Assembly (NCBI GenBank): GCA_024516035.1
Contig: CM044967.1
Span: 4,210,859 to 4,274,858, forward strand
Origin: Bactericera cockerelli
Taxonomy: Eukaryota; Arthropoda; Insecta; Hemiptera; Triozidae
Reading direction: 5' to 3'
DNA: 64,000 nt
A program made the translations under genes and the position numbers. Positions 1-64,000 of the stretch are shown here, piece by piece. The notes beneath the pieces were generated by a model. It searched no databases. It saw only the letters and a program-made list of their open reading frames with translations, and was not told the origin of the DNA. The stretch's first letter is position 1. Every line of letters starts with the position of its first letter.

Positions 1-380
1 TTGGCATGCCTCAAGCTTTTGGCACTTTATGGTTAATCGATCCTGATTTTATATACATATCTTTATTTCATTCATAACTACTATGAGCAATAATACTAAT
101 AAGTATATAATATTATGTACATAGTAATTTCAATAATCATGGCATCATGCATCATATACTGATACAGCTAATACTAATCGCAATAATCATGCACTATTAG
201 GCGATCAAGCAGAACTAATTTCTGCTCCATACGTCCTTAGTTCCTTACTTCTTAGCAGAAAACCAGAGCAAAGTGTGTGCCTATCACCGTGTAATGTTCA
301 TATAAATCACTTCTTCTTTACGACAAAAGTTCGCGCCTGTCAACAGAAAAATCCAGCAAAATCAATTGCTAACAAACGCC
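1..380. other. AT-rich, nothing recognised
   Basis: No long frame, tRNA-like motif or repeat family seen elsewhere in the window is visible here. The short frames in this stretch lack coding character. Confidence 0.5.
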
Positions 381-830
381 AGGGCATCGTTCCAGAGAGC
401 ACTCTCACTCTCGAAATCTACAAATCTCCCTCTAACAACCATCAACCATCACACAACGCACTCTGATTGGTTATTTCGAGTGAGTTATTATGAGAGTAAT
501 CTCCGTTTGAAAAGACTTGAAATACTTCAAAAAGAGTTTAGGGATTATGAGAGTGAGAGTGCTTTCTGGAACAAACTCCAGGCCTTCGTTCCAGAGAGCA
601 CTCTCACTCTCATAATCCACAAATCTCCGTTTCAACCGTCACACAACGCACTCTGATTGGCTCTTTCGTTCAAATTAACCAATCAGAGCGCGTTGAGTGC
701 CGGTTGAAAGACTTCAAACGGAGATTTGGGAATTTTGAGAGTGAGAGTGCTTTCTGGAACAAGGTCCAGGGCCTCATTCCAGAAACCACTCTCACTCTCA
801 AAATCCCCAAATCTCCGTTTCAACCGTCAG
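381..830. repeat. Foldback (palindromic) MITE array, three units
   Basis: Two near-complete inverted-repeat units (about 381-577 and 582-770) and a third left arm (771-828) lie head to tail. Each arm begins near TTCCAGAGAGCACTCTCACT, continues through AAATCTCCGTTTCAACCGTC and meets its inverse around CTCTGATTGG/CCAATCAGAG. There is no coding content. The same family recurs at 32590-32884 and as one arm at 38436-38495. Confidence 0.8.
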
Positions 831-849
831 ATTTCGTTAATGCATTTCC

Positions 850-1034
850 GGCTGGGTGAGGTTAATGCTCAAAGCATCTCCTACACTACCTAACCCTCAG
901 AGTCTTATTATTATGTGGTAATATACTCAATTAATGAGGAAAAAAATATGCATTTTTTGGGATCCGAACCCACGGATCCCTACGCTACCTGGATTACCAG
1001 ACTAGCGCCTTAACCACTCGACTACCAATGCACC
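850..1034 (-). mobile_element. SINE family S1, head plus body
   Basis: On the minus strand it starts with the tRNA-like head (TAGTCAAGTGG-type box A, GGGTTCGGATCCC box-B region). It continues through the GAGGGTTAGGT body and stops before the ATT tail. It abuts the foldback array. Confidence 0.75.
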
Positions 1035-1238
1035 CTACGATACATACAATCCAGCCATATCATTGAATAGTAATTATGAATGAGATCAGATGATACATAA
1101 CTTACTAGCAGCCCCAGAGATCAGCTATTATCTGGTAATTAAGCAATGTGGCTAAACTATGCTGAGGAGCAAGGCAACCTACTTAGGAACTGAAGCTAAG
1201 TGCAGAACATCATATTTTTTTCTGTTTATACTGATATA

Positions 1239-1536
1239 GTTACTTCTTCCTTATACATACTTACCAAAGTTATGATCATCGTAAATATAGATACCTACTT
1301 ACCTATGGCCTATGTTACTTCTTCTTTCTACATACTTACCAAAGTTATGATAATCGTAAGTATAAATACCTACTTACCTATGGCCTCTGTTACTTCTTCC
1401 TCAGACATATACTTACCGAAGTTATGATCATCGTAAGTATAAATACCTACTTACCTATGGCCTCTGTTACTTCTTCCTTAGACATACTTACCAAAGTTAT
1501 GATAATCGTAAGTATAAATACCTACTTACCAATGGT
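1239..1536 (+). repeat. Minisatellite, about 75-bp unit x 4
   Basis: Units begin GTTACTTCTTCC at 1239, 1314, 1389 and 1466 (periods 75, 75, 77). Each contains ACTTACCAAAGTTATGAT and TACCTACTTACC. The units are nearly identical, so the array is young. A frame stays open through part of it but has no coding signature. Confidence 0.9.
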
Positions 1537-1662
1537 AAGTCTAAGGAGATAACTATTCCGCCTGCACTGACAGTCTGATTGTGATGTTTATGAAAAAAAA
1601 AATAGTAGAGATATGTTTCATAAATGTATGTAAATATAGGTATTAGGTTTGTATGATATTAT

Positions 1663-1905
1663 TGTTCTAGGCAGCTTGGCTACAGCTGAGGGGAGTAATG
1701 GTCTCTATCGAAGTTTAGTTGAAAAGTTGGCTCGTTCCTAAGCACATATTTCAATGTGCGATCGACCATCATGAGAACTAGCGCTTTTTTTATTAAACCT
1801 TTGGGAAAATGCAAGCTAGCCTGGCTTGTAAGGGTAGGCTAGTCTGTTGTCTGTTTATAGTCCACTAGCGAGACACTGGTCTTCTCCCTGTTTAACGACC
1901 TCAGA
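1663..1905 (+). repeat. Dispersed repeat (CAGCTTGGCTACAGCTG) and a VNTR-family fragment
   Basis: 1663-1800 matches 52389-52535 and, inverted, 54515-54567. It shares CAGCTTGGCTACAGCTG and GTGCGATC.ACCATCATGAG. 1846-1900 carries a decayed copy of the GGTCTTCTCCCTGTTT motif that is expanded at 29760-30062. Confidence 0.6.
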
Positions 1906-2342
1906 CCGAGAGGTATGTATATGATCCATGTACGTACATTACATACACAGTATATACTTATATAGATTGTGTGTACTCTTATATATATTTTATTTAAACT
2001 GATTAAAGTAGAGAGGTTAGCTGATGGCATGCATTTGAGTTTGGTTTGTGGCAACGAAGTGCCGGTATAGCGCTTGTACGACATATAAACCATGTTCTAG
2101 TACTCCTAATCGGTGATTTTTTATCACCTTGTCATTAACAATTAGACGGTGCTCATCAAAAGTATCGAACTCCCAACTGGCCTTGGACTTAAAGCAGTCG
2201 AAGCTCACACAGGAGGCGTACACTCTCTTGAACACCTGCCAAAACCAAATGTCAACCAGTGAACGATCTCATGCGATATTTTACGAAACCTATATTTTAT
2301 GAGGTTGTGTCTATCAATTATTTCACGAATCTATTATTTTAT

Positions 2343-2692
2343 TTCTTCTTCTTTTTTTACTCTGTCTTATCCCGCTTGAGCAGGGTCGACGTTGTTCAAC
2401 CTCATGGTTGAGGTTGGTTGGTTTTGGCACATTTTTTACGGCTGGATGCCCTTCCTAACGCCAACGATTCTATTTGATTTAACGTCCTGGATTAGGACGT
2501 CGGTTTTACCCTCCATTCGCTGGAAATCGTACCAGCTACCCACATTAACCTTACCCAGCCTGGGTAGGGCTGGAAATGCCAACCTCACATGTACTGAGGG
2601 AACAGAATTTTCTGTGTGAAAAATCTGCTCCGACCGGGGATTGAACTCAGGATCTCTGGACTACGGGCAGTAGTCACAGGCTGGAGTAACGG
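2343..2692 (-). mobile_element. SINE family S3, near full length
   Basis: Read on the minus strand: tRNA-like head with a box B around GAGTTCAATCCCCGG, body with CCTACCCAGGCTGGGTAAGG and GGACGTTAAATCAAATAG, then GTTGAACAACGTCGACCCTG and a GAA-rich tail. The extreme 5' head is rearranged compared with 27744-28109. Confidence 0.8.
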
Positions 2693-2739
2693 TAATTTTC
2701 TTTAATGAACACTTAATTTTAATCAATGGCTTACTTCCA

Positions 2740-2925
2740 AAAATCCCACAACGTCCAGTGAGGTTAGGTAGGTCTTGGATGGTTGACCCCTCAAATTCAA
2801 ACCCACGTTGTGTTCGCCCTTCCCAGCCCAACGCAGGCTGGGTGAGATTAATGCGGGTAGCTGGTCAGTGGCCAGGAAGTTTCCAGCCAACAGAGGGTAA
2901 AATGGAAGAGAATGCCACCTATTCC
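2740..2925 (+). mobile_element. S3-related repeat (S3b)
   Basis: Contains ACGTCCAGTGAGGTTAGGT and CAGGCTGGGTGAGATTAATG followed by a GAGGGTAAAA stretch. This layout is shared with 22400-22545, 39040-39170 and 45510-45690. No tRNA-like head was found. Confidence 0.6.
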
Positions 2926-2961
2926 AGCCCAAGACATATTATTCATCATAATATATCATAG

Positions 2962-3120
2962 GGTGGGGTCATCGTGAACGATGGTAGCCAGACAACCACT
3001 GTCTTTACAAGGGGACTAATAATTGACAAGGCCCCCAGAACTAAACCAATGCTGGTCTACTCCCTGTTTATAGTCCTCCAGCTAGACTGCTGGTCTACTC
3101 CCTATAGTCCTCCAGCCAGA
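2962..3120 (+). repeat. VNTR-family repeat, about two short units
   Basis: Starts with a hairpin (CATCGTGAACGATG), then ACTAATAATTGACAAGG and two copies of CTGGTCTACTCCCT. It is the same family as 29643-30062 (8 units) and 30776-30925 (1 unit). Confidence 0.7.
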
Positions 3121-3240
3121 CCATATTATTATGTGGTAAAAATCCCAAATGGGAGGATTACTTGTCATGTCCCGGCTGGGTTTCGAACCCGCGACCTCTG
3201 GACTCACAGAGTACCGCCTTTACCACTGAGCTACCGGGAC
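3121..3240 (-). mobile_element. SINE family S4, head and proximal body
   Basis: The minus-strand head begins GTCCCGGTAGCTCAGTGG. A box-B-like GGGTTCGAAACCC is followed by AGCCGGGAC, which closes a seven-base acceptor-like stem (GTCCCGG/CCGGGAC). The copy ends after TTTTTACCACATAATA. Confidence 0.85.
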
Positions 3241-3895
3241 ATATTACTTTATTGTGTAGTTTTTTTTTTATTATTATTAAAGAAGTTATGTGCTATATCC
3301 GTAAACAGGTGATCAAGTTCTTGGAACTGAGAAATAGCTTAAAACATCAACAATGTGTCTTTAGAATACGTACCATCTCACATGCTGAATTATTTATTAC
3401 AATTATTTTAATAATATTATTGTTATTATTATTATTTATTTATTTATTTTTTCCACACAACACAATAAAGCTTACGTGTTGGCTTTTTATTTATTCTTGA
3501 ATATTTTTTTTTCGCAAGTCACTCCCAAGGTAACAAAGATAATCCATGAACGAATGAAAAACTCACTCAGACATACAACTTATTATTATTATTTTATTTT
3601 TAAATATAATCATTATTTACCTACTTGATAAAAATAATTGGGTACGAGACAATAACTTTCCTTCCTTTTATTATTATTATCATTATAGTAATGTTATCAT
3701 TATTATTTTTAGTAGTAGTAATAGTAGTAGTATAGAAGTATAGTCATCTCCATAAGTTTCATACATAAAAAATCTGGTGTGACACCACACGACTTTCCTC
3801 ATCACTCGAAAAGAAGTCAAAAATTAATAAGTTCTGCTGAGAGAGCTCAGTTTCGTCAAAATGGTATAGTGTGCAAATTACAATTAAGTCCATTA
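3241..3895. repeat. AT-rich stretch with ATT/AGT microsatellites
   Basis: Holds ATT-type runs near 3410-3450, 3583-3600 and 3668-3700, and an AGT run at about 3711-3735. There is no gene-like frame. 3830-3895 is repeated at 4320-4383. Confidence 0.6.
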
Positions 3896-3900
3896 TATAG

Positions 3901-3980
3901 GGTAGTCGAGTTGTTAACGCGCTAGTCTGGTAATCCAGGTAGCGTAGGGATCCGTTGGTTCGAATCGCACCCAGTGCATG
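3901..3980 (+). mobile_element. S1 SINE head only
   Basis: Box-A-like GGTAGTCGAGTTGTTAACGC through GGTTCGAATCGCACCCAGTG. The body is missing after GTGCATG. Confidence 0.75.
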
Positions 3981-4101
3981 TTGTATCCAGGAACCGCTTT
4001 TGCATTATCAGAAATCTCAGATGGCTGACTTCTCTGTAATGATACCTCAAATAGGTACCGTGTTAGGTATTCTATAAAAATTAGGTGATCTATTTCGGTT
4101 G

Positions 4102-4319
4102 TGTTAGGTAGCCAAGTGGTTAACGCCCTAGTCTGGTAATCCAGGTAGAGTAGGGATCCGCTGGTTCGAATCCCACCCAGTGCATGAATTTTTCCTCGTT
4201 CATTTGAGTTTGTGACCACATAATAATAAGACTCTGAGGGCTAGGTGGTAGAAAATGCTTTGAGCATTAACCTTGCCAGGTAGTTACCTTCCACTAAAGA
4301 GTGTCATTATTATTATTAT
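4102..4319 (+). mobile_element. SINE family S1, full length
   Basis: Head from GTTAGGTAGCCAAGTGG, box B GGTTCGAATCCC, body GACTCTGAGGGCTAGGTGG, CTTCCACTAAAGAGTG and an ATT tail to 4319. Confidence 0.85.
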
Positions 4320-4593
4320 CAAGTTCTGCTCAGTTTCGTCAAAATGGTATAGTGTGCAAACTACAATTAAATCCATTATAATAATGTAGGAATTACAAGA
4401 TTAATCTTACCACATGACTCTCGGAAAAAAGGAAGAAGAAGAAGAAGGAGACAAGAATTTGAATTTTGAATTGGTTTACTTTATTTTACATAATTGGTAC
4501 ATACATGGATACATCACCTAAGCTAACAAATAACAAAAGAGAGAAAAAAGAAGAAAAAACTGTCAACAACAAGGTCACTTAATCTATCTTTAT

Positions 4594-4858
4594 CTTTTAT
4601 ATATAAATGTCAAAGACACTCACTGACCACTGACCACTGACCACTGACCACTGACTGATCATCGCTCTACAGCCCAAACCGTAAGTCCTAGGAAGCTGAA
4701 ATTTGGTAGGTAGCTTTGTCTTATAGTCTAGATGTGCAATAAGACGGGATTTTTCGAAACTCCCACTACAACACGTGCCATTGGCGAAAAAGGATTTTTT
4801 GCTTTCACGGCCATGCCTCGGCCCGCAAGGCGGGCGACAGCCCGCTAGTCTTTTATAT
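4594..4858 (+). repeat. Dispersed repeat with (CACTGAC)5 and GC-rich hairpin
   Basis: Five perfect 7-bp CACTGAC units at 4621-4655 precede AGCCCAAACCGTAAGTCC and GAAGCTGAAATTTGGTAGG. The stretch ends in a GC-rich hairpin (CCCGCAAGGCGGG). It looks like a noncoding transposon end. I could not assign a family. Confidence 0.6.
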
Positions 4859-4859
4859 T

Positions 4860-5577
4860 ATTTTAAAAATAAACCCTGTCCAGACATAATTATATCTTTG
4901 ACTGTCTGAAATTTTTTTGCAAGCTTTTGGTTTCCGCATGTTTTATTGCAAAACAATCTTTTCTCATCCAAACAAAACACTCCTATATTGTGTTTTTTTT
5001 TTCAATGCTGATTGGGTTAATTTTTTTATTCTTACCTATAATTATTCGTCCATCGTGTCTGGACTATGTCTGATATCGTCCATCTCACTATGTCCTCTTA
5101 GGGGTTGTCTGTTTGCAGTACCACAGCCCAAACGGTAACAGATATTGAAATTTCATAAGAGACCCCCCCCCATTAACATCGTCAAACTACCTAGAAAATT
5201 ATAAAATTAAAATATCTATTCGCAGGTAGTAGAAAATTGTAAAATATTAGTTGGCTAGTTCGGATTTGAGTAATAATAAAATTCTGTTGTGATATCACTC
5301 TAATGATTAACGCAAATATTATAACATTAAAAAATAACATCTCTGAGGTCGGTCCATGTATAAAAAACAGGCATTAAAAGGACATAAAGACATAAAAGCG
5401 AGAAATAAAACCATAAAAAATAATCCACCAAGTCCACTTTCCTACGGCTTTGCTCCAGTTCAAGTTGTACCATCAAACTAATTTGTTCTTCATGAGTTGA
5501 GGATCTCTGAGTCCTTTACTATGTTACAAAGGACGAAATGTTCTCACGGTGCTGAGTAGGATAATGAAGAAAGCATG
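4860..5577. other. No recognised feature
   Basis: AT-rich with a C run at about 5164-5171. AGCCCAAACGGTAACAG at about 5124 echoes the repeat at 4594-4858. No coding-like frame. Confidence 0.4.
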
Positions 5578-5670
5578 ATGTCCTGGCACGCAGGACCAGT
5601 GCGGGGGACAGTCGCTTACCGCGAGGAAGGTCCTGGGTTCAAAACCCGTAAAGTACAAAAAAATCACTTC
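5578..5670 (+). mobile_element. tRNA-like SINE head, single copy in window
   Basis: Contains a box-B-like GGGTTCAAAACCC preceded by CGCGAGGAAGGTCCT. No other copy was seen in the window. It could be a tRNA-derived element or a decayed tRNA pseudogene. Confidence 0.4.
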
Positions 5671-5735
5671 AGGTAGATATTCAATCGAACCTGGATATAA
5701 GGGAGCTCAAGGGACTCAAGGTACAAGGGACAGCA

Positions 5736-5941
5736 AGGGTTGGGTGGAAGAGATTGCTATAGGCAATAACCCCGCCCTTTAGTTAGGACATACTCGTATG
5801 TTTTCAAATGTATTTTCTATTCTTTTTCATTTTTATTGTATATATTGTTTTTTTCATTTTTTCACTGTTATAATTATTATTTATATGTACATAATGTCCT
5901 TTTGTATCTAATAAAGAATTGCATAATAATAATAATAATAA
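5736..5941 (+). mobile_element. LT retroelement 3' tail
   Basis: Begins GGGTTGGGTGGAAGAGATTG with the hairpin TTGCT-ATA-GGCAA, then CCCCGCCCTTTAGTTAGGAC. A T-rich stretch follows, then CTAATAAAGAATTG and an (AAT)n end. This is the 3' end of a truncated retroelement with no coding part. Confidence 0.7.
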
Positions 5942-5978
5942 GGGACCAGACTTTTTTCTCTTATATCGAGATTTTTTA

Positions 5979-6107
5979 GGGTGGAATTAATAGACGTTTT
6001 TGTAATACCTCTGTGGCGCTAAGTCACGGATTGCGTACTGTGTAAGATAGGGAAAACCGACGCTTAACAATGACTTAAGTTATTGATGTTGTCTATTAAT
6101 TTCGCCC
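5979..6107. mobile_element. TTA-flanked MITE (PIF/Harbinger-like), 129 bp
   Basis: Terminal inverted repeats GGGTGGAATTAATAGAC and GTCTATTAATTTCGCCC, bounded by TTA at 5976-5978 and 6108-6110. A second copy of matching length lies at 54286-54417. A 3-bp TTA duplication is typical of the PIF/Harbinger superfamily. There is no transposase. Confidence 0.75.
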
Positions 6108-6260
6108 TTAGTCTCTTATATCCATCCAAGCTTTTGCCTCAAAAATGAAAGGCACAAGATAATTTTCTCTTATAGCCAGGATTCTTTTATATACCGGTTC
6201 GATTGTAAAGACATAGTTAGTTACACCAATAAATGAGACTGTCTTGGACTGTGAGAGTGA

Positions 6261-6435
6261 AGGGCCAAATTATAAAACAGGTTGAAATTTAAGATGAGTC
6301 AGACTGTCCCTCAAGTCGGGCTATAGTGCTCTCATGCGTTGGCGCCAAATTTAGGCCCAAAACGATGTACGGCAATGCCTCATTGTGTACAGTAGGGTTA
6401 GGACAATTTAAGTGTAGGGCCATGCCTCGTCGGGC
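6261..6435. mobile_element. GGGCC-ended MITE, left part
   Basis: Starts AGGGCCAAATTATAAAACAGG (the opening 20 bases match the family end) and includes CCTCAAGTCGGGCTATAG, as in 13202-13349. No matching right terminus is found, so the copy is truncated or rearranged. Confidence 0.5.
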
Positions 6436-6481
6436 CGGAAGAAGGGTTTGGCCGATCTTGAATTAAAACCTGATTTATTTA

Positions 6482-6624
6482 GTTATCATATTTGTGTTAA
6501 TCACAATCGTGATATCACAACTACTCAAACTCGCTTTACTAAATTTACGCTGAAACCGGGACTTGAACCACCAACCTCCAGGTTACAAGTCCGCTGCCTT
6601 ATCGATCAAGCTACTGAGGTCGGT
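6482..6624 (-). mobile_element. SINE family S2, full length
   Basis: Minus strand: GACCTCAGTAGCTTGATCG head, GGTTCAAGTCCCGG box B, GTAGATTT/AGTAAAGCGAG body, then the GATATCACGATTGTGATT hairpin and a tail toward ATGATAACT. Confidence 0.85.
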
Positions 6625-6689
6625 TATAAATTATAAATCAGGTTTAAATTTTTAAACCTGATTTATATTTCGGCCATTAGAGATAGTAC

Positions 6690-7040
6690 CGTGCACTGGT
6701 AGTCAAGTGGTAACGCGCTAGTCTGGTAATTAATCCAGGTAGCGTAGGGATAAGTTGGTTCAAATCCCAACCAGTGCATGAATTTTTCTTCATTCATTTG
6801 AGTTTGTGACCACATAATAGTAATAAGACTCTGAGGGTTAGGTGGTAGAAAATGGTAGCGTAGGGATCCGTTGGTTCGAATCCCACCCAGTGCATGATTT
6901 TTTCCTCATCCATTTGAGTTTGTGACCACATAATAGTAATAAGACTCTGAGAGTTAGGTGGTAGAAAATGCTTTCAGCATGCCTGGTGGTTACCTTCCAC
7001 TAAACAGTTTTATTATTGATATTATTATTATTATTATAAT
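6690..7040 (+). mobile_element. Tandem chimera of two S1 SINEs
   Basis: The first S1 copy (6690 to about 6853) jumps at GGTAGAAAATG straight into GTAGCGTAGGGATCC of a second copy that lacks its head and runs to the ATT tail. The joint looks like unequal recombination between S1 copies, not two insertions. Confidence 0.75.
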
Positions 7041-7845
7041 AAATTGACATTCACAATAACGCAACCTGTATGTATGATGATATCGTATCATCTGTTCTTC
7101 TCATATTGAAGCGCAGATAAATGATTACTTAAGAATTACTACCAGTATGTACAACCTATTTTTCCTTTTAATTGCACTTTCAGGTAAATAATAATGTTGA
7201 GTTTGTATGTGTATTGAATAGGGGACACTCGTAAAAATATATGGCGTGACTTTAAATCAAGGTCGATTCTTTAAGTCTACATCTGTAGAATATTGTAGAC
7301 CATGAAAGTATTCTTTACGTCTGAGGATCATCAGTGTAGTATTAAAATAATAATATTACATTAGAGACATTAAAGGCGGTAATTGAAGACAAGTTGTATA
7401 TTTAGTACATCACTTCTCACTTTTCTGTTCTGACCAATCCACTCATAATTAGGCTTTTTACATAAATAACCAGTTTACCACATAGAAGGGTTTGGCTTTT
7501 TAGTCATCTTGAGGCAATATAAAATTTACTCTCAATTTTAAAAATAAAATCCTCAATTAAATATTTTCACCACAAACGTTGTAAATTTATTTGGAAATAC
7601 GAGTAATAACAGATATTTTCCTAAAATAAAAATTAATCTTCGTTTTAGATTTAATGATAGATGAGGAGCAACTAATAAAGGTCTTTTTCTAGCAAAATTA
7701 TAGAAATAAATAATTATGATTTTTTTTGGGGATAGGTATATTAAATAATTTATCTTATTACCTAACCTGCAAGAAATTAATTGATGAGGTAACAGTAGGT
7801 TAAATATATCATGTAATTTGTTTTTTAAATAAAATATATTATAAC
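7041..7845. other. No recognised feature
   Basis: AT-rich sequence. A long minus-strand frame (7553-7903) is low-complexity I/L/F/N/K-rich and runs into the neighbouring S2 SINE, so I do not call it a gene. Confidence 0.45.
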
Positions 7846-7849
7846 CCGG

Positions 7850-7990
7850 TGTACTTCTAACCGACAAGGCGGTGGACTTGTAACCTGGAGGTTGGTGGTT
7901 CAATACTCAAGTTGAGCAGAAATTTAGTAAAAAGTTAGTAGTAATATCACGATTGTGATTAACACAAAATATATGATAAATGATAACTTT
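7850..7990 (+). mobile_element. SINE family S2, diverged
   Basis: Recognised by GACAAGGCGGTGGACTTG, TAACCTGGAGGTTGGTGG and the terminal ATATCACGATTGTGATTAAC. The 5' head has decayed. Confidence 0.75.
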
Positions 7991-8765
7991 AATGAAATTA
8001 ATTTACGAATGAGATCAACTATAGAGGCCTGTATGTTTAATTTTTGATCAACCGACTCATGCTAGTAGCTAAAATTTCTCACTTTTCTATAATGACTGAT
8101 TTGAATGTTTGTAGAGCTCGTTTTAGATTTCAATCTTGAAAGAGACTTCTATTCTTGAAGGACTATTGAAATAGTGACCTTCCGGAATTTGTTTATGTTT
8201 TGCATTTAATTTTATACAATTTAAAAATGAAAATATCCTCTTCGTATGTCAACACGCCAGGTAACATAATATACCTAATTTAATTCAATTGTAGAATATT
8301 TCTGAGATTATTAATTTATTTGCTCTCATTATATTTAATTTTATTATCTTCTTCTTCCCGAGTCCATGATGATGGTTGTGTCATGGTGATGGAAGGATTG
8401 ATGGGGTATAAGTATAACCCCTGTGGATTTATCATTATTACTATTAATAATATTGATAGGTAATTGGTGCAAAATATTTGAAAGTTTTCTTTTAGGATGA
8501 ACTCAGCCTTGAAAGAAACGAGAGTCATCTAGGAGAGCCTATAATTTCATTTCATAAAACATCAAAGTCTGAATGTTCAGAGCGTTTGAAAGTTCCGAGG
8601 GGTCATTAATATGGAAATACTGGAGTATGTTAGTTAAGGTTTAATCAGTGTTTACACTCTTAATGGCCGATGTCTTGTTCTGGACTTTTAATCACAATAA
8701 ATTTGAATACTGAGAGAGCATTTATTTCATACGTTGGTGGTTGCATCGGTGGTCTGTGATCGAGT
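7991..8765. other. No recognised feature
   Basis: No coding-like frame. An E-family edge (ACTTCTCACTTTTCTGTTTA) follows at about 8778-8800. Confidence 0.4.
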
Positions 8766-8878
8766 ATGAATACAACTTCTCACTTTTCTGTTTATACTGA
8801 CTGATACTGGTGGGTACATGTAATCAAGGTAGCGGGTTAATCGAGGAATTGAGAGTTCGGATCCCACGCAATATTATT

Positions 8879-9010
8879 AAGCCCAAAAAATATTATTATG
8901 TGGTAAAACTCCCAAATGGGAGGATAACTTGTCATGTCCCGGCTGGGTTTCGAACCCATGACATCTGGAATCTCTGGATTCACAGAGTGCCGCCTTTACC
9001 ACTGAGCTAC
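8879..9010 (-). mobile_element. SINE family S4, head and proximal body
   Basis: Same layout as 3121-3240, with GGGTTCGAAACCCAGCCGGG read on the minus strand. The head ends inside GTAGCTCAGTGG, so the acceptor-like stem is incomplete. An E-family edge follows at 9016-9043. Confidence 0.8.
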
Positions 9011-9399
9011 TTATAGAACTTCTCACTTTTCTGTTTTTACTGATAAACAATGTTAGTAGCAATAATATGTTGATGAATATCCTCGCAGGTTCATGATGGC
9101 AGCAACTGCACCAAGCATTATATTTGGTAAGCCAAGCGCGGCGAATAATAGAGAATAAATCATTAAGATTTTTAATCTGGCCTAAACCTTATGATCCATT
9201 GTATATGGTTCATCTTTATTTACAACTGCATGAATTTTCACTTCGGACAAAACAAATTGACCATGATAACTGGACAGTAGCCAACGATTATGAAGAAGTC
9301 AACAGGTACCACTTACCAATACGATTCTGGAGCTGAAATCGTTTTAAACACCGCACGCTTATAGCTTTCTACTTCTGATTAATGAATTTGTGTATTTGA

Positions 9400-9690
9400 A
9401 AGTTATCATATTTGTTTTATTTGAGTTAATCACAATCGTGTTATCACAATTAGTCAAACTCACCTTACAAAATAATGAAATATATTAGTTCTCAGGGAAA
9501 ACTTATAGCTATACACAACTCTTGGTAAAACAAATGAACATCGAAATAATTTCCATACTTGGCAAGATCGATGTCACAGTTACTCTAACACGACAGAAAA
9601 ACTCACCATGTGTGGAACTCAATGCACCGACCTCCAGGTTACAAGTCCGCCGCCTGTTGTAACCTGGAGGTCTGTTCCACACTGTATTGT
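9400..9690 (-). mobile_element. S2 SINE pieces with a small inverted repeat
   Basis: 9400-9465 is an S2 3' part (ATCACAATCGTGTTATCAC). 9565-9650 is an S2-like head region. CCTCCAGGTTACAAG is then mirrored by TTGTAACCTGGAGG across CCGCCG, forming a local palindrome at about 9631-9671. Confidence 0.6.
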
Positions 9691-9699
9691 GTAAAGTGC

Positions 9700-10690
9700 A
9701 GGCAAAAAATGACTCTCTACTCTTTTGTCATAAGCCGACAGCAATAATAAAGTATTTGTTAAGGTCTATCACAGGCCATAGATCACAGATAAAACTTAGA
9801 ACGGAAGTTGCTTCTCGAGTAGACATTACACACTTTGCAGACTACAAAGAAGACGACAAAAGCTACGCCAAAAGATCACAATACATACATTAAATCACAA
9901 TACATTACATTTCTTGCACCGCTTATACTTAGCAGACAATGAAAAGAAACACAAAATATAAGCAAAATTCGAAAAGTTCACTACACATTTCTTATGCAAA
10001 CAAAGAAACCGAGTCAAATGCATTTGCATAAATTTTGCATGCCCGGTATTGTCATGCTGACAGACAGTAGTTCAAAGAAAGTAAAACTTTGTTTACATAG
10101 TTTGTTCTTGGTCTTTTCTTTCTTGTGAAACAAGTCTCAATCTCTTCTTCGTTTTCCAGTAGAACAAAGTCTTATTTGTTCGTTTTTGTTAGTTGTTTGT
10201 TTGTTTGGTTTTTTTTTTTTTTTTTTTTTTCAACAAAGATTCACAATTTCTTTTATAGGTACATACTTACTTCTATTTCTTTTTATCAGAGGTGGTAGCC
10301 GGTTGTGTATGGTCGACGGAAGTAATAATTTATACCAAGTCATCACAGCAACAAAAATATCACCAGAACAACTGCAAGGTTCGGTGCGAAGTTTAAAAGA
10401 TGTTACCGTGTAATTAGTGCATTGAAAGATTTCTATAGTTTCTTCACCTACTTTGACTTTTTTTTTGTTGTCGAGATAACATGGGTTGTGCCGTTACAAA
10501 GTACTTGGAAACGGCTAGCTATTATACTTATGAACTTTTTTTTCATGACCATTTATTTAAAGAGAGGTCTAGCACAATCGAACTCCTTGCCCCTTCTTAT
10601 TAATTTAATTTTAATTTATATTTACTAACGGGCGAGCCCAATGTACGATTAAACAGGATTACTTATCAAAAAGATTACACATTAGGTATC
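9700..10690. other. No recognised gene; poly-T tract
   Basis: Contains a long T run at about 10209-10230. Small frames here have no recognisable domain. Confidence 0.4.
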
Positions 10691-10691
10691 A

Positions 10692-11129
10692 CTTTAAGAT
10701 ATCATATTGGTGTTAATCACAATCGTGATATCACTACTACTTAACCCTTTCACTGTACATCTATGAATTAGTTGGGAAAAAATTATGAACGATGCTTTTT
10801 TGAGTTAGATGATGTTTCGAAGAAAAAAAAAATCTTCAAAACTGAAAAATCTTTTGTTTACAAACGCAGTTCAAACCCTAGACTACACAGTTTTTACTGA
10901 GAAAATCAAGAGGGAAGAGAGAAAAAAAAAAAAAAAACTCCAAAAAGTACAGAAACAAAATCATAGAATGCAGCACTGGTATTTTCAAAATCAATTGATG
11001 TCCCTGAGCAAGGACAAATTCAGTGAAAGGGTTAAACTCGCTTTACTTAATATTTGCCTAACTTGAGACTTGAACCACCGACCTCCTATTACAAGTCCGC
11101 CACCTTATCGATCAAGCTACTGAGGTCGA
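10692..11129 (-). mobile_element. SINE family S2, split by a TTAA MITE
   Basis: The S2 3' part lies at 10692-10740 and the head part at 11036-11129. They are the two halves of one copy that would join at TACTACTTAAACTCGC. The 291 bp between them is the MITE at 10745-11031 plus one TTAA. Confidence 0.85.
10745..11031. mobile_element. TTAA-flanked MITE (piggyBac-like), 287 bp
   Basis: Bounded by TTAA at 10741-10744 and 11032-11035, with terminal inverted repeats CCCTTTCACTG/CAGTGAAAGGG. TTAA duplication with CCC ends is the piggyBac hallmark. The interior is A-rich with no transposase. It inserted into an S2 SINE. The plus-strand frame at 10809-11066 is an artefact of the A-rich interior. Confidence 0.85.
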
Positions 11130-11198
11130 TAGTTATACTCATTATTATTATTATAAGGGAATATGAGAACTGTAACCATTACTTACCTTCGGAGTTTA

Positions 11199-11419
11199 AC
11201 AATAATAATAACTAATAACACTCTTTAGTGGAAGGTAACTACTAGGCGAGGTTGATGTTCAAAGCATTTTCTACCACCTAACACTTAGAGTCTTATTATT
11301 ATGTGACAAACTCAAATTAATGAGGAAAAATTCATGCACTGGGTAGGATTCGAACCAACGGATTCCTACGCTACCTGGATTAACAGACTAGCGCGTTAAC
11401 CACTTGACTACCAGTGCAC
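11199..11419 (-). mobile_element. SINE family S1, full length
   Basis: From the AAT tail through the minus-strand head GTGCACTGGTAGTCAAGTGG. CTGTAACCAT occurs at 11170-11179 and right after the head at 11420-11429. This is a probable 10-bp target-site duplication with about 20 bp of extra sequence next to the tail. Confidence 0.85.
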
Positions 11420-11669
11420 TCTGTAACCATAATTGTACTATAATTAACAACCGTAATCATCAACCATATTTACTATTTTTTCTTCATTGATATGATATTA
11501 AAAGCATCTTTTTTACCGATAGGTTCTTTTAATACAGAGGTATAATAATCAAGTTGTAATGAAGCATTGTTCATCTGATTCTTAACACAATTACTGCCAT
11601 AAAACCATGATGGTTTCATTAAAGTCAATTCAGAATAAATTGAAAGATATTATTAATTATTTATTAGTA

Positions 11670-11745
11670 TTAGTTAAGGCGCTATTCGGATGATCCAGGT
11701 AGCTTAGAGATCGTTGGTTCGGATCCCAGCCAATGTATATAAGTT
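11670..11745 (+). mobile_element. S1-like SINE head, degenerate
   Basis: AGTTAAGGCGCTATTCGG through GGTTCGGATCCCAGCCAATG. The body is not recognisable. Confidence 0.55.
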
Positions 11746-11954
11746 ATTCTTATTTATTTATTTCATTTCTTATGCATTCTCACGCAATAATACTATTGCA
11801 TTTACGTGTATGATATTCTTCATATGGATATTTGAGAATTTGACCACATAGTAATGGAAATAAGCAATAGCTGGAATAAATAAACTTTTTAATCCTAATT
11901 GGACAGTATGAATAAGTGTGAATAAGACAGTATGAATAAGTCCATTATTATGAT

Positions 11955-12078
11955 GGTATTAGAGTTGGTATTAGGAAGGACATCCAGCCGCAAAATGTGA
12001 TAGAAGAAGTGTCGAAACCAAACCACCGTCCTCCGGGTTACAAGTCCTTATCGATCAAGTTACTGAGGTCGGTTTTGT
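11955..12078 (-). mobile_element. S3/S2 chimeric fragment
   Basis: An S3-type stretch (TTAGGAAGGACATCCAGCCG) runs directly into an S2 head read on the minus strand (TAACCCGGAGGACGG, ACTTGATCGATAAGG). This looks like a recombination or template-switch product. Confidence 0.5.
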
Positions 12079-12152
12079 GATGACAATCATTAGGATCATT
12101 TTGGCGATAATAGAAGAATAATAATGTTTATTTGTAATATGTTGATATAGCA

Positions 12153-12317
12153 CTTAAAAGGAAAATATTGTGTCTCTTCTCGCCCATCAGAGGGGAGGCA
12201 TACTACGGGATGGGCTTCGGCAGGCTGCAACACAGACCATAAGCGTCTACAGTAGCTCCTGTTTCATGGCTACGAAATAAAAACGGCTGTGAAACACTCA
12301 TCTTTAAAAAAAAAAAT
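12153..12317 (+). mobile_element. TF retroelement 3' tail
   Basis: CTCGCCCATCAGAGGGGAGG, CAACACAGACCATAAGCG and TTTCATGGCTACGAAATAAA, then GCTGTGAAACACTCATC and an A-rich end. Other copies are at 22064-22262 and, inverted, 53206-53340; a tail-only copy is at about 41460-41520. Confidence 0.65.
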
Positions 12318-12319
12318 AT

Positions 12320-13200
12320 TATGTTACAATATTTTTGGTGATAATGGTCCGCATCAGTGAACTTGTTACCAGGCAGGTCGTGTGCTCATTCTGAGATTAG
12401 AACCCGCGACCCGCTAGCTACCAGATGGAGAACATCTGATACCGAACCGTTTCCACATCACCTGACCCCTGCGTTCTGAACCACTTTGTTCCCACAATAC
12501 CCAGTCCATCAGTCCATTCTCCCAGGAATTACTTAAGCTCATCATCGAAACCAAAGCTTGCGAAACCCCGCGGTACCTTGTCTGCTTGAAATTTGTGTTT
12601 GATTAAACTAAAATGTTGCCCATTAGACTTCTGGTCGGTGCGATTACAAGTAGTCAATTTCAGGAGGTGATGAAACGAAATTATCACTTTATTTTGATGA
12701 GTTTTGCGAACGTAACGTGAGTTTAGGTCACAATAGCATTCATTTGCTTTTACTCACCAGTAGCTAGGTAGCGGACAAGCGTAGGTAGATTGGTGATGGC
12801 ATTTACCTGACCGTTTTAATAGTGCTTAAAAATAAGAAAGGAATTTTAGTTCAATTGTGTCGTGTGGACAAATGTGTGTCATATTTGTCACAATGGTCAA
12901 CGGTCGCTCTTCGTTGATAAAGTCTAGAATTAGTTTGGTATTTTTCGATGTACCAAACTACATAGTTCCAGAAGCACAATTTTCTGCTGCGGATACACTT
13001 TCGCAACCTTACAAATTATTCTGGTCAAGCTTGACAAAATTTTCGGGACCTTATAAATATTGTCAGTCTAATTTTGATAAGTTTTATCTGATGGTACAAA
13101 TGACTGTTTTGACTAACTGATTGGACTGAGCTTCTTGATTACTACAGCTACAGATCTCCACCGTAGAGTTCATCGCAACATTGCTCTTTTTAGTGATTCT
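12320..13200. other. No confident feature
   Basis: A box-B-like motif in the minus direction near 12390-12410 (GGGTTCTAATCTC) may be a decayed SINE head. The plus-strand frame 12857-13120 has no recognisable domain. Confidence 0.35.
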
Positions 13201-13201
13201 T

Positions 13202-13349
13202 AGGGCCACATTATGAAACAGGATCAAAGTGAAGCTAAGCCAGACACGCCCTCAAGTCGGAGTTTCAACCAATCACAGCGCACTATAGCCCGAGTTAAGA
13301 TAAATTGTGTGCACTTAAATTTCCTGTTTTATAAAATGGAAATGGCCCT
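13202..13349. mobile_element. GGGCC-ended MITE, complete, 148 bp
   Basis: Inverted ends AGGGCCACATTATGAAACAG and CTGTTTTATAAAATGGAAAT plus GGCCCT. The interior has CCTCAAGTCGG and CCAATCACAGCGCACTATAG. It is related to 6261-6435 and 18679-18790. No clean target duplication was resolved. Confidence 0.6.
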
Positions 13350-14180
13350 CTATTCGTCTGTTGACTCTTTTGTGACTAAGAACATAACCTCTGTACAAAT
13401 GCTTACTTGAAAATTAGGCAACAAAAAATCTGAAATGGATCAAACGTATTTATCTTTTTTTATTATTAACGGGCATGGCCCAATATACATGATTACAAAA
13501 AAATAAAACAATTATTACATTACAAAATATATAAAAAAGATTAAAATAAAACTTATCTGAAATCTTCGTGACATCAACGTTTCCATTTTTTCGGCTAGCC
13601 TCTCTTTGGTCCTTGTGGTAATTCGAACTTTCGAATATTTGAACACCTTTATCTAAACATCTATATATAACCCAAACACTTGTCTACAAAGTTCACGGTA
13701 GCCTTGTGCGGAATTAATGAACACTTACTCGATATGTGATTGCAAGATTATAAGGGAATTATCAGGTTAGATGCATAAAGATCACTTGTTCAAATGTCAA
13801 TTTGGAATAGGAACCGAAATTATATCGCTATATAAAGTTGCTTATTTAGTATTTAATAATACCCACGAGTATTATTTAGGTACTTTATTATCCAGTACAC
13901 ATCTATGTCAATCTACAGTGGAAGCCAATTGTGGTAATTAAATTTTGAATGTGGCTTCTAATTTCGTTTCATCAGTTCCATGTCTGTCATTTATGTTTTT
14001 TGTAATCAAATGCATGAAATTAATTGCTTCTTCTAAGCTCTTAATTACTTGTCTGAATTGTTTGTGGTGAGGATATATTAAATATGTGTCCTTCCTTATT
14101 TTCTTCTTCTTTTTTGTGCATATCATTGTCCATCAGAGAATAGTTCGTAGACTCGACTTCAAAATGATTTTTAAAAAATA
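13350..14180. other. No recognised feature
   Basis: AT-rich. The minus-strand frame 13938-14126 is short and has no recognisable domain. Confidence 0.4.
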
Positions 14181-14185
14181 GGCCC

Positions 14186-14690
14186 AAAACAATAAATTGT
14201 TTTTGGCTCAGTTTTACATTCTTTTAAAATGTTTTTGAAAAGGCTTCATGGACTCCTGTGATTGGCAAAAAACTGAGCCAAAAACAATAAATTGTTTTTG
14301 GCTCAGTTTTACATTCTTTTAAAATGTTTTTGAAAAGGTTTCATGGAGTCCTGTGATTGGCGAAAATTTCTTGAAAAGGCTTCATGGAACTCTGTGATTG
14401 GTGGAAGTTTCTTGAAAGGTTTCATAGAAGTATGTGATTGGTGGAAATTTCCTGAAAAGGCTTGATAGAAGTCTGTGATTGGTGGAAATTTCCTGAAAAG
14501 GCTTGATAGAAGTCTGTGATTGGTTTAAATTTCTTGAAAAGGCTTCATGGAACTCTGTGATTGATGGAAATTTCTTGAAAAGGCTTAATAGAAGTCTGTG
14601 ATTGGTGAAAATTTCTTGAAAAGACTTCATAGAAGTCTGTGATTGGTAGAAAATCCTTGAAAATACTTCACGGAGAGTTGTTATTGGTGG
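14186..14690. repeat. Compound tandem repeat with 41-bp units and a palindrome
   Basis: A segment with TTGTTTTTGGCTCAGTTTTA occurs at about 14197 and 14292. The 5' side of the second copy is a perfect palindrome around 14272-14305 (GAGCCAAAAAC/GTTTTTGGCTC). From about 14340, roughly eight or nine units of about 41 bp follow (TTGAAAAGGCTTCATAGAAG plus TCTGTGATTGGTGGAAAT). Minus-strand frames through it are by-products of the period. Confidence 0.8.
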
Positions 14691-14699
14691 AAAGTTCTT

Positions 14700-15955
14700 G
14701 CCTGTTTTAAGCTAGTAGCCAGCCAGTCTTAAGTGTCTGGACTTGGACTTTAATATCTCGAATTGTTGAAGATATTCTTTATCCATATCACCCAGTATTA
14801 AGACTCATGTCACCATGTCTAATGTTCATGTGAATGTCCAAGAACTGATAAGTAACTAATATGGTAATCTATTTATGAATAGATAATCTATTTTTCACCA
14901 TTATTATCACGTTACTATCACAACTACAATAATTTAAAGCATCACCGTCATTAAAACCAGCAAGAGCAGCAGTATTAACCTTAGCAGTTCATATTTTGTT
15001 GTTGTTGTTCTTGTTGTTGTAATAATACGGTTAATAGGCGTGCAGAATGGTACGGAGACTGTTGAACTTATTATCATGTATTATGTTCCTCGATGGCTTA
15101 GCTCAATATTTTGATTTTGGAGCAAATTAATACCAACTACAAGGTAATTCTAATCTATGCAGTTATAATTACTACTGTATGGTATACACAGAACCTTTCA
15201 GTATGAACAGAAAAGTGAGAAGTTCTACCTATGTAATTAATTATGGTATAATGGTAAGTGTAAGCACCTAATTACCTACCAACCAGAGTTCATACTGAGG
15301 GAAGGTAATTGTACAGCGGTGACTGTGACATGGTTCCAGTGTGTCTGTAGGTCGGCCTCGGATTATGTCTCCTGGCTGGACAACAATATGAGTCACTATT
15401 TTACTCGTAAAAGCTGCAAAACACTTCCTAAAGACAGTTGTATTTTGATGGCATAATTTTGATTATGACTCCGCCTAAAATTTAGCTGATTTGGCATACA
15501 TATTCTCATCCATACAATATGCTTGAATTTAGCATACTTCAATTTTGCAGATTCATTAGTATGTTAAGTTTTAGCATGTTTAAAATTAGCATATAGATTC
15601 ATGCATTAGGGTGTTGAAGTATAGCATTAATTATTATGATGTGGTACACAGGTATGTATATTCTTTGAGAAGGTGTATAGTATTGTAGGCGGAATACTAG
15701 TGTAGGTACTTATAAATGTTACATACTAATAAATGGGCACATTCCTTAATGCATATCTATAATATACAATATACATATTATATCTAATACTCGGACTCGG
15801 CGTATGCATTGTGGAAGTCTAGTTATCTCATACGTTATGTACGTAGAGATTACTAAACTTCGTAGCGTTTTGATTGATTTGGTTTTTAAAGCTGGAGGTT
15901 CGTAGTTCGAGTACCAAGCGTGATTTTTTTAATAGGGCCAGTTTGAATAGTAATT
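14700..15955. other. No recognised gene
   Basis: AT-rich. An E-family edge is at about 15200-15226 (AACAGAAAAGTGAGAAGTTC), and TTTAGCAT-like motifs recur between about 15530 and 15630. Confidence 0.4.
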
Positions 15956-15962
15956 ATTGTCA

Positions 15963-16111
15963 TATTAGCCTGGGTAGGGCCGGAAATGTCAGCTTCACGT
16001 GTTTGTGGATGGAACAGAATTTTCGTCGAAAAGTCTGCCCCAACCGGGAGTCGAACTCGGGAACTCTGGACTACGGGCAGTAGTCACAACCATTACGCCA
16101 CGGAGGCTAGC
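15963..16111 (-). mobile_element. SINE family S3, 5' part
   Basis: The minus-strand head (GCCTCCGTGGCGTAATGG) and box B (GAGTTCGACTCCCGG) lead into the CCTACCCAGGCT segment, where the copy ends. The GAA-tail half is absent. Confidence 0.75.
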
Positions 16112-16238
16112 TTATCGACTATACATACACAAAGACAAATATGAGGGTCAAATTCTGAAGTTTTGAGGAAAAATGATTACCATCCTCAGGCTCTAATCAC
16201 TCGGCCACAATTGCATCTTCTCTATATTTTAGCATTAA

Positions 16239-16387
16239 CCCTTTCGTCACAAACGTGAACTTTAGAGGCCTATAACTTCCCAGGTGTTCAGTTTAGATTT
16301 TTTTTGAAAACAGATATGTATTTAACTCATCATTCTACATCAGAAAATAATAAAATTCAGCTGCTTCTTAATTCGGTGACCAAAGGG
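16239..16387. mobile_element. TTAA-flanked MITE (piggyBac-like), 149 bp
   Basis: Bounded by TTAA at 16235-16238 and 16388-16391. Ends are CCCTTTCGTCAC and, inverted, CCCTTTGGTCAC (11 of 12 match). Apart from the CCCTTT start it differs from the 287-bp MITE at 10745-11031, so at least two TTAA subfamilies exist here. Confidence 0.8.
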
Positions 16388-16739
16388 TTAATACCTAGTA
16401 ACACTTCTAACTTTTCTGTACGTACCTACTCTACTGAGTAAAGAACGAAGAATTTGAACAAGACAAATGAATGTACTCTGCTGTGGACATTAGAAGGGAG
16501 CTCAAATTTGTCAATCTAGGTTGGTCACTTTTTGTTGTCATTTAAACCAAATAACATTAGATACATAATGTGCTTTTACAAGACCTCCAAAATTATTTGC
16601 TCTACAAAGCTTTATGTAGAAACATAAAGATAAGGAAAGTAAAAATGTTGTGACAAATAATATCCATTCAATTTTGGGTTTGTTCTTCTTCAATCCTGTT
16701 AAGGAGAGATAATATTTTTTTTATAAACCTTACAGTACA

Positions 16740-17307
16740 ACAATGAAGAAATGCAACAACTAAGAGCAAAATTAAGGACATAACACAGACTAAAGAAGAA
16801 ACTCATATAAATCAAGCTAGGTTTCTGAGATCTTTGTTCAGAAGAGAAAATGGATTTTACCCAGCGTACCCTAATGCCATTTCATATGCTTTGCTGCGGG
16901 AGAGCTTTGTGATTGAAACATTGGAGAGCAGACGGGAATACAATTACATACTGTTGTTGTACAACATCTTCAACAATAAGATAGACATCCCCTCTGCTCT
17001 ACAATATATATCACTTAGAGTTCCCATATTTGGACTACGGACTAGAGAAAACCCTCCTTTCTTCTCATCTGGTAACACACGAAGTCCTGTGTTTGCCTCA
17101 TCAACGCTGCCCACTGCCATGGCGATTTTTAATAAGAATGCCAAAGTCCTGGACATTGCCGACAGCCTCGAACAATTTAAAGAGAAAGCAAAGGCTATTT
17201 TATATATTTAATATTTTGCATGTAATTCTTCATATTTTTTTGTATAGATGTGATTAGATGTAAATTAATTGATTTTGTAATTGCCTACATGTTAGGCGTA
17301 AAATTGA

Positions 17308-17349
<42 letters not shown>
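16740..17349 (+). mobile_element. 5'-truncated LINE with poly-A tail
   Basis: A retrotransposon 3' end: the C-terminal part of a reverse-transcriptase ORF (see 16834-17211), about 100 bp of 3' UTR, then about 38 A residues (17312-17349). The 25490-25690 copy shares its last 200 bp or so. Confidence 0.75.
16834..17211 (+). pseudogene. LINE reverse transcriptase, C-terminal fragment
   Basis: About 125 residues of open frame that extend upstream (RFLRSLFRRENGFYPAYP) and end at TAA 17209-17211. The order is the usual non-LTR reverse-transcriptase C-terminus: a YP..-type segment, a TLESRR motif, LYNIFNNKIDIPSAL, then VP..GLRTRENPPF, and lastly a segment ending in SLEQFKEKAKAIL. The RT catalytic core and endonuclease are missing, so it is a dead fragment. 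The clade (Jockey- or CR1-like) cannot be fixed from this part. Confidence 0.7.
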
Positions 17350-17351
<2 letters not shown>

Positions 17352-17429
17352 AAATTAAATGGGTTTTAGCAGTGGATTTGTGAAAATGGAAAAAAATTGA
17401 TAACCCAAAAAAACAGTAAGTGCCAGATA

Positions 17430-17513
17430 TCCCAATATCTTATTTTGCATATAATTCCGCCACTGGTCGCTGCTAACATTAAAGCAGCTACTCATTTTTC
17501 CTCACGAGATATG
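17430..17513 (-). mobile_element. SINE family S6, body fragment
   Basis: Shares CCAATATCTTATTTTGC, TAATTCCGCCACTGGTCGC and the GCTGCTAACATTAAAGCAGC hairpin with 26929-27208. The tRNA-like head is absent. Confidence 0.65.
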
Positions 17514-17840
17514 AGTAGTTATAGTGCTACATTTAGACTTGGAGTACGTACTTAGACTACGTAGGATGATAGTACTTTGTTCTTTTAGGTTGAACATTGT
17601 GACTTTATTGACGATTGACGAAGAATGGCAGTTGAGTTGTAGTTGGAGTTAGTCTGTCCACCGAATTGAAATACTAAGGAGCTGCCTTACTTCTTATCTT
17701 TACGTACTTATGATTCTCTTTGACGAATTTGAGACACTTCTTTTCTTTTCTGAAGACGATTTTTAGTTACTCTCGTTTGTCATTTAATAAAACACGATAG
17801 GCAATGTTAGTTCATCATACATATTTGTGTAACCGTGGAA

Positions 17841-18050
17841 GAGTTGGGTGGAAGAGATTGCCATAGGTAATAATCCCGCCCTTTAGTTAGGACATAGGTA
17901 TGTATTTATATATTTCTTTCCATTTAATTGTATATAGGTATTGTTTCCATTTTTTTTATTTTTTTTTTATAATAATTATTTTATTTTACATATTACATAA
18001 TTATGTCTTTGTATCTAATAGAGCCTTTAATAATAATAATAATAATAATG
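17841..18050 (+). mobile_element. LT retroelement 3' tail
   Basis: GAGTTGGGTGGAAGAGATTG, the intact hairpin TTGCC-ATA-GGTAA (one G-U-type change in the stem), CCCGCCCTTTAGTTAGGAC, CTAATAGAGCC and (AAT)n. Confidence 0.7.
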
Positions 18051-18149
18051 CCATCTGCCACGTCAAATAGAGCCTCTAGTGAAGCAAGATTACTTCTCTT
18101 TTTCTTTTTCTCATAGGACTGTTTGTATTTGTAAAACAGTACATTCAAA

Positions 18150-18309
18150 ACATTAGGGAGGGCTATAGCATGGAGCTCCAGGTTATCACATACCTGTATG
18201 TACGATAATGATAAGATCGGTGCCACAGTTACACGATAGTGAAATTCACCATGTCTGGAACTCAATCCAACGACCTCCAGGTTACGAGTCCACCGCCTTA
18301 ACGATCAAC
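18150..18309 (-). mobile_element. S2-related SINE, diverged
   Basis: The head side (AACCTGGAGGTCGTTGG, GGACTCGTAACC) is S2-like. The body has GATCGGTGCCACAGTTAC, shared with the fragment near 9565, so the two form an S2 subfamily. Confidence 0.55.
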
Positions 18310-19730
18310 TAACTGTTTAGCATGATGACTTCTCCACATCACTCTTCCTCTATGGCCTCTTTGGTATCTGGAAGAACAGCATCTATTCAAACACTATGTT
18401 TCGAACAGTATAGATTTGAAAAGGTTGGAGTTACTTAACCTCCGAGTAAAAGTTAATCTGTAGAAGATGGAACAGGTAGGTACCGAGATTAGTGACTCTG
18501 TCAGCTATTGTACCCATTGTAGCTGTGTTGGTGTTAAGATGAACTTTCATTGTATCTTGAGACTTGGTGGATCAGACTCAATGGTGCCGGGATCTGAGAC
18601 TGATAGAAAAAAGTCAAGAGGCGCGGGTTCAATTCCCATAATGGTACAAGAATGTATTTGGTTTGCATGTTAAAATTTAGGGCCGAATTATAAAAAAAGG
18701 ATTACAACAAAGATATGCAGACTAATTTCTATGATTGGTTGAAACACGGTCTGTCCTGTGTTTTTGGTAATTCTATTTTAAAATTTAACTCTGATTGTAT
18801 GGAGTAAAATGAGAAGAAAGAGAAAGATGGAAAGGAAACTGTATTTTGGTTGTACCTACATGTAGATATAGACATCTTTTCAGCTAACTCTAATAACTTG
18901 AATAGGAAAACGAGCTGAAAAAAAAGAAGAAAAACCTTGGTGTACGCGTGACAATGTCACAAATTCATCTTGTGTAATAAATTATTAAAAATGTCACTTG
19001 TGCAAATACAGAAGGAGATGAACACTGGTAAAAAAAATTCCGCCCCCTGTCAAACAGAGCATGCCAAAGTAGATCAGAAAGTAATGGATAAATTAATACA
19101 CCTAATAAATAGGGTGTTCAACAGATGTTCCTTGGAAGTTGACCTCGACAGCTGAAAACCTCAAAAGCAGCTCAAGTACAGTATCCAACTATCCATGTAA
19201 CGGTCACAATTATATCTGATCTAATGAGGTTGATGAAATTGTCGCCCTCATTTCCAAAGTAAATGAAGCAGTCAAACAATAACATTCATAATAAACAAGG
19301 AACATTAGAGTCCTTGGAACAACGTGAAAATTAAATCAGAGGAAAATATAACTGTCAAAACAGAAAGAACTTAACAACCATGCCAATTCAGCATGCAGAG
19401 AAAATTCCACGCCCGGAATGGCATGCCAAACTTTTATCGCCTATGTTATGAGTTATCAGCATCATCAATTCTTCAACTACCAATCTAACTAGATGCTGAG
19501 GACCAACCCACCATGCTATAGATCTTGTGATAAGCACCCAAAGTTACGACGATAGACATACTCGAAGAATTGAAACAAGGACATTCTGAATCCGCTATGT
19601 TGCACATCGCAGGGGCAGATACTAAACCAATAGATCATCTAACTGAGAGCAATCCAGAGAACAAAGGAAGAAAACTCAAGAGGAAGCTACTAACAAGACT
19701 AATAAGTCATAGTGGATAGTCCTGTTATGC
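18310..19730. other. No recognised gene; one MITE end
   Basis: A GGGCC-ended MITE left end lies at 18679-18790 (AGGGCCGAATTATAAAAAAA). A tRNA-like box-B motif (GCGGGTTCAATTCCC) is near 18622-18636. The frame at 18970-19155 is unrecognised. Confidence 0.4.
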
Positions 19731-19735
19731 ATTGA

Positions 19736-20090
19736 GTGTTTTTATTATTATTGGATTGTTGTTTTGTGGATTGTTTCTGGTGTTGTTGTTTTTGTTTGTA
19801 TAATAATAATAATTTATGTATTATATATGTCTCTATTTGTAGTTATTGTTGTTATATAGTTGTTATTGTTGTTTCTGTTGTTGGTAGTGTTTTTTATTTG
19901 TACTTATTATTGTCATTGTTATATATATTGTTGTTGGTGTCGTTTTTGATTTTGTTGGTATTTCTGATTTCTGATTTTTATTTTGTTGTTGTTGTTGTCA
20001 AACTATTTTATTGTTTTGTTGTTGTTGTTTTTCTGCACTTATTATTATTGGATTTATTTCATTGTTGATGTGCGTATTGTTGTTGTGATA
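19736..20090 (+). repeat. GTT/ATT low-complexity tract
   Basis: Dominated by TTGTTG and TTATTA runs. The 110-residue frame across it (L/V/F/C/Y only) is a composition artefact. Confidence 0.75.
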
Positions 20091-21280
20091 GCTGATAAAA
20101 GTAATCCAGTGAACGTTAGCATCTCTAAGGCCAGTTAGTTCGTTAGTTGACTTCCAAAGGTCATCCATAAGCAATCTCCTTATTCTGATTCAGAAAAATA
20201 GCGTATGTAGATAATGTTGTCCTTTGCGAATGCTGGAATAAGACAAGCTTTTGATGAGATAGAAAATGTATCCATAAACTTATTGTGTATTTTGTGAATG
20301 GAAATTCTCTATGGCATAGTTTTCAGATACAAAATATAACACAAAACCAATTCAAGCTGTTGGTTAGTGTGGAGTCTGTGGAGTGAAGGACTCGGTTAAT
20401 TTACATCAAATATGTACAAGTAAACATAGATAGTGTATTATTTGAAATTGATGCTAAGAAATGACTTAAATTATCGTTTTTGTCTAATATTAATTTCGTC
20501 CTAAAACACAAAATTCTGACTCTGGTATTCGTATGCCAACTCATAGTACACTTATGTACCCACCTACTTATCGTTAAAAGAGTATTACCTAATATGACTA
20601 AAAATATTCTGTGAACTTTATGAAACAAGTCTAAGAGTGTCACTTTATCACATATTGGCATTTACCAACATTTGAGCATATTCTAATCGATCCGACGGAA
20701 GCTATTCATAGGTAAATATTTATAAACGTAAATTTTATATACCTAATTTTTATTCTTATATATAAACTGATTTCACCCGCTGAGATCATCAGAAATTAAA
20801 ACAGCCTGTGATTAATTAATCCAGAAGAATCCCGAAGATGACCCAGGAAATCAGAATGTCACTATTGATTCAGCAGAAGATCAAACCAACTCACATCTTA
20901 ACCCACAAACTTAAAAGTCATTTAAACCTGTCTTTCTTTTCAAGGCAAATATTTGACCGAAAATGTCAAGTTTTATTCGCTTAAAACATGAAAAAAAACT
21001 AGTTGAAGTGAAGTGAGGCGTAATGGATTGCACCTGAGATAAACAAAGTGAATGTGCTCATAGCTTCTTACTTCTTATGCAGCTTGGATTGATAGAGTTA
21101 GTCAAGAAGTTGGAAGTAGAATGTAGCCAGTGAATCAGCTCGAAACAGAAAATTATAAACCGACCAAAAGAGATGGTTAAATTTTAAAAAGCCGGCCATT
21201 ACATAGTGACCAATTGAAGAAAGTGGAATAGACTTGACCCTCGTGAGGAATATTGTAAGAAACAATAATAATAATGTGTG
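20091..21280. other. No recognised feature
   Basis: No SINE head, repeat unit or coding-like frame identified. Confidence 0.4.
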
Positions 21281-21284
21281 TCTT

Positions 21285-21440
21285 TGTGTTATTATATCAC
21301 AATTTAAGTGGGTAGCTCAGAATTTTAGGACTTTTCCGTATCTTTACTATTCCAATATCTTATTTTTGGCTATAATTCCGCCACTGGTCGCTGCTAATAT
21401 TAAAATAGCTACTCATTTTTCCTCACAAAGTATGAGTGGA
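21285..21440 (-). mobile_element. SINE family S6, body only
   Basis: Retains the ATTATATCACAATTTAAGTG tail side and the CTGCTAATATTAAAATAG degraded hairpin. It ends at GAGTGGACCCCGAA, before the tRNA-like head. Confidence 0.65.
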
Positions 21441-21482
21441 CCCCGAAGTTACGAGGATATTGACGGACTTACGATCTAGTAT

Positions 21483-21663
21483 TGTTAGTCAAGTAGTTAA
21501 GGCGCTAGTCTGGTAATCAGGGTAGCGTTTGGATCCTTTGGTCCCAATCCCACCCAATATATGAATTTATTTTCATCAATTAGAGTATATTAGCTATACA
21601 TATTACACATAATACTAAGACTCTAAGGGTGGTTACCTTCCACAAAAGAATACTATTATTATT
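21483..21663 (+). mobile_element. SINE family S1, diverged
   Basis: TTAGTCAAGTAGTTAAGGCG head, box-B region GGTCCCAATCCC (mutated), GACTCTAAGGGT, then CTTCCACAAAAGAAT and ATT. Confidence 0.7.
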
Positions 21664-21963
21664 GACTTTTCAAAAGACATAAAAGACAAAACTATAAAAC
21701 ACAAGACAGTTGGATTGATGTTGCTTTGTATTTAACAATACGCATCATAAATGAATTCATGAAGTTGCAATTATGCAATAATTCCATACTATACGAGTAT
21801 TAACGGGAAGCTACCTTTTTAAACTCTAATTACTTACATAATTAATTAGCTATTGCATTATAATGGCTTGAAAACATCAATTTAAAATAAATATTAACGA
21901 TTAAATGACAAATTATAATAATAAATCGTGACGACATTGGATACCACATATACTAGAGATTAC

Positions 21964-22262
21964 CAGAGGGTTTGGTGGAAGAAATTGTCAAAGGCAATAC
22001 CCCGCAATTTAGTTAGGACATTGTATGTATTTTTTTTCTTTTCTTATATTGTTTCAGTTGTTTGTAAGGGATACCTTCCGGTGAGGTTGTGTGTTGACCC
22101 AGCACCTAAATTGGAAGTATTGTGTCACTTCTCACTCATCAGAGGGAGTCATACACTAAGGGATGAGTAGGATACAACACAGACCACAAGCGTCTACAGT
22201 AGCTCTTGTTTCATGGCTACGAATCAAGAAAGGCTATGAAACACTCACCTTAAAAAAAAAAA
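21964..22262 (+). mobile_element. LT tail core joined to a TF tail
   Basis: 21964-22060 is a decayed LT core (GGTTTGGTGGAAGAAATTG, GGCAATACCCCGCAATTTAG). It leads into a TF tail (22064-22262) ending GCTATGAAACACTCACC plus A run. The LT-then-TF order recurs at 41346-41520, so the two may belong to one element. Confidence 0.55.
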
Positions 22263-22357
22263 TTCATGTATTTGCTGGGATTTGAACCAGTAGAATAGAA
22301 CCCTATATGCTACCTGTATTACCAGACTAGCGCCTTAACCATTTCAACCAATGAATG
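22263..22357 (-). mobile_element. S1 SINE head, partial
   Basis: The box-B side (CTGGTTCAAATCCCAGC) and TAGCGCC/TTAACCA head remain. The body is lost and replaced by the TF A-run. Confidence 0.6.
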
Positions 22358-22399
22358 ATTTATTATTCTTTTTAATTTGTTTTTAATATCGCTTTCAAC

Positions 22400-22545
22400 T
22401 GCATGGTCATATCACGACGAGGGTGTTACCCTCCATTCGCAGGAAACTCACAAACCTGCTACCCACATTAACCTCACCCAGCCTGGGTTGGACCGGAATG
22501 CCAGCATCACGAAGTCTTCACCTCGCTGGACGTGGCTTAACTTTG
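22400..22545 (-). mobile_element. S3-related repeat (S3b)
   Basis: Minus strand: CCACGTCCAGCGAGGTGAAG, CATTCCGGTCCAACCCAGG and GAGGGTAACACCCTCGTCG. No tRNA-like head. Confidence 0.55.
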
Positions 22546-22599
22546 GTGATCCTTCGGGAACCGGTGGATTCAACGCGCCATCGATGCTGGCACCAATGG

Positions 22600-23235
22600 A
22601 TGATGATGACACAAAAAAGGAAAGAATTCTCAACTGTTAAAGTGATAATTCTTCTTCCAGTTCATTCAAAGTTCACCTTAAATTTCAACTTTATTTTTTG
22701 TCAGAACTCAGACTAATATTTTAGCCTACCAATCCAGCTATTATAAACACGGGGGGCTATTCTAAAAAAAGGTATCATCTTCATGAGGTCATTGTTTTTT
22801 ATATGTGTTATCCATGTACTACGCCATATACTTAATGTACTTTTATGTACTCGTAAATATACCTCTAGACATCTTACTATGGGGAATTTGCGATCATAAA
22901 TACAGATGTAATATTTTTTTAATATTTGGTTATATAACCTCTGCACCAGCTTTATTTTGTTTTTACATATACTCAAAAAGAACAAGTTTTTTTTTAATTC
23001 TGAGCATGCTGATTAACTGATAAAGTGATTAGTATGGGATCTCATAAAATTTGACATTTCTGTGTGTTTTTCCCTTTCTTTTTTTCTTCTCAAGAACTAA
23101 AATTTTATTTAGAACTAAAAATGATGTGCCTTTTAAGGCAGTGATTGTTGATTACGACCTTAACATTTGAAAGGCTGAAGTACCGAAATGTGAGAAAATT
23201 GATGCAGCTCTAAGTCTGACGTTTTCTTGGTTAAT
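22600..23235. other. No recognised feature
   Basis: AT-rich. Opposing short frames at 22713-23020 have no domain. Confidence 0.4.
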
Positions 23236-23239
23236 GAGT

Positions 23240-23655
23240 TGACTGGTAGTCAAGTGGTTAACGCGCTAGTCTGGTAATCCAGGTAGCGCAGGGATCCATT
23301 GTTTCGAATCCCACCCAATGCATGATTTTTTCCTCATTAATTTGAGTTTGTGACCACATAATAATATGACTCTGAGGGTTAGGTGGTAGAAAATGATTTC
23401 AGCATTATTCATTTATTTTCACTATATTAATTGGACATATTACACACAGTCATACTCGTACAACACAGATAATTACAAATACAATATAATAGAAGTAAAA
23501 GGAAAAAAAAATAAATATAAATATATATATAATATATATGTCCTAACTAAAGGGCGGGGTTATTGCCTTAGGCAATCTCCTCCACCCAACAAGCACTAAC
23601 ATCGCTTGATGGTTACCTTCCACCAAAGAGTGTTATTATTATTATTATTATTATT
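23240..23655 (+). mobile_element. SINE family S1, split by an LT tail
   Basis: Head and body at 23240-23404 stop at TTTCAGCATT. The S1 3' end resumes at about 23597 (CGCTTGATGGTTACCTTCC) and runs through AAAGAGTG to (ATT)n. The interruption is an LT tail in inverse orientation (23405-23590). AGCATTA/AGCACTA on the two sides may be its target duplication. Confidence 0.8.
23405..23590 (-). mobile_element. LT retroelement 3' tail inside S1
   Basis: Minus strand: TGGGTGGAGGAGATTGCC, hairpin TTGCC-TAA-GGCAA, CCCCGCCCTTTAGTTAGG. Its AT-rich 3' side abuts the S1 body. Confidence 0.75.
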
Positions 23656-23659
23656 ATCG

Positions 23660-24370
23660 GGTTTCTCATGAAACACAGTTTTTGGCGAGAAAAATCTGCC
23701 CCGAGGCGAGACTCGAACCCACGTCCTTCGCATGCAGATCCCACGGGCAGCCTGTAGACGAATGTGTGAACATGAGAACTTCTGCATCGGGTACAATGGA
23801 ACATCTTTGTGTACCCAGAGTTTCGTAATTGTTTAATTATAATAATTATTAATCATGCTAGTTGGGTATATTGTTGTGTTGACCTTTACTCCAAGTGTTT
23901 AGCAACATGTAAGCACCAGGATAATAACTGCCGTACAATGCACATGAGTAAATCGTCGAGTCTGCGCTGTGCAGTAATTATATACTGGTCTAAACTCGGT
24001 TTACTAGTACATACGAATTATTTGTACATAAAAAATTATGTATTGTAATTGAACATTATGACGAAGAGTAACGTTTACAGAGCGTCCAAATTACAATTAC
24101 TTGTCATGCTGGTGCTCGTGTGGTCGATTTGTAACTCCAGACTACCCGGGTCACAAGCACACTCTAGGAATTTGGACTTTGTGGTCAATTTTGGTCTTTG
24201 TGGTCAATTTTTAAACCAATGAGGAAAATAAATGTGACTGAGGGTGAAATTAATACATATTAATATAGCCTTATTTTCAATTACTTGGAAGCTTTTATTT
24301 TACTGTTTTTCACTTGTATATTAATCGTAACTATGTATAAAAGGCTTGACCCGTAATTATACGTCCCTTC
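23660..24370. other. No confident feature
   Basis: A minus-strand tRNA-like patch near 23705-23740 (GGGTTCGAGTCTCGCC) suggests a further SINE head. The rest is unassigned. Confidence 0.4.
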
Positions 24371-24376
24371 TGTGGA

Positions 24377-24560
24377 TTATTATTATTTATACTGCCCGAT
24401 TAGGACTATAAAGAGCCATTATTCCAGCAGTAAGCCCATAACGTATTATTGTGTGGTCAAAATCCCAAATGAGAGGATAAATTGTCATGTCCAGGTTGGG
24501 TTTCGAACCCGCGACCCCTGGGTTACCAGTCAGAAGCCTAAACCACTGAGCTACCGGGAG
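24377..24560 (-). mobile_element. SINE family S4, full length
   Basis: The tail side has TACTGCCCGATTAGGACTAT and CATTATTCCAGCAGTAAGCC. The head reads CTCCCGGTAGCTCAGTGG with box B GGGTTCGAAACCC. The acceptor-like stem is slightly decayed. Confidence 0.8.
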
Positions 24561-24564
24561 AGAT

Positions 24565-25485
24565 ATAATGAAGAAAGCATGATAGATTTGTCCCGTAAAT
24601 TTGTTAAAATAATGGTAAAATTACCTTGTATGGTAGTAAAATTACCAATGGAAAATAACAATTTTATTTCGGATAGCGTATGCTGCTCTTCTATGAGAGG
24701 AGTTTTGCTGTTTCATCTCTTCGCCTTTATTGATATCGGGCATAATAAATTTCAAGTCAAGTGAATGTAGACTAGTTTACTATTGGCAATCACCTTGAAA
24801 ATGGTTAGCTTCATATCTTCTTCAATCTTAACCCTTTATGCGTTGAGAAGAGATCAGTCATTCGAAACAAAAAAGTGAGAAGTTGTTTTAGATGTACAAA
24901 TCATTATTTTCGGTTTATACCTACTGATTATAATAGAACTATTATACCTGCTGATGAGAGCAAAGAAGCTCGAAAGTCCTTTTACATAAGTTTAGTAGCA
25001 TATTATAGCCCCCCTTGCAACATAGACAAAAAAAAATTGCAAATTATTTATTGAAAGTGGATTTTGGCTTGACGGAATGTAATTAAAATTTAAAAAATAC
25101 TATAGTATGATATATTATCCTCTTTGAAACATATTTTTTTTTCTTCAACATTTTTATTTCAAAACTTTATTTTTTCATGTCGAAAAATAGATCAGTTTCG
25201 ATTTCGTCCTATTTGACCTGGTTTACTGTCCAATAATTTTGATCTTCGTCCGTTTCGGTCAATGAATCAAAATAATTGTGTGTTTTTATTTGTTCATGTG
25301 TGTTTTTTATGGTTCCTCCTTCTCCAAGAGTTAGATTTAGGACGACTAATTATTAAGAAAATAAAACAGGTAACTGAAGATAAAAAAAACACCTCTTTTA
25401 GATCATAATTATTATACCGAGGGAATTGACATTGACAAGTTGGGTTGGATTTCATATTTCTGATAGTAAATAATTTTAGTTACAC
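24565..25485. other. No recognised gene; E fragment
   Basis: 24866-24975 carries E-family pieces (AAAAAGTGAGAAGTTGTT, CCTGCTGATGAGAGCAAAG). TTAACCCTTTATGCG at 24830 could be one TTAA-MITE end with no partner. Confidence 0.4.
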
Positions 25486-25489
25486 AGGA

Positions 25490-25690
25490 CTTCATCTGGT
25501 AACATAAGAAGTCCTGTGTTTGCCTCATCAACGCTTCCCACTGCCATGGCGATTCTTAATAAGAATGCCACAGTCCTGGACATTGCCGACAGCCTCGACC
25601 ACTTTAAAGAGAAAGCAAAGGCTATTTTATATGTTTAATATTTTGCATGTAGTTTTTCATAAATTTTTGTATAGATTGATTGTAAAAAAA
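25490..25690 (+). mobile_element. Short LINE 3' fragment (same family as 16740-17349)
   Basis: Matches 17060-17330 from the CATCTGGTAACA segment through GACATTGCCGACAGCCTCGA to the stop codon and a shortened UTR ending GATTGATTGTAAAAAAA. It is strongly 5'-truncated. Confidence 0.75.
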
Positions 25691-25724
25691 TATTCTAACA
25701 TGCTGGTATTATTGATAGATCAAT

Positions 25725-25878
25725 CGACCTCAGTAGCTTGATCGATAAGGCGGCGGACTTGTAACCTGGAGGTCGGTGGTTCAAGTCTCGGTTTCAGCGT
25801 AGATTTATTAAAACGAGTTTGAGTAGTTGTGATGTTACAAAAGTAATTACCTAACACAAATATAATAACTTTCATTAA
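25725..25878 (+). mobile_element. SINE family S2, full length
   Basis: CGACCTCAGTAGCTTGATCG head, GGTTCAAGTCTCGG box B, TTTGAGTAGTTGTGATGTTA body. It follows the LINE fragment after about 35 bp. Confidence 0.85.
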
Positions 25879-25879
25879 A

Positions 25880-26690
25880 TATTTAAAAAGTATATGTTAA
25901 TTTTTTTTAAATTAGTACTTATGTTACACCCACTTTCAACTATAATTTGATAAATATGAGTAATGTGACTTCACTTGAAATAACACAGGCGAATATAATT
26001 TGAAATTAGGTATATATTCATATTTTTCGTGAAACTCAGTCATTGTTTTAATAATTGTTTCTTTTTTTTTCTCTTGTGATTTCAAACTATTCTAGTCTTC
26101 GTTTTTAATCACATTTTATGTTCAATTGTCAATAAAATAAATATTCTGTGTTATAATTATTGAAATAGAAATTATACATAATAAGATTGAAATGTATGGT
26201 CAGAGTGAACGTAACTATTTCCTTCTAAAAAGGGGAAAAGAGAAAAAAAAGGTTTTTCATTAATATATTGTAGAAAAAAACTAAGCTAATTCAATGATCT
26301 CTATATTTGTAAGTAGATAATATTAATTTATATAAAAAAAAATCTTGTTGTATTTCAATGTTTTATTTATACCGTAAGCACCTTTGTAACAAAATTTTAT
26401 TACAAATAAAATATACTACTACTACTACTACTACTAATTTGAAATTTGGGGTTTAATAGAAATATAAATCAAGTAAAAAAAAATCGTTCTTGAAAGATAG
26501 ATGGTTTCTTGGTTTCATTCACTTTAAAAAATAAAATATTGTTGCGTCGAAATTACAGCTCTGTGCTTTATGAAATAATTCGACATGAGTCATGAAGTTT
26601 GAAGAATCTTTCTTACCAAAACAAAACAAAAAAACACAGCTTAACTAGTCACAATACTATATATAGCAATTATAGCATAGGTATTCCTAA
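25880..26690. other. AT-rich; (ACT)n microsatellite
   Basis: Very AT-rich with an ACT/ACTACT run at about 26415-26437 after AAATAAAATAT. No gene. Confidence 0.5.
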
Positions 26691-26865
26691 TGTATATACC
26701 AGGTGACCAAGAAAACTGTGACAGTTGGTAAAACTGTTCGTTTATTATCAAAGAAGGAGTTCGCTTAAATTTTATTTAGAGTAAAGAATACATTGATTTT
26801 TTACTTAAAAGTAGAAAATATTAAATAAAAAAACTTGAGCATAGGATGGTGGTGTTCATGCCTTT

Positions 26866-27320
26866 TATTATTATTAAATACTTTATTAATATAAAATGAT
26901 ATATGTATAGTACTTATAAATAATTATAATAATAATGCTTTTTCTTTGTGTTATTATGTCACAATTTTAGTGGTAGCGCAGATTCATAGGACTTTACCAA
27001 TTTAATTTACAATATTCTGTATTATTTTTTACCTAAGATTCTGCCACTGTCGCTGCTTCACATTAAAGCAGCTACTCATTTTTCCTCACGAGTATGAGTG
27101 GACCCCGAACATCCAAGTACAGAGCAGAAAAAATCCTCCCCGCTGGAATCGAACCAGGTCACCATGTGTGCAATGCCTAGTGCGCTAACTCGCTCTGCCA
27201 CAGTGACTCTTATAAATAATTATATAAAAAATAAAACAATAAACAATAAAAAGGAAGAATAGATTCATAATACACATAATTATATACATAATGAGGGCGG
27301 GGTAATTGCCTATGGCAATA
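26866..27320 (-). mobile_element. LT retroelement 3' tail, split by S6
   Basis: The core TTGCC-ATA-GGCAAT and CCCCGCCCTCATTATG lie at the right end. The AT-rich 3' part is interrupted at 26929-27208 by an S6 SINE. Confidence 0.7.
26929..27208 (-). mobile_element. SINE family S6, full length with 16-bp TSD
   Basis: Flanked by identical CTTATAAATAATTATA at 26913-26928 and 27209-27224. The minus-strand head GTCACTGTGGCAGAGCGAG has a box-B-like GGTTCGATTCC. The body has GAGTGGACCCCGAA (inverse), the GCTGCTTCACATTAAAGCAG hairpin and an AAT-type tail. The perfect duplication proves retroposition by target-primed reverse transcription and a recent date. Confidence 0.9.
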
Positions 27321-27743
27321 TTGTTTTATAAAATGCCTTCTACATTATTTCCCATTATTTCTGCAATGGTCCCCCAAAATAAGACTTTTAGCAAACCTAT
27401 GAAATATTAATAAATAATAAAATATTAATAACAACGGATTTTTTCTTGACCACCCGGTACGTACATCTGTCAGTAGATGTTCTATGCATTAACCTAAATG
27501 TCATCTCGTTGGCTCGATTCATCAATTCACATTTAATCGTTAATCTCTCTGGACTATTCTCCGAGCCATTGAAAAAGGATATCCTTGAAAGTGGATCAGT
27601 TATCTTTGTCCTCCGCAGGAACTTTCTGCATTATTCTTTATTAGTCATCAGTTCTACTTTGGAGAAAAAAAAACTGGATCACTTCTCTTGCGTTCAAAGT
27701 CAAATAGTTTTAGTTTGTATGTACTAATGCACTTATGTAAAAG

Positions 27744-28109
27744 CCAGCCTCCATGGTGTAACGGTTGTGACTATTGCCCGTAGTCCAGAGATCCTGAGTT
27801 CGATCCCCGGTCGGAGCAGATTTTTCACACAGAAAAATATGTTCCCTCCGTACATGACGTGAGGCTGGCATTTCCGGCCCTACCCAGGCTGGGTGAGGTT
27901 AATGTGGGTAGCTGGTACGATTCTCGGTGAATGGAGGGTAAAACCCCCGTCCTAATCCAGGACGTTAAATCAAATAGAATTGTTGGCGTTAGGAAGGGCA
28001 TCGAGCCGCATAAAAAATGTGCCAAAACCAACCAACCTCAACCATGAGGTTGAACAACGTCGACCCTGCTCAAGCGGGATAAGACAGAGTAAAAGAAGAA
28101 GAAGAATGT
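27744..28109 (+). mobile_element. SINE family S3, full length (reference copy)
   Basis: Flanked by ACTTATGTAAAAG at 27731-27743 and 28110-28122. Head CCAGCCTCCATGGTGTAACG, box B GAGTTCGATCCCCGG, body GGCTGGGTGAGGTTAATGTG, GTTAAATCAAATAGAATTG, GAACAACGTCGACCCTGC and tail AAAAGAAGAAGAAG. Confidence 0.9.
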
Positions 28110-28380
28110 ACTTATGTAAAAGGACTCAGTATTGTTTTAAGAAATGTGTCGTTTCTTTTATCGTTTGGCTTATTACACATCTCAAAGTAAGCAATAAATT
28201 TGATCAGGAAATCTGATGGCAGTGATTGTCTGATCCCAAAATTGTCAGTACTTTAGCCGCATGTCAATGCGTTGCCCAGGGTGAACCACGAGGAGGCGTA
28301 CTAACATTTCACCCCATGTGTTGGTATATTGTTATTAAGTATTTTGGTATATTATTTTATAAAATGTGTTGGTATATTGG

Positions 28381-28512
28381 TTATCATATTTGTGTTAATC
28401 ACTTTCGTGATATCACAACTACTCAAACTCACTTTACTAAATCTACGCTGAATCCGGGACTTGAACCACCGTCCTCTAGATTACAAGTCCGCCGCCTTAT
28501 CGAACAAGCTAT
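28381..28512 (-). mobile_element. SINE family S2
   Basis: Complete body (GATATCACGAAAGTGATT on the minus strand) and box B. The head is cut after TAGCTTGTTCGATAAGG. Confidence 0.8.
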
Positions 28513-28597
28513 TAGATATGTTAAAAAATAAAAATTCAAATACAAAAGACATTAATTAAGTATTTTTTTATATACATTTATAGTATACATGTTGGTA

Positions 28598-28744
28598 GCT
28601 TGATCGACAAGGCGGCGGACTTGTAACCTGGAGGTCGGTGGTTCAAGTCCCGGTTTCAGCGTAGATTTAGTAAAGCGAGATTGAGTAGGTGTGATATCAC
28701 GAAAGATGATTACCACAAATGATATATGATAACTTAAAAAAACT
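28598..28744 (+). mobile_element. SINE family S2 with 14-bp TSD
   Basis: TATACATGTTGGTA is present at 28584-28597 and 28745-28758. The head starts within GCTTGATCGACAAGGCGG, so the copy lost its first dozen or so bases on integration. The tail is ATATGATAACTTAAAAAAAC. Confidence 0.88.
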
Positions 28745-28759
28745 TATACATGTTGGTAA

Positions 28760-29640
28760 TTCTCTCATAATTTAATAGAGTGTTGCTCTAAGTAAATAAG
28801 TAAGATTGTTTTATTGTGCATTTGATACAAAGAGTATGTTCACAACATCATGACAAAAAATAGAGCTGTATTTATAAAATATTCTAATTTTAGAATTCTA
28901 CTAATTCAGTTCTTATTCATGTATGTAGAAGTATGAAGATTTATTGTTAACATTATAATTCGAGTAAGTAGACCGTCTAGCTACAAAGGACATCCTGATG
29001 GTCGTTTGGTTCACGACATTGTGTGATCTTCACTTCAGTTGTCCAGCTGTCCTGAGCGAAATTCACCTTGAAACCTTTGGTAATTACTATTTTCCAGTCC
29101 TATTTAGTCTGGAGAACTTTACTAACCACTAAAAATAGTAATAAAATAACATTAGTAATACGAAGAACACAAAGTACATCGAAGTACAACTCATCATCAC
29201 TTTTCTGTTCATTAATTTTCTTTTTTTAATTTTATAACAATAGATTATAATATGTAGGTATATATATTCATTTTTAATTTTCGTGCACGTATTTCTGTAT
29301 ACAATACAGTAAAATATAAACAATAAAACATTCATAATAAATAAAATAAATTCCGTGTCCATGAGATAGGGATAGATAGCTAAATCACGGTGGTGAGAGG
29401 ATTATAAATGGACGCCCGAATACAATACTTCCGATTTCTAATATTAGATCGGAAGCAATTGAAGTTTATTTTGTGAATAAAAAAGTTACCTAAAATATAG
29501 TGACAATAATTATTATTATTTGATCAGTAAAAACCTTTAATTGCGAGACCGGAATAGACTTGCAAGACCTTTATTTCCGTCAGGCTTGTTGTTGTTATTA
29601 TTAGTAGTAATTTTAATGTTCTGATCATCATCATCATCAT
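28760..29640. other. AT-rich; S3c tail fragment
   Basis: 29348-29420 matches the S3c 3' module (CCTAAATCACGG-like, GTGGTGAGAGG) and then AATACAATACTTCCGATTTC, which also occurs at about 35827. No gene was recognised. Confidence 0.45.
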
Positions 29641-29642
29641 CA

Positions 29643-30062
29643 TAGGTTTGCGTCATCGTGAACGATGGTAGCCAGACAGTGGAGGAATGACTCAGCACTT
29701 CTACCATTGCCTTTACAAGGAGGCTAATAATTGACAAGGGCCCCCAGAACCAAGCCAATGCTGGTCTACTCCCTGTTTTTAGTCCCCCAGCCAGACTGCT
29801 GGTCTACTCCCTGTTTTTAGTCCCACAGCCAGTGCTGGTCTGCTCCCTGTTTATGGTCCCCCAGCCAGACTGCTGGTCTCCTCCCTGCTTATAGCCCCCC
29901 AGCCAGACTGCTGGTGTACTCCCTCTTTATAGTCCCCCATCCAGACTGCTGGTCTACTCCCTGTTTATAGTACCCCAGCCAGACTGCTGGTCTACTCCCT
30001 GTTTATAGTCCCCCAGCCAGACTTCTATTCTACTCCCTGTTTATAGTCCCCCAGCAAGACTG
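29643..30062 (+). repeat. 38-bp minisatellite (8 units) in a dispersed repeat
   Basis: The leader (TTTGCGTCATCGTGAACGAT, GCTAATAATTGACAAGGG) precedes about eight 38-bp units containing CTGGTCTACTCCCTG and AGTCCCCCAGCCAGACT. Unit 3 has lost a few bases. Single-unit relatives elsewhere show this is an internal expansion. Confidence 0.9.
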
Positions 30063-30290
30063 TTATGATAATACTAATAATAATTTTAATTAATTATTTG
30101 ATTGTAATTAGTGACTGTCATACCGACTCTGGTTAATTGGGCAAGGAGATGGTAGAGACTTCTTCGCATCTATAAACCTGTAATTACCAACGTAATTAAT
30201 CCCGGTAATACTTTAAAAATAAATAATAATAACAATAATACTATTTCACTTAATTAATTTTAGACCTTATACCTTATGATAGTGATGTAC

Positions 30291-30506
30291 TGTGCACTGG
30301 TAGTCTAGTGGTTAACGCGCTAGTCTGGTAATCCAGGTAGCGTAGGGATCCGTTGGTTCGAATTCCACCCAGTGCATGAATTTTTCCTCATTAATTTGAG
30401 TTTGTGACCACACAATACGAAAACTCTGAGGGTTAGGTGGTAGAAAATGCTTTGAGCATTAACCTCACCTGGTTACCTTCCACTAAAGAGTGTTATTATT
30501 ATTATG
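30291..30506 (+). mobile_element. SINE family S1, full length (reference copy)
   Basis: GTGCACTGGTAGTCTAGTGG through ACCCAGTGCA (intact acceptor-like pairing GCACTGG/CCAGTGC), then TTTTTCCTCATTAATTTGAG, TGAGGGTTAGGTGGTAGAAA, CACTAAAGAGTG and ATT tail. Confidence 0.9.
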
Positions 30507-30551
30507 TACCTTTTACTATTACACATGAATAAGAATTGAAATAAATAGTAA

Positions 30552-30690
30552 CCAACCTCAGTTAGCTTAATCGATAACTTGGCGGACTTTAAACCTGGAG
30601 GTCAGTGGTTCGAGTTGCAATGTCGGTATAAATTTAGCAGTGAGGGTTTGAGTAATTGTGACATCACGAAAGTGATTAACACAAATATAT
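30552..30690 (+). mobile_element. SINE family S2, diverged
   Basis: CCTCAGTTAGCTTAATCGA head, box-B region GGTTCGAGTTGC (mutated), GACATCACGAAAGTGATTAA terminus. Confidence 0.8.
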
Positions 30691-30775
30691 TTTTTTTAAT
30701 ACTCTTTTCCCCCCAGTCACATACACAAATATGTTCACTTAAACGTAACTTTTAATGAACTTTTACTAAATAGGT

Positions 30776-30925
30776 AAGGGTGGCGTCATCCTGAACGACG
30801 GTAGCAAGTGGAGGAATAATTCAGCACTTCTACCACTGTTTACAAGGAAGCTAATAATTGACAAGGGCCCCCAGAACCAAGCCATTGCTGGTCTACTCCC
30901 TGTTAATAGTCCCACAGCCAAGCAT
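30776..30925 (+). repeat. VNTR-family repeat, single unit
   Basis: Leader GTGGCGTCATCCTGAACGAC, GACAAGGGCCCCCAGAACCA, then only one CTGGTCTACTCCCTG unit. This is the probable unexpanded state of 29643-30062. Confidence 0.7.
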
Positions 30926-31084
30926 ATAGGAAATACCTATTAGTAATAACCCTGGTTGGTTTTTATTTATTTATTTGACGGGTCAGAAACACAATAATAC
31001 AAAATTACATTTGTATATTTGTTTCAGGATTTTCGAGTCGCCCTGTTTCATTCACTGCATAACATTTGGATATTGGCCCATCAC

Positions 31085-31315
31085 TCATGAGTTTATCATA
31101 GGTAAGCTTGAACTCACTTAAGCCGGGGTTAAGTGGCAGAGAATGTCTAAGGCATTTACTTCGCCCCGGGTTACAAAACAATTGTAATTAAAAATTATTG
31201 ATGTTCTTTATTTTTTTTGTACATATTTCTAAGTTTTTCTTTAACTTTATTATTTTTAATTTGTGTTCTTGATTGTTTTAAAAATAAAGTGTAAAAAAAA
31301 AAAAAAAAAAAAAAA
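31085..31315 (+). mobile_element. Polyadenylated retroelement 3' end
   Basis: GTTAAGTGGCAGAGAATGTC and ACTTCGCCCCGGGTTACAA are followed by a T-rich UTR, AAAATAAAGTGT and an A run of about 22. The GGGGCGAAGTTAATGC region after the head at 51378 is similar in inverse, so the two may be relatives. Confidence 0.5.
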
Positions 31316-31546
31316 TCAACTCGCTTCTACCTGTTTTTGTTGTTGTTGTCAAAACAGAAAATTTAATATTCGTACTGTCCCGGTAGCTCAGTGGTAAGTA
31401 TGCATGTATTAGTTGTCAAAGAATCAATATGAGTTATGTTTTCTTTTCCTGTGAAAATCGGAGGATATACATTTGTATACCCATCTTTGCATCTCATTTA
31501 GAATTTTAGGTAATAAATTTCAAGAAATCTGTGAACAATATCTAAC

Positions 31547-31769
31547 CGTGCACTGGTAGTCAAGTGGTTAAAGCGCTAGACTGGTAATCCAGGTAGCGTA
31601 GGGATCCGTTTGTTCGAATCCCACCCAGTACATGAATTTTTCCTCATTAATTCGAGTTTGTGACCACATAATAATAAGACTCTGAGGGTTAGGCGAAAGA
31701 AAATGCTTTGAGCATTAACCTCGCCTGGTGGTTACCTTCCGCTAAAGAGTGTTATTATTATTATTATTA
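31547..31769 (+). mobile_element. SINE family S1, full length
   Basis: Intact head (GTGCACTGGTAGTCAAGTGG), box B GTTCGAATCCC, TTAGGCGAAAGAAAATGC body variant, long ATT tail. A lone S4 head start (GTCCCGGTAGCTCAGTGG) lies upstream at 31377-31394. Confidence 0.88.
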
Positions 31770-32589
31770 GCCAAGCGGAGCTATCCCAATGCAAATTTCC
31801 AACCTACTAAGTATTTCCAATGCTGAGTTACAGTAGATCAGTGAGTCTATGAGTGGGTTTCAGTTTCATAACTTCTCACTTTTCTGTTTCTACTGATAAG
31901 TAAAGATCTGGAGCTTCACAAACGTTTGTTCATTATTCAATAAGTCACTCTTAAACCTGCCACAGAAGTGAGCTACTCACTGTTAAGTCATCAATAATAG
32001 AATATCCGAGACCCAAACTACAATGTGAAGACGTGGTTGACACACAGACATTAAAACCAAAACAGCTGAAAATAGGTCTAGAGCTAAATGTTAGCTATAT
32101 TTTAATGATACATAATCATAATACTCACACGGATAAGTCCACAGCTAAATGTTAACTATATTAATGAGACAATCAAAATACTCACACGGTTACTGGCATA
32201 TTTTAGACGGATCATCTTAATGCTTGTTTGATGGTAAACCATAGACCTACTCGGTAGTTTGGTGGTAAACGGTTTCTAACCTATGATCAAATAGCGGTTA
32301 TGCGTTTATTAGCTAACCGGTTAACCTATCGAGTTATTGACACCTAACGCGATCAGAATGTCATTTGTGATCGTTCTGAACTTCAAACGTAGTCCTGTGT
32401 TTTGAAATTTGGTCCCAAATATGCAGCCTAGATGAGATCATACTAATTCCTGTTTTATGTTCGTTGTATAATTTTTAACAAGAGAAGATGAGAGTGTCTA
32501 CAAATTGAAGATGTAACATATTGAATGTAACACAAGACTTGAAAAAAAAACACACACACATTATTTGAATACTTATTTGGAACAGATGT
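31770..32589. other. No recognised gene
   Basis: An E-family edge is at 31869-31893 (ACTTCTCACTTTTCTG). A direct repeat around GAGCTAAATGTTAGCTATAT/CAGCTAAATGTTAACTATAT (about 32081 and 32142) is followed by ATACTCACACGG in both copies. Confidence 0.5.
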
Positions 32590-32884
32590 CCAGTAGTCTG
32601 TTCCAGAAACACTCTCCACTCTCCAAATCTCGGTTTCAACCGTCACACAACGCACTCTGATCGGTTGCTGATGCGTTCAAATTAACCAATCAGAGTGCGT
32701 TGTGTGACGGTTGAAACGGATATTTGGAGAGGGGAGAGTGTTTCTGGAAGAAGGGCCAGTAGCCCATTCCAGAAACAGTCCCACACTCTCCAAATCTCCG
32801 TTTCAACCGTCACACAACGCACTCTGATCGGTTGTTGCGTTTGGGGTTTATGAGAGTGAGAAAGCTTTCTGGAACGAGGCCCAG
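32590..32884. repeat. Foldback MITE array, two units
   Basis: Unit 1 (32590-32758) is an almost perfect palindrome: TTCCAGAAACACTCTCCACT, CAACCGTCACACAACGCACT, then its inverse. Unit 2 (32759-32884) has a full left arm and a shortened right arm. It belongs to the same family as 381-830. Confidence 0.85.
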
Positions 32885-32892
32885 GTATATTC

Positions 32893-33285
32893 AAAGGGTT
32901 GGATGGAAGAGATTGCCACAGGCAATAACCCCGCCCTTTAGTTAGGACACTAGTATCATTTTCTTTTTTATTTAATTATTTATTTTTCATACCATTTTAT
33001 CTTTTATTTATTTTTCCTTAATTTCATACTGTAAATATTGTGTCCTCCTAATGAAAATTAAAATAATAATAATTCTAATATCAGTGCACGCATCACATCT
33101 AAGGGTTGGGTAGAAGAGAATACCATAGCCAATAACACCGCCCTTTAGTTAGGACATATGTTTATATATTTTTTCCTTTTTATTGTACCTATATATTGTT
33201 TCTATTTTTTATCATTGTTATAATAATTATTTGTATTGTACATAATGTCTTCTTATCTAATAAAGTGTTTAATAATAATAATATC
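32893..33285 (+). mobile_element. Two LT tails in tandem
   Basis: Copies at 32893-33075 (hairpin TTGCC-ACA-GGCAA) and 33099-33285 (hairpin decayed to TACC-ATA-GCCAA). Each ends CTAATAAAG- or CTAATGAAA-like and then (AAT)n. Confidence 0.75.
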
Positions 33286-33717
33286 ACAATGTTTAAACTA
33301 ATTGACTGATTGACGTCTATTAATTCACTGGTCGTGTGAATTGGCAATAATTTACAGCACGATCCTGTATGAAGAAGAATACACCCTCAATCCTGAATCA
33401 TAGAATCAGGTATCTATTCTGGTGATAGTTATAGGCGTCTAAGCTATTATGCAAGCAGGCACCGCTCAGCCATCATGTTCAGTGTAAGCTATTCACTTTG
33501 AAACTTTCAATACAGTCGAAGTTCATACAAACATAACAGTTGGAATGTTCAGGATGCAAAGTTTATAGATAGGTAGCTTTTATTGTTTATTTGACTTTTA
33601 TATAAATGTACCTGTATATTGGATTCTTTGTATATAGTAGTGTATAGTACTGTTATTTGCTATTTAAACATTTAGATAGAAAATAATAGAAAGAAGAAAA
33701 ATATAGAACGGAAATTA

Positions 33718-33900
33718 TAATAATAATAAAACTCTTTTTGGAAAGTAACCACCAAGCGAGGTTAATGTTTAAAGCATTTTCCACCACCTAACCCTCAGAG
33801 TCTTATTATTATGTGGTCATATAATCAAATAAATAAGGAAAAATTCATGCATTGGGTGGAATGCGAACCAACGGATCCCCACGCTACCTGGATTACCAGA
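33718..33900 (-). mobile_element. SINE family S1, head-truncated
   Basis: AAT tail, CTCTTTTTGGAAAGTAACC, body and box B (TGGTTCGCATTCC) on the minus strand. It stops at TCTGGTAATCCAGG. Confidence 0.75.
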
Positions 33901-33951
33901 CTTCTTTACTATATTTTTATTAACTAATGGAGGATTCAGATATTTCATGAC

Positions 33952-34255
33952 CGACCTCAGTAGCTCGATAGGATGGACTTGCAGCCTGGAGGTCGCTGGA
34001 TTGACGCGCACGTATGGCTAATAATTTAGGAAATATCACATTTGTGTTAATCATAATTCATAATAGTATAGTATAGTAGTGCTTTATTTAGACTGTCGGC
34101 TCGAGACAGGGAGTCCCATTATGCTAACAGTTTTAATCGTCAGAATTACTCAAACTCACATGCGCTGCTAATTTTTTACAGTGCTTGAGACTCGAACCAC
34201 TGACCTCCAGTTAAGGAGTCCGCCACCCTATCGATCCAGCTACTGAGCTCGGCGA
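33952..34255. mobile_element. Two S2 fragments; one split by an 85-bp insert
   Basis: 33952-34010 is a plus-strand S2 head. 34027-34255 is a minus-strand S2 split at GTGTTAATCATAAT/AATCGTCAGAATTACTC by a segment (about 34047-34130) with AGTAGTGCTTTATTTAGACT. That segment also stands alone at 52537-52610. Confidence 0.65.
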
Positions 34256-34489
34256 TGGATACATATGAGAAATAGTAAAGCGAGTTTGAGTGGTTGTGCC
34301 ATCATGAGTGTTATTAAAACAAATACGATTTATATGGAAGATTCATGGAAATGATCGATGATCAAGAGTATTTTTCTTCGTGATTTTACATTTAAAAGAA
34401 TTCTGTACCATATTATTATATCATGCTTTATTAGAAAGACAAAGTATACAACTTGAGTATTTACAATATAAAATAGTTTGAAAATTAAT

Positions 34490-34645
34490 TAGCCGACCTC
34501 AGTAGCTTGATGGATAAGGTGGTGGACTTATAACCTGGAGGTCGGTGGTTCAAGTCCCGGTTTCAGCGTAGATTTAGTAAAGCGAGTTTGAATAGTTGTG
34601 ATATCACGAAAGTGATTTACAGAAATATATAACTTAAAACTTTTT
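34490..34645 (+). mobile_element. SINE family S2 with 16-bp TSD
   Basis: TAGTTTGAAAATTAAT at 34474-34489 and 34646-34661. Head GCCGACCTCAGTAGCTTGAT, box B GGTTCAAGTCCCGG, GATATCACGAAAGTGATTTA, tail ATATAACTTAAAACTTTT. This is one of the youngest S2 copies. Confidence 0.92.
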
Positions 34646-34678
34646 TAGTTTGAAAATTAATAAATGATAAAATTGTTT

Positions 34679-34768
34679 GAAAATAAATAAATAAATAAAA
34701 GAAAATAATACCATGTCCTAACTAAAAGACGGGGTTTTCGCCTGCGGCAATCTCTTCCACCCAACCCA
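34679..34768 (-). mobile_element. LT tail core
   Basis: Minus strand GGGTTGGGTGGAAGAGATTG, hairpin TTGCC-GCA-GGCGA, CCCCGTCTTTTAGTTAGGAC, ending in AAAT repeats. Confidence 0.7.
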
Positions 34769-34996
34769 CCACATCAGTTTATCCAGATATTCAGCTTCAT
34801 ACCTTGTTTTAGGACTTCGGTTTTCTGAGCTCCACCAGACAGCCTCATTTTGCGAGCTCCCATCTGTCGACGCTCATAAAGCAGAAAAATCTATCCTGGG
34901 ATGTTTGGAGCTCGGAGAAGTAGATAATATTGTAAGATGATATCAGGAGTAGGTAATAATTGATGCTTACATTATAAATTTAATATTTTTCAAATT

Positions 34997-35119
34997 ATAA
35001 TAACACTCTTTAGTGGAAGGTAACCACCAGGCGAGGTTAATGCTCAAAGCGTTTTCTACTACCTAACCCTCAGAGTCTTATTATTATGTGGTCAAAAACT
35101 CAAACTAATGAGGAAAAAC
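34997..35119 (-). mobile_element. SINE family S1, 3' half
   Basis: AAT tail, CACTCTTTAGTGGAAGG, body up to TTTTTCCTCATTAGTTTGAG. The tRNA-like head is absent. Confidence 0.8.
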
Positions 35120-35875
35120 ACTGCCAATTATGGACTCTATACTTCCTCGTGATTGTTTCACATTGTTAACACGTGCCAATTTTGAGATTTTATACTAAAT
35201 TACTTGTATCTCCAAAACGACTGCACCGATTTTCTTCAAATTTGTTTTATATGGTAGAAAATTATTTTTTCTACATTCTAGATTCCACAAAAATTTCTGT
35301 ATCGGCAAGTCGTGGTCCTTATTTTTTGACTTTTTTGTCCAAAATTTCGGATTTTCTTAAATATCAGAGTCTAATTATAATTAATTAAAAAATATATATA
35401 AATAGCCTATGTAAAACAATTATATGCATACACACACAAAATTTCATTAAAATCGGGTGTACCGTTCACGAGATATAAGCGTTTAAGTAAAAAGTTAGTG
35501 GTCAGGCGCATGGGCTCTTTCACCAAGAACCGCTAGTACGAATTCGATGAATTTAAAATGGGACCATCTACAGAATGTCTCCTAGATGTGTGCAAAATTT
35601 CATCAAAATCGGTCGAGTAGTTTCCGAGATTTGCGCGTTACAAGGAATCGTTTTAACAGACCGACAGACCGACAGACCGACAGACCGACAGAACGACAGA
35701 CCGACAGACCGACAGACCGACAGACAGACACAAAACCAAATTTGCTCAGGAGGTTATGAAACGTCCAGAAATCTGAAAAAAATTGAAATCGGAGCAAAAA
35801 AATATTTTTTTTTACAAAAACGAACACAATACTTCCGATTTCTAATATTAGAAATTTCTCGGAAGTAAAATTCAT
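35120..35875 (+). repeat. Dispersed repeat with (GACAGACC)n
   Basis: GTGCAAAATTTCATCAAAAT and CGGTCGAGTAGTTTCC are motifs of insect repeats. They precede an 8-bp microsatellite (ACCGACAG/GACAGACC, 35661-35731). GCATACACACACAAAATTTC at about 35428 gives a second decayed copy. CACAATACTTCCGATTTC at 35826 is shared with about 29424. The frames through it are period artefacts. Confidence 0.6.
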
Positions 35876-35889
35876 GCTCTCTCGATTCA

Positions 35890-36370
35890 TCTCAACAAAG
35901 GTCAGTTGGGTTTGTAAGTTTGGATTAAAATTAATAACATAATAGCTGATGTGGTATACATTTATGTAATATTCACATATTTCACCTGATTATAATGATT
36001 GACTGATTATTTTATATACAAATACTAGTAAGTATATACAAAAAAGAAGAATTTTTTTTACTCAAACATAAATTTTAGTCCATCCAACAAATACCAGCTT
36101 TCCATCAATCATTGTTCATCAATCAGGTGACCAGAAGAATTGTTATTGTTTTTTTAGAGGAACTAGCCAGAATCTTAACAAGGTCTTAAACTGAATCAAT
36201 TCGGTACTGTCGAACTTCTTGTCTACTAAAACCAATTAGTCAGAAACAGGTAGATTAACTATCTAGCAAACAGTAAACATTCAATTTGTAATTGGAACTA
36301 TTGGAAGTAGGTATAGGAACTTTGATAATATTGTTCGCTGCAAAATGAAAATTTCCTTGGCAATAATTAT
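35890..36370. other. No recognised feature
   Basis: AT-rich. It ends in a frame starting ATG at 36345 that encodes MKISLAIIIC and then shifts out of phase with the following open frame. Confidence 0.4.
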
Positions 36371-36372
36371 TT

Positions 36373-36579
36373 GCTTCAGACGTCGAGGATTTTTCTAATT
36401 ATCTACTCAAGACAGACGAGATGAAGGAATTTCCCTTGACCCAAGCAGACTGTCTGGCGCCTAGTTCTGAAGAGGCTCAAGTTTCTGTGAGTTCAATTTG
36501 CTCAGTTGAAAAAGAAGAACCCACAGTGTATTATAATCTGGCTGATTCAGAATCCCAAGCTAGATCCAGCTTGACTTGA
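36373..36579 (+). CDS. Unrecognised coding-like frame, possible terminal exon
   Basis: Sixty-eight sense codons then TGA (36577-36579). The peptide is acidic and S/E-rich (DFSNYLLKTDEMKEFP, SSEEAQVSVSSICSVEKEEP, YYNLADSESQARSSLT) and unlike the I/K/N/F noise of random frames here. TTTGCTTCAG ends at 36379 and could be a splice acceptor, making 36380-36579 a last exon. Alternatively, the hydrophobic MKISLAIIIC frame just upstream (36345) would be its signal peptide if one frame change separates them. No family was recognised, and it may be a pseudogene or chance. Confidence 0.3.
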   Translation, partial: ASDVEDFSNYLLKTDEMKEFPLTQADCLAPSSEEAQVSVSSICSVEKEEPTVYYNLADSESQARSSLT

Positions 36580-36776
36580 GAAGCGAAGGATCAGATATTA
36601 CAATGATACAGGTCACAATGCTGATAGCACTAATATTACTACTTCTAGTACTTTTTTTATATATAGCACAATTACTTTTAGTACTTGTGCTATTTATGTA
36701 GATATAACCACTGCTATATCTGTAGGAGGCTCATTGTAAAAAAAAATATTATCGCCGCAATCATTATCATAAAAGG

Positions 36777-36989
36777 TGCACTGGTAGTCAAGTGGTTAAC
36801 GCGTTAATCTTGTAATCCAGGTAGCTTAGGGATCCGTTGGTTCGAATCCCACCCAGTGCATGATTTTTCCTCATTCAATTGAGTTTGTGGCCACATGATA
36901 ATAAGACTCCGAGGGTTAGGTGGTAGAAAATTATTTAAGCTTTAACCTCACCTGGTGGTTACCATATACTGAAGAATATTATTATTATA
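36777..36989 (+). mobile_element. SINE family S1, full length
   Basis: GTGCACTGGTAGTCAAGTGG, TTGGTTCGAATCCCACCC, body GACTCCGAGGGTTAGG, decayed 3' end ACTGAAGAATATTATTATT. Confidence 0.85.
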
Positions 36990-38180
36990 ATAAAAAACGC
37001 ACTTGAAAGTAAATCGCTATAATGATATAATTAATAGATAAATAAAATGAATCTTTTCATAGATGGATGACATCAACAAAAAAAAATATTATGTATGTCC
37101 TAATAAATAGTTGTCATGTAAAAAGATTTTACGAGTGTAAAAGTATACGAATTTGTTGAAAAGGAAAGTACCTTTTAATCCCTTTTCAATCTAGCAGTTC
37201 TATTTGGTGGTATTATGACGTGGCAGGTACTTACCAAGGTTACTTTTTGACTCATGATATTTAAAGAATTTTGATGGGGATATTTTGTTGGGAATATTGG
37301 TTTCTTGGGCACCCAGAAGTAATGATTTTGTATCCCTTTATTTGTTTAGAGTAGGGTTAGTGTTTGGTGTAGGATATAAATTAATAAATTTTGATAGTCA
37401 GTCAATTGAAATTGAAAAGCAAGAAGTTGTACTCATAACATGGTCGAATTCCCTAATAAAGAAAAATGAAGCATTGAGTTGAGGTACAAAATCGAGAAAC
37501 GAAACTCGCTGTCTAGATTACCAGACGAGGGCTCTAACCACTCAAGCACCAATGAAATGCATATTATATCAGATCCATGTACATAATATATGTTATACAT
37601 TTAATTATATAACTTCTCCCTTTTCTGTTTATACTTACTAAAACATACTGAATTATTTCACTCTTTTAGGAACCTCACGTATTTAAGCATAGATTTTATC
37701 GGACTGATCCCAAGCATCTTCCAATAGTAATTTATTGTAACCCTAATTTGGTTTGGTCCTTAGTTTAACCTTACTGAGGGACCTATTCTGTTACTTTAAT
37801 ACTTTAATACATAACTGAACATTTAGTTTTGAACATCTTTAAAAAATGCATTAAAAAAGTTCATATCCCACTGATAAAATTGTGTGTAAATACCTTTACC
37901 TTAGTATCTATGTTAATGCTTGTAATTTTAGAAGCACATTTTACTGTACCATAACTCATAAGGTTTACAAACAAAATATAAAGAATATAGCATGTATTTA
38001 CCAAGTTCTTGAAATATTCAATTAGATAGATAAAACTTATCAATCAGTCGAATCAGTCAAAATAAAAAAGTGAGAAGCTCCATAATAAATTTAAAATTTT
38101 AAAGATTCTTTTGCCTTCCATATCAGGTGAGACTTACCACAAAAGCAGACTAGCGCAGATGTCTCGGAATTCGTATGTTC
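36990..38180. other. No recognised gene
   Basis: Contains E-family edges at about 37612-37636 and 38052-38078, and a faint S1-like head trace at 37514-37555. Frames 37285-37482 and 37861-38043 lack recognisable domains. Confidence 0.4.
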
Positions 38181-38184
38181 AATA

Positions 38185-38345
38185 ATAATAATTCCGTGTC
38201 CGTGAGATAGGGACAGATACCTAAATCACGGTGGTGAGAGGCTTATATGGACGCCCAGATCCAATGTCTAGGCTCCTTTCATGTCCATTGATTCTATTTG
38301 GTTTTAACTTTTAACGTCCTAACCTGAGGTAGACCTGTTCAATTT
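38185..38345 (-). mobile_element. S3c 3' module, 5'-truncated
   Basis: An (AAT)n end, TTCCGTGTCCGTGAGATAGG, CCTAAATCACGGTGGTGAG and TTGATTCTATTTGGTTTTAA. It corresponds to the 3' half of 53509-53863. Confidence 0.65.
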
Positions 38346-38435
38346 CATGAGCTATTCGAATACCTAGAGCCTTAACACTCGAATCAGGTAAAACAGAAAA
38401 GTTGTACTAGATGTGCATAAAAATCAAAACATACC

Positions 38436-38495
38436 TGGAACTCTTTCCAGAAAGCACTCTCAGACTCAAAGTCAAAAGCTCCCCCTAACAATCAA
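38436..38495. repeat. Foldback element, single arm
   Basis: CTCTTTCCAGAAAGCACTCT followed by a CAAAAGCTCCCCCTAACAAT stretch corresponds to the left arm at 381-440. Confidence 0.5.
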
Positions 38496-38524
38496 AAATC
38501 GTTTAAACAATAATTATAATATCG

Positions 38525-38702
38525 CCTTATTTATACTGCCCGATTAGGACTATTAAGTCCCATTATTCCAGCAGTAAGCTCAAGACGTATTATTATGTGG
38601 TAAAAATCCCAAATGGGAGGAAAACTTGTCAAATGGGAGGAAGCTGGGTTTCGAACCTCTGGATTCACAGAGTGCCGCCTTTACCACTGAGCTACCGGGA
38701 CA
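38525..38702 (-). mobile_element. SINE family S4, with small internal repeat
   Basis: Full S4 layout. AAATGGGAGGAAAACTTGTC is followed by a second AAATGGGAGGAAG, replacing part of the segment before the box B, so this copy has a local duplication and deletion. Confidence 0.8.
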
Positions 38703-38721
38703 TGTAATAATGGGGCAGGGG

Positions 38722-38892
38722 GAGCTACACACATTAATCTCACCCAGCCTGGGTTGAGCCGGAAATGCCAGTCTCACGTGTTCGGAGGGAACAGAATTTC
38801 CTGTTAGAAAATTCTGCCCCCAACCGGGAATCGAACTCAGAATCTCTAGACTTAGAGCAGTAGTCACAACCGTTACACTATGAAGCCTGGCT
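38722..38892 (-). mobile_element. SINE family S3, 5' part
   Basis: Minus strand: AGCCAGGCTTCATAGTGTAA head, GAGTTCGATTCCCGG box B, to CCAGGCTGGGTGAG. It sits directly beside the S4 head. Confidence 0.75.
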
Positions 38893-39039
38893 CCAATATA
38901 AGTGTTTTGTAAATAATGTAGTTCTGTTTAAATAATTAAATAAATGAATTCAAATTCACTAGTTCTCGTTCTCTCACTGAACTTAAGCAACGTCCAGCGT
39001 GTTTAGAACTCTGATTGGAGACCATTCAAATTCGAACTC

Positions 39040-39170
39040 TCGTCATGCTGCCTATTATCGGTCCCGCTCAGGCTGGATGAGGTTAATTTGATTGGCTGGT
39101 CTGTGAGTGTCCAGTGAATCGAGGATAAACCCCCGTCGTGATATGACCATACAATTGAAAGCAACGTTTA
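39040..39170 (+). mobile_element. S3-related repeat (S3b)
   Basis: CAGGCTGGATGAGGTTAATT, GAGGATAAACCCCCGTCGTG and ATATGACCATACAATTGAAA align with the inverse of 22400-22545. Confidence 0.55.
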
Positions 39171-39298
39171 AACTCGAGAAAAAAATCAAATGAAATTTAA
39201 ATTCTCATCTTAGAAGCCAAATAAAAATGGCTTAGGATGGGTCCTCTGTGTACAAAAAAAAATGAAAATAAAACAAATGATTTATTATTATTTATATA

Positions 39299-39456
39299 TG
39301 CCACAGGCAATAACCCCGCCCTTTAGGACATTAGCTTCATTCTCTTTTTTGTTCTTGTTTATTTGTTCAATCTATTTATTTTTCTTTATAATTTCATTGT
39401 ATTTTACTGTATAAATATTTTTGTCTTACCTAATAAAGCATACAATATTAATAATA
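39299..39456 (+). mobile_element. LT tail, 5'-truncated at the hairpin
   Basis: Starts inside the hairpin (TGCC-ACA-GGCAATAA), then CCCCGCCCTTTAGGAC, CCTAATAAAGC and ATTAATAATAAT. Confidence 0.65.
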
Positions 39457-39907
39457 ATGCACACGGGCCGGAACTTGCTATGGCACACTGCCGTACCCAG
39501 ATCCGATATTATAATCTCGAAGAAAGTTCGACATTATAATCCTGATCTTATACAGAAAAGTTTTGTCGAGTGCCCGAGGTCACGTTCTTTGAACCTCACC
39601 TGTTGGAACCAAATGTCAACCAACCTCTTCACCATACGGAATGTGGTCGGATCCTTCTGCGAGCAGTAGGTTATCAAATTTGTGTTAACCACTTGAGTGA
39701 TGTCACAGTTACTAAAACCAGGTGGATTATTATTATGTTATACATAAAATAAATAAATTCAATTGAAAAATTAAAATGTTAGCAAAAAACCAGTTTGAAA
39801 ATAATCTCCATATTTGGGAATCCCAAAATTCGAAATCCTCTTCAATCTGCATTGTCATACTTTTTAACCACTTTTCTGCTACATCTTATGCATTTTCTGG
39901 GTCAATC

Positions 39908-40000
39908 ACTCAGTCCGGGTTGCTCAATGGTCAAGGCGTAGGTCTGGTAATCCAGAGGTCGGTTATTCGAAACCCAGCCTTGACATGACAAGGTATCTTC
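39908..40000 (+). mobile_element. S4-like SINE head, diverged
   Basis: GTCCGGGTTGCTCAATGG, CTGGTAATCCAGAGGTCGG, box-B region TTATTCGAAACCC and ACATGACAAGGTATC. This is a separate subfamily, with AATCCAGAGG also seen at 44931-44985. Confidence 0.6.
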
Positions 40001-40329
40001 CCGTTTTGACCTATGTCTTTGATGACCTATGACGTTTTGATTTGTCTTTGATTTACTACTGAAATTATGAGACTTATTATAGTCTTCATTGGGCAGTTCA
40101 AATACGGCGAAATTATTATTATTATTTTATTAACCTCTCTGTGTGATGGTAGGACCGGAAAGGCGATAGTCGCGGGTCCTCTGCCTAGGAGTAGACGGAA
40201 TTTTTGTCAGAAAATTCTGCCCGAAATGTGGACAATGATCTAGTTAGACAACTGTTCACCACGGACGTTTATTTTATTACTAAATGATTAAAATTAAGAT
40301 AAATCAGACCCTGCGTTAAAAACGATTAT

Positions 40330-40690
40330 CTTCTTCTGCTTTCACTCTGTCTTATCTCGCTTAAGCAGGGTCGACGTTCTTCAATCTCATAGTTGAGGTT
40401 GGTTGGTTTTGGCACATTTTTTACTGCTGGATGCCCTTCCTAACGCCAACGATTCTATTTTGATTTATCGTCCTGGATTAGGACGGAGGTTTTACCCTCC
40501 ATTCGCTGGGAATCGTACCAGCTACCCACATTAACCTCACCCAGCCTGTGTAGGGCCGGAAATGCCAGCCTCACTTGTACAGAGGAAACAGAACTATCTT
40601 TGTGAAAAATTTGCTCCGACCGAGGATCGAACTCAGGATCTCTAGACTAAGGGCAGTAGTCACAACCGTTACGACACGGAGGCTGGCCTC
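40330..40690 (-). mobile_element. SINE family S3, full length with short TSD
   Basis: AACGATTAT at 40321-40329 and 40694-40702. GAA tail (inverse CTTCTTCTGC), CAGGGTCGACGTTCTTCAA, body, box B and head GCCAGCCTCCGTGTCGTAAC. Confidence 0.88.
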
Positions 40691-40730
40691 AATAACGATT
40701 ATAATATTAACTATATATCTTTCAGTCAAC

Positions 40731-40871
40731 TTTAGTGGAAGGTAACCACTAACCGTGATTAATGCTCAAATCAATTTCTACCACCAAAGCCTCAGGGTGC
40801 TATTTTCGTGGTCATATATAAACTCAAATCAATGAGGAAAAAATGATACATTGGGTGGGATTCAAACCAAC
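40731..40871 (-). mobile_element. SINE family S1, head-truncated
   Basis: CTTTAGTGGAAGGTAACCAC through the box-B edge TTGGTTTGAATCCC (minus strand). It stops before the rest of the head. Confidence 0.7.
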
Positions 40872-40896
40872 AATAATATTAATTTTTCAAATATAC

Positions 40897-41040
40897 TGAC
40901 CTCAGTAGCTTGATCGATAAGGCGGCGGACTTGTAACCTGGAGGTTCGATGGTTCGATTCCCGGTTTCAGCGTAGATTTAGTAAAGCGAGTTTCAGTAGT
41001 TATGATATCACGAAAGTGATCAACACAAATATGACAACTT
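40897..41040 (+). mobile_element. SINE family S2, full length
   Basis: TGACCTCAGTAGCTTGATCG, box-B region TGGTTCGATTCCCGG, TATCACGAAAGTGATCAACA, ending ATATGACAACTTTT. Confidence 0.87.
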
Positions 41041-41345
41041 TTAATATTTTGCCTTTCGCTCCAAGTCTTGTAACACCGCGATGTCCCGGATGACATAATA
41101 ACTCATAATGGCGACGTAGGCAGTGGTGGGTCATAACTCTAAATCAATAGTCTCGTATAGACAGTGTCCCGTCGTTAAAGATGGTCCAGCAGTTTGGTAA
41201 AGTTCAAAGCTTGACACTAATATAGAATGGTTACGTATATCTCTGAAACGGAAGATGAGATCACGCGTCTGCCATGCTATCATATTTGTGTTCATCACAA
41301 AATATGTAACTAGTAACTACTTGTCATAATGGCTCAAAACACTCA

Positions 41346-41520
41346 AGGGTTGGGTGGAAGAGATTGCCATGGGCAATAAGCCCGCCCTTTAGTTAGGACA
41401 TCTGTATATATTTTCTATATGTTATTCATCTAGTTTATATTGTTCTATATTTTGTATATTTCATCGCTACGGAAATAAAAACGACTGTGAAACACTCATC
41501 TCTAATAAAATAAATAAAAA
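41346..41520 (+). mobile_element. LT core joined to TF tail
   Basis: GGGTTGGGTGGAAGAGATTG, hairpin TTGCC-ATG-GGCAA and GCCCGCCCTTTAGTTAGGAC lead into CGACTGTGAAACACTCATC and an A-rich end. The same order as 21964-22262 supports a single composite element. Confidence 0.6.
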
Positions 41521-41529
41521 AAATATTAT

Positions 41530-41673
41530 TTCTTTGTTAATCTTAATCGTGTTATCAATTTTACTACTCGAACTCGCTTTACTAAAATTATATTTTTTCT
41601 GCCATACTAGAGCCTCGAACCACTGACCTCTAGGTTACGAGTCCGCGCGTTATCGATTGACCTACTAAAATCG
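41530..41673 (-). mobile_element. SINE family S2, diverged
   Basis: The body ATCAATTTTACTACTCGAAC and box-B region (TGGTTCGAGGCTC) have decayed. The head remains as GGTCAATCGATAAC. Confidence 0.65.
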
Positions 41674-41776
41674 ATTATTCATTAGTAATTTGAAACACAC
41701 ATAATAATATTGTATGCATATTATTTTCAATTTATCCGTACAAAAATAATTAATATATCCAATTACCATGCGGGGT

Positions 41777-41957
41777 TATTATGTCACAATTTTAGTGGGT
41801 AGCGCAGAATTATAGGACTTTTCCGTTTCTTTAATATCCCAATATCTTATTTTTGCCTATAATTCCACCACTGGTCGCTGCTAACATTAAAGCAGCTACT
41901 CATTTTTCCTCGCGAGATATGAGTGGACCCCGAACACCCAAGTGCAGAGCACTAAAT
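41777..41957 (-). mobile_element. SINE family S6, body
   Basis: TTATGTCACAATTTTAGTGG, CCAATATCTTATTTTTGCC and GCTGCTAACATTAAAGCAGC (perfect hairpin), to CCAAGTGCAGAGCA. The tRNA-like head is missing. Confidence 0.75.
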
Positions 41958-42225
41958 AATCTATGTATAATTAAGTGAATGGACACAACGTCCAAAATTC
42001 AACAATCCCTTTCTAATTGAGCGATAACCGTATGTATGGCTTATGACTAAAATTAATTACTAAATAAATTACGGAATAGTTAGTGGGACGGATACAAATG
42101 AGAAAGGAAAGTAATTATTGGCAAACTGTTGTCAATGTTGGACTTCTATTTTTTTTTTTTTTTTTCTCTTTTTTTATCCATAATATATTTACCTCTGTCT
42201 TTGTACCATACATTTATAACGTTTA
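41958..42225. other. No feature; poly-T tract
   Basis: A T-rich run lies at about 42150-42176. Nothing else was recognised. Confidence 0.5.
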
Positions 42226-42431
42226 TAATAATAATACTCTTTAGTGGAAGGTAACCACCAGGCGAGGTCAATGCTAAGCATTTTCTACCACGTAACCCTC
42301 AGAGTCTTATTATTATGTGGTCACAAACTCAAGTAAATTAGGAAAAACTCATGCGTTGGGATTCGAACCAACGGATCCCTACGCTACCTGGATTACCAGA
42401 CTAGCACCTTAACCACTTCACTACTAATGTA
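42226..42431 (-). mobile_element. SINE family S1
   Basis: AAT tail through head GTACATTAGTAGTGAAGTGG (minus strand). Box B GGTTCGAATCCC is intact, while the GGGTGGGATT part is shortened. Confidence 0.82.
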
Positions 42432-42497
42432 CGATTAATGTGAAAATAAAACTTTTTTTTCTTCTAATTCTAAGAAAATATGTAAATTAAATAATGC

Positions 42498-42583
42498 GAC
42501 TTTTTTGGTGAACTTGGGACTTAATCCATTGACCTTAAGGTTACAAGTAACGCCGCTTTATTGATCTATCTACTGAGGTCGAT
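42498..42583 (-). mobile_element. S2 SINE head, diverged
   Basis: CGACCTCAGTAGATAGATCA with box-B region TGGATTAAGTCCC. The body is lost. Confidence 0.55.
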
Positions 42584-42876
42584 GATGTATATCCAATAGG
42601 TATTTGATCATTGCATTAAAAAAATAAAAAAAGTTATCATCTTAAAGTTATTAGGTGCTCTAAGGAGCTGCGGAACTGCAGCATCCCCAGACGAAAAGGA
42701 AAAAAGAAGTTTTTTCTTATATCCTAGGACCTAGATCATACACAGTGAAAATCATCACACATTTCTAGAATAATAAATTTAAATGTATAATTATTGGCTT
42801 GGTAAACAAACTCAAACTTGTAAACTACTATAAGAGCGACTCTATAAATTCCATTTTAGTCCGCTTTATGTGGCAA

Positions 42877-43100
42877 TAATAATAATAATTATAACACTCT
42901 TTAGTGGAAGGTAACCACCAGGCGAGGTTAATGCTCAAAGCATTTTCTACCACCTAACCCTCAGAGTCTTATTATTATGTGGTTAAAAACTCAAAGTAAT
43001 GAGGAAAAATTCATTCACTGGGTGGGATTCAAAACAACGGACCCCTACGCTACATGGCTCACCAGTCTAGCGCTTTAACCACTTGACTACCAGTGCACTG
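42877..43100 (-). mobile_element. SINE family S1, full length
   Basis: AAT tail, CACTCTTTAGTGGAAGG, body, box-B region TTTTGAATCCC and head AGTGCACTGGTAGTCAAGTG. Confidence 0.87.
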
Positions 43101-43645
43101 TTTTTTTCCCCCCTTTTTTTTTCCACCGGCCGCGCCTGATTAGATCCATCTATGGATTAAGTACACGTTGTAGGAGCATAAGTATAAGTAAATACACCTC
43201 AGAGGTGTATATTTCTATACTGCTTTTACTGTTGATCCTGATGTTTTACTCCCATATAGGTGTAGTTGTTTATTAAGTAGTAGGTATGCTAGTCAGTAGG
43301 ACTAAAGTGTTACGCCGGCCGCATTCATTGTTCTCAAGAAGGTTACTTTGTACTAGACCTAGATTATCCTGGCCAGAGATAAGCCGAGGATCTGCATAGC
43401 ATGCAACCTGTGCGTCCCACGCAACATTAGGCGTGAAAAGCGAATCGTGAACTTCTCACTATCTTCCGTAGTTGATTAAAAAAAAAAAAAACAAATAAAA
43501 AATATTACTGTATACTGTACTTCAAAATATCAACATAAAAAAATAATGTATCTTTTTAAATGCACGGTCGAGTGTTGATGAGAAAGCTGGATCCGCGAGG
43601 TCAAACAGGGGAAACTGTTCAGCCGGCAAGATTTGCAAAATATAT
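43101..43645. other. No recognised feature
   Basis: Begins with T/C runs. It includes CACCGGCCGCGCCTG and a second GCCGGCCGC-like patch at about 43314, possibly ends of an unclassified element. A run of about 13 A is at 43480-43492. Confidence 0.4.
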
Positions 43646-43649
43646 ATTT

Positions 43650-43787
43650 CTATTTATGTTAATCACTTTCGTGATATCACAACTACTCTAACTCGATTTA
43701 TTAAATCTACGCTGAAACCATGACTTGAACCACCGGCCTTCCGGTTTCTAAGTCCGCTGCCTTATCGATCAAGCTACTGAGGTCGGT
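43650..43787 (-). mobile_element. SINE family S2
   Basis: TTAATCACTTTCGTGATATC (inverse tail hairpin), box-B region GGTTCAAGTCATGG and head CCGACCTCAGTAGCTTGATC. Confidence 0.83.
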
Positions 43788-43820
43788 TTATTATTACTTT
43801 ATATAAAGAAAAGAAAATCT

Positions 43821-43980
43821 ATCCCGGTAGCTAAAGGCGGCACTCTGTGAATCCAGATATTCCAGAGGTCGCGGGTTCGAAACCCAGCCGGTACATGACA
43901 AGTTATCATCCCATTTGGGATTTTTACCACATAGTAATACGTCTCGTGCTTATTGCTGGAATAATGGTACTGTTAAGATA
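43821..43980 (+). mobile_element. SINE family S4, full length
   Basis: ATCCCGGTAGCTAAAGGCGG (lost part of box A), TCGCGGGTTCGAAACCCAGC, ATGACAAGTTATCATCCC and AATAATGGTACTGTTAAG-type tail. Confidence 0.82.
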
Positions 43981-44282
43981 GCCTTAACCGAGTAATGCAA
44001 TACAATACAATCCTGCAAGAATGAGACAAAAGAGTCCCTTTACTCTCAGAGCCTAATAGAGAAGACGTTTCAACCTAGTCTGGAAATAAATTTATTTTTT
44101 TATTTATAAAAATTCAGATCAAGCTTTATTACAATTTTATACACAATGAACATAATTATAATGTAATAATAAACAAAGCCTGATCATTGACTCAATTTCT
44201 TGACTCTCTTGAGAGCATAAGTTTGTGTTGAGAAAAATAAATTATTTTGTGTGACATTCGAGCTCATTAGATTATTTAGTTT

Positions 44283-44504
44283 GACATTTCCGGCCCTACC
44301 CAGGCTGGGTGAGGTTAATGTGGGTAGCTGGAACGATTTCCAGCGAATGGAGGGTAAAACCCCCGTCCTAATCCAGGACGTTAAATCAAATAGAATCGTT
44401 GGCGTTAGGAAGGGCATCGAGCCGTAAAAAATGTGCCAAAACCAACCAAAATCAACTATGAGGTTGAACAACGTCGACCCTGCTTGACAGAGTAAAAGAA
44501 GAAG
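44283..44504 (+). mobile_element. SINE family S3, 5'-truncated, with 11-bp TSD
   Basis: Starts inside the body (GACATTTCCGGCCCTACCCA) and ends AGTAAAAGAAGAAG. ATTCGAGCTCA is at 44256-44266 and 44505-44515. About 16 bp of filler separates the left duplication from the truncation point, as in abortive reverse transcription with end joining. Confidence 0.8.
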
Positions 44505-44515
44505 ATTCGAGCTCA

Positions 44516-45325
44516 ACCCTAAAAGCTTGATAAACGCAACTCCAAAAGTTTTCCTTGCTCTTCGCCTCTTACAACTGACGGTACCACCCATCTCTATTGT
44601 TTTCAGAAAAAGTTGTAAGTAATAAGATCACAACTTACACAACTCTGAGGCTTTACTCATTATGAGAAATTTAAACCCCGTGCATTGATCGCGATGCGAA
44701 CGGCAAGATTATAAACGTTTTTGTAATTTCTTTCTTATTTGTAATTTCTTTCGAGAGCTACTTTTTTGTAATTTCTTTCTTATTTGTAATTTCTTTTCTT
44801 CCCCCCTGTTAACTACATATTACTTTGTGGACGTATTTTATCCAAATATTGTAATATTGTCTTTATATTGGATTCTTTCCGTTAATAAAAGTGCCCTTAA
44901 ATCATTACCATTACTTTTCTTTTATGTCCGTTCCGGTAGCTCAGTGATCCAGAGCTGGTAATCCAGAGGTCGCGGGTTCGAATTTCTTTTTACAGATACA
45001 AACAAATTACCAATACTTACACAAACGAAATCTTTAATTTTTTAAAGATTTCAAAATTTAATCCTATTTTTTAATTCACCCCTTTATGTCTTGGCGTTTT
45101 TTTCCCGACAAGGTCTGTGTTCAATGGTCCATTTAGCATCTGTGTAACGCTTCCTCTTTGGTTTGATTTACTAATCTGTTCTCTGAAACAATAATATTCG
45201 TAAAAAATAGTTCATAAGATCGCCACGACCTTGGGCCAAATTGATAAAAAGTTCCGCCTGAAATCCACCGTTCGATGAATATCAGTAAAACTCAACGCTT
45301 ATGGAAGTTATATTAAAAAGTTAAA
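44516..45325. repeat. Short direct repeats and an S4-like head
   Basis: TTGTAATTTCTTTCTTATTT and partial copies alternate at about 44719-44796. An S4-like head (TTCCGGTAGCTCAGTG, GTCGCGGGTTCGAA) is at 44931-44985. No gene. Confidence 0.5.
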
Positions 45326-45467
45326 GTTACCATATTTGTGTTCATCACTTTCGTGATATCACAACTACTCAAACTCGCTTTACTAAATCTACGCTGAAAC
45401 CGGGACTTGAAACCACCGATCAAGGTTACTAGTCCACTGCCTTATCGATCAAGCTACTGAGGACGGT
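45326..45467 (-). mobile_element. SINE family S2
   Basis: ATCACTTTCGTGATATCAC (inverse), CTTTACTAAATCTACGCTG, box-B region GGTTTCAAGTCCCGG and head CCGTCCTCAGTAGCTTGATC. Confidence 0.85.
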
Positions 45468-45509
45468 TGGAAGTTACAGTAACGCAGACTATTAATTATG
45501 TATAATGCG

Positions 45510-45690
45510 AGAGACGGGGTTTTTTTAAACTCCATTCGCTGTAATCTCACTGAAAAACTACCCTCATTGACCTCACCAAGCCTGGGTTGGGCCAGGAATA
45601 GCCAGCATCACAAGGTTTTGAATTCCAATGGTTTTTATCCAAGTCCTAACCTCGCTGGACGTTGCTGGACTTCAGTGAGTTTGTTGACAG
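45510..45690 (-). mobile_element. S3-related repeat (S3b)
   Basis: Minus strand AACGTCCAGCGAGGTTAGGA, CCTGGCCCAACCCAGGC and CAGCGAATGGAGT. The plus frame 45498-45698 is its shadow. Confidence 0.55.
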
Positions 45691-45789
45691 AGAGATAGGT
45701 AATTTTATTGGCTTAAGATAGGTAACTAACTGTATTTCACCATGTATTTCCATTGCCTATTTGAAGTTTTGTTGGAACAAAGATCTTTA

Positions 45790-46006
45790 CAATAATAATA
45801 ACACTCTTTAGTGGAAGGTAACCACCAGGCGAGGTTAATGCTCAAAGCATTTCCTACCACCTAACCCTCAGAGTCTTATTATTATGTAGTCACAAACTCA
45901 AATTAATGAGGAAAAATTCATGCACTTGGTGGGATTCGAACCAACGGATCCCTACGCTACCTGGATTACCAACAGCGCGTTAACCTCATGACTATACCAA
46001 TGCACG
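45790..46006 (-). mobile_element. SINE family S1, full length
   Basis: AAT tail to head CGTGCATTGGTATAGTCATG. Box B GGTTCGAATCCC is intact and the anticodon-arm side has a small deletion. Confidence 0.85.
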
Positions 46007-46445
46007 TAAGTCCTCTTTATGACAAATCTCCCCATCCACTAATTATACTAATTAAGGAAATGTATGAAGTTAACATTTCTCTAGATGAAACTTGGATTAA
46101 CTAAAAGTTTATTTGACACATCCACTATAGTACTTAGATTGAGCAAAACTTATATTTGACACGTTTCTTTTAAACAAAAGTTTTTTGACACATCCACTAT
46201 TAGCACTAATAAAACTTGATTGAGAAGAAGTGGCTTGAACCTAAACTTGGATTATTAAGCTTCACCGTACTGTATGTAGCACATTACTAGTGATCTTAGG
46301 ATATGAGCAAAGTTATATTTCCTTACAAAAGGTTTTTTTGACAACTCCACAATTAGCACTGTGTGTAAAAAGAAGGGATTCAGCACATCACAAGTTCACA
46401 TCATAACTAATTTTGGTTTAAGATTGAGCCATATGTTCTGGTATG

Positions 46446-46632
46446 TTCTGATATCATGTACATCTAGTACAACTTCTCACTTTCTGTTAACTGTTAAAAT
46501 AGAGAGGTTAGTTGATGACATGAATAATCAGAACTTTACCTGCTGATGAGAGCAAATAAGCTCGAAACAGCTGTCCAGGAATGTTCTGATATTCATGTAC
46601 ATCTAGTACAACTTTCTCACTTTTCTGTTTAT
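46446..46632 (-). repeat. E satellite-like repeat, about 1.3 units
   Basis: TTCTGATATCATGTACATCT and AGTACAACTTCTCACTTTCT occur at 46447 and again from about 46580, a period near 133 bp. Between them are CCTGCTGATGAGAGCAAATA and AGCTCGAAACAGCTGTCCAG. This uninterrupted copy serves as the empty site for the mariner insertion at 56248. Confidence 0.7.
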
Positions 46633-46783
46633 ACTGTATACGTACTGTACTGTACAGATACATAGTGATTTTAGCATATCCCCTAATTGAAAACTAAGAT
46701 TGAGCAAAGGTATATTGATACTTTCAAACAAAATTGTATCTGACACTTCACCTATTTCTACTCATTTAAACTTAACCGACCTC

Positions 46784-46925
46784 AGTAGGTTGATCGATAA
46801 GGTAGCGGACTTGTAACCTGGAGGTCGGTGGTTCAAGTCCGGTTTCAGTGTAGATTTAGTAAAATTGATAGTTTGAGTAGTTGTGATATCACGAAAGTGA
46901 TTAACACAAATATGATAACTTTTTT
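46784..46925 (+). mobile_element. SINE family S2
   Basis: CGACCTCAGTAGGTTGATCG, box B GGTTCAAGTCCGG (one base lost), GATATCACGAAAGTGATTAA and tail ATATGATAACTTTTTTTT. Confidence 0.87.
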
Positions 46926-47068
46926 TTAAATTTAGCAAAAGTGTATTTATGACACATTCACTGTATTCAATGAAATCTTGTGTTGTGCCAAAGTGTATGG
47001 TGACATATTCACTAATTTAATCTAGGTTTGGGTCACAATAGTTTTCTACTATATTGAAACACTTCTAT

Positions 47069-47440
47069 TGTAATCCAGTAGCGGAGGGATTCGTTGGTTT
47101 GAATCCCACCCAGTGCATGCATTTTTCCTTATTAATTTGAGTTTGTGACCACGTAATAGTTGGTAGAAAATGTTTTGAGCATAACCTGCCTGGTGGTTAC
47201 CTCCACAAATTGTGTTATTATTATAATTGAAAATGTTTCACTCATACATCGTGAGGAAAAATGAGTAGCCATAATGGGACTACCTGTCTGGTGCTGACAG
47301 TATAAATAAATAAAGTCACTTTCATGTAAACAGCGATCAGTGGTAGGATTTTGGAAAATAAGCACGATACTAGTGTATAAAATACCCGGAAATGTCTTGT
47401 AAGTGCTAGCCACCAAAACTTATGACATAATAACACAAAT
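47069..47440 (+). mobile_element. S1 SINE (head-truncated) followed by S6 body
   Basis: 47069-47227 is S1 from TAATCCAGTAGCGGAGGG with box-B region GGTTTGAATCCC to the ATT tail. 47228-47440 is a plus-strand S6 body (CGTGAGGAAAAATGAGTAGC to CCACCAAAACTTATGACATA), diverged in the middle. Confidence 0.65.
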
Positions 47441-47696
47441 AAATTCATTTGCATTTAAGAACAGTCATCTTGCCAAAAAAAAACATCGCCTGCGTGTTTC
47501 TCAACAACCAATATTTATACTAATGTTCGGGTTCCTTTCAACTTGAACATTAGCATGAATGAGACCCCCAATGAATTACTTTAGCTTATTTTAATTATAC
47601 ATAAAGGTATTTTTTAAATTATAGGTAGCACCTGAAGAAAAAAAATATTCTGAATTCAAAAATCTTAATGTATTTATTACATATCCTTTCTCTCAT

Positions 47697-47953
47697 CTCT
47701 TCTTCTTTTCCTTCGTATTATCCGCTTAAGCAGGGTCGACGTTGTTCAACCTCATGGTTGAGGTTGGTTGGTTTTGGCACATTTTTACGCGGATGCCCTT
47801 CCTAACCCAACGATTCTATTTGATTTAACGTCCTGGATTAGGACGGCTACCCACATTAACCTTACCCAGCCTGGGTAGAGCCGGTTTTGCCAGCCCCTCA
47901 TGTACGGAGGGAACAGAATTTTCTGTGTGAAAAATCTGCTCTGACCGGGGATC
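47697..47953 (-). mobile_element. SINE family S3, head-truncated
   Basis: TTCTTCTTTTCC tail, GCAGGGTCGACGTTGTTCAA and body. A deletion removes the GGTTTTACCCTCC block. It stops at ATCCCCGGTCAGAGCAG (minus strand). Confidence 0.78.
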
Positions 47954-48002
47954 TGCTCTCATACTACAATCTTTTGTCGATACTTCGATAGTCATTTTAT
48001 AA

Positions 48003-48615
48003 TATAAAATGATTTGTGTGTGTGTGTGTGTCTGTGTGTATGTTTGTCCTTCTTCAACACGAAAACCACCAGTCGGATTGAGCTGAAATTTTGAATGGTT
48101 ACCAACGACAAATCATTGGGGTCATGCGCTATCTAAAAAGTCTATTTTTCAAAAGTTGAGCTTTTAAATGAGCTTAATATTATCAATAATATCAATACTT
48201 CACGCAATTCAAACATTTTGAGTACTACGTAGCGTATGTAATATTCAAACATTTTAAGTAACATTGAAATTATAATACGGTACATGTAATATTCAAAGTT
48301 GATTCTTTCTCCCCATATACCTACCTGCTCAAGCAACCTTTCTCTGATCATCTGCTAATGTGCTAATGAAAGTATCAATTAATATACTTGTAGCTGCAGG
48401 CATTCGTGTTGTTACGAGATGTATCACCTTTAAAAAGATATTACCTATTAATATGAACATTGAATATGAACATTGAACACAGGTGTGTGTGTATGTGTGA
48501 GTGTGTGTGTTTTTGTGAGAGAGTGTGTGGTTGGTTTGTAAGTGTGTGTGTGAGAGTGTTTGTGTGTGAGTGTGTTTTGTGTGTGTGTGTGTGTTTTGTG
48601 TGTGTGTGGTTTTGA
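48003..48615 (+). repeat. GT microsatellites and a dispersed repeat
   Basis: (GT)n at about 48013-48042 leads into GTCCTTCTTCAACACGAAAA, CCACCAGTCGGATTGAGCTG and AAATTTTGAATGG, a transposon-type repeat. A long interrupted GT/GA-GT tract spans 48482-48612 and generates spurious T/H-rich frames. Confidence 0.7.
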
Positions 48616-48670
48616 TTGTATGTACAGCAGCGCACACGTATCAATACATTATCAAACGTGTTTTTTTTTT

Positions 48671-48796
48671 CAATTGATGGTTGAGTGGTTAAGGCGCTGG
48701 TCTGAAAATCTAGGAAGCGTAGGGATCTGTTGTTCGAATTCCACTCAGTGCATGAATTTATATTCGTTTATTTGAAACTTTGACAGAAAATGACTT

Positions 48797-48835
<39 letters not shown>

Positions 48836-48895
48836 AGCTCGAATAAGGTGGTAGAAAATAAACTCAGCAACTACCTCGCCGGTGGTTACTTCCAC
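48671..48895 (+). mobile_element. SINE family S1 interrupted by a poly-A tract
   Basis: Head GGTTGAGTGGTTAAGGCGC, box-B region GTTCGAATTCC, then about 35 A (48799-48834), then the S1 3' part (AAGGTGGTAGAAAATAAACT, CGCCGGTGGTTACTTCC). The A run may be all that is left of a tiny retroposed insertion. Confidence 0.65.
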
Positions 48896-48939
48896 TTCTC
48901 CACTTTTATTCGCTTCACCTTTTCCCAAACCTTCTTGGG

Positions 48940-49045
48940 GTTGGCATTAGACAACCTCTACCTCATGGTTGAGGTTTGGTTTGGCACTCCTACTTCCAAA
49001 TTTTACGGCAGGATGTCCTTCCTAACGCAAACTCTGTTGAAAGCG
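48940..49045 (-). mobile_element. S3 3' part, diverged
   Basis: TCATGGTTGAGGTTTGGTTT, GGCACTCCTACTTCC and GGATGTCCTTCCTAACGC match the S3 3' end on the minus strand. Confidence 0.5.
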
Positions 49046-49372
49046 CCACTGACTTTTGTTTTTGTTTTTTATTCTCACAAAGCTGATACTGTATCTGTTT
49101 AACGTCCCCCAATGGGGCCAATAGAGACATTGTCATATTTTGTTGTACTTACGAGTATTATAGGAAATGCAGAGGTGACATTAACACCACCCTTCATTAT
49201 ACATAGATAATTATTTCTAACACAATAGGTACTATAAGCCAACCATCATTTAAAAGTTCATTGTTGGTCGGATTTCCGAATGGTCATCTCAAAGAGAAAA
49301 AAAGTGTTGAACGGAAATAGTTAAGATAGTTCATATAATTATGGATATGATCGATGATTCATCAATAGGTGT

Positions 49373-49462
49373 TAATAATAATAACTCTTTATTGACAAGA
49401 ATAATATTGACAAAGGACGTTACTGACAATTATTGCCTGAGGCAATCTCTGCCATCAAACCC
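49373..49462 (-). mobile_element. LT tail, diverged
   Basis: AATAATAATAACTCTTTATT, then TTATTGCCTGAGGCAATCTC, in which the hairpin is preserved although the surroundings have decayed. Confidence 0.6.
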
Positions 49463-50311
49463 ATCTCTGGTGTTCTTAGTAAAAGGAAATTACCAACAAT
49501 CACATGTTTCTCAAAAGATGTATGTTGTATCTGAGTGCAACATTTTACAAATTGTACAAAAAAGGAAGTAATATTGTTAAGAGTCTTGTGTCTTGTGATT
49601 CATCACAATGAAATCATTCTTTAACTTTACAACTGCCTTGATAATTTTTTTTTGAATAGTCAGTATAAACAGAAAAGTGAGAACTTGTACTAGATACAAA
49701 TAAATGAGGATAAATTCTTGCATTGATTGGGATTCGAACCAACGGATCACTACACTACCTGGATTACCAGACTAGCGTGAATCACTTGACTTGAATACCA
49801 ATTGACAATTTTAAAGTCGAACCCTAGATACATAGAACGGGATGTAATAGAAAAGTCTTCTTTATAAAGAGCAAAACGCAGGGACCTGCGTAATAGAATA
49901 TACCTTGTTTATACTACCGAGGTAAGACTGAAATGTCCCTTTACTCCAGCAGTCAAACAGGTCTTATATATTTTAATTAGGATAAAGGATTATTAAAAAT
50001 AGAGAGAAAAACACTATAATAGTGAACTGACTAAACTCTTTATCATAGATTTTTTGTTCCGTCCCTTGAATTCCAATATATCCAGGTTCGAAATGTTCCT
50101 GTAACATAAGAGTAATAAGCAGGTGTAAATACTGTAAAATGTCACTCTTAGCGTGAAATAGTGACGGGACTTTACAGACGACACGTTGCAATAGGAGACA
50201 ATACAAATTGACGAAGATAGCGATGGGATAGCGACAGATATTTGAAAGGACGTTACGTGAGCGAGAATTTCACCTCTTCTGTCTCGGGCTCCTTTTCAGT
50301 CAATGAGAAAT
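49463..50311. mobile_element. Unassigned stretch with an S1 head and E edge
   Basis: E edge at 49662-49690 (AGTATAAACAGAAAAGTGAG). A minus-strand S1 head lies at 49699-49803 (GATTCGAACC, GGATTACCAGACTAGCG). The remainder is unassigned. Confidence 0.5.
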
Positions 50312-50400
50312 AATTATATGCTCTGAGTGGGATTCGAACCAACGGATCCCTACGCTACCTGGATTACCAGACTTACGGTTTATCCACTTGCTTGTTAGCC
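50312..50400 (-). mobile_element. S1 SINE head
   Basis: GTGGGATTCGAACCAACGGA and TACGCTACCTGGATTACCAG, with the first head bases lost. It ends 22 bp before the TA MITE. Confidence 0.7.
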
Positions 50401-50421
50401 ATCTTGAGCAAAGTCAATATA

Positions 50422-50810
50422 CAGGGTGTTTCAGAAAAGTGTGCATTAATTTTAACCACGTATTTTATGTACCATTTTAGGGGGGGTCAACTCTATAACA
50501 AAATGGGCGAAAGTGCTTCATAAGGGAGATACACATCTCTAAAGGTTCTTTAAAAAAATCTTAGATTTTGAATTACGCCTTACCTGTTAGAGTTATTGAA
50601 ACGCGGAAAAAAATTGACTCCCAATACAAGATGACGCCGTTATTTTGATGTGAGAATTGAGGTCATTGCACTTTCAGGGACGGCCACAGGGGAGTTAACT
50701 GAAAAACAAAATGAAGCACTTTCGCCCATTTTGTTATAGAGTTGATCCCCCCTAAAATGGTACATAAAATACGTGGTTAAAGTTAATGCACACTTTTCTG
50801 AAACACCCTG
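50422..50810. mobile_element. TA-flanked long-TIR MITE, 389 bp
   Basis: TA at 50420-50421 and 50811-50812. Ends CAGGGTGTTTCAGAAAAGTG, with the two arms nearly identical over about 100 bp (50422-50521 against 50710-50810 inverted). No transposase. TA duplication suggests Tc1/mariner mobilisation, and the arm identity indicates recent activity or conversion. Confidence 0.88.
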
Positions 50811-50905
50811 TAGAAGTGGAAACATCAGACTTTCATTAACTTGGTTCTAATATTTAACAAGGGCCCCCTTCTATTAGAATCCTTGTACAAACTTGATGGA
50901 AATAT

Positions 50906-51118
50906 AATAATAACACTTTTTAGTGGAAGTTAACCACCAGGCGAGGTTAATTCTCAAAGCATTTTCGACCACCTAACCCTCAGAGTCTTATTATTATGTG
51001 GTCACCAACTCAAATTTATGAGGAAAATTCATGCACTGGGTGGGATCCGAACCAACGGATCCCTGTGCTACCTGGATTACCACAGAGTAGCGCGTTAACT
51101 ACTTGACTACCAGTGCAC
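50906..51118 (-). mobile_element. SINE family S1, full length with 8-bp TSD
   Basis: GGAAATAT at 50898-50905 and 51119-51126. The minus-strand head GTGCACTGGTAGTCAAGTAG is intact. Box-B region GGTTCGGATCCC. Confidence 0.87.
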
Positions 51119-51377
51119 GGAAATATCAAGTTTGGCGACCATCGAACACGGTGATTCTAATCAATGATGATGAATGATATGTGAAGTAAACTGAAGAGTC
51201 ACCATTTCTCACACCGCTGAAAGAAGAACAATACAGAGATGAAAGCTCAGAGGTTATCTTTATGCAACATTCGATACGTTTGAGATCCGAGCAACAAATC
51301 AGTCTCAGTGTAACGCCAAAATTCTTAATAATTCCTACAGGGTGACCCTATTAATTTATTTACACTTTATTTTTATA

Positions 51378-51560
51378 GCAGTCACCATGGCAGAGTGAGT
51401 TAGCGCGCTAGGCATTGCACGCATGGTGACCTGGGTTCGATCCCCAGCGGGGCAGGAATATTTACAAAATAAAATATAGAAGAAAAAAAATTTAAATTTA
51501 CAATTGCCTTGTAATCCGGGGCGAAGTTAATGCCTTCGTCATTCTCTGACCCTAGGAAAC
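51378..51560 (+). mobile_element. S6-type SINE head with a different body
   Basis: CAGTCACCATGGCAGAGTGA, TTAGCGCGCTAGGCATTGCA and GGGTTCGATCCCCAGCGGGG form a good tRNA-like head. The body (GGGGCGAAGTTAATGCC, TCATTCTCTGACCC) differs from S6 and resembles, inverted, 31120-31175. Confidence 0.65.
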
Positions 51561-51569
51561 ATAGTTATA

Positions 51570-51779
51570 GGTAGTCAAGTGGTTAAGACGCTTTTCTGGT
51601 AATCCAAGTAGCGTAGGGATCCTTTGTTCTGAATCCCACCCAATGTATAAATTTTTCCTCATTTATTTGAGTATATGACCACAATAAGACTCTGAGGGTT
51701 TAGGTGGTGGAAAACGCTTTAAGAGCTAATCTCGCCCGGTGGTTACCTTTCACTAAAAAGTGTTATTATCATTATTATC
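51570..51779 (+). mobile_element. SINE family S1, full length
   Basis: GGTAGTCAAGTGGTTAAGAC, box-B region GTTCTGAATCCC, GACTCTGAGGGTTTAGGTGG, TTTCACTAAAAAGTG and ATT/ATC tail. Confidence 0.83.
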
Positions 51780-52169
51780 CTATAGGCCTATACAAAAAGA
51801 AGATTATTGAAATTTAGTACTACATAATTCTTTGGTTTAGTTATTTTCTTTTAATAGTTTTCAAGCCAGTTAATCTAGACGAACGTATTCTGTTGAGGGT
51901 GTTGGTTTAATTTGATTGATATTGCACAAATTTAATGAACATCAAGATCTGATTGAAATTCGATCCAATCAAGTACAAAGCTTTGCGACCTGGAGAGATC
52001 ACCAAGAAAATTATTTTACTATTGCAAGATCAATATAATTATAAGAAGTATTTATACCACACGAGTTAATGTTTCTGCCACAGACTGAATGTCTATACAG
52101 ATTTTTTTCAGTGGCAGAGAAAAGACCTACACGGTGGCCTCAGAATTGGAAGGTTAGGGTTTCAAATAG
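51780..52169. other. No recognised feature
   Basis: AT-rich, no coding-like frame. Confidence 0.4.
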
Positions 52170-52610
52170 ATGCAGCCGCGAGAAATAGATGCAGCCGCAA
52201 GAAATAGATGCAGTCGTATTATTATTATTTGGATATACATTTATATACAACACAGATAATTACAAATTAATTTACAATATAAGAGAAATAAAAAGAGAAC
52301 AAATAAATAAATATAATATACATAGATCTAATACATATTATGTCCTAACCGTGAAATGCTAAGGAAAAATACTCGTAGTTTGTTGTTATTGTTGTTGTAG
52401 CCAGCTTGGCTACAGCTGGAGAGGTGAGTGATGGTCTCGAACCAACTTTATTTCAAAGTTGGCTCGTCCTGAACCACATATTTCTATGTGCGATCAACCA
52501 TCATGAGGACTTGGACTTTTCTTTATAAGCCATTAAATAGTATAGTAGTGCTTTATTTAGACTGTCGGCTCAAGACATGGAGTCCCATTACGTTAACATT
52601 TTTACGCTAG
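52170..52610. repeat. 19-bp triplet repeat, LT-like AT tail, GTT repeat and 70-bp insert family
   Basis: Three 19-bp units (ATAGATGCAGCCGCGAGAA type) at 52170-52216. An LT-like AT-rich tail in inverse (52217-52350) ends at ATGTCCTAACC without the hairpin. The GTTATTGTTGTTGTAG-headed repeat is at 52389-52535. The AGTAGTGCTTTATTTAGACT element at 52537-52610 is the same as the insert at 34047-34130. Confidence 0.6.
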
Positions 52611-52898
52611 TACCTTTACAAAGGTAGGCCGACGGTTCATAAATCGACACACTGCCAATTACTTAAACCAGGTAACCTAGCTTCGATAGGAGAATAAATC
52701 ACACACCTAGTTTCCTCGTTTTTATAATGCATCTTTTACCTATCATAATAATCTTATGAGATGTCTGTGGTTGATTCCAATACACTTACCGACTCTCATG
52801 TATGTCAATCATGTACGTCAATCATATACGTATGTAATTTACGTTTATACTGGAATAACATGTGAGTTGTATTGAGTGTATTACTGGAATAAGTGTAT

Positions 52899-53122
52899 CA
52901 TATACCACACCCCACGAGTATTTTACTACAAATTTAATACCGATACTCTAAGTAGCTAAAACCCTGTATTTTGTCGGATTATATACCACACCCCGCGAGT
53001 ATTTTACGACCTATACTCTAAGTAGCTAAAACCCTGTATTTTGTCGGATTATATAGCACACCCCACGAGTATTTTACTACAAATACCGATACTCTAAGTA
53101 GCTAAAACCCGGTATTTTGTCG
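52899..53122 (+). repeat. Minisatellite, about 70-80-bp unit x 3
   Basis: Units carry ATATACCACACCCCACGAGT, ACTCTAAGTAGCTAAAACCC and TGTATTTTGTCGGATT, and start near 52899, 52981 and 53051. The first unit is about 11 bp longer. The array lies about 340 bp upstream of the first coding segment of the CPAP1 gene. Confidence 0.85.
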
Positions 53123-53205
53123 CCCGCCGTTGGGCTATTACCCGTGTCTGATGTTCTATTTTGAATTTATAAAAATCCTTTCTTAGTGCGCCCCTACATG
53201 ACACA

Positions 53206-53340
53206 TGGAATCTTTTTGCCTCTTGGTATATGTTGTAGCGTGCCCATCCCATAGTATGCCTCCCCTCTGATGGGCGAGAAGTGACACAATATCTACTTGC
53301 CACTATGGTGCTGGGTCAACAAGGAAGGTGTCCCAAATTT
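53206..53340 (-). mobile_element. TF retroelement fragment
   Basis: Minus strand: GGACACCTTCCTTGTTGACC, GTGTCACTTCTCGCCCATCA and GAGGGGAGGCATACTATGGG correspond to 22064-22190. The 3' A-rich end is missing. The frame 53094-53303 runs through it. Confidence 0.6.
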
Positions 53341-53460
53341 GGCAGCATCAGTTCAATTTGTCTTTAACCCATGGCTTTCCAATGAAACTATAAAGGCTCT
53401 CCATTAATATTATTCTGTATCCCTGTTTTTTGATTTCAGCCACAAGCCACAAATGGTAAA

Positions 53461-53491
53461 ATGGTTGACCATCGGACCATCCTCATTTCAG
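53461..53491 (+). CDS. CPAP1 coding segment 1 (start and signal peptide N-end)
   Basis: The exon probably spans 53440-53491, after the acceptor TTTTTTGATTTCAG and before the donor CAG|GTATGT. I chose the ATG at 53461 (A at -3, G at +4) because it alone leaves phase 1 and joins the next segment as ILIS-G-LTLTIL. The ATG at 53453 is in another frame and stops two codons after the junction. Confidence 0.75.
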
Positions 53492-56400
53492 GTATGTAAC
53501 CTTGCAGACTATAATAATAATTCCGCGTGTCCGTGAGGTAGGTATTGATACCTAAATCACGGTGGTGAGAGGATTATATGGACGCCCAGATCCAATATCT
53601 AGACTCCTTTCATGTCCATTGATTCTATTTGGTTTTAACGTCCTGACTTGAGGTAGACAGGACGGGGGTTTTACCCTCCATTCGCTGGGAATCGTACCAG
53701 CTACCCAAATTAACCTCACCCAGCCTGGGTAAGGTTGGAATTGCCAGCCTCACATGTTCGGAGGGAACAGAATGTTCTGTGTGAAAAGTCTGCTCCAACC
53801 GGGAATCGAACTCAGGATCTCTGGACTACGGACAGTAGTCACAAGCGTTACGCCACGGAGGCTGACGTACGATACCTTGCAGACGATTTTCCTATAATGT
53901 GTACTCAGCAAAAGCTCAATCGGTTTAATCTATGAGAGCTAGTATTAAATTTTTATGTATTTCTAGCCTAGAAGAATTTTCTGATCCAAACGGACCTATG
54001 TGCAAAATATGTGCAGGCGACATAAAATCTGCATTTTATTTCAAACAGATACTTGCTATGGCCGTCCAAAGAGGCAATGCGGCGGCCATACTTGGCACAT
54101 TGGCTCAAGGACTCGATGAGGCTTTTGTACTATGATTTAGCAACAAACTTATGTACTATTACATAATAATCTGATTTATTTTCAGGACTGACCCTAACCA
54201 TCCTAATTCTGTGTCAACTGCCGTCCTATCAGACTGAAAAAGTACAAGTAAGTAGAATCATATTGATGTTATGTTTTGAGGTTTAGGACGTCATTAATAG
54301 ACGTTTTTGTTTATACCTCTGTGGAGCTAAGTCTAGATATTGCGTATTGCCTAAGATGGGGAAAATTAATGCTAATTCATGACTTATGATCTCGATTTTT
54401 TCTATTCATAATCGCCCTTAAAGTCTTTTTCAGGTGCCAAGTTGATATCAATACGAGGGTTTTACCCTCTATTTGCTTGAAACTTCAACTAAAGTAGGAT
54501 AGAGAGTATAGAGACCATCACTCCCCTAGCTGTGGTCAAGCTGGCTACAACAACAACAACAACAACAACGACAGTATCATAGTATATAAGGGCTGGGTGG
54601 AAAAGATTGCCACAGGCAATAACCCCGCCTTTTAGGTAGGACATTAGCTTTATTCACTTTTTTGTTCCTGTTTCTTTGTTCAATTTATTTATTATTTTCT
54701 ATAAATTCATTGTATTGTACTGTAAATTTATTGTATTTGTGTTGTACTGTTTTTCATACCAATATCTATATTAATTACTTTTTCTACTTTTGATATTACT
54801 TTTTAACATTATTTTATTTTAATATTTGTATTTATTGACATTTTTATTGTTGACATTGTAAATAGGGCTATTCCCGTAAATATACTCCCGTACACCGGGT
54901 ATTTATTAAATAAAAAATAAATATTGTACTTTATCGTTACCTAATAGAGAGTTATTTGATAATAATAATAATAATATAATTTCCCCCAAAAAACTCACCG
55001 TGTTACAGAAATCGAGCGCCAAAGTCAGCGCAGTCCCGAGCAGGAGGATAGTCCCTCTCTCCTCGAGTGATATACTCGCAGCACAACTACTCAAAGAACC
55101 GTTCCCTCAGTTTGATGCCACCAAACTGAAGAGGACCGTCCGGAAACTGGACAACGATGAAAGCGGTGACTCTTTGGATGCTGTCAATCCAGACGAGTAC
55201 CAAGGTAAGTGGAGTACTGAACGGAGTGCTCTCAATCCAGACGAGTACCAAGGTAAGTGGAGTACTGAACTGAGTGCTGTCAATCCAGACGAGTACCAAG
55301 GTAAGTGGAGTACTGCACGGAGTGCTCTCAATCCAGACGAGTACCAAGGTAAGTGGAGTACTGAACTGAGTGCTGTCAATCCAGACGAGTACCAAGGTAA
55401 GTGGAGTACTGAACGGAGTGCTCTCAATCCAGACGAGTACCAAGGTAAGTGGAGTACTGAACTGAGTGCTGTCAATCCAGACGAGTACCAAGGTAAGTGG
55501 AGTACTGCACGGAGTGCTCTCAATCCAGACGAGTACCAAGGTAAGTGGAGTACTGAACTGAGTGCTGTCAATCCAGACGAGTACCAAGGTAAGTGGAGTA
55601 CTGAACTGAGTGCTGTCAATCCAGACGAGTACCAAGGTAAGTGGAGTACTGCACGGAGTGCTCTCAATCCAGACGAGTACCAAGGTAAGTGGAGTACTGA
55701 ACTGAGTGCTGTCAATCCAGACGAGTACCAAGGTAAGTGGAGTACTGAACTGAGTGCTGTCAATCCAGACGAGTACCAAGGTAAGTGGAGTACTGCACGG
55801 AGTGCTCTCAATCCAGACGAGTACCAAGGTAAGTGGAGTACTGAACTGAGTGCTGTCAATCCAGACGAGTACCAAGGTAAGTGGAGTACTGCACGGAGTG
55901 CTCTCAATCCAGACGAGTACCAAGGTAAGTGGAGTACTGAACTGAGTGCTGTCAATCCAGACGAGTACCAAGGTAAGTGGAGTACTGAACTGAGTGCTGT
56001 CAATCCAGACGAGTACCAAGGTAAGTGGAGTACTGAACTGAGTGCTGTCAATCCAGACGAGTACCAAGGTAAGTGGAGTACTGCACGGAGTGCTCTCAAT
56101 CCAGACGAGTACCAAGGTAATAATAAAATAATGATAATATCGTCTTATTTGAGGAGCGTGCGTGCAAAAATGAACATCTCCGGAAATATGAATTTTCAGT
56201 CATTATAATCAGCATAAAGAGGAAAGTGAGAAGTTGTATTAGATGTACGAGGTTTGGCTATTAAGTTCGTAGATTCTTCCCATAAAACGATGTGTGTTTA
56301 ACTTACCCAACTTTAGTAGCTATCCCCTTCAATGTACTCCCCTCCTCTATCCCTATAGCGTTCTAAGCAAATTTTCCATTGTTCGAAAGAGTGGTGGAGG

Positions 56401-59400
56401 TCATTTTGTGTGAGGCCTTCCAAGACTTTTGCCGGTTTTTTCTTAACGGCATCTACGCTGTCAAATATGGTACCTTTCAGGGCAGATTTGATTTTTGGGA
56501 ATAAGTTAAAGTCGCACGGGGCCAGGCCGGGTGAGTAAGGAGGTTGTTCCAACACTGGGATGTTGTACTTGGCCAGGAACATCTTCACGGAGAAGGCACT
56601 GTGGGCTGGCACATGGCACCATTTTTGGGCAAACTTTTGTCATGTTGAAATTTTCGTGCAAAATTTGTCTCACACATTCTTTATCAATTTTAAGTGTATC
56701 AGCCATTAGTGTAAGAGGTAACCTACGGTCAGAACGAATCATAACACAATTTTTTTCAATGTTTTCGTCAATTTTTGAGGTTTGGGGGCGACCAGGACGT
56801 GGATCGTCCTCAACATCTTCCTGACCATCTTGAAACCGTTTAAACCATTTATAAAGCGTTGATCTTTTCAAACATGACTCCTGGTAAACTGTCTTTAAAA
56901 AAGAAAAAGTTTCACCAGCAAGTTTTACGTAAAATTCAATAATCACTCGTTGCTCAACGTTTGTATCAATCAAAAATCCGGCAAAATTAAAAAAGATGTC
57001 TTGCGCGTCGGGCTGTCGCAATAGAACTAATTACAGTACAGGCGTGTGACAGCTATGAATCAAAACACAAGACTTGAAGCTGTCTAAATATGTTTATCAT
57101 ATCTTCCTAGCTTGGACAGCTTTTGCGTAGCGGCTCGCGTCTACGAATTTAATAGCCAGACCTCGTACATTGTACATGAATATCAGAACATACCTGGACA
57201 GCTGTTTCGAGCTTATTTGCTCTCATCAGCAGGTAATAGTTCTGAATATCCATGCAATCAACTAACCTCTCTTTTTTAATCAGCATAAATTAAGGAAAAA
57301 CTGATATTATGAAAAGTAAAAAAATATAGAAACAAGTATGAATCTGTTCAGATTTGATTCATAGGTACTGTCGTTTTGAAAGCACGATTACTATGAGATG
57401 TGTTCGAGTAAGGTCGTTTATTGTTTAATTTTTGAATTCCGCTCAGTATAAACTGTTAGAATCAATTCCTAACTCCATTTTTTGTATTTTTGGAAATGTT
57501 CATTTTTGCACGTATGCTCCTCATTCATACTGCCCGATTAAGACTATTATAGTCCCATTATTCCAGCAGTAAGCCCAAGACATATTATTATTATGTGGTA
57601 AAAATCCCAAATAGGAGTATAACTTGTCATGTCCCGCCGGGTTTCGAACCCGCGACCACTGGAATCTCTGGATTCACAGAGTGCCGCCTTTACCACTGAG
57701 CTACCGGGACAACCTACTTCTTTATCAAATTAATGAATTTTCATTAATGTTATTCTCTTAATGTCTTCCAGGAGTTGTTGGTCGTCCGGGGATAGACTTC
57801 CCAGTCCTCTCCACTATTCCTGTCACCAAGTTCAGCTGTCGCCAATACAAGAGCCCGGGTTACTACGCTGATTTGGACACCAACTGTCAAGTGAGTTTTG
57901 AAATCGCGGATAGACCTCACTGAGCCAACCTCCGTGGCTCAGCGGTTAAGAGTATTGGTTGCTGACCCGGAGGTTGCGGGTTCGAATCCCGGCCGGAGCG
58001 GAAAATTTTAACCGAGTTTTTCCGTTTCCAGAATGGCATGGATGTAAACGTAAAGTGCCCTGAAGTAATGTGAAAACGGTTCCTGGGCACAACTACCCTT
58101 TTTTTTCTTCTTTTTTTTTTAAAAAAAAAGACCTCCTAGCTATTAATTTTTGGTTGTTTTTTTTTCCTTCACAAATTAAAAGTTTCGTGTTAATTTAAAA
58201 ACTCCAAGTTTCGTATAATACTTCTGAGTTTTAAGTAGGTATTCATTTTTGCGCAGTCATTTTTATTTAATTAAAATTTCATCATTTAATTACCTATCAC
58301 AAAGTTTAGTCATTTCAGAATATTATATTTAAGAGGCACATCTAGAGAGAGCCAAAATAATCTGTTTCGATATAGCAAAAAAGTTATCTTATTTGTGTTA
58401 ATCAAAATCGTGATATCACAACTACTCAAACTCTAACAAACGCTTTACTAAATCTACGCTGAAACCAGGACTTGAACTACCGACCCTCCGATTACAAGTC
58501 CACCGAATTATCGATCAAGCTACTGAGGTCAGTATCTGTTTTGATGAGAAATTCAAGACCAGAACCGTTCTGAATACTTGAGTTTTCCTTGTGCTCTGAT
58601 CTCAAATCTACCGATGCAAAGGAATCCTCAGTTTAAACTTGTCTGAATTTTCAATTTTAATGATAAAAATCTTTTGGTTTTTTCCAGGTATTCCACATAT
58701 GTGATGGCGGTCGGAAAATATCATTTCTATGTCCAAATGGTACCATTTTTCGGCAGTCCCACTTGATATGTGACTGGTGGTTCAGGGTAGATTGCAGTAA
58801 TTCGGTAAATTTGTACGAAGAAAGTGCCGAACAATTGGCCATAGATCAACAGGCCTACAAATTAAAATCAAAAACACAGGAAAATGTAAATCAAAAGGAA
58901 AATAATTTCCAAGAAAATTATAAAATTACTCCGACATCAAATTCTTTTCAACAAGCTCAAGAAGTTCCCCAAGACACGTATACCTCGAAAGCTAAGGCTT
59001 CAGGAAATCAGCCTTTGCAACAAAACACATTTACATATCAAGCAAATCAAAATCAAAAACCTTTCGCTGGTAACAATCAAAAGCAGTATCCAGAAGTAGT
59101 TACGCCTTCTCCAAGCACATTTTACGCACCGCAAAACCGATTCCAAGCGAATCCTTACAACTCGGACTCACGCAGCTTGGTGAATGAAAATTTATCTGGA
59201 AACTCAATAAATTCAAGACAACAGAATGTCCATAATAATGTAGCTTCTCAATCGAAGAATTACAATCCTTCCAATGCTAAAATATACTCTGGAGGAAATA
59301 GTCTGGACAGCGAGAGCCAAGTTTTGGCTGAATCTGTAAACTATGGAGCTAGCAAACAAAATCGATACAACCCTGATAATTATTACAGTATTGACGGAAC

Positions 59401-62398
59401 GCAAAAACAATATACTCCTTACCAACAAAGTTCAGTATACACACAAAATAAATATCAGCCAAGCGCAATTAATCAACAAATTAATCACAACTCTCAGAGT
59501 AATTTAAATCAGAAAGCTGTCTACTCTCAACCTTCAACTATTCAACCACCCAACAACTACTCTCCAAGTTCCACAGCTCAGCAGAGTTCAACCTTTGCTC
59601 AGAGTTCAACGATTCAACCAAATAACATCAACCTTCAACCATCAACTATTCAACAAACTAGTAACTATGCTCAAAGCACTACTGTTGAACAACCTAGAAA
59701 CTACCCTCAAACAAATAATTTCCAACAAAATACCAACTATCCTCAGAGCACCACACTCCAACAAAATACCAACTACCCTCAAACTACAAATCAACAAAAC
59801 ACTAACTACCCTCAAACTACAAATCAGCAAAACACTAACTACCCTCAAACTACAAATCAGCAAAATACCAACTACCCTCAAACCACAGTTCAACAAAATA
59901 CCAACTACCCGCAAAGCACCACACTCCAACAAAACACAAACTACCCTCAAACTACAGTTCAGCAAAACACCAACTACCCTCAAAGCACCACAATTCAACA
60001 GAATACAAACTACCCTCAAAGTACTACTGGGCAACAAGGTGGCAGTTATTCTCAACCATCAACAGTCCAGCAAACTACTTTTTACCAACAAAATAGCCCA
60101 CAAAGTACCACTTATCAACCAGAAACTACTTATCAACAAGGAACATCGGCTGACCTTTTACGTTCCCAAAACATTTCATCCTATTATCCATCGTCTTATT
60201 CGACTTTGAATTATCCTTCGACCAACTATGTCTCTTACACAACTCCTTCTTATCAAGAAACTTCAACTCCCGTTTATTCCACCATTAGAGAATCTACCCC
60301 TGCATACTCAACGTATACAACTCTTAAAGACGCCTATCCTTCAACTTTTTCATACAATCCTAGCACAGTATACTCAACTTTTTCGTCAAGTCCTACGACA
60401 AGCCCTGAGTTGCTTTCCACATTAAACTTTAATCGAGCCAGTCAGGAGAAATCCAATTTGGTACCTGAATCAATCAATAATGTCGCCGATGAAAACTCTA
60501 GTAGAGATGCTGTGAATCTATTGGACTCCATCTCAATTTATTATGATCAAATTAATAACAAAGAGTCTGTCCGACTACCTATCAGTAATCAGGATACAAA
60601 AAATAAAATATCAGTATCTGATATTTTTCTAAATCAAGAAAGTCATGTACCTTTATCGCCGGCTTCGTTTGATTTGTCCAATGCCTTGCCGTCTGTGCTA
60701 ACGGATTCTACAAAAGAAGGATACACTTACTTGTTTTCCAATGGAAGTCGAGATGATAGCTTAAACAAAGAAAATGATCAAACAATTCAGGAGTTTCCTC
60801 GGAATGAGAATGATTTAGCTACTCAGCAGAACCAAGGTATCTTCCAGTCGTCCTATTCCACTGTGTCTACCACTACAACTACTCAGAGTCCTAAAGTTAC
60901 AGAATCCCAAAAGGATTTAGAACTCCGACATTCCTCTGATTTGCGAGAACTGGCCCAAGTGTTCAGCCGTGCATTGTCGGCTTACTTGGAAGATCCTGAA
61001 AACTTCAGAAGAATTTTATCTGAAGTTCGACCGACTGAGCCAAATATTAAATCAACCACCGCCAATCCTCACCAAAATGAAGTACTCGAATTTTCTGAAG
61101 ACATCAAGTTTTCTCCTCCTAGAAATCCCTCCAGCACACCGACTGCGTACACCACAGTAAGAGATGCCTTCAGGGCGTCAAGCATAGCGAATCAAGTGAA
61201 CAATCTTGTGACAGACAATTCCTATTTCCCTGCACCAAAAAATCTCTATGGTGGATTCCAGAACAATACTTTCTCTTACCCATCCTCACCAAATATTGTT
61301 GAAGGAACAACTCAGACATATTTTTCTGTCTCTCCCCTGGTAGATGTTACTCGTGAACCAAAAGTTTACAGATATAACTCTCCTACAACTCCCATACCAG
61401 TGACTACTTACACATATGACGAGAGAAACTCGAATGCTATCGGAGCCCAAGACGTAAATAACCTTGTTCCTAGAAGAAACCAATATGAAGATGAAACCTA
61501 TGATAAAAACAACGTTTTTAGTAGTGATAAGTACGATTATAGTTTTGGAGCCAACGCAAAGAAAACTACGCAACAGTATACTGATACAGATGATCTTGAA
61601 TCTCTTGTACCGTACGATAGTCAGTCCATTGTATCCAGAGATAACTTACTCCGATTCCAAGATGCTCAGCAGAAGTACTATTCGACTTTCAAGTATGGAC
61701 CGGTAGAAAACTTTTCGAAGCCACCAGAAACGTACCAGTCTCCAACAGTATTCCAAAGCACGCCATCAGTAACTCCAACCTATTTCTACAACGAGAGAGT
61801 CTCGTCACAAAGCATCCCCTCATCCACTTACAGTTCCGTCAACTTTGTACCAACAGAATCAACTCCCTTCTTACAATCCAGCAGCCCCTTCGTTCAGAAC
61901 CAATTTGTACCTCAAACAATTAATAATAGTTCAATGTATCAAGAAGCCAAAGAACTATTTGGGAACTTGAATGAGACCAGTGCAAACATTCTAATGCACA
62001 TGATGCACGAGGCTGAGTCAAACTCCACGTTGAGAAGACTAGTCCTGCTGCTAGTGAATGACAAAACGGGAAAGAAAACACCCGAAGAATCGAGGAATAA
62101 GCTACTGGAAGCTTTGTTGCAGATGCCGCAGCGTGTACCAAGCTATCCTCCAAACTCAATCAGTCGGACGCCACATACCAAAGTAGCGAGACGGGTGAAA
62201 GTAGTCAAAGGTAGAATGCTGCCGAATAATGAAAGAAGCTCAACCAAGTACAACAGAGACGTGAAGGCAGAGGAAGCAAAGCCTGCGAACAATCCCCAAT
62301 CGGAATCTCTTCTACCTGAGAAACTTTCTTCAGAATCGGACACAAGAGCTGTTGAACTATTGAAATCTCTCTATGTCCTAGCCGCCAAATGGGGCTAG
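53461..62398 (+). CDS. Secreted single-domain chitin-binding protein (CPAP1 class), spliced, 1372 aa
   Basis: Predicted extracellular cuticle protein. CPAP1 proteins carry one peritrophin-type domain that binds chitin and supports cuticle integrity. Join of 53461-53491, 54186-54247, 55009-55204, 57772-57890 and 58688-62398 (4119 nt; phases 1,0,1,0 all agree). Residues 1-31 hold a signal peptide core (TILISGLTLTILILC). Residues 32-118 are a linker with basic KRTVRK and the GVVGRPGIDFP motif. Residues 119-172 are the ChtBD2/CBM14 domain with all six cysteines (C-x15-C-x5-C-x9-C-x12-C-x7-C), GYYADLDTNCQVFHIC, SFLCPNGTIF and CDWW. About 185-880 is Q/N/S/T/Y-rich, with nine NTNYPQ repeats at about 482-583. 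Residues 887-921 (DLRELAQVFSRALSAYLED) and 1234-1284 (LRRLVLLLVNDKTG) look like conserved helices. The end is ELLKSLYVLAAKWG. The length assumes use of the first donor of the 48-bp array; later donors add 16 residues each. An acceptor at 53439 implies an upstream 5' UTR exon that I could not locate. Confidence 0.88.
53509..53863 (-). mobile_element. SINE family S3 with alternative 3' module (S3c), in intron 1
   Basis: Minus strand: S3 head (CAGCCTCCGTGGCGTAACG), box B GAGTTCGATTCCCGG and body to GAGGGTAAAACCCCCGTCC. It then switches to TCTACCTCAAGTCAGGACG, CACCGTGATTTAGGTATC and (AAT)n instead of the GAA-tail module. It begins 17 bp after the segment 1 donor. Confidence 0.78.
53969..54135 (+). 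CDS. Orphan coding-like frame inside intron 1
   Basis: After TTTCTAG (a possible acceptor ending 53968) an open frame reads EEFSDPNGPMCKICAGDIKS, AFYFKQILAMAVQRGN and AAAILGTLAQGLDEAFVL, then TGA at 54133-54135. Composition is protein-like (paired CxxC, amphipathic A/L helix) and unlike neighbouring noise frames. It cannot be an internal CPAP1 exon because it ends in a stop. It could be an alternative terminal exon, a retrocopied piece of another gene or a nested gene end. I do not recognise the family. Confidence 0.35.
54186..54247 (+). CDS. CPAP1 coding segment 2 (signal peptide core)
   Basis: Acceptor TTATTTTCAG|GA, donor GTACAA|GTAAGT. Adds LTLTILILCQLPSYQTEKVQ, the hydrophobic core and the likely signal-peptidase region. 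Begins in phase 1 and ends in phase 0. Confidence 0.85.
54286..54417. mobile_element. TTA-flanked MITE (PIF/Harbinger-like), 132 bp, in intron 2
   Basis: TTA at 54283-54285 and 54418-54420. Ends GGACGTCATTAATAGACG and CTATTCATAATCGCCC. The interior ACCTCTGTGG.GCTAAGTC is shared with 5979-6107. It is more diverged in its termini than that copy. Confidence 0.7.
54515..54567 (-). repeat. Dispersed repeat end with (AAC)n, in intron 2
   Basis: Minus strand GTTGTTGTAGCCAGCTTGAC then CACAGCTAGGGGAGTGATGG, matching 52389-52460 and 1663-1720. Confidence 0.65.
54589..54976 (+). mobile_element. LT retroelement 3' tail, long copy, in intron 2
   Basis: GGGCTGGGTGGAAAAGATTG, hairpin TTGCC-ACA-GGCAA, CCCCGCCTTTTAGGTAGGAC, about 300 bp of T-rich UTR, CCTAATAGAGAG and (AAT)n. 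Its end lies about 30 bp upstream of the exon 3 acceptor, so part of the branch-point region may be transposon-derived. Confidence 0.75.
55009..55204 (+). CDS. CPAP1 coding segment 3 (shortest form)
   Basis: Acceptor CACCGTGTTACAG. Encodes KSSAKVSAVPSRRIVP through LDAVNPDEYQ plus one base of the next Gly codon (phase 1). The first donor is CCAAG|GTAAGT at 55205. Nineteen more equivalent donors follow at 48-bp steps to 56117. The downstream join gives YQ-G-VVGRPGIDFP. Confidence 0.82.
55179..56116 (+). repeat. 48-bp minisatellite spanning the exon 3 splice donor (19.5 units)
   Basis: Each unit is about 22 bp of intron start (GTAAGTGGAGTACTGAAC plus GGAG) and 26 bp of exon end (TGCTGTCAATCCAG, ACGAGTACCAAG). 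Donors fall at 55205 + 48k for k = 0 to 19. The first 19 are AAG|GTAAGT and the last is AAG|GTAATA. The unit is a multiple of three with no in-frame stop and reads GKWSTE(L/R)SA(V/L)NPDEYQ, so every donor leaves phase 1. Three unit variants (TGAACTG..CTGT, TGCACGG..CTCT, TGAACGG..CTCT) are arranged non-randomly, with a four-unit block repeated at the 5' end. Long minus-strand frames here are artefacts. Confidence 0.95.
56248..57165 (-). mobile_element. Internally deleted mariner element, 918 bp
   Basis: Flanked by TA (56246-56247, 57166-57167). Terminal inverted repeats begin CGAGGTTTGGCTATTAAGTT and, inverted, CGAGGTCTGGCTATTAAATT. It carries remnants of a mariner transposase on the minus strand. 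It sits in intron 3 of the CPAP1 gene. Confidence 0.9.
56313..57021 (-). pseudogene. Mariner transposase, deleted and frame-broken
   Basis: The N-terminal piece (57021 to about 56620) has the paired helix-turn-helix region with the linker DDPRPGRP. The C-terminal piece (56612-56313) has PAHSAF, PPYSPGLAPCDFNLFP and a helical end. The segment between KMVP and PAHS, which should hold the first catalytic Asp and the HDN-type second Asp, is deleted. Only the final Asp (PCDF) of the DD34D triad remains. The two parts are in different frames. It cannot be catalytically active. Confidence 0.88.
57525..57710 (-). mobile_element. SINE family S4, full length, in intron 3
   Basis: CATACTGCCCGATTAAGACT tail side, TAAAAATCCCAAATAGGAG, box B GGGTTCGAAACCC and head GTCCCGGTAGCTCAGTGG with intact acceptor-like stem. 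It ends 61 bp before exon 4. Confidence 0.88.
57772..57890 (+). CDS. CPAP1 coding segment 4 (first half of chitin-binding domain)
   Basis: Acceptor ATGTCTTCCAG|GA, donor TGTCAA|GTGAGT. Encodes GVVGRPGIDFPVLSTIPVTK and FSCRQYKSPGYYADLDTNCQ with cysteines 1 and 2. The aromatic pair YY before AD is typical of the chitin-contacting region. Ends in phase 0. Confidence 0.92.
57924..58110 (+). mobile_element. SINE family S5, in intron 4
   Basis: GCCAACCTCCGTGGCTCAGC, GGGTTCGAATCCCGGCCGG (box B), then CCGAGTTTTTCCGTTTCCAG, AAGTAATGTGAAAACGG and a T/A-rich end. It starts 33 bp after the exon 4 donor. A relative of the box-B/body part is near 62710-62765. Confidence 0.72.
58385..58535 (-). mobile_element. 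SINE family S2, in intron 4
   Basis: TTAATCAAAATCGTGATATC (inverse tail), CTTTACTAAATCTACGCTG, box-B region GTTCAAGTCCTGG and head GACCTCAGTAGCTTGATCG. A small CTAACAAACG insertion lies in the body. Confidence 0.83.
58688..62398 (+). CDS. CPAP1 coding segment 5 (rest of domain, long Q/N-rich region, C-terminus)
   Basis: Acceptor GGTTTTTTCCAG. It opens with VFHICDGGRKISFLCPNGT (cysteines 3 and 4), then CDWWFRVDC (5 and 6), and runs uninterrupted for 1236 residues to TAG 62396-62398. An exon this large and intronless is unusual beside the four tiny preceding segments. The tandem QQNTNYPQTT units (59723-60030) are nearly identical at DNA level, so copy number is probably variable. After about residue 185, cysteine is essentially absent, consistent with a disordered, tyrosine-bearing extracellular tail. 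The overlapping frames 59595-60209 and 59642-60055 are shadows of the CAA-rich repeats. Confidence 0.93.
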   Translation, partial: VFHICDGGRKISFLCPNGTIFRQSHLICDWWFRVDCSNSVNLYEESAEQLAIDQQAYKLKSKTQENVNQKENNFQENYKITPTSNSFQQAQEVPQDTYTSKAKASGNQPLQQNTFTYQANQNQKPFAGNNQKQYPEVVTPSPSTFYAPQNRFQANPYNSDSRSLVNENLSGNSINSRQQNVHNNVASQSKNYNPSNAKIYSGGNSLDSESQVLAESVNYGASKQNRYNPDNYYSIDGTQKQYTPYQQSSVYTQNKYQPSAINQQINHNSQSNLNQKAVYSQPSTIQPPNNYSPSSTAQQSSTFAQSSTIQPNNINLQPSTIQQTSNYAQSTTVEQPRNYPQTNNFQQNTNYPQSTTLQQNTNYPQTTNQQNTNYPQTTNQQNTNYPQTTNQQNTNYPQTTVQQNTNYPQSTTLQQNTNYPQTTVQQNTNYPQSTTIQQNTNYPQSTTGQQGGSYSQPSTVQQTTFYQQNSPQSTTYQPETTYQQGTSADLLRSQNISSYYPSSYSTLNYPSTNYVSYTTPSYQETSTPVYSTIRESTPAYSTYTTLKDAYPSTFSYNPSTVYSTFSSSPTTSPELLSTLNFNRASQEKSNLVPESINNVADENSSRDAVNLLDSISIYYDQINNKESVRLPISNQDTKNKISVSDIFLNQESHVPLSPASFDLSNALPSVLTDSTKEGYTYLFSNGSRDDSLNKENDQTIQEFPRNENDLATQQNQGIFQSSYSTVSTTTTTQSPKVTESQKDLELRHSSDLRELAQVFSRALSAYLEDPENFRRILSEVRPTEPNIKSTTANPHQNEVLEFSEDIKFSPPRNPSSTPTAYTTVRDAFRASSIANQVNNLVTDNSYFPAPKNLYGGFQNNTFSYPSSPNIVEGTTQTYFSVSPLVDVTREPKVYRYNSPTTPIPVTTYTYDERNSNAIGAQDVNNLVPRRNQYEDETYDKNNVFSSDKYDYSFGANAKKTTQQYTDTDDLESLVPYDSQSIVSRDNLLRFQDAQQKYYSTFKYGPVENFSKPPETYQSPTVFQSTPSVTPTYFYNERVSSQSIPSSTYSSVNFVPTESTPFLQSSSPFVQNQFVPQTINNSSMYQEAKELFGNLNETSANILMHMMHEAESNSTLRRLVLLLVNDKTGKKTPEESRNKLLEALLQMPQRVPSYPPNSISRTPHTKVARRVKVVKGRMLPNNERSSTKYNRDVKAEEAKPANNPQSESLLPEKLSSESDTRAVELLKSLYVLAAKWG
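59723..60030 (+). repeat. Coding minisatellite, 33-36-bp units, nine NTNYPQ copies
   Basis: Units such as CAACAAAATACCAACTACCC plus CTCAAACTACA encode QQNTNYPQTTN or QQNTNYPQSTTL. Changes among units are mostly synonymous or in the spacer residues N/V/L/I. Confidence 0.9.
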
Positions 62399-62890
62399 CC
62401 TACATCATACCTGCCATTTAGATTAATATTTTACATTGCCTCTTATTATTGTGTATAGGCTGTGTTCAGCTAAAGTGTTACCTGTATATCTGTTACCTTC
62501 TGTACATTTTAGTTTTAAGATGAAGCGGTGGCTGTCTGGGTAACCAGACCATGCAACCCATTCCTTGGGACAGCGCAGCGCCCATGGAGCAACCATGATT
62601 CCTTGGATGCTTGGACGGAGTGTGCTGTCTCATTGAAAGCGATTCATAATGACTTTGCAGCATGGCTTACTAGTGAAACCCGCCGAAGTTTGCTTCTAAA
62701 TCATGAAACACGGGTTTGAGTCCCGCCTGGAGCGGATAATTCTCAAGAAGAATTTGTCGTTATGGGATTTTCCTTCTTTCTTTTATCTGATTCTTTTCTA
62801 CAGTTTTCAGTTTCTTCATACCAGTAGAGAATATTTTATTTTTTATTAAATTTTGTTAGAGGTTGATAATAAAATAAAATAACTCAGACA
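62399..62890 (+). other. Probable 3' UTR of the CPAP1 gene with an embedded SINE-like segment
   Basis: The first AATAAA hexamers after the stop are at 62868-62873 and 62873-62878. Between them and the stop lies 62525-62765, with a box-B-like GGGTTTGAGTCCCG and GAGCGGATAATTCTC resembling S5. The true cleavage site is not determined. Confidence 0.4.
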
Positions 62891-63810
62891 CCTTTGTTGA
62901 CTGGGTTAAACAAACACCAGAGAAATAGTTGGTTTACTACCAGGTCACTATTTACTAAGAAACAACATTGGAGTATACAATGACACCATTGAGTACGATA
63001 AATGTGGTGAGGGAACACCCTCTCCCATCCTAATCAAGTCACTCACAAAAATCCAAACTCTTGTATACTCAGGACAAAAGCTGGAAACAAACACTGTGAA
63101 CTTATATAACACCTGCTAAACTTTTTAGTGCAGCAGACGTTTTTGAAAGTGATGAGTGAGCTGAATGGGGTGCAATAGTTCTAAATAATGGACGCAGCAC
63201 ATAGGAATTTCTTTTAGAAAAGACCCCCAGATATAATGTAATGTAAAAAAAATGTAGAGGTTGGCAAAACTAAAAATACAAACATGGAAAAGGATAAAAT
63301 AGGTAATATTGTCCATCTTCTTCATCATGTTATGTTCCTACCTATGCATACAAAAAGTGTGATGGTCATATCTATGTTTTGCTCATGTTAATACTCTAGC
63401 TTTGATTAGTTATGGTCCCTTTACCAGTTACCTTTACACTATTCTTATGATTTATTATTTTACCATTTTGATTTTTAATCATAGCAGAATGATTTCTTTT
63501 TTATTAGTGGCATTTAATAGGTCTTTTGTCTAGATATGGTTACAAGCAGACCCATGCATGGTTAATTGAGCATATTTTTCATCTTTACAATATTTCAAGT
63601 TTGATCTTGAAACTTTACCAAGTTCATACGATTTATATAGGTAAATTATATTTTTTATACTTTTTTACGAACGAATACTCCATTATTAGATCTGATCTCT
63701 CTATTTCAACTATCAAGAAATAAAAATCGGATTCATTTCAACTTGAAAATAAATAATCACTGGTTTTTATTTTCTTGAAACACTTCTTTACAGGTTAAAT
63801 TCAGCGTTAT
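62891..63810. other. No recognised feature
   Basis: AT-rich sequence without coding-like frames or familiar SINE heads. Confidence 0.45.
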
Positions 63811-63814
63811 TATT

Positions 63815-63981
63815 ATTGAATTCTTTATTAATAAGATATCTGCAAGCAAGTAATGATGAAATTTAAAATACAAAATTGAGAACAATATAAAGAAGAAAAA
63901 AAGACAACATAGATAAAATGTATACAGATGTCCTAACTAAAGGGCGGGGTTATTGCCTATGGCAATCTTTTCCACCCAAAC
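63815..63981 (-). mobile_element. LT retroelement 3' tail
   Basis: Minus strand GGTTTGGGTGGAAAAGATTG, hairpin TTGCC-ATA-GGCAA, CCCCGCCCTTTAGTTAGGAC, A/T-rich UTR and (AAT)n at about 63810. Confidence 0.75.
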
Positions 63982-64000
63982 CTTTGCGTTATTCCTAGAT

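What the first reader, a model, noticed from the sequence alone, without database searches (positions are those of the whole stretch)
55179..56116. A ladder of 20 in-phase splice donors created by amplification of an exon/intron boundary
The sequence shows a 48-bp tandem repeat whose unit straddles the true 5' splice site of CPAP1 exon 3: 26 bp of exon end and 22 bp of intron start. Each copy regenerates AAG|GTAAGT (the last AAG|GTAATA). Because 48 is divisible by three and the unit has no stop in frame, all donors leave phase 1 and join exon 4 as ...EYQ-G-VVGRPG. Inference: one gene can make up to 20 length isoforms (1372 + 16k residues, maximum 1676) differing in copies of a W-containing unit placed just before the chitin-binding domain. 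If so, a minisatellite has converted intron into potential coding sequence while multiplying the splice site. I know of no described case with this many identical competing donors.
Basis: partly seen in the sequence, partly recalled or inferred. Interest (0 to 1): 0.88.

Follow-up and report, generated by a model that had tools for sequence, protein, structure and literature searches.

The report
Splice-donor minisatellite, one of many
A psyllid gene carries a tandem repeat whose every copy rebuilds the signal that marks the end of an exon; the same happens at many other genes of this genome, so it is probably hidden intron growth rather than a 20-protein switch, and it offers a natural test of how cells choose among identical splice sites.

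Summary
In detail: 55179-56120 holds 19.6 copies of a 48-bp unit straddling an exon/intron boundary, with 20 donors in phase (19 AAG|GTAAGT, the last AAG|GTAATA). The gene encodes an insect chitin-binding protein; the predicted Cacopsylla ortholog lacks the repeat. The 20-isoform reading is not supported. Whole-genome searches show a class: ladders of three AGGTAAGT give 2799 matches (reversed control 178), AGGTGAGT 5928 (651); a donor-killing mutant gives 375 (132), acceptor words 78 (71) and 77 (23), the weaker donor GTATGT 681 (353). Of 23 arrays that I read on C1, 15 begin at what looks like an exon 3' end (AREL1-like HECT, X11/Mint PDZ, RING, LRP among them). In 12 of those 15 only the first donor keeps the frame, so the first donor probably does the work and the rest is intron. 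Human ABCA7 is a partial parallel (one extra unit in about 2% of steady-state transcripts), and ABCA7 and CBS refute 'no described case'. Best reading: the donor at 55205 dominates; the in-phase ladder is a one-in-five accident. New here: the scale, and the bias to strong donors. No RNA data were available.

The parts
55009..55204 (+). exon 3 (to the first donor); acceptor TTACAG just upstream
   Evidence: ORF and alignment to Cacopsylla ortholog P0001, 63% over 71 aa
55179..56120 (+). 48-bp minisatellite straddling the exon 3 donor, 19.6 copies
   Evidence: TRF; 20 donors listed
55205..55210 (+). first (upstream-most) donor GTAAGT; predicted main donor
   Evidence: sequence; inference from frames of other arrays and ABCA7 precedent
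56117..56122 (+). last donor GTAATA, weaker; likely the original donor (inference)
   Evidence: array extent 19x48+30; a similar pattern (last copy GTAAAT) in L054
57772..57890 (+). exon 4, GVVGRPGIDFPVLS...; start of chitin-binding domain
   Evidence: CBM_14 E 4e-13 over exons 4-5
58688..62398 (+). exon 5, end of chitin-binding domain and long low-complexity tail

Best explanation
The array is one of what I extrapolate to be several hundred 'donor-straddling minisatellites' in this psyllid genome. A short tandem duplication spanning the end of an exon and the first few intron bases copies the 5' splice site with it; because each copy regenerates AG|GTRAGT, the upstream-most donor still ends the exon at the old place and everything after it becomes intron. 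The duplication is therefore nearly silent and can grow by unequal exchange. The same accident inside an exon, and often at an acceptor, would change the mRNA and be lost. In this gene the donor at 55205 is predicted to be the main one, with donor 2 (16 extra residues) at a low level; the all-in-phase frame is incidental. Shown: the anatomy, the genome-wide class, its bias to strong donors over acceptors, and the frame constraint. Inferred: first-donor use, near-neutrality, the route of birth.
For: Genome-wide ladders (three copies, gaps 10-40), matches v reversed-pattern control: AGGTAAGT 2799 v 178; AGGTGAGT 5928 v 651; CAGGTAAGT 558 v 6; AGGTRAGT with period 45-53 2168 v 201. Comparison words: AGGAAAGT 375 v 132; acceptor words TTTGCAGG 77 v 23 and TTTTNCAGG 78 v 71. 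15 of 23 arrays read on C1 start at an apparent exon 3' end; outside support for AREL1-like HECT, X11/Mint PDZ, RING and LRP. In 12 of 15 only the first donor is in phase and open, e.g. 1 of 57 in AREL1. In human ABCA7 the canonical product uses the first of many donors and one extra unit is seen at 2 +/- 1%.
Against: No RNA evidence from this species. ABCA7's 2% is a steady-state value: its frameshifted products are subject to NMD and rose substantially with cycloheximide, so use of the second donor may be higher than 2% there. Competing identical donors often resolve to the intron-proximal one in model transcripts (recalled, no call). In 3 of 15 other arrays (L040, L046, L052) more than one donor is in phase and open. 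GTATGT ladders are weakly enriched (681 v 353), so 'any donor' is too broad. Of 23 arrays 5 were not at a visible exon end and 3 were ambiguous. [quoted passage not shown] Neutrality alone does not explain why donors exceed other positions.
Confidence: 0.7

Rival explanations
1. One reading: the donors compete and one gene makes a ladder of up to 20 length isoforms with 0-19 copies of a 16-residue unit before the chitin-binding domain.
For: All 20 donors in phase and open; similar open ladders exist in L046 (X11, 4 of 4) and partly in L040 (5 of 11) and L052 (2 of 4). In an in-phase array no NMD would remove longer products.
Against: Unit length is not biased to multiples of 3 (4 of 15); open frame expected about 1 in 5 by chance; in ABCA7 only use of the second donor was reported, about 2% at steady state; the predicted ortholog lacks the repeat. 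Three non-synonymous differences of three are uninformative (108 of 144 possible changes are non-synonymous, 28 synonymous, 8 stops).
Confidence: 0.15
2. Intron-proximal choice: the last strong donor (56069) or the last donor (56117) is used, so the array is a coding repeat of about 300 residues.
For: Frame open throughout; proximal preference in duplicated-donor constructs (recalled); the last donor is probably the original one.
Against: Would extend exon 3 to about 1.1 kb; the same rule would break the reading frame at 12 of the 15 other exon-end arrays, AREL1, LRP and RING among them.
Confidence: 0.12
3. Assembly artefact: copies inflated or collapsed by the assembler.
For: Not testable without reads; copy number is assembly-derived.
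Against: Three unit types in a non-trivial order; many unrelated arrays of different periods.
Confidence: 0.03
4. Not exclusive of the above: donors are a true mutational hotspot (splicing- or transcription-linked), not just a refuge where duplications survive.
For: Distinct arrays on C1: AGGTAAGT 7 in 8.05 Mb and AGGTGAGT 5 in 5.1 Mb v AGGAAAGT 5 in 65.4 Mb, more than tenfold per Mb.
Against: Selection plus GC-rich exon ends as minisatellite seeds could give the same pattern; GTATGT shows 10 arrays in 65.4 Mb of C1, little above the mutant word.
Confidence: 0.3

Closest known systems
Human ABCA7 intron 18 VNTR (25 bp; PMC5954066, abstract and passages seen)
   Same: Array begins at the exon's own donor GT; 12 to about 427 units; first donor is the canonical one; one extra unit seen at 2 +/- 1% (steady state)
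   Different: Unit described as intronic, 25 bp and so not in phase; single locus; longer arrays go with lower expression and more skipping of the next exon
Human CBS 31-bp VNTR c.1444_1467+7(16_21) (PMC2630376 and PMC1395315, passages seen; Lievers 2001 not held)
   Same: Unit straddles exon 13/intron 13 (24 exon + 7 intron bases by its name); 16-21 copies of constant period with point variants
   Different: 31 bp, so not in phase; single locus; associated with reduced CBS activity by the title of Lievers 2001 as cited
Intron gain by tandem genomic duplication (PMC4974935; search listing and abstract start only)
   Same: Tandem duplication reproduces splice signals
   Different: There a new intron arises; here an existing donor is multiplied
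Thawb (thw)-like insect chitin-binding proteins, CPAP1 type (family name CPAP1 recalled; homologs)
   Same: One CBM_14 domain, GRPGIDFP lead-in, long low-complexity tail
   Different: No repeat in the two psyllid homologs read

Membership tests
Donor-straddling VNTR (ABCA7/CBS type) | tandem unit contains the host exon's own 5' splice site | tested here: met
   exon end placed by predicted ortholog
Donor-straddling VNTR (ABCA7/CBS type) | many units, each with a donor | tested here: met
   20 donors
Donor-straddling VNTR (ABCA7/CBS type) | variable copy number between individuals | not testable with these tools
   one assembly only
Donor-straddling VNTR (ABCA7/CBS type) | upstream-most donor is the one mainly used | not testable with these tools
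   no RNA data; indirect support from frames of 15 other arrays
Isoform-generating tandem donors | more than one donor used in transcripts | not testable with these tools
   no RNA data
Insect chitin-binding protein (thawb/CPAP1 type) | single peritrophin-A (CBM_14) domain | tested here: met
   one stretch, E 4e-13, in the 155 residues scanned from exons 3-5; homologs. The rest of exon 5 was not scanned.
Coding tandem repeat | array translated in the mature protein | tested here: inconclusive
   frame open; the protein search could not see full-length candidates

The most novel reading that the evidence does not exclude
In this psyllid lineage strong 5' splice sites are hot spots for minisatellite birth through a splicing- or transcription-linked process; several hundred genes now carry ladders of identical donors whose copy number tunes splicing, next-exon skipping or expression, and in the in-phase minority (this gene, X11) also protein length.
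Probability: 0.25. Interest if true: 0.9.

Novelty: new variant of a known kind. Interest (0 to 1): 0.72.

Why it matters
Which of several identical 5' splice sites a cell chooses has been studied mainly with constructs and a few human loci (recalled). A genome with many natural ladders (3 to 57 donors in the exon-end arrays read here, periods 22-51 bp, in and out of frame) would let ordinary RNA-seq answer it at scale. The bias to donors also suggests a rule for where minisatellites can survive at exon edges, and one route by which introns lengthen at their 5' ends.

Tried and rejected
Search for a database protein containing the repeat: none at E <= 10 among 7997 scored candidates, but the query was a 673-aa cut, which by the tool's length rule leaves out full-length proteins; I count it as uninformative. 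Source of the 18 unexplained unit bases: none in the window at 15 of 18 or better. Papers: nine searches, several with capped listings; in the titles listed I recognised only ABCA7 and CBS as donor-straddling repeats, and no genome-wide report. PMC12203342, on psyllid genomes, has no 'tandem' or 'minisatellite' in its main text (term search). A third donor word, GTATGT, was weak (681 v 353); of 4 such arrays fetched, 3 chosen because the unit looked coding, 2 (L063; L064 on C2, cadherin-like by eye) were at apparent exon ends and 2 were not. A GC-donor control (AGGCAAGT) did not complete. Domain scans of exon peptides: of 10 exon-end arrays scanned 3 passed a Pfam cut-off (X11, RING, LRP); AREL1, without a Pfam match, was recognised by a structure-sequence search; L048 found nothing there; L040, L044, L045 and L060 were not scanned.

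After the self-check I lowered the best explanation from 0.72 to 0.70 and raised the isoform model from 0.13 to 0.15, because one search is uninformative and ABCA7's 2% is after NMD.

Full report
WHAT IS THERE. The window is an insect sequence; the assembly (565 Mb, 1032 contigs; window = C13:4210859-4274858) is held without a name. The best homolog of the gene is from the psyllid Cacopsylla melanoneura (taxonomy), so I take the species to be a psyllid (inference). The scanned 155 residues of exons 3-5 hold one CBM_14 domain, and homologs carry names such as thawb, thw or mucin-like in the 120 of 354 matches listed. Exon 3 ends ...DAVNPDEYQ|G; the Cacopsylla ortholog reads ...DAVKTEEYQ-GVAGRPG with nothing between. 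That protein is a database prediction; I have no transcript.

THE ARRAY. 55179-56120 is 19.6 copies of a 48-bp unit with 20 donors spaced by exactly 48. Every donor gives an open frame with exons 4 and 5. Nineteen donors are GTAAGT and the last is GTAATA. The periodic stretch is 19 x 48 + 30 bases, so it is bounded by 26 exon bases on the left and GTAA on the right; I infer that GTAATA is the original donor, that 26 exon bases plus GTAA were duplicated with 18 added bases of unknown source, and that the join GTAA+GT made a stronger donor. The L052/L054 array looks similar: inner donors GTAAGT, last GTAAAT.

THE CLASS. Ladders of three words with gaps of 10-40 bases were counted in the whole genome, each with the tool's reversed-pattern control: AGGTAAGT 2799 v 178, AGGTGAGT 5928 v 651, CAGGTAAGT 558 v 6, and AGGTRAGT with period 45-53 2168 v 201. 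Comparison words: AGGAAAGT, one base from a donor, 375 v 132; acceptor words TTTGCAGG 77 v 23 and TTTTNCAGG 78 v 71. A weaker donor word, AGGTATGT, gave 681 v 353, so the effect is strong for GTAAGT and GTGAGT and weak for GTATGT. The comparison words are themselves enriched 1.1 to 3.3-fold over their reversals, against 9 to 93-fold for the strong donor words. Matches are not independent, since long arrays count many times, and the tool calls its repeat counts lower bounds. In distinct arrays on C1: AGGTAAGT 7 in the first 8.05 Mb, AGGTGAGT 5 in the first 5.1 Mb (both listings capped), AGGAAAGT 5, AGGTATGT 10 and both acceptor words 0 in all 65.4 Mb (listings). Extrapolated, about 490 (95% interval 198-1012) and 554 (180-1293) arrays genome-wide for the two strong words, of which at exon ends about 211 (43-615) and 554 (180-1293). 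This is rough: it assumes that C1's first megabases are typical, and the capped listings end at a match. The acceptor words probably cover a smaller share of acceptors than the donor words do of donors (my estimate, no call), so the contrast is less than the raw counts suggest.

ARE THEY AT REAL EXON ENDS? I fetched and read 23 arrays on C1: the 7 AGGTAAGT and 5 AGGTGAGT arrays listed, 3 of the 4 further ones in the listing (the fourth, C1:9168560, has the unit of L042/L043 and was not fetched), and the 8 further ones in the listing. Fifteen of 23 have their first donor at the 3' end of an open reading frame with an acceptor-like site upstream: C1:2167714, L040, L041, L044, L045, L046, L047, L048, L051, L052, L053, L055, L059, L060, L061. 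L044 and L045 share one unit and near-identical flanks, so 14 are independent. In L055 the first donor is separated from the rest of the array by 219 bases. Four exons have outside support: AREL1-like HECT (E 2e-5), X11/Mint PDZ (E 2e-31), RING and LDL-receptor repeat. The others rest on ORF and acceptor read by eye; seven of them were scanned and gave no family above its cut-off (L041, L047, L048, L051, L052, L053, L055), and four were not scanned. Three (L056-L058, one unit at three loci, beyond a stop codon) are ambiguous; five (L009, L039, L042, L043, L062) show no exon end. Where the first unit is regular, the run shared with the exon end is 7-46 bases allowing one mismatch (not measurable that way for L041 and L055), and at least the first 4-6 intron bases are included (by eye).

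FRAME TEST. For these 15 arrays I read on from the exon frame (frames chosen by eye, those of L040, L044 and L045 the likeliest of two). In 12 of 15 only the first donor is in phase and before a stop: AREL1 1 of 57, L041 1 of 14, L044 1 of 24, and so on, counting donors in the fetched stretch. Exceptions are L040 (5 of 11), L046 (4 of 4) and L052 (2 of 4). Units that are multiples of 3 are 4 of 15; one third is expected (p 0.79). So there is no sign that arrays are kept for coding, and genes such as AREL1 and LRP should not tolerate frequent use of later donors. The window's open ladder has a prior chance of about 0.19-0.22.

HOW IT WORKS. I conclude that the upstream-most donor is mainly used and the remainder of the array is intron. 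The nearest experimental parallel is human ABCA7: the VNTR begins at the exon 18 donor, alleles run from 12 to about 427 units, and the one extra-donor product reported is retention of a single unit, at 2 +/- 1% (PMC5954066, passages). That figure is after NMD, which cycloheximide showed to matter. There, longer arrays went with lower expression and more skipping of the next exon, a testable prediction for the psyllid. CBS gives the anatomical parallel, c.1444_1467+7 with 16-21 copies over exon 13/intron 13. The donor/acceptor difference fits selection: a copied donor leaves the mRNA unchanged if the first one is used. It is not a law, since the CBS 844ins68 duplication of an intron 7/exon 8 junction is also spliced to normal mRNA. 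Nor does survival alone explain an excess over random positions; GC-rich exon ends as seeds, or a real hotspot at strong donors, remain open.

VERDICT. Observation confirmed; ladder-of-isoforms reading weakened but not excluded; novelty claim for the single locus refuted by human cases; the genome-wide class at strong donors is the new and stronger finding. My nine paper searches (some listings capped, open-licence papers only) turned up no report of it.

Noticed in passing
G000 C1, whole genome: Many unrelated minisatellites share only a strong 5' splice site word; 15 of 23 read start at apparent exon ends.
   Followed up: yes
window 1239-1535: Another array (period 75, 3.9 copies) carries ACTTACCT, the reverse complement of AGGTAAGT; no exon noticed beside it.
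   Followed up: partly
window 59648-60020: Coding minisatellite in exon 5 (QQNTNYPQTT repeats).
   Followed up: no
window 56245-57180, strand -: Transposase-like fragments resembling mariner (by eye, recalled) inside the intron after the array.
   Followed up: no
window 28246-28315, strand -: Rfam match to an HDV-like ribozyme (45.5 bits, cutoff 44).
   Followed up: no
window 57629-57711 and 57930-57998: tRNA-like stretches, perhaps SINEs, beside exon 4.
   Followed up: no
L061/L062 (C1:45461062 and C1:45467096): The LRP donor array has a second block of the same unit about 6 kb downstream with no exon seen.
   Followed up: no
L042, L043, C1:9168560: A 9+13-bp AGGTAAGT array with shared unit at several loci, possibly part of a mobile element.
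   Followed up: no
L048 (C1:5100920): Units of two lengths share the same end at intron position +6 but start at different exon positions, hinting at repeated independent duplications.
   Followed up: no
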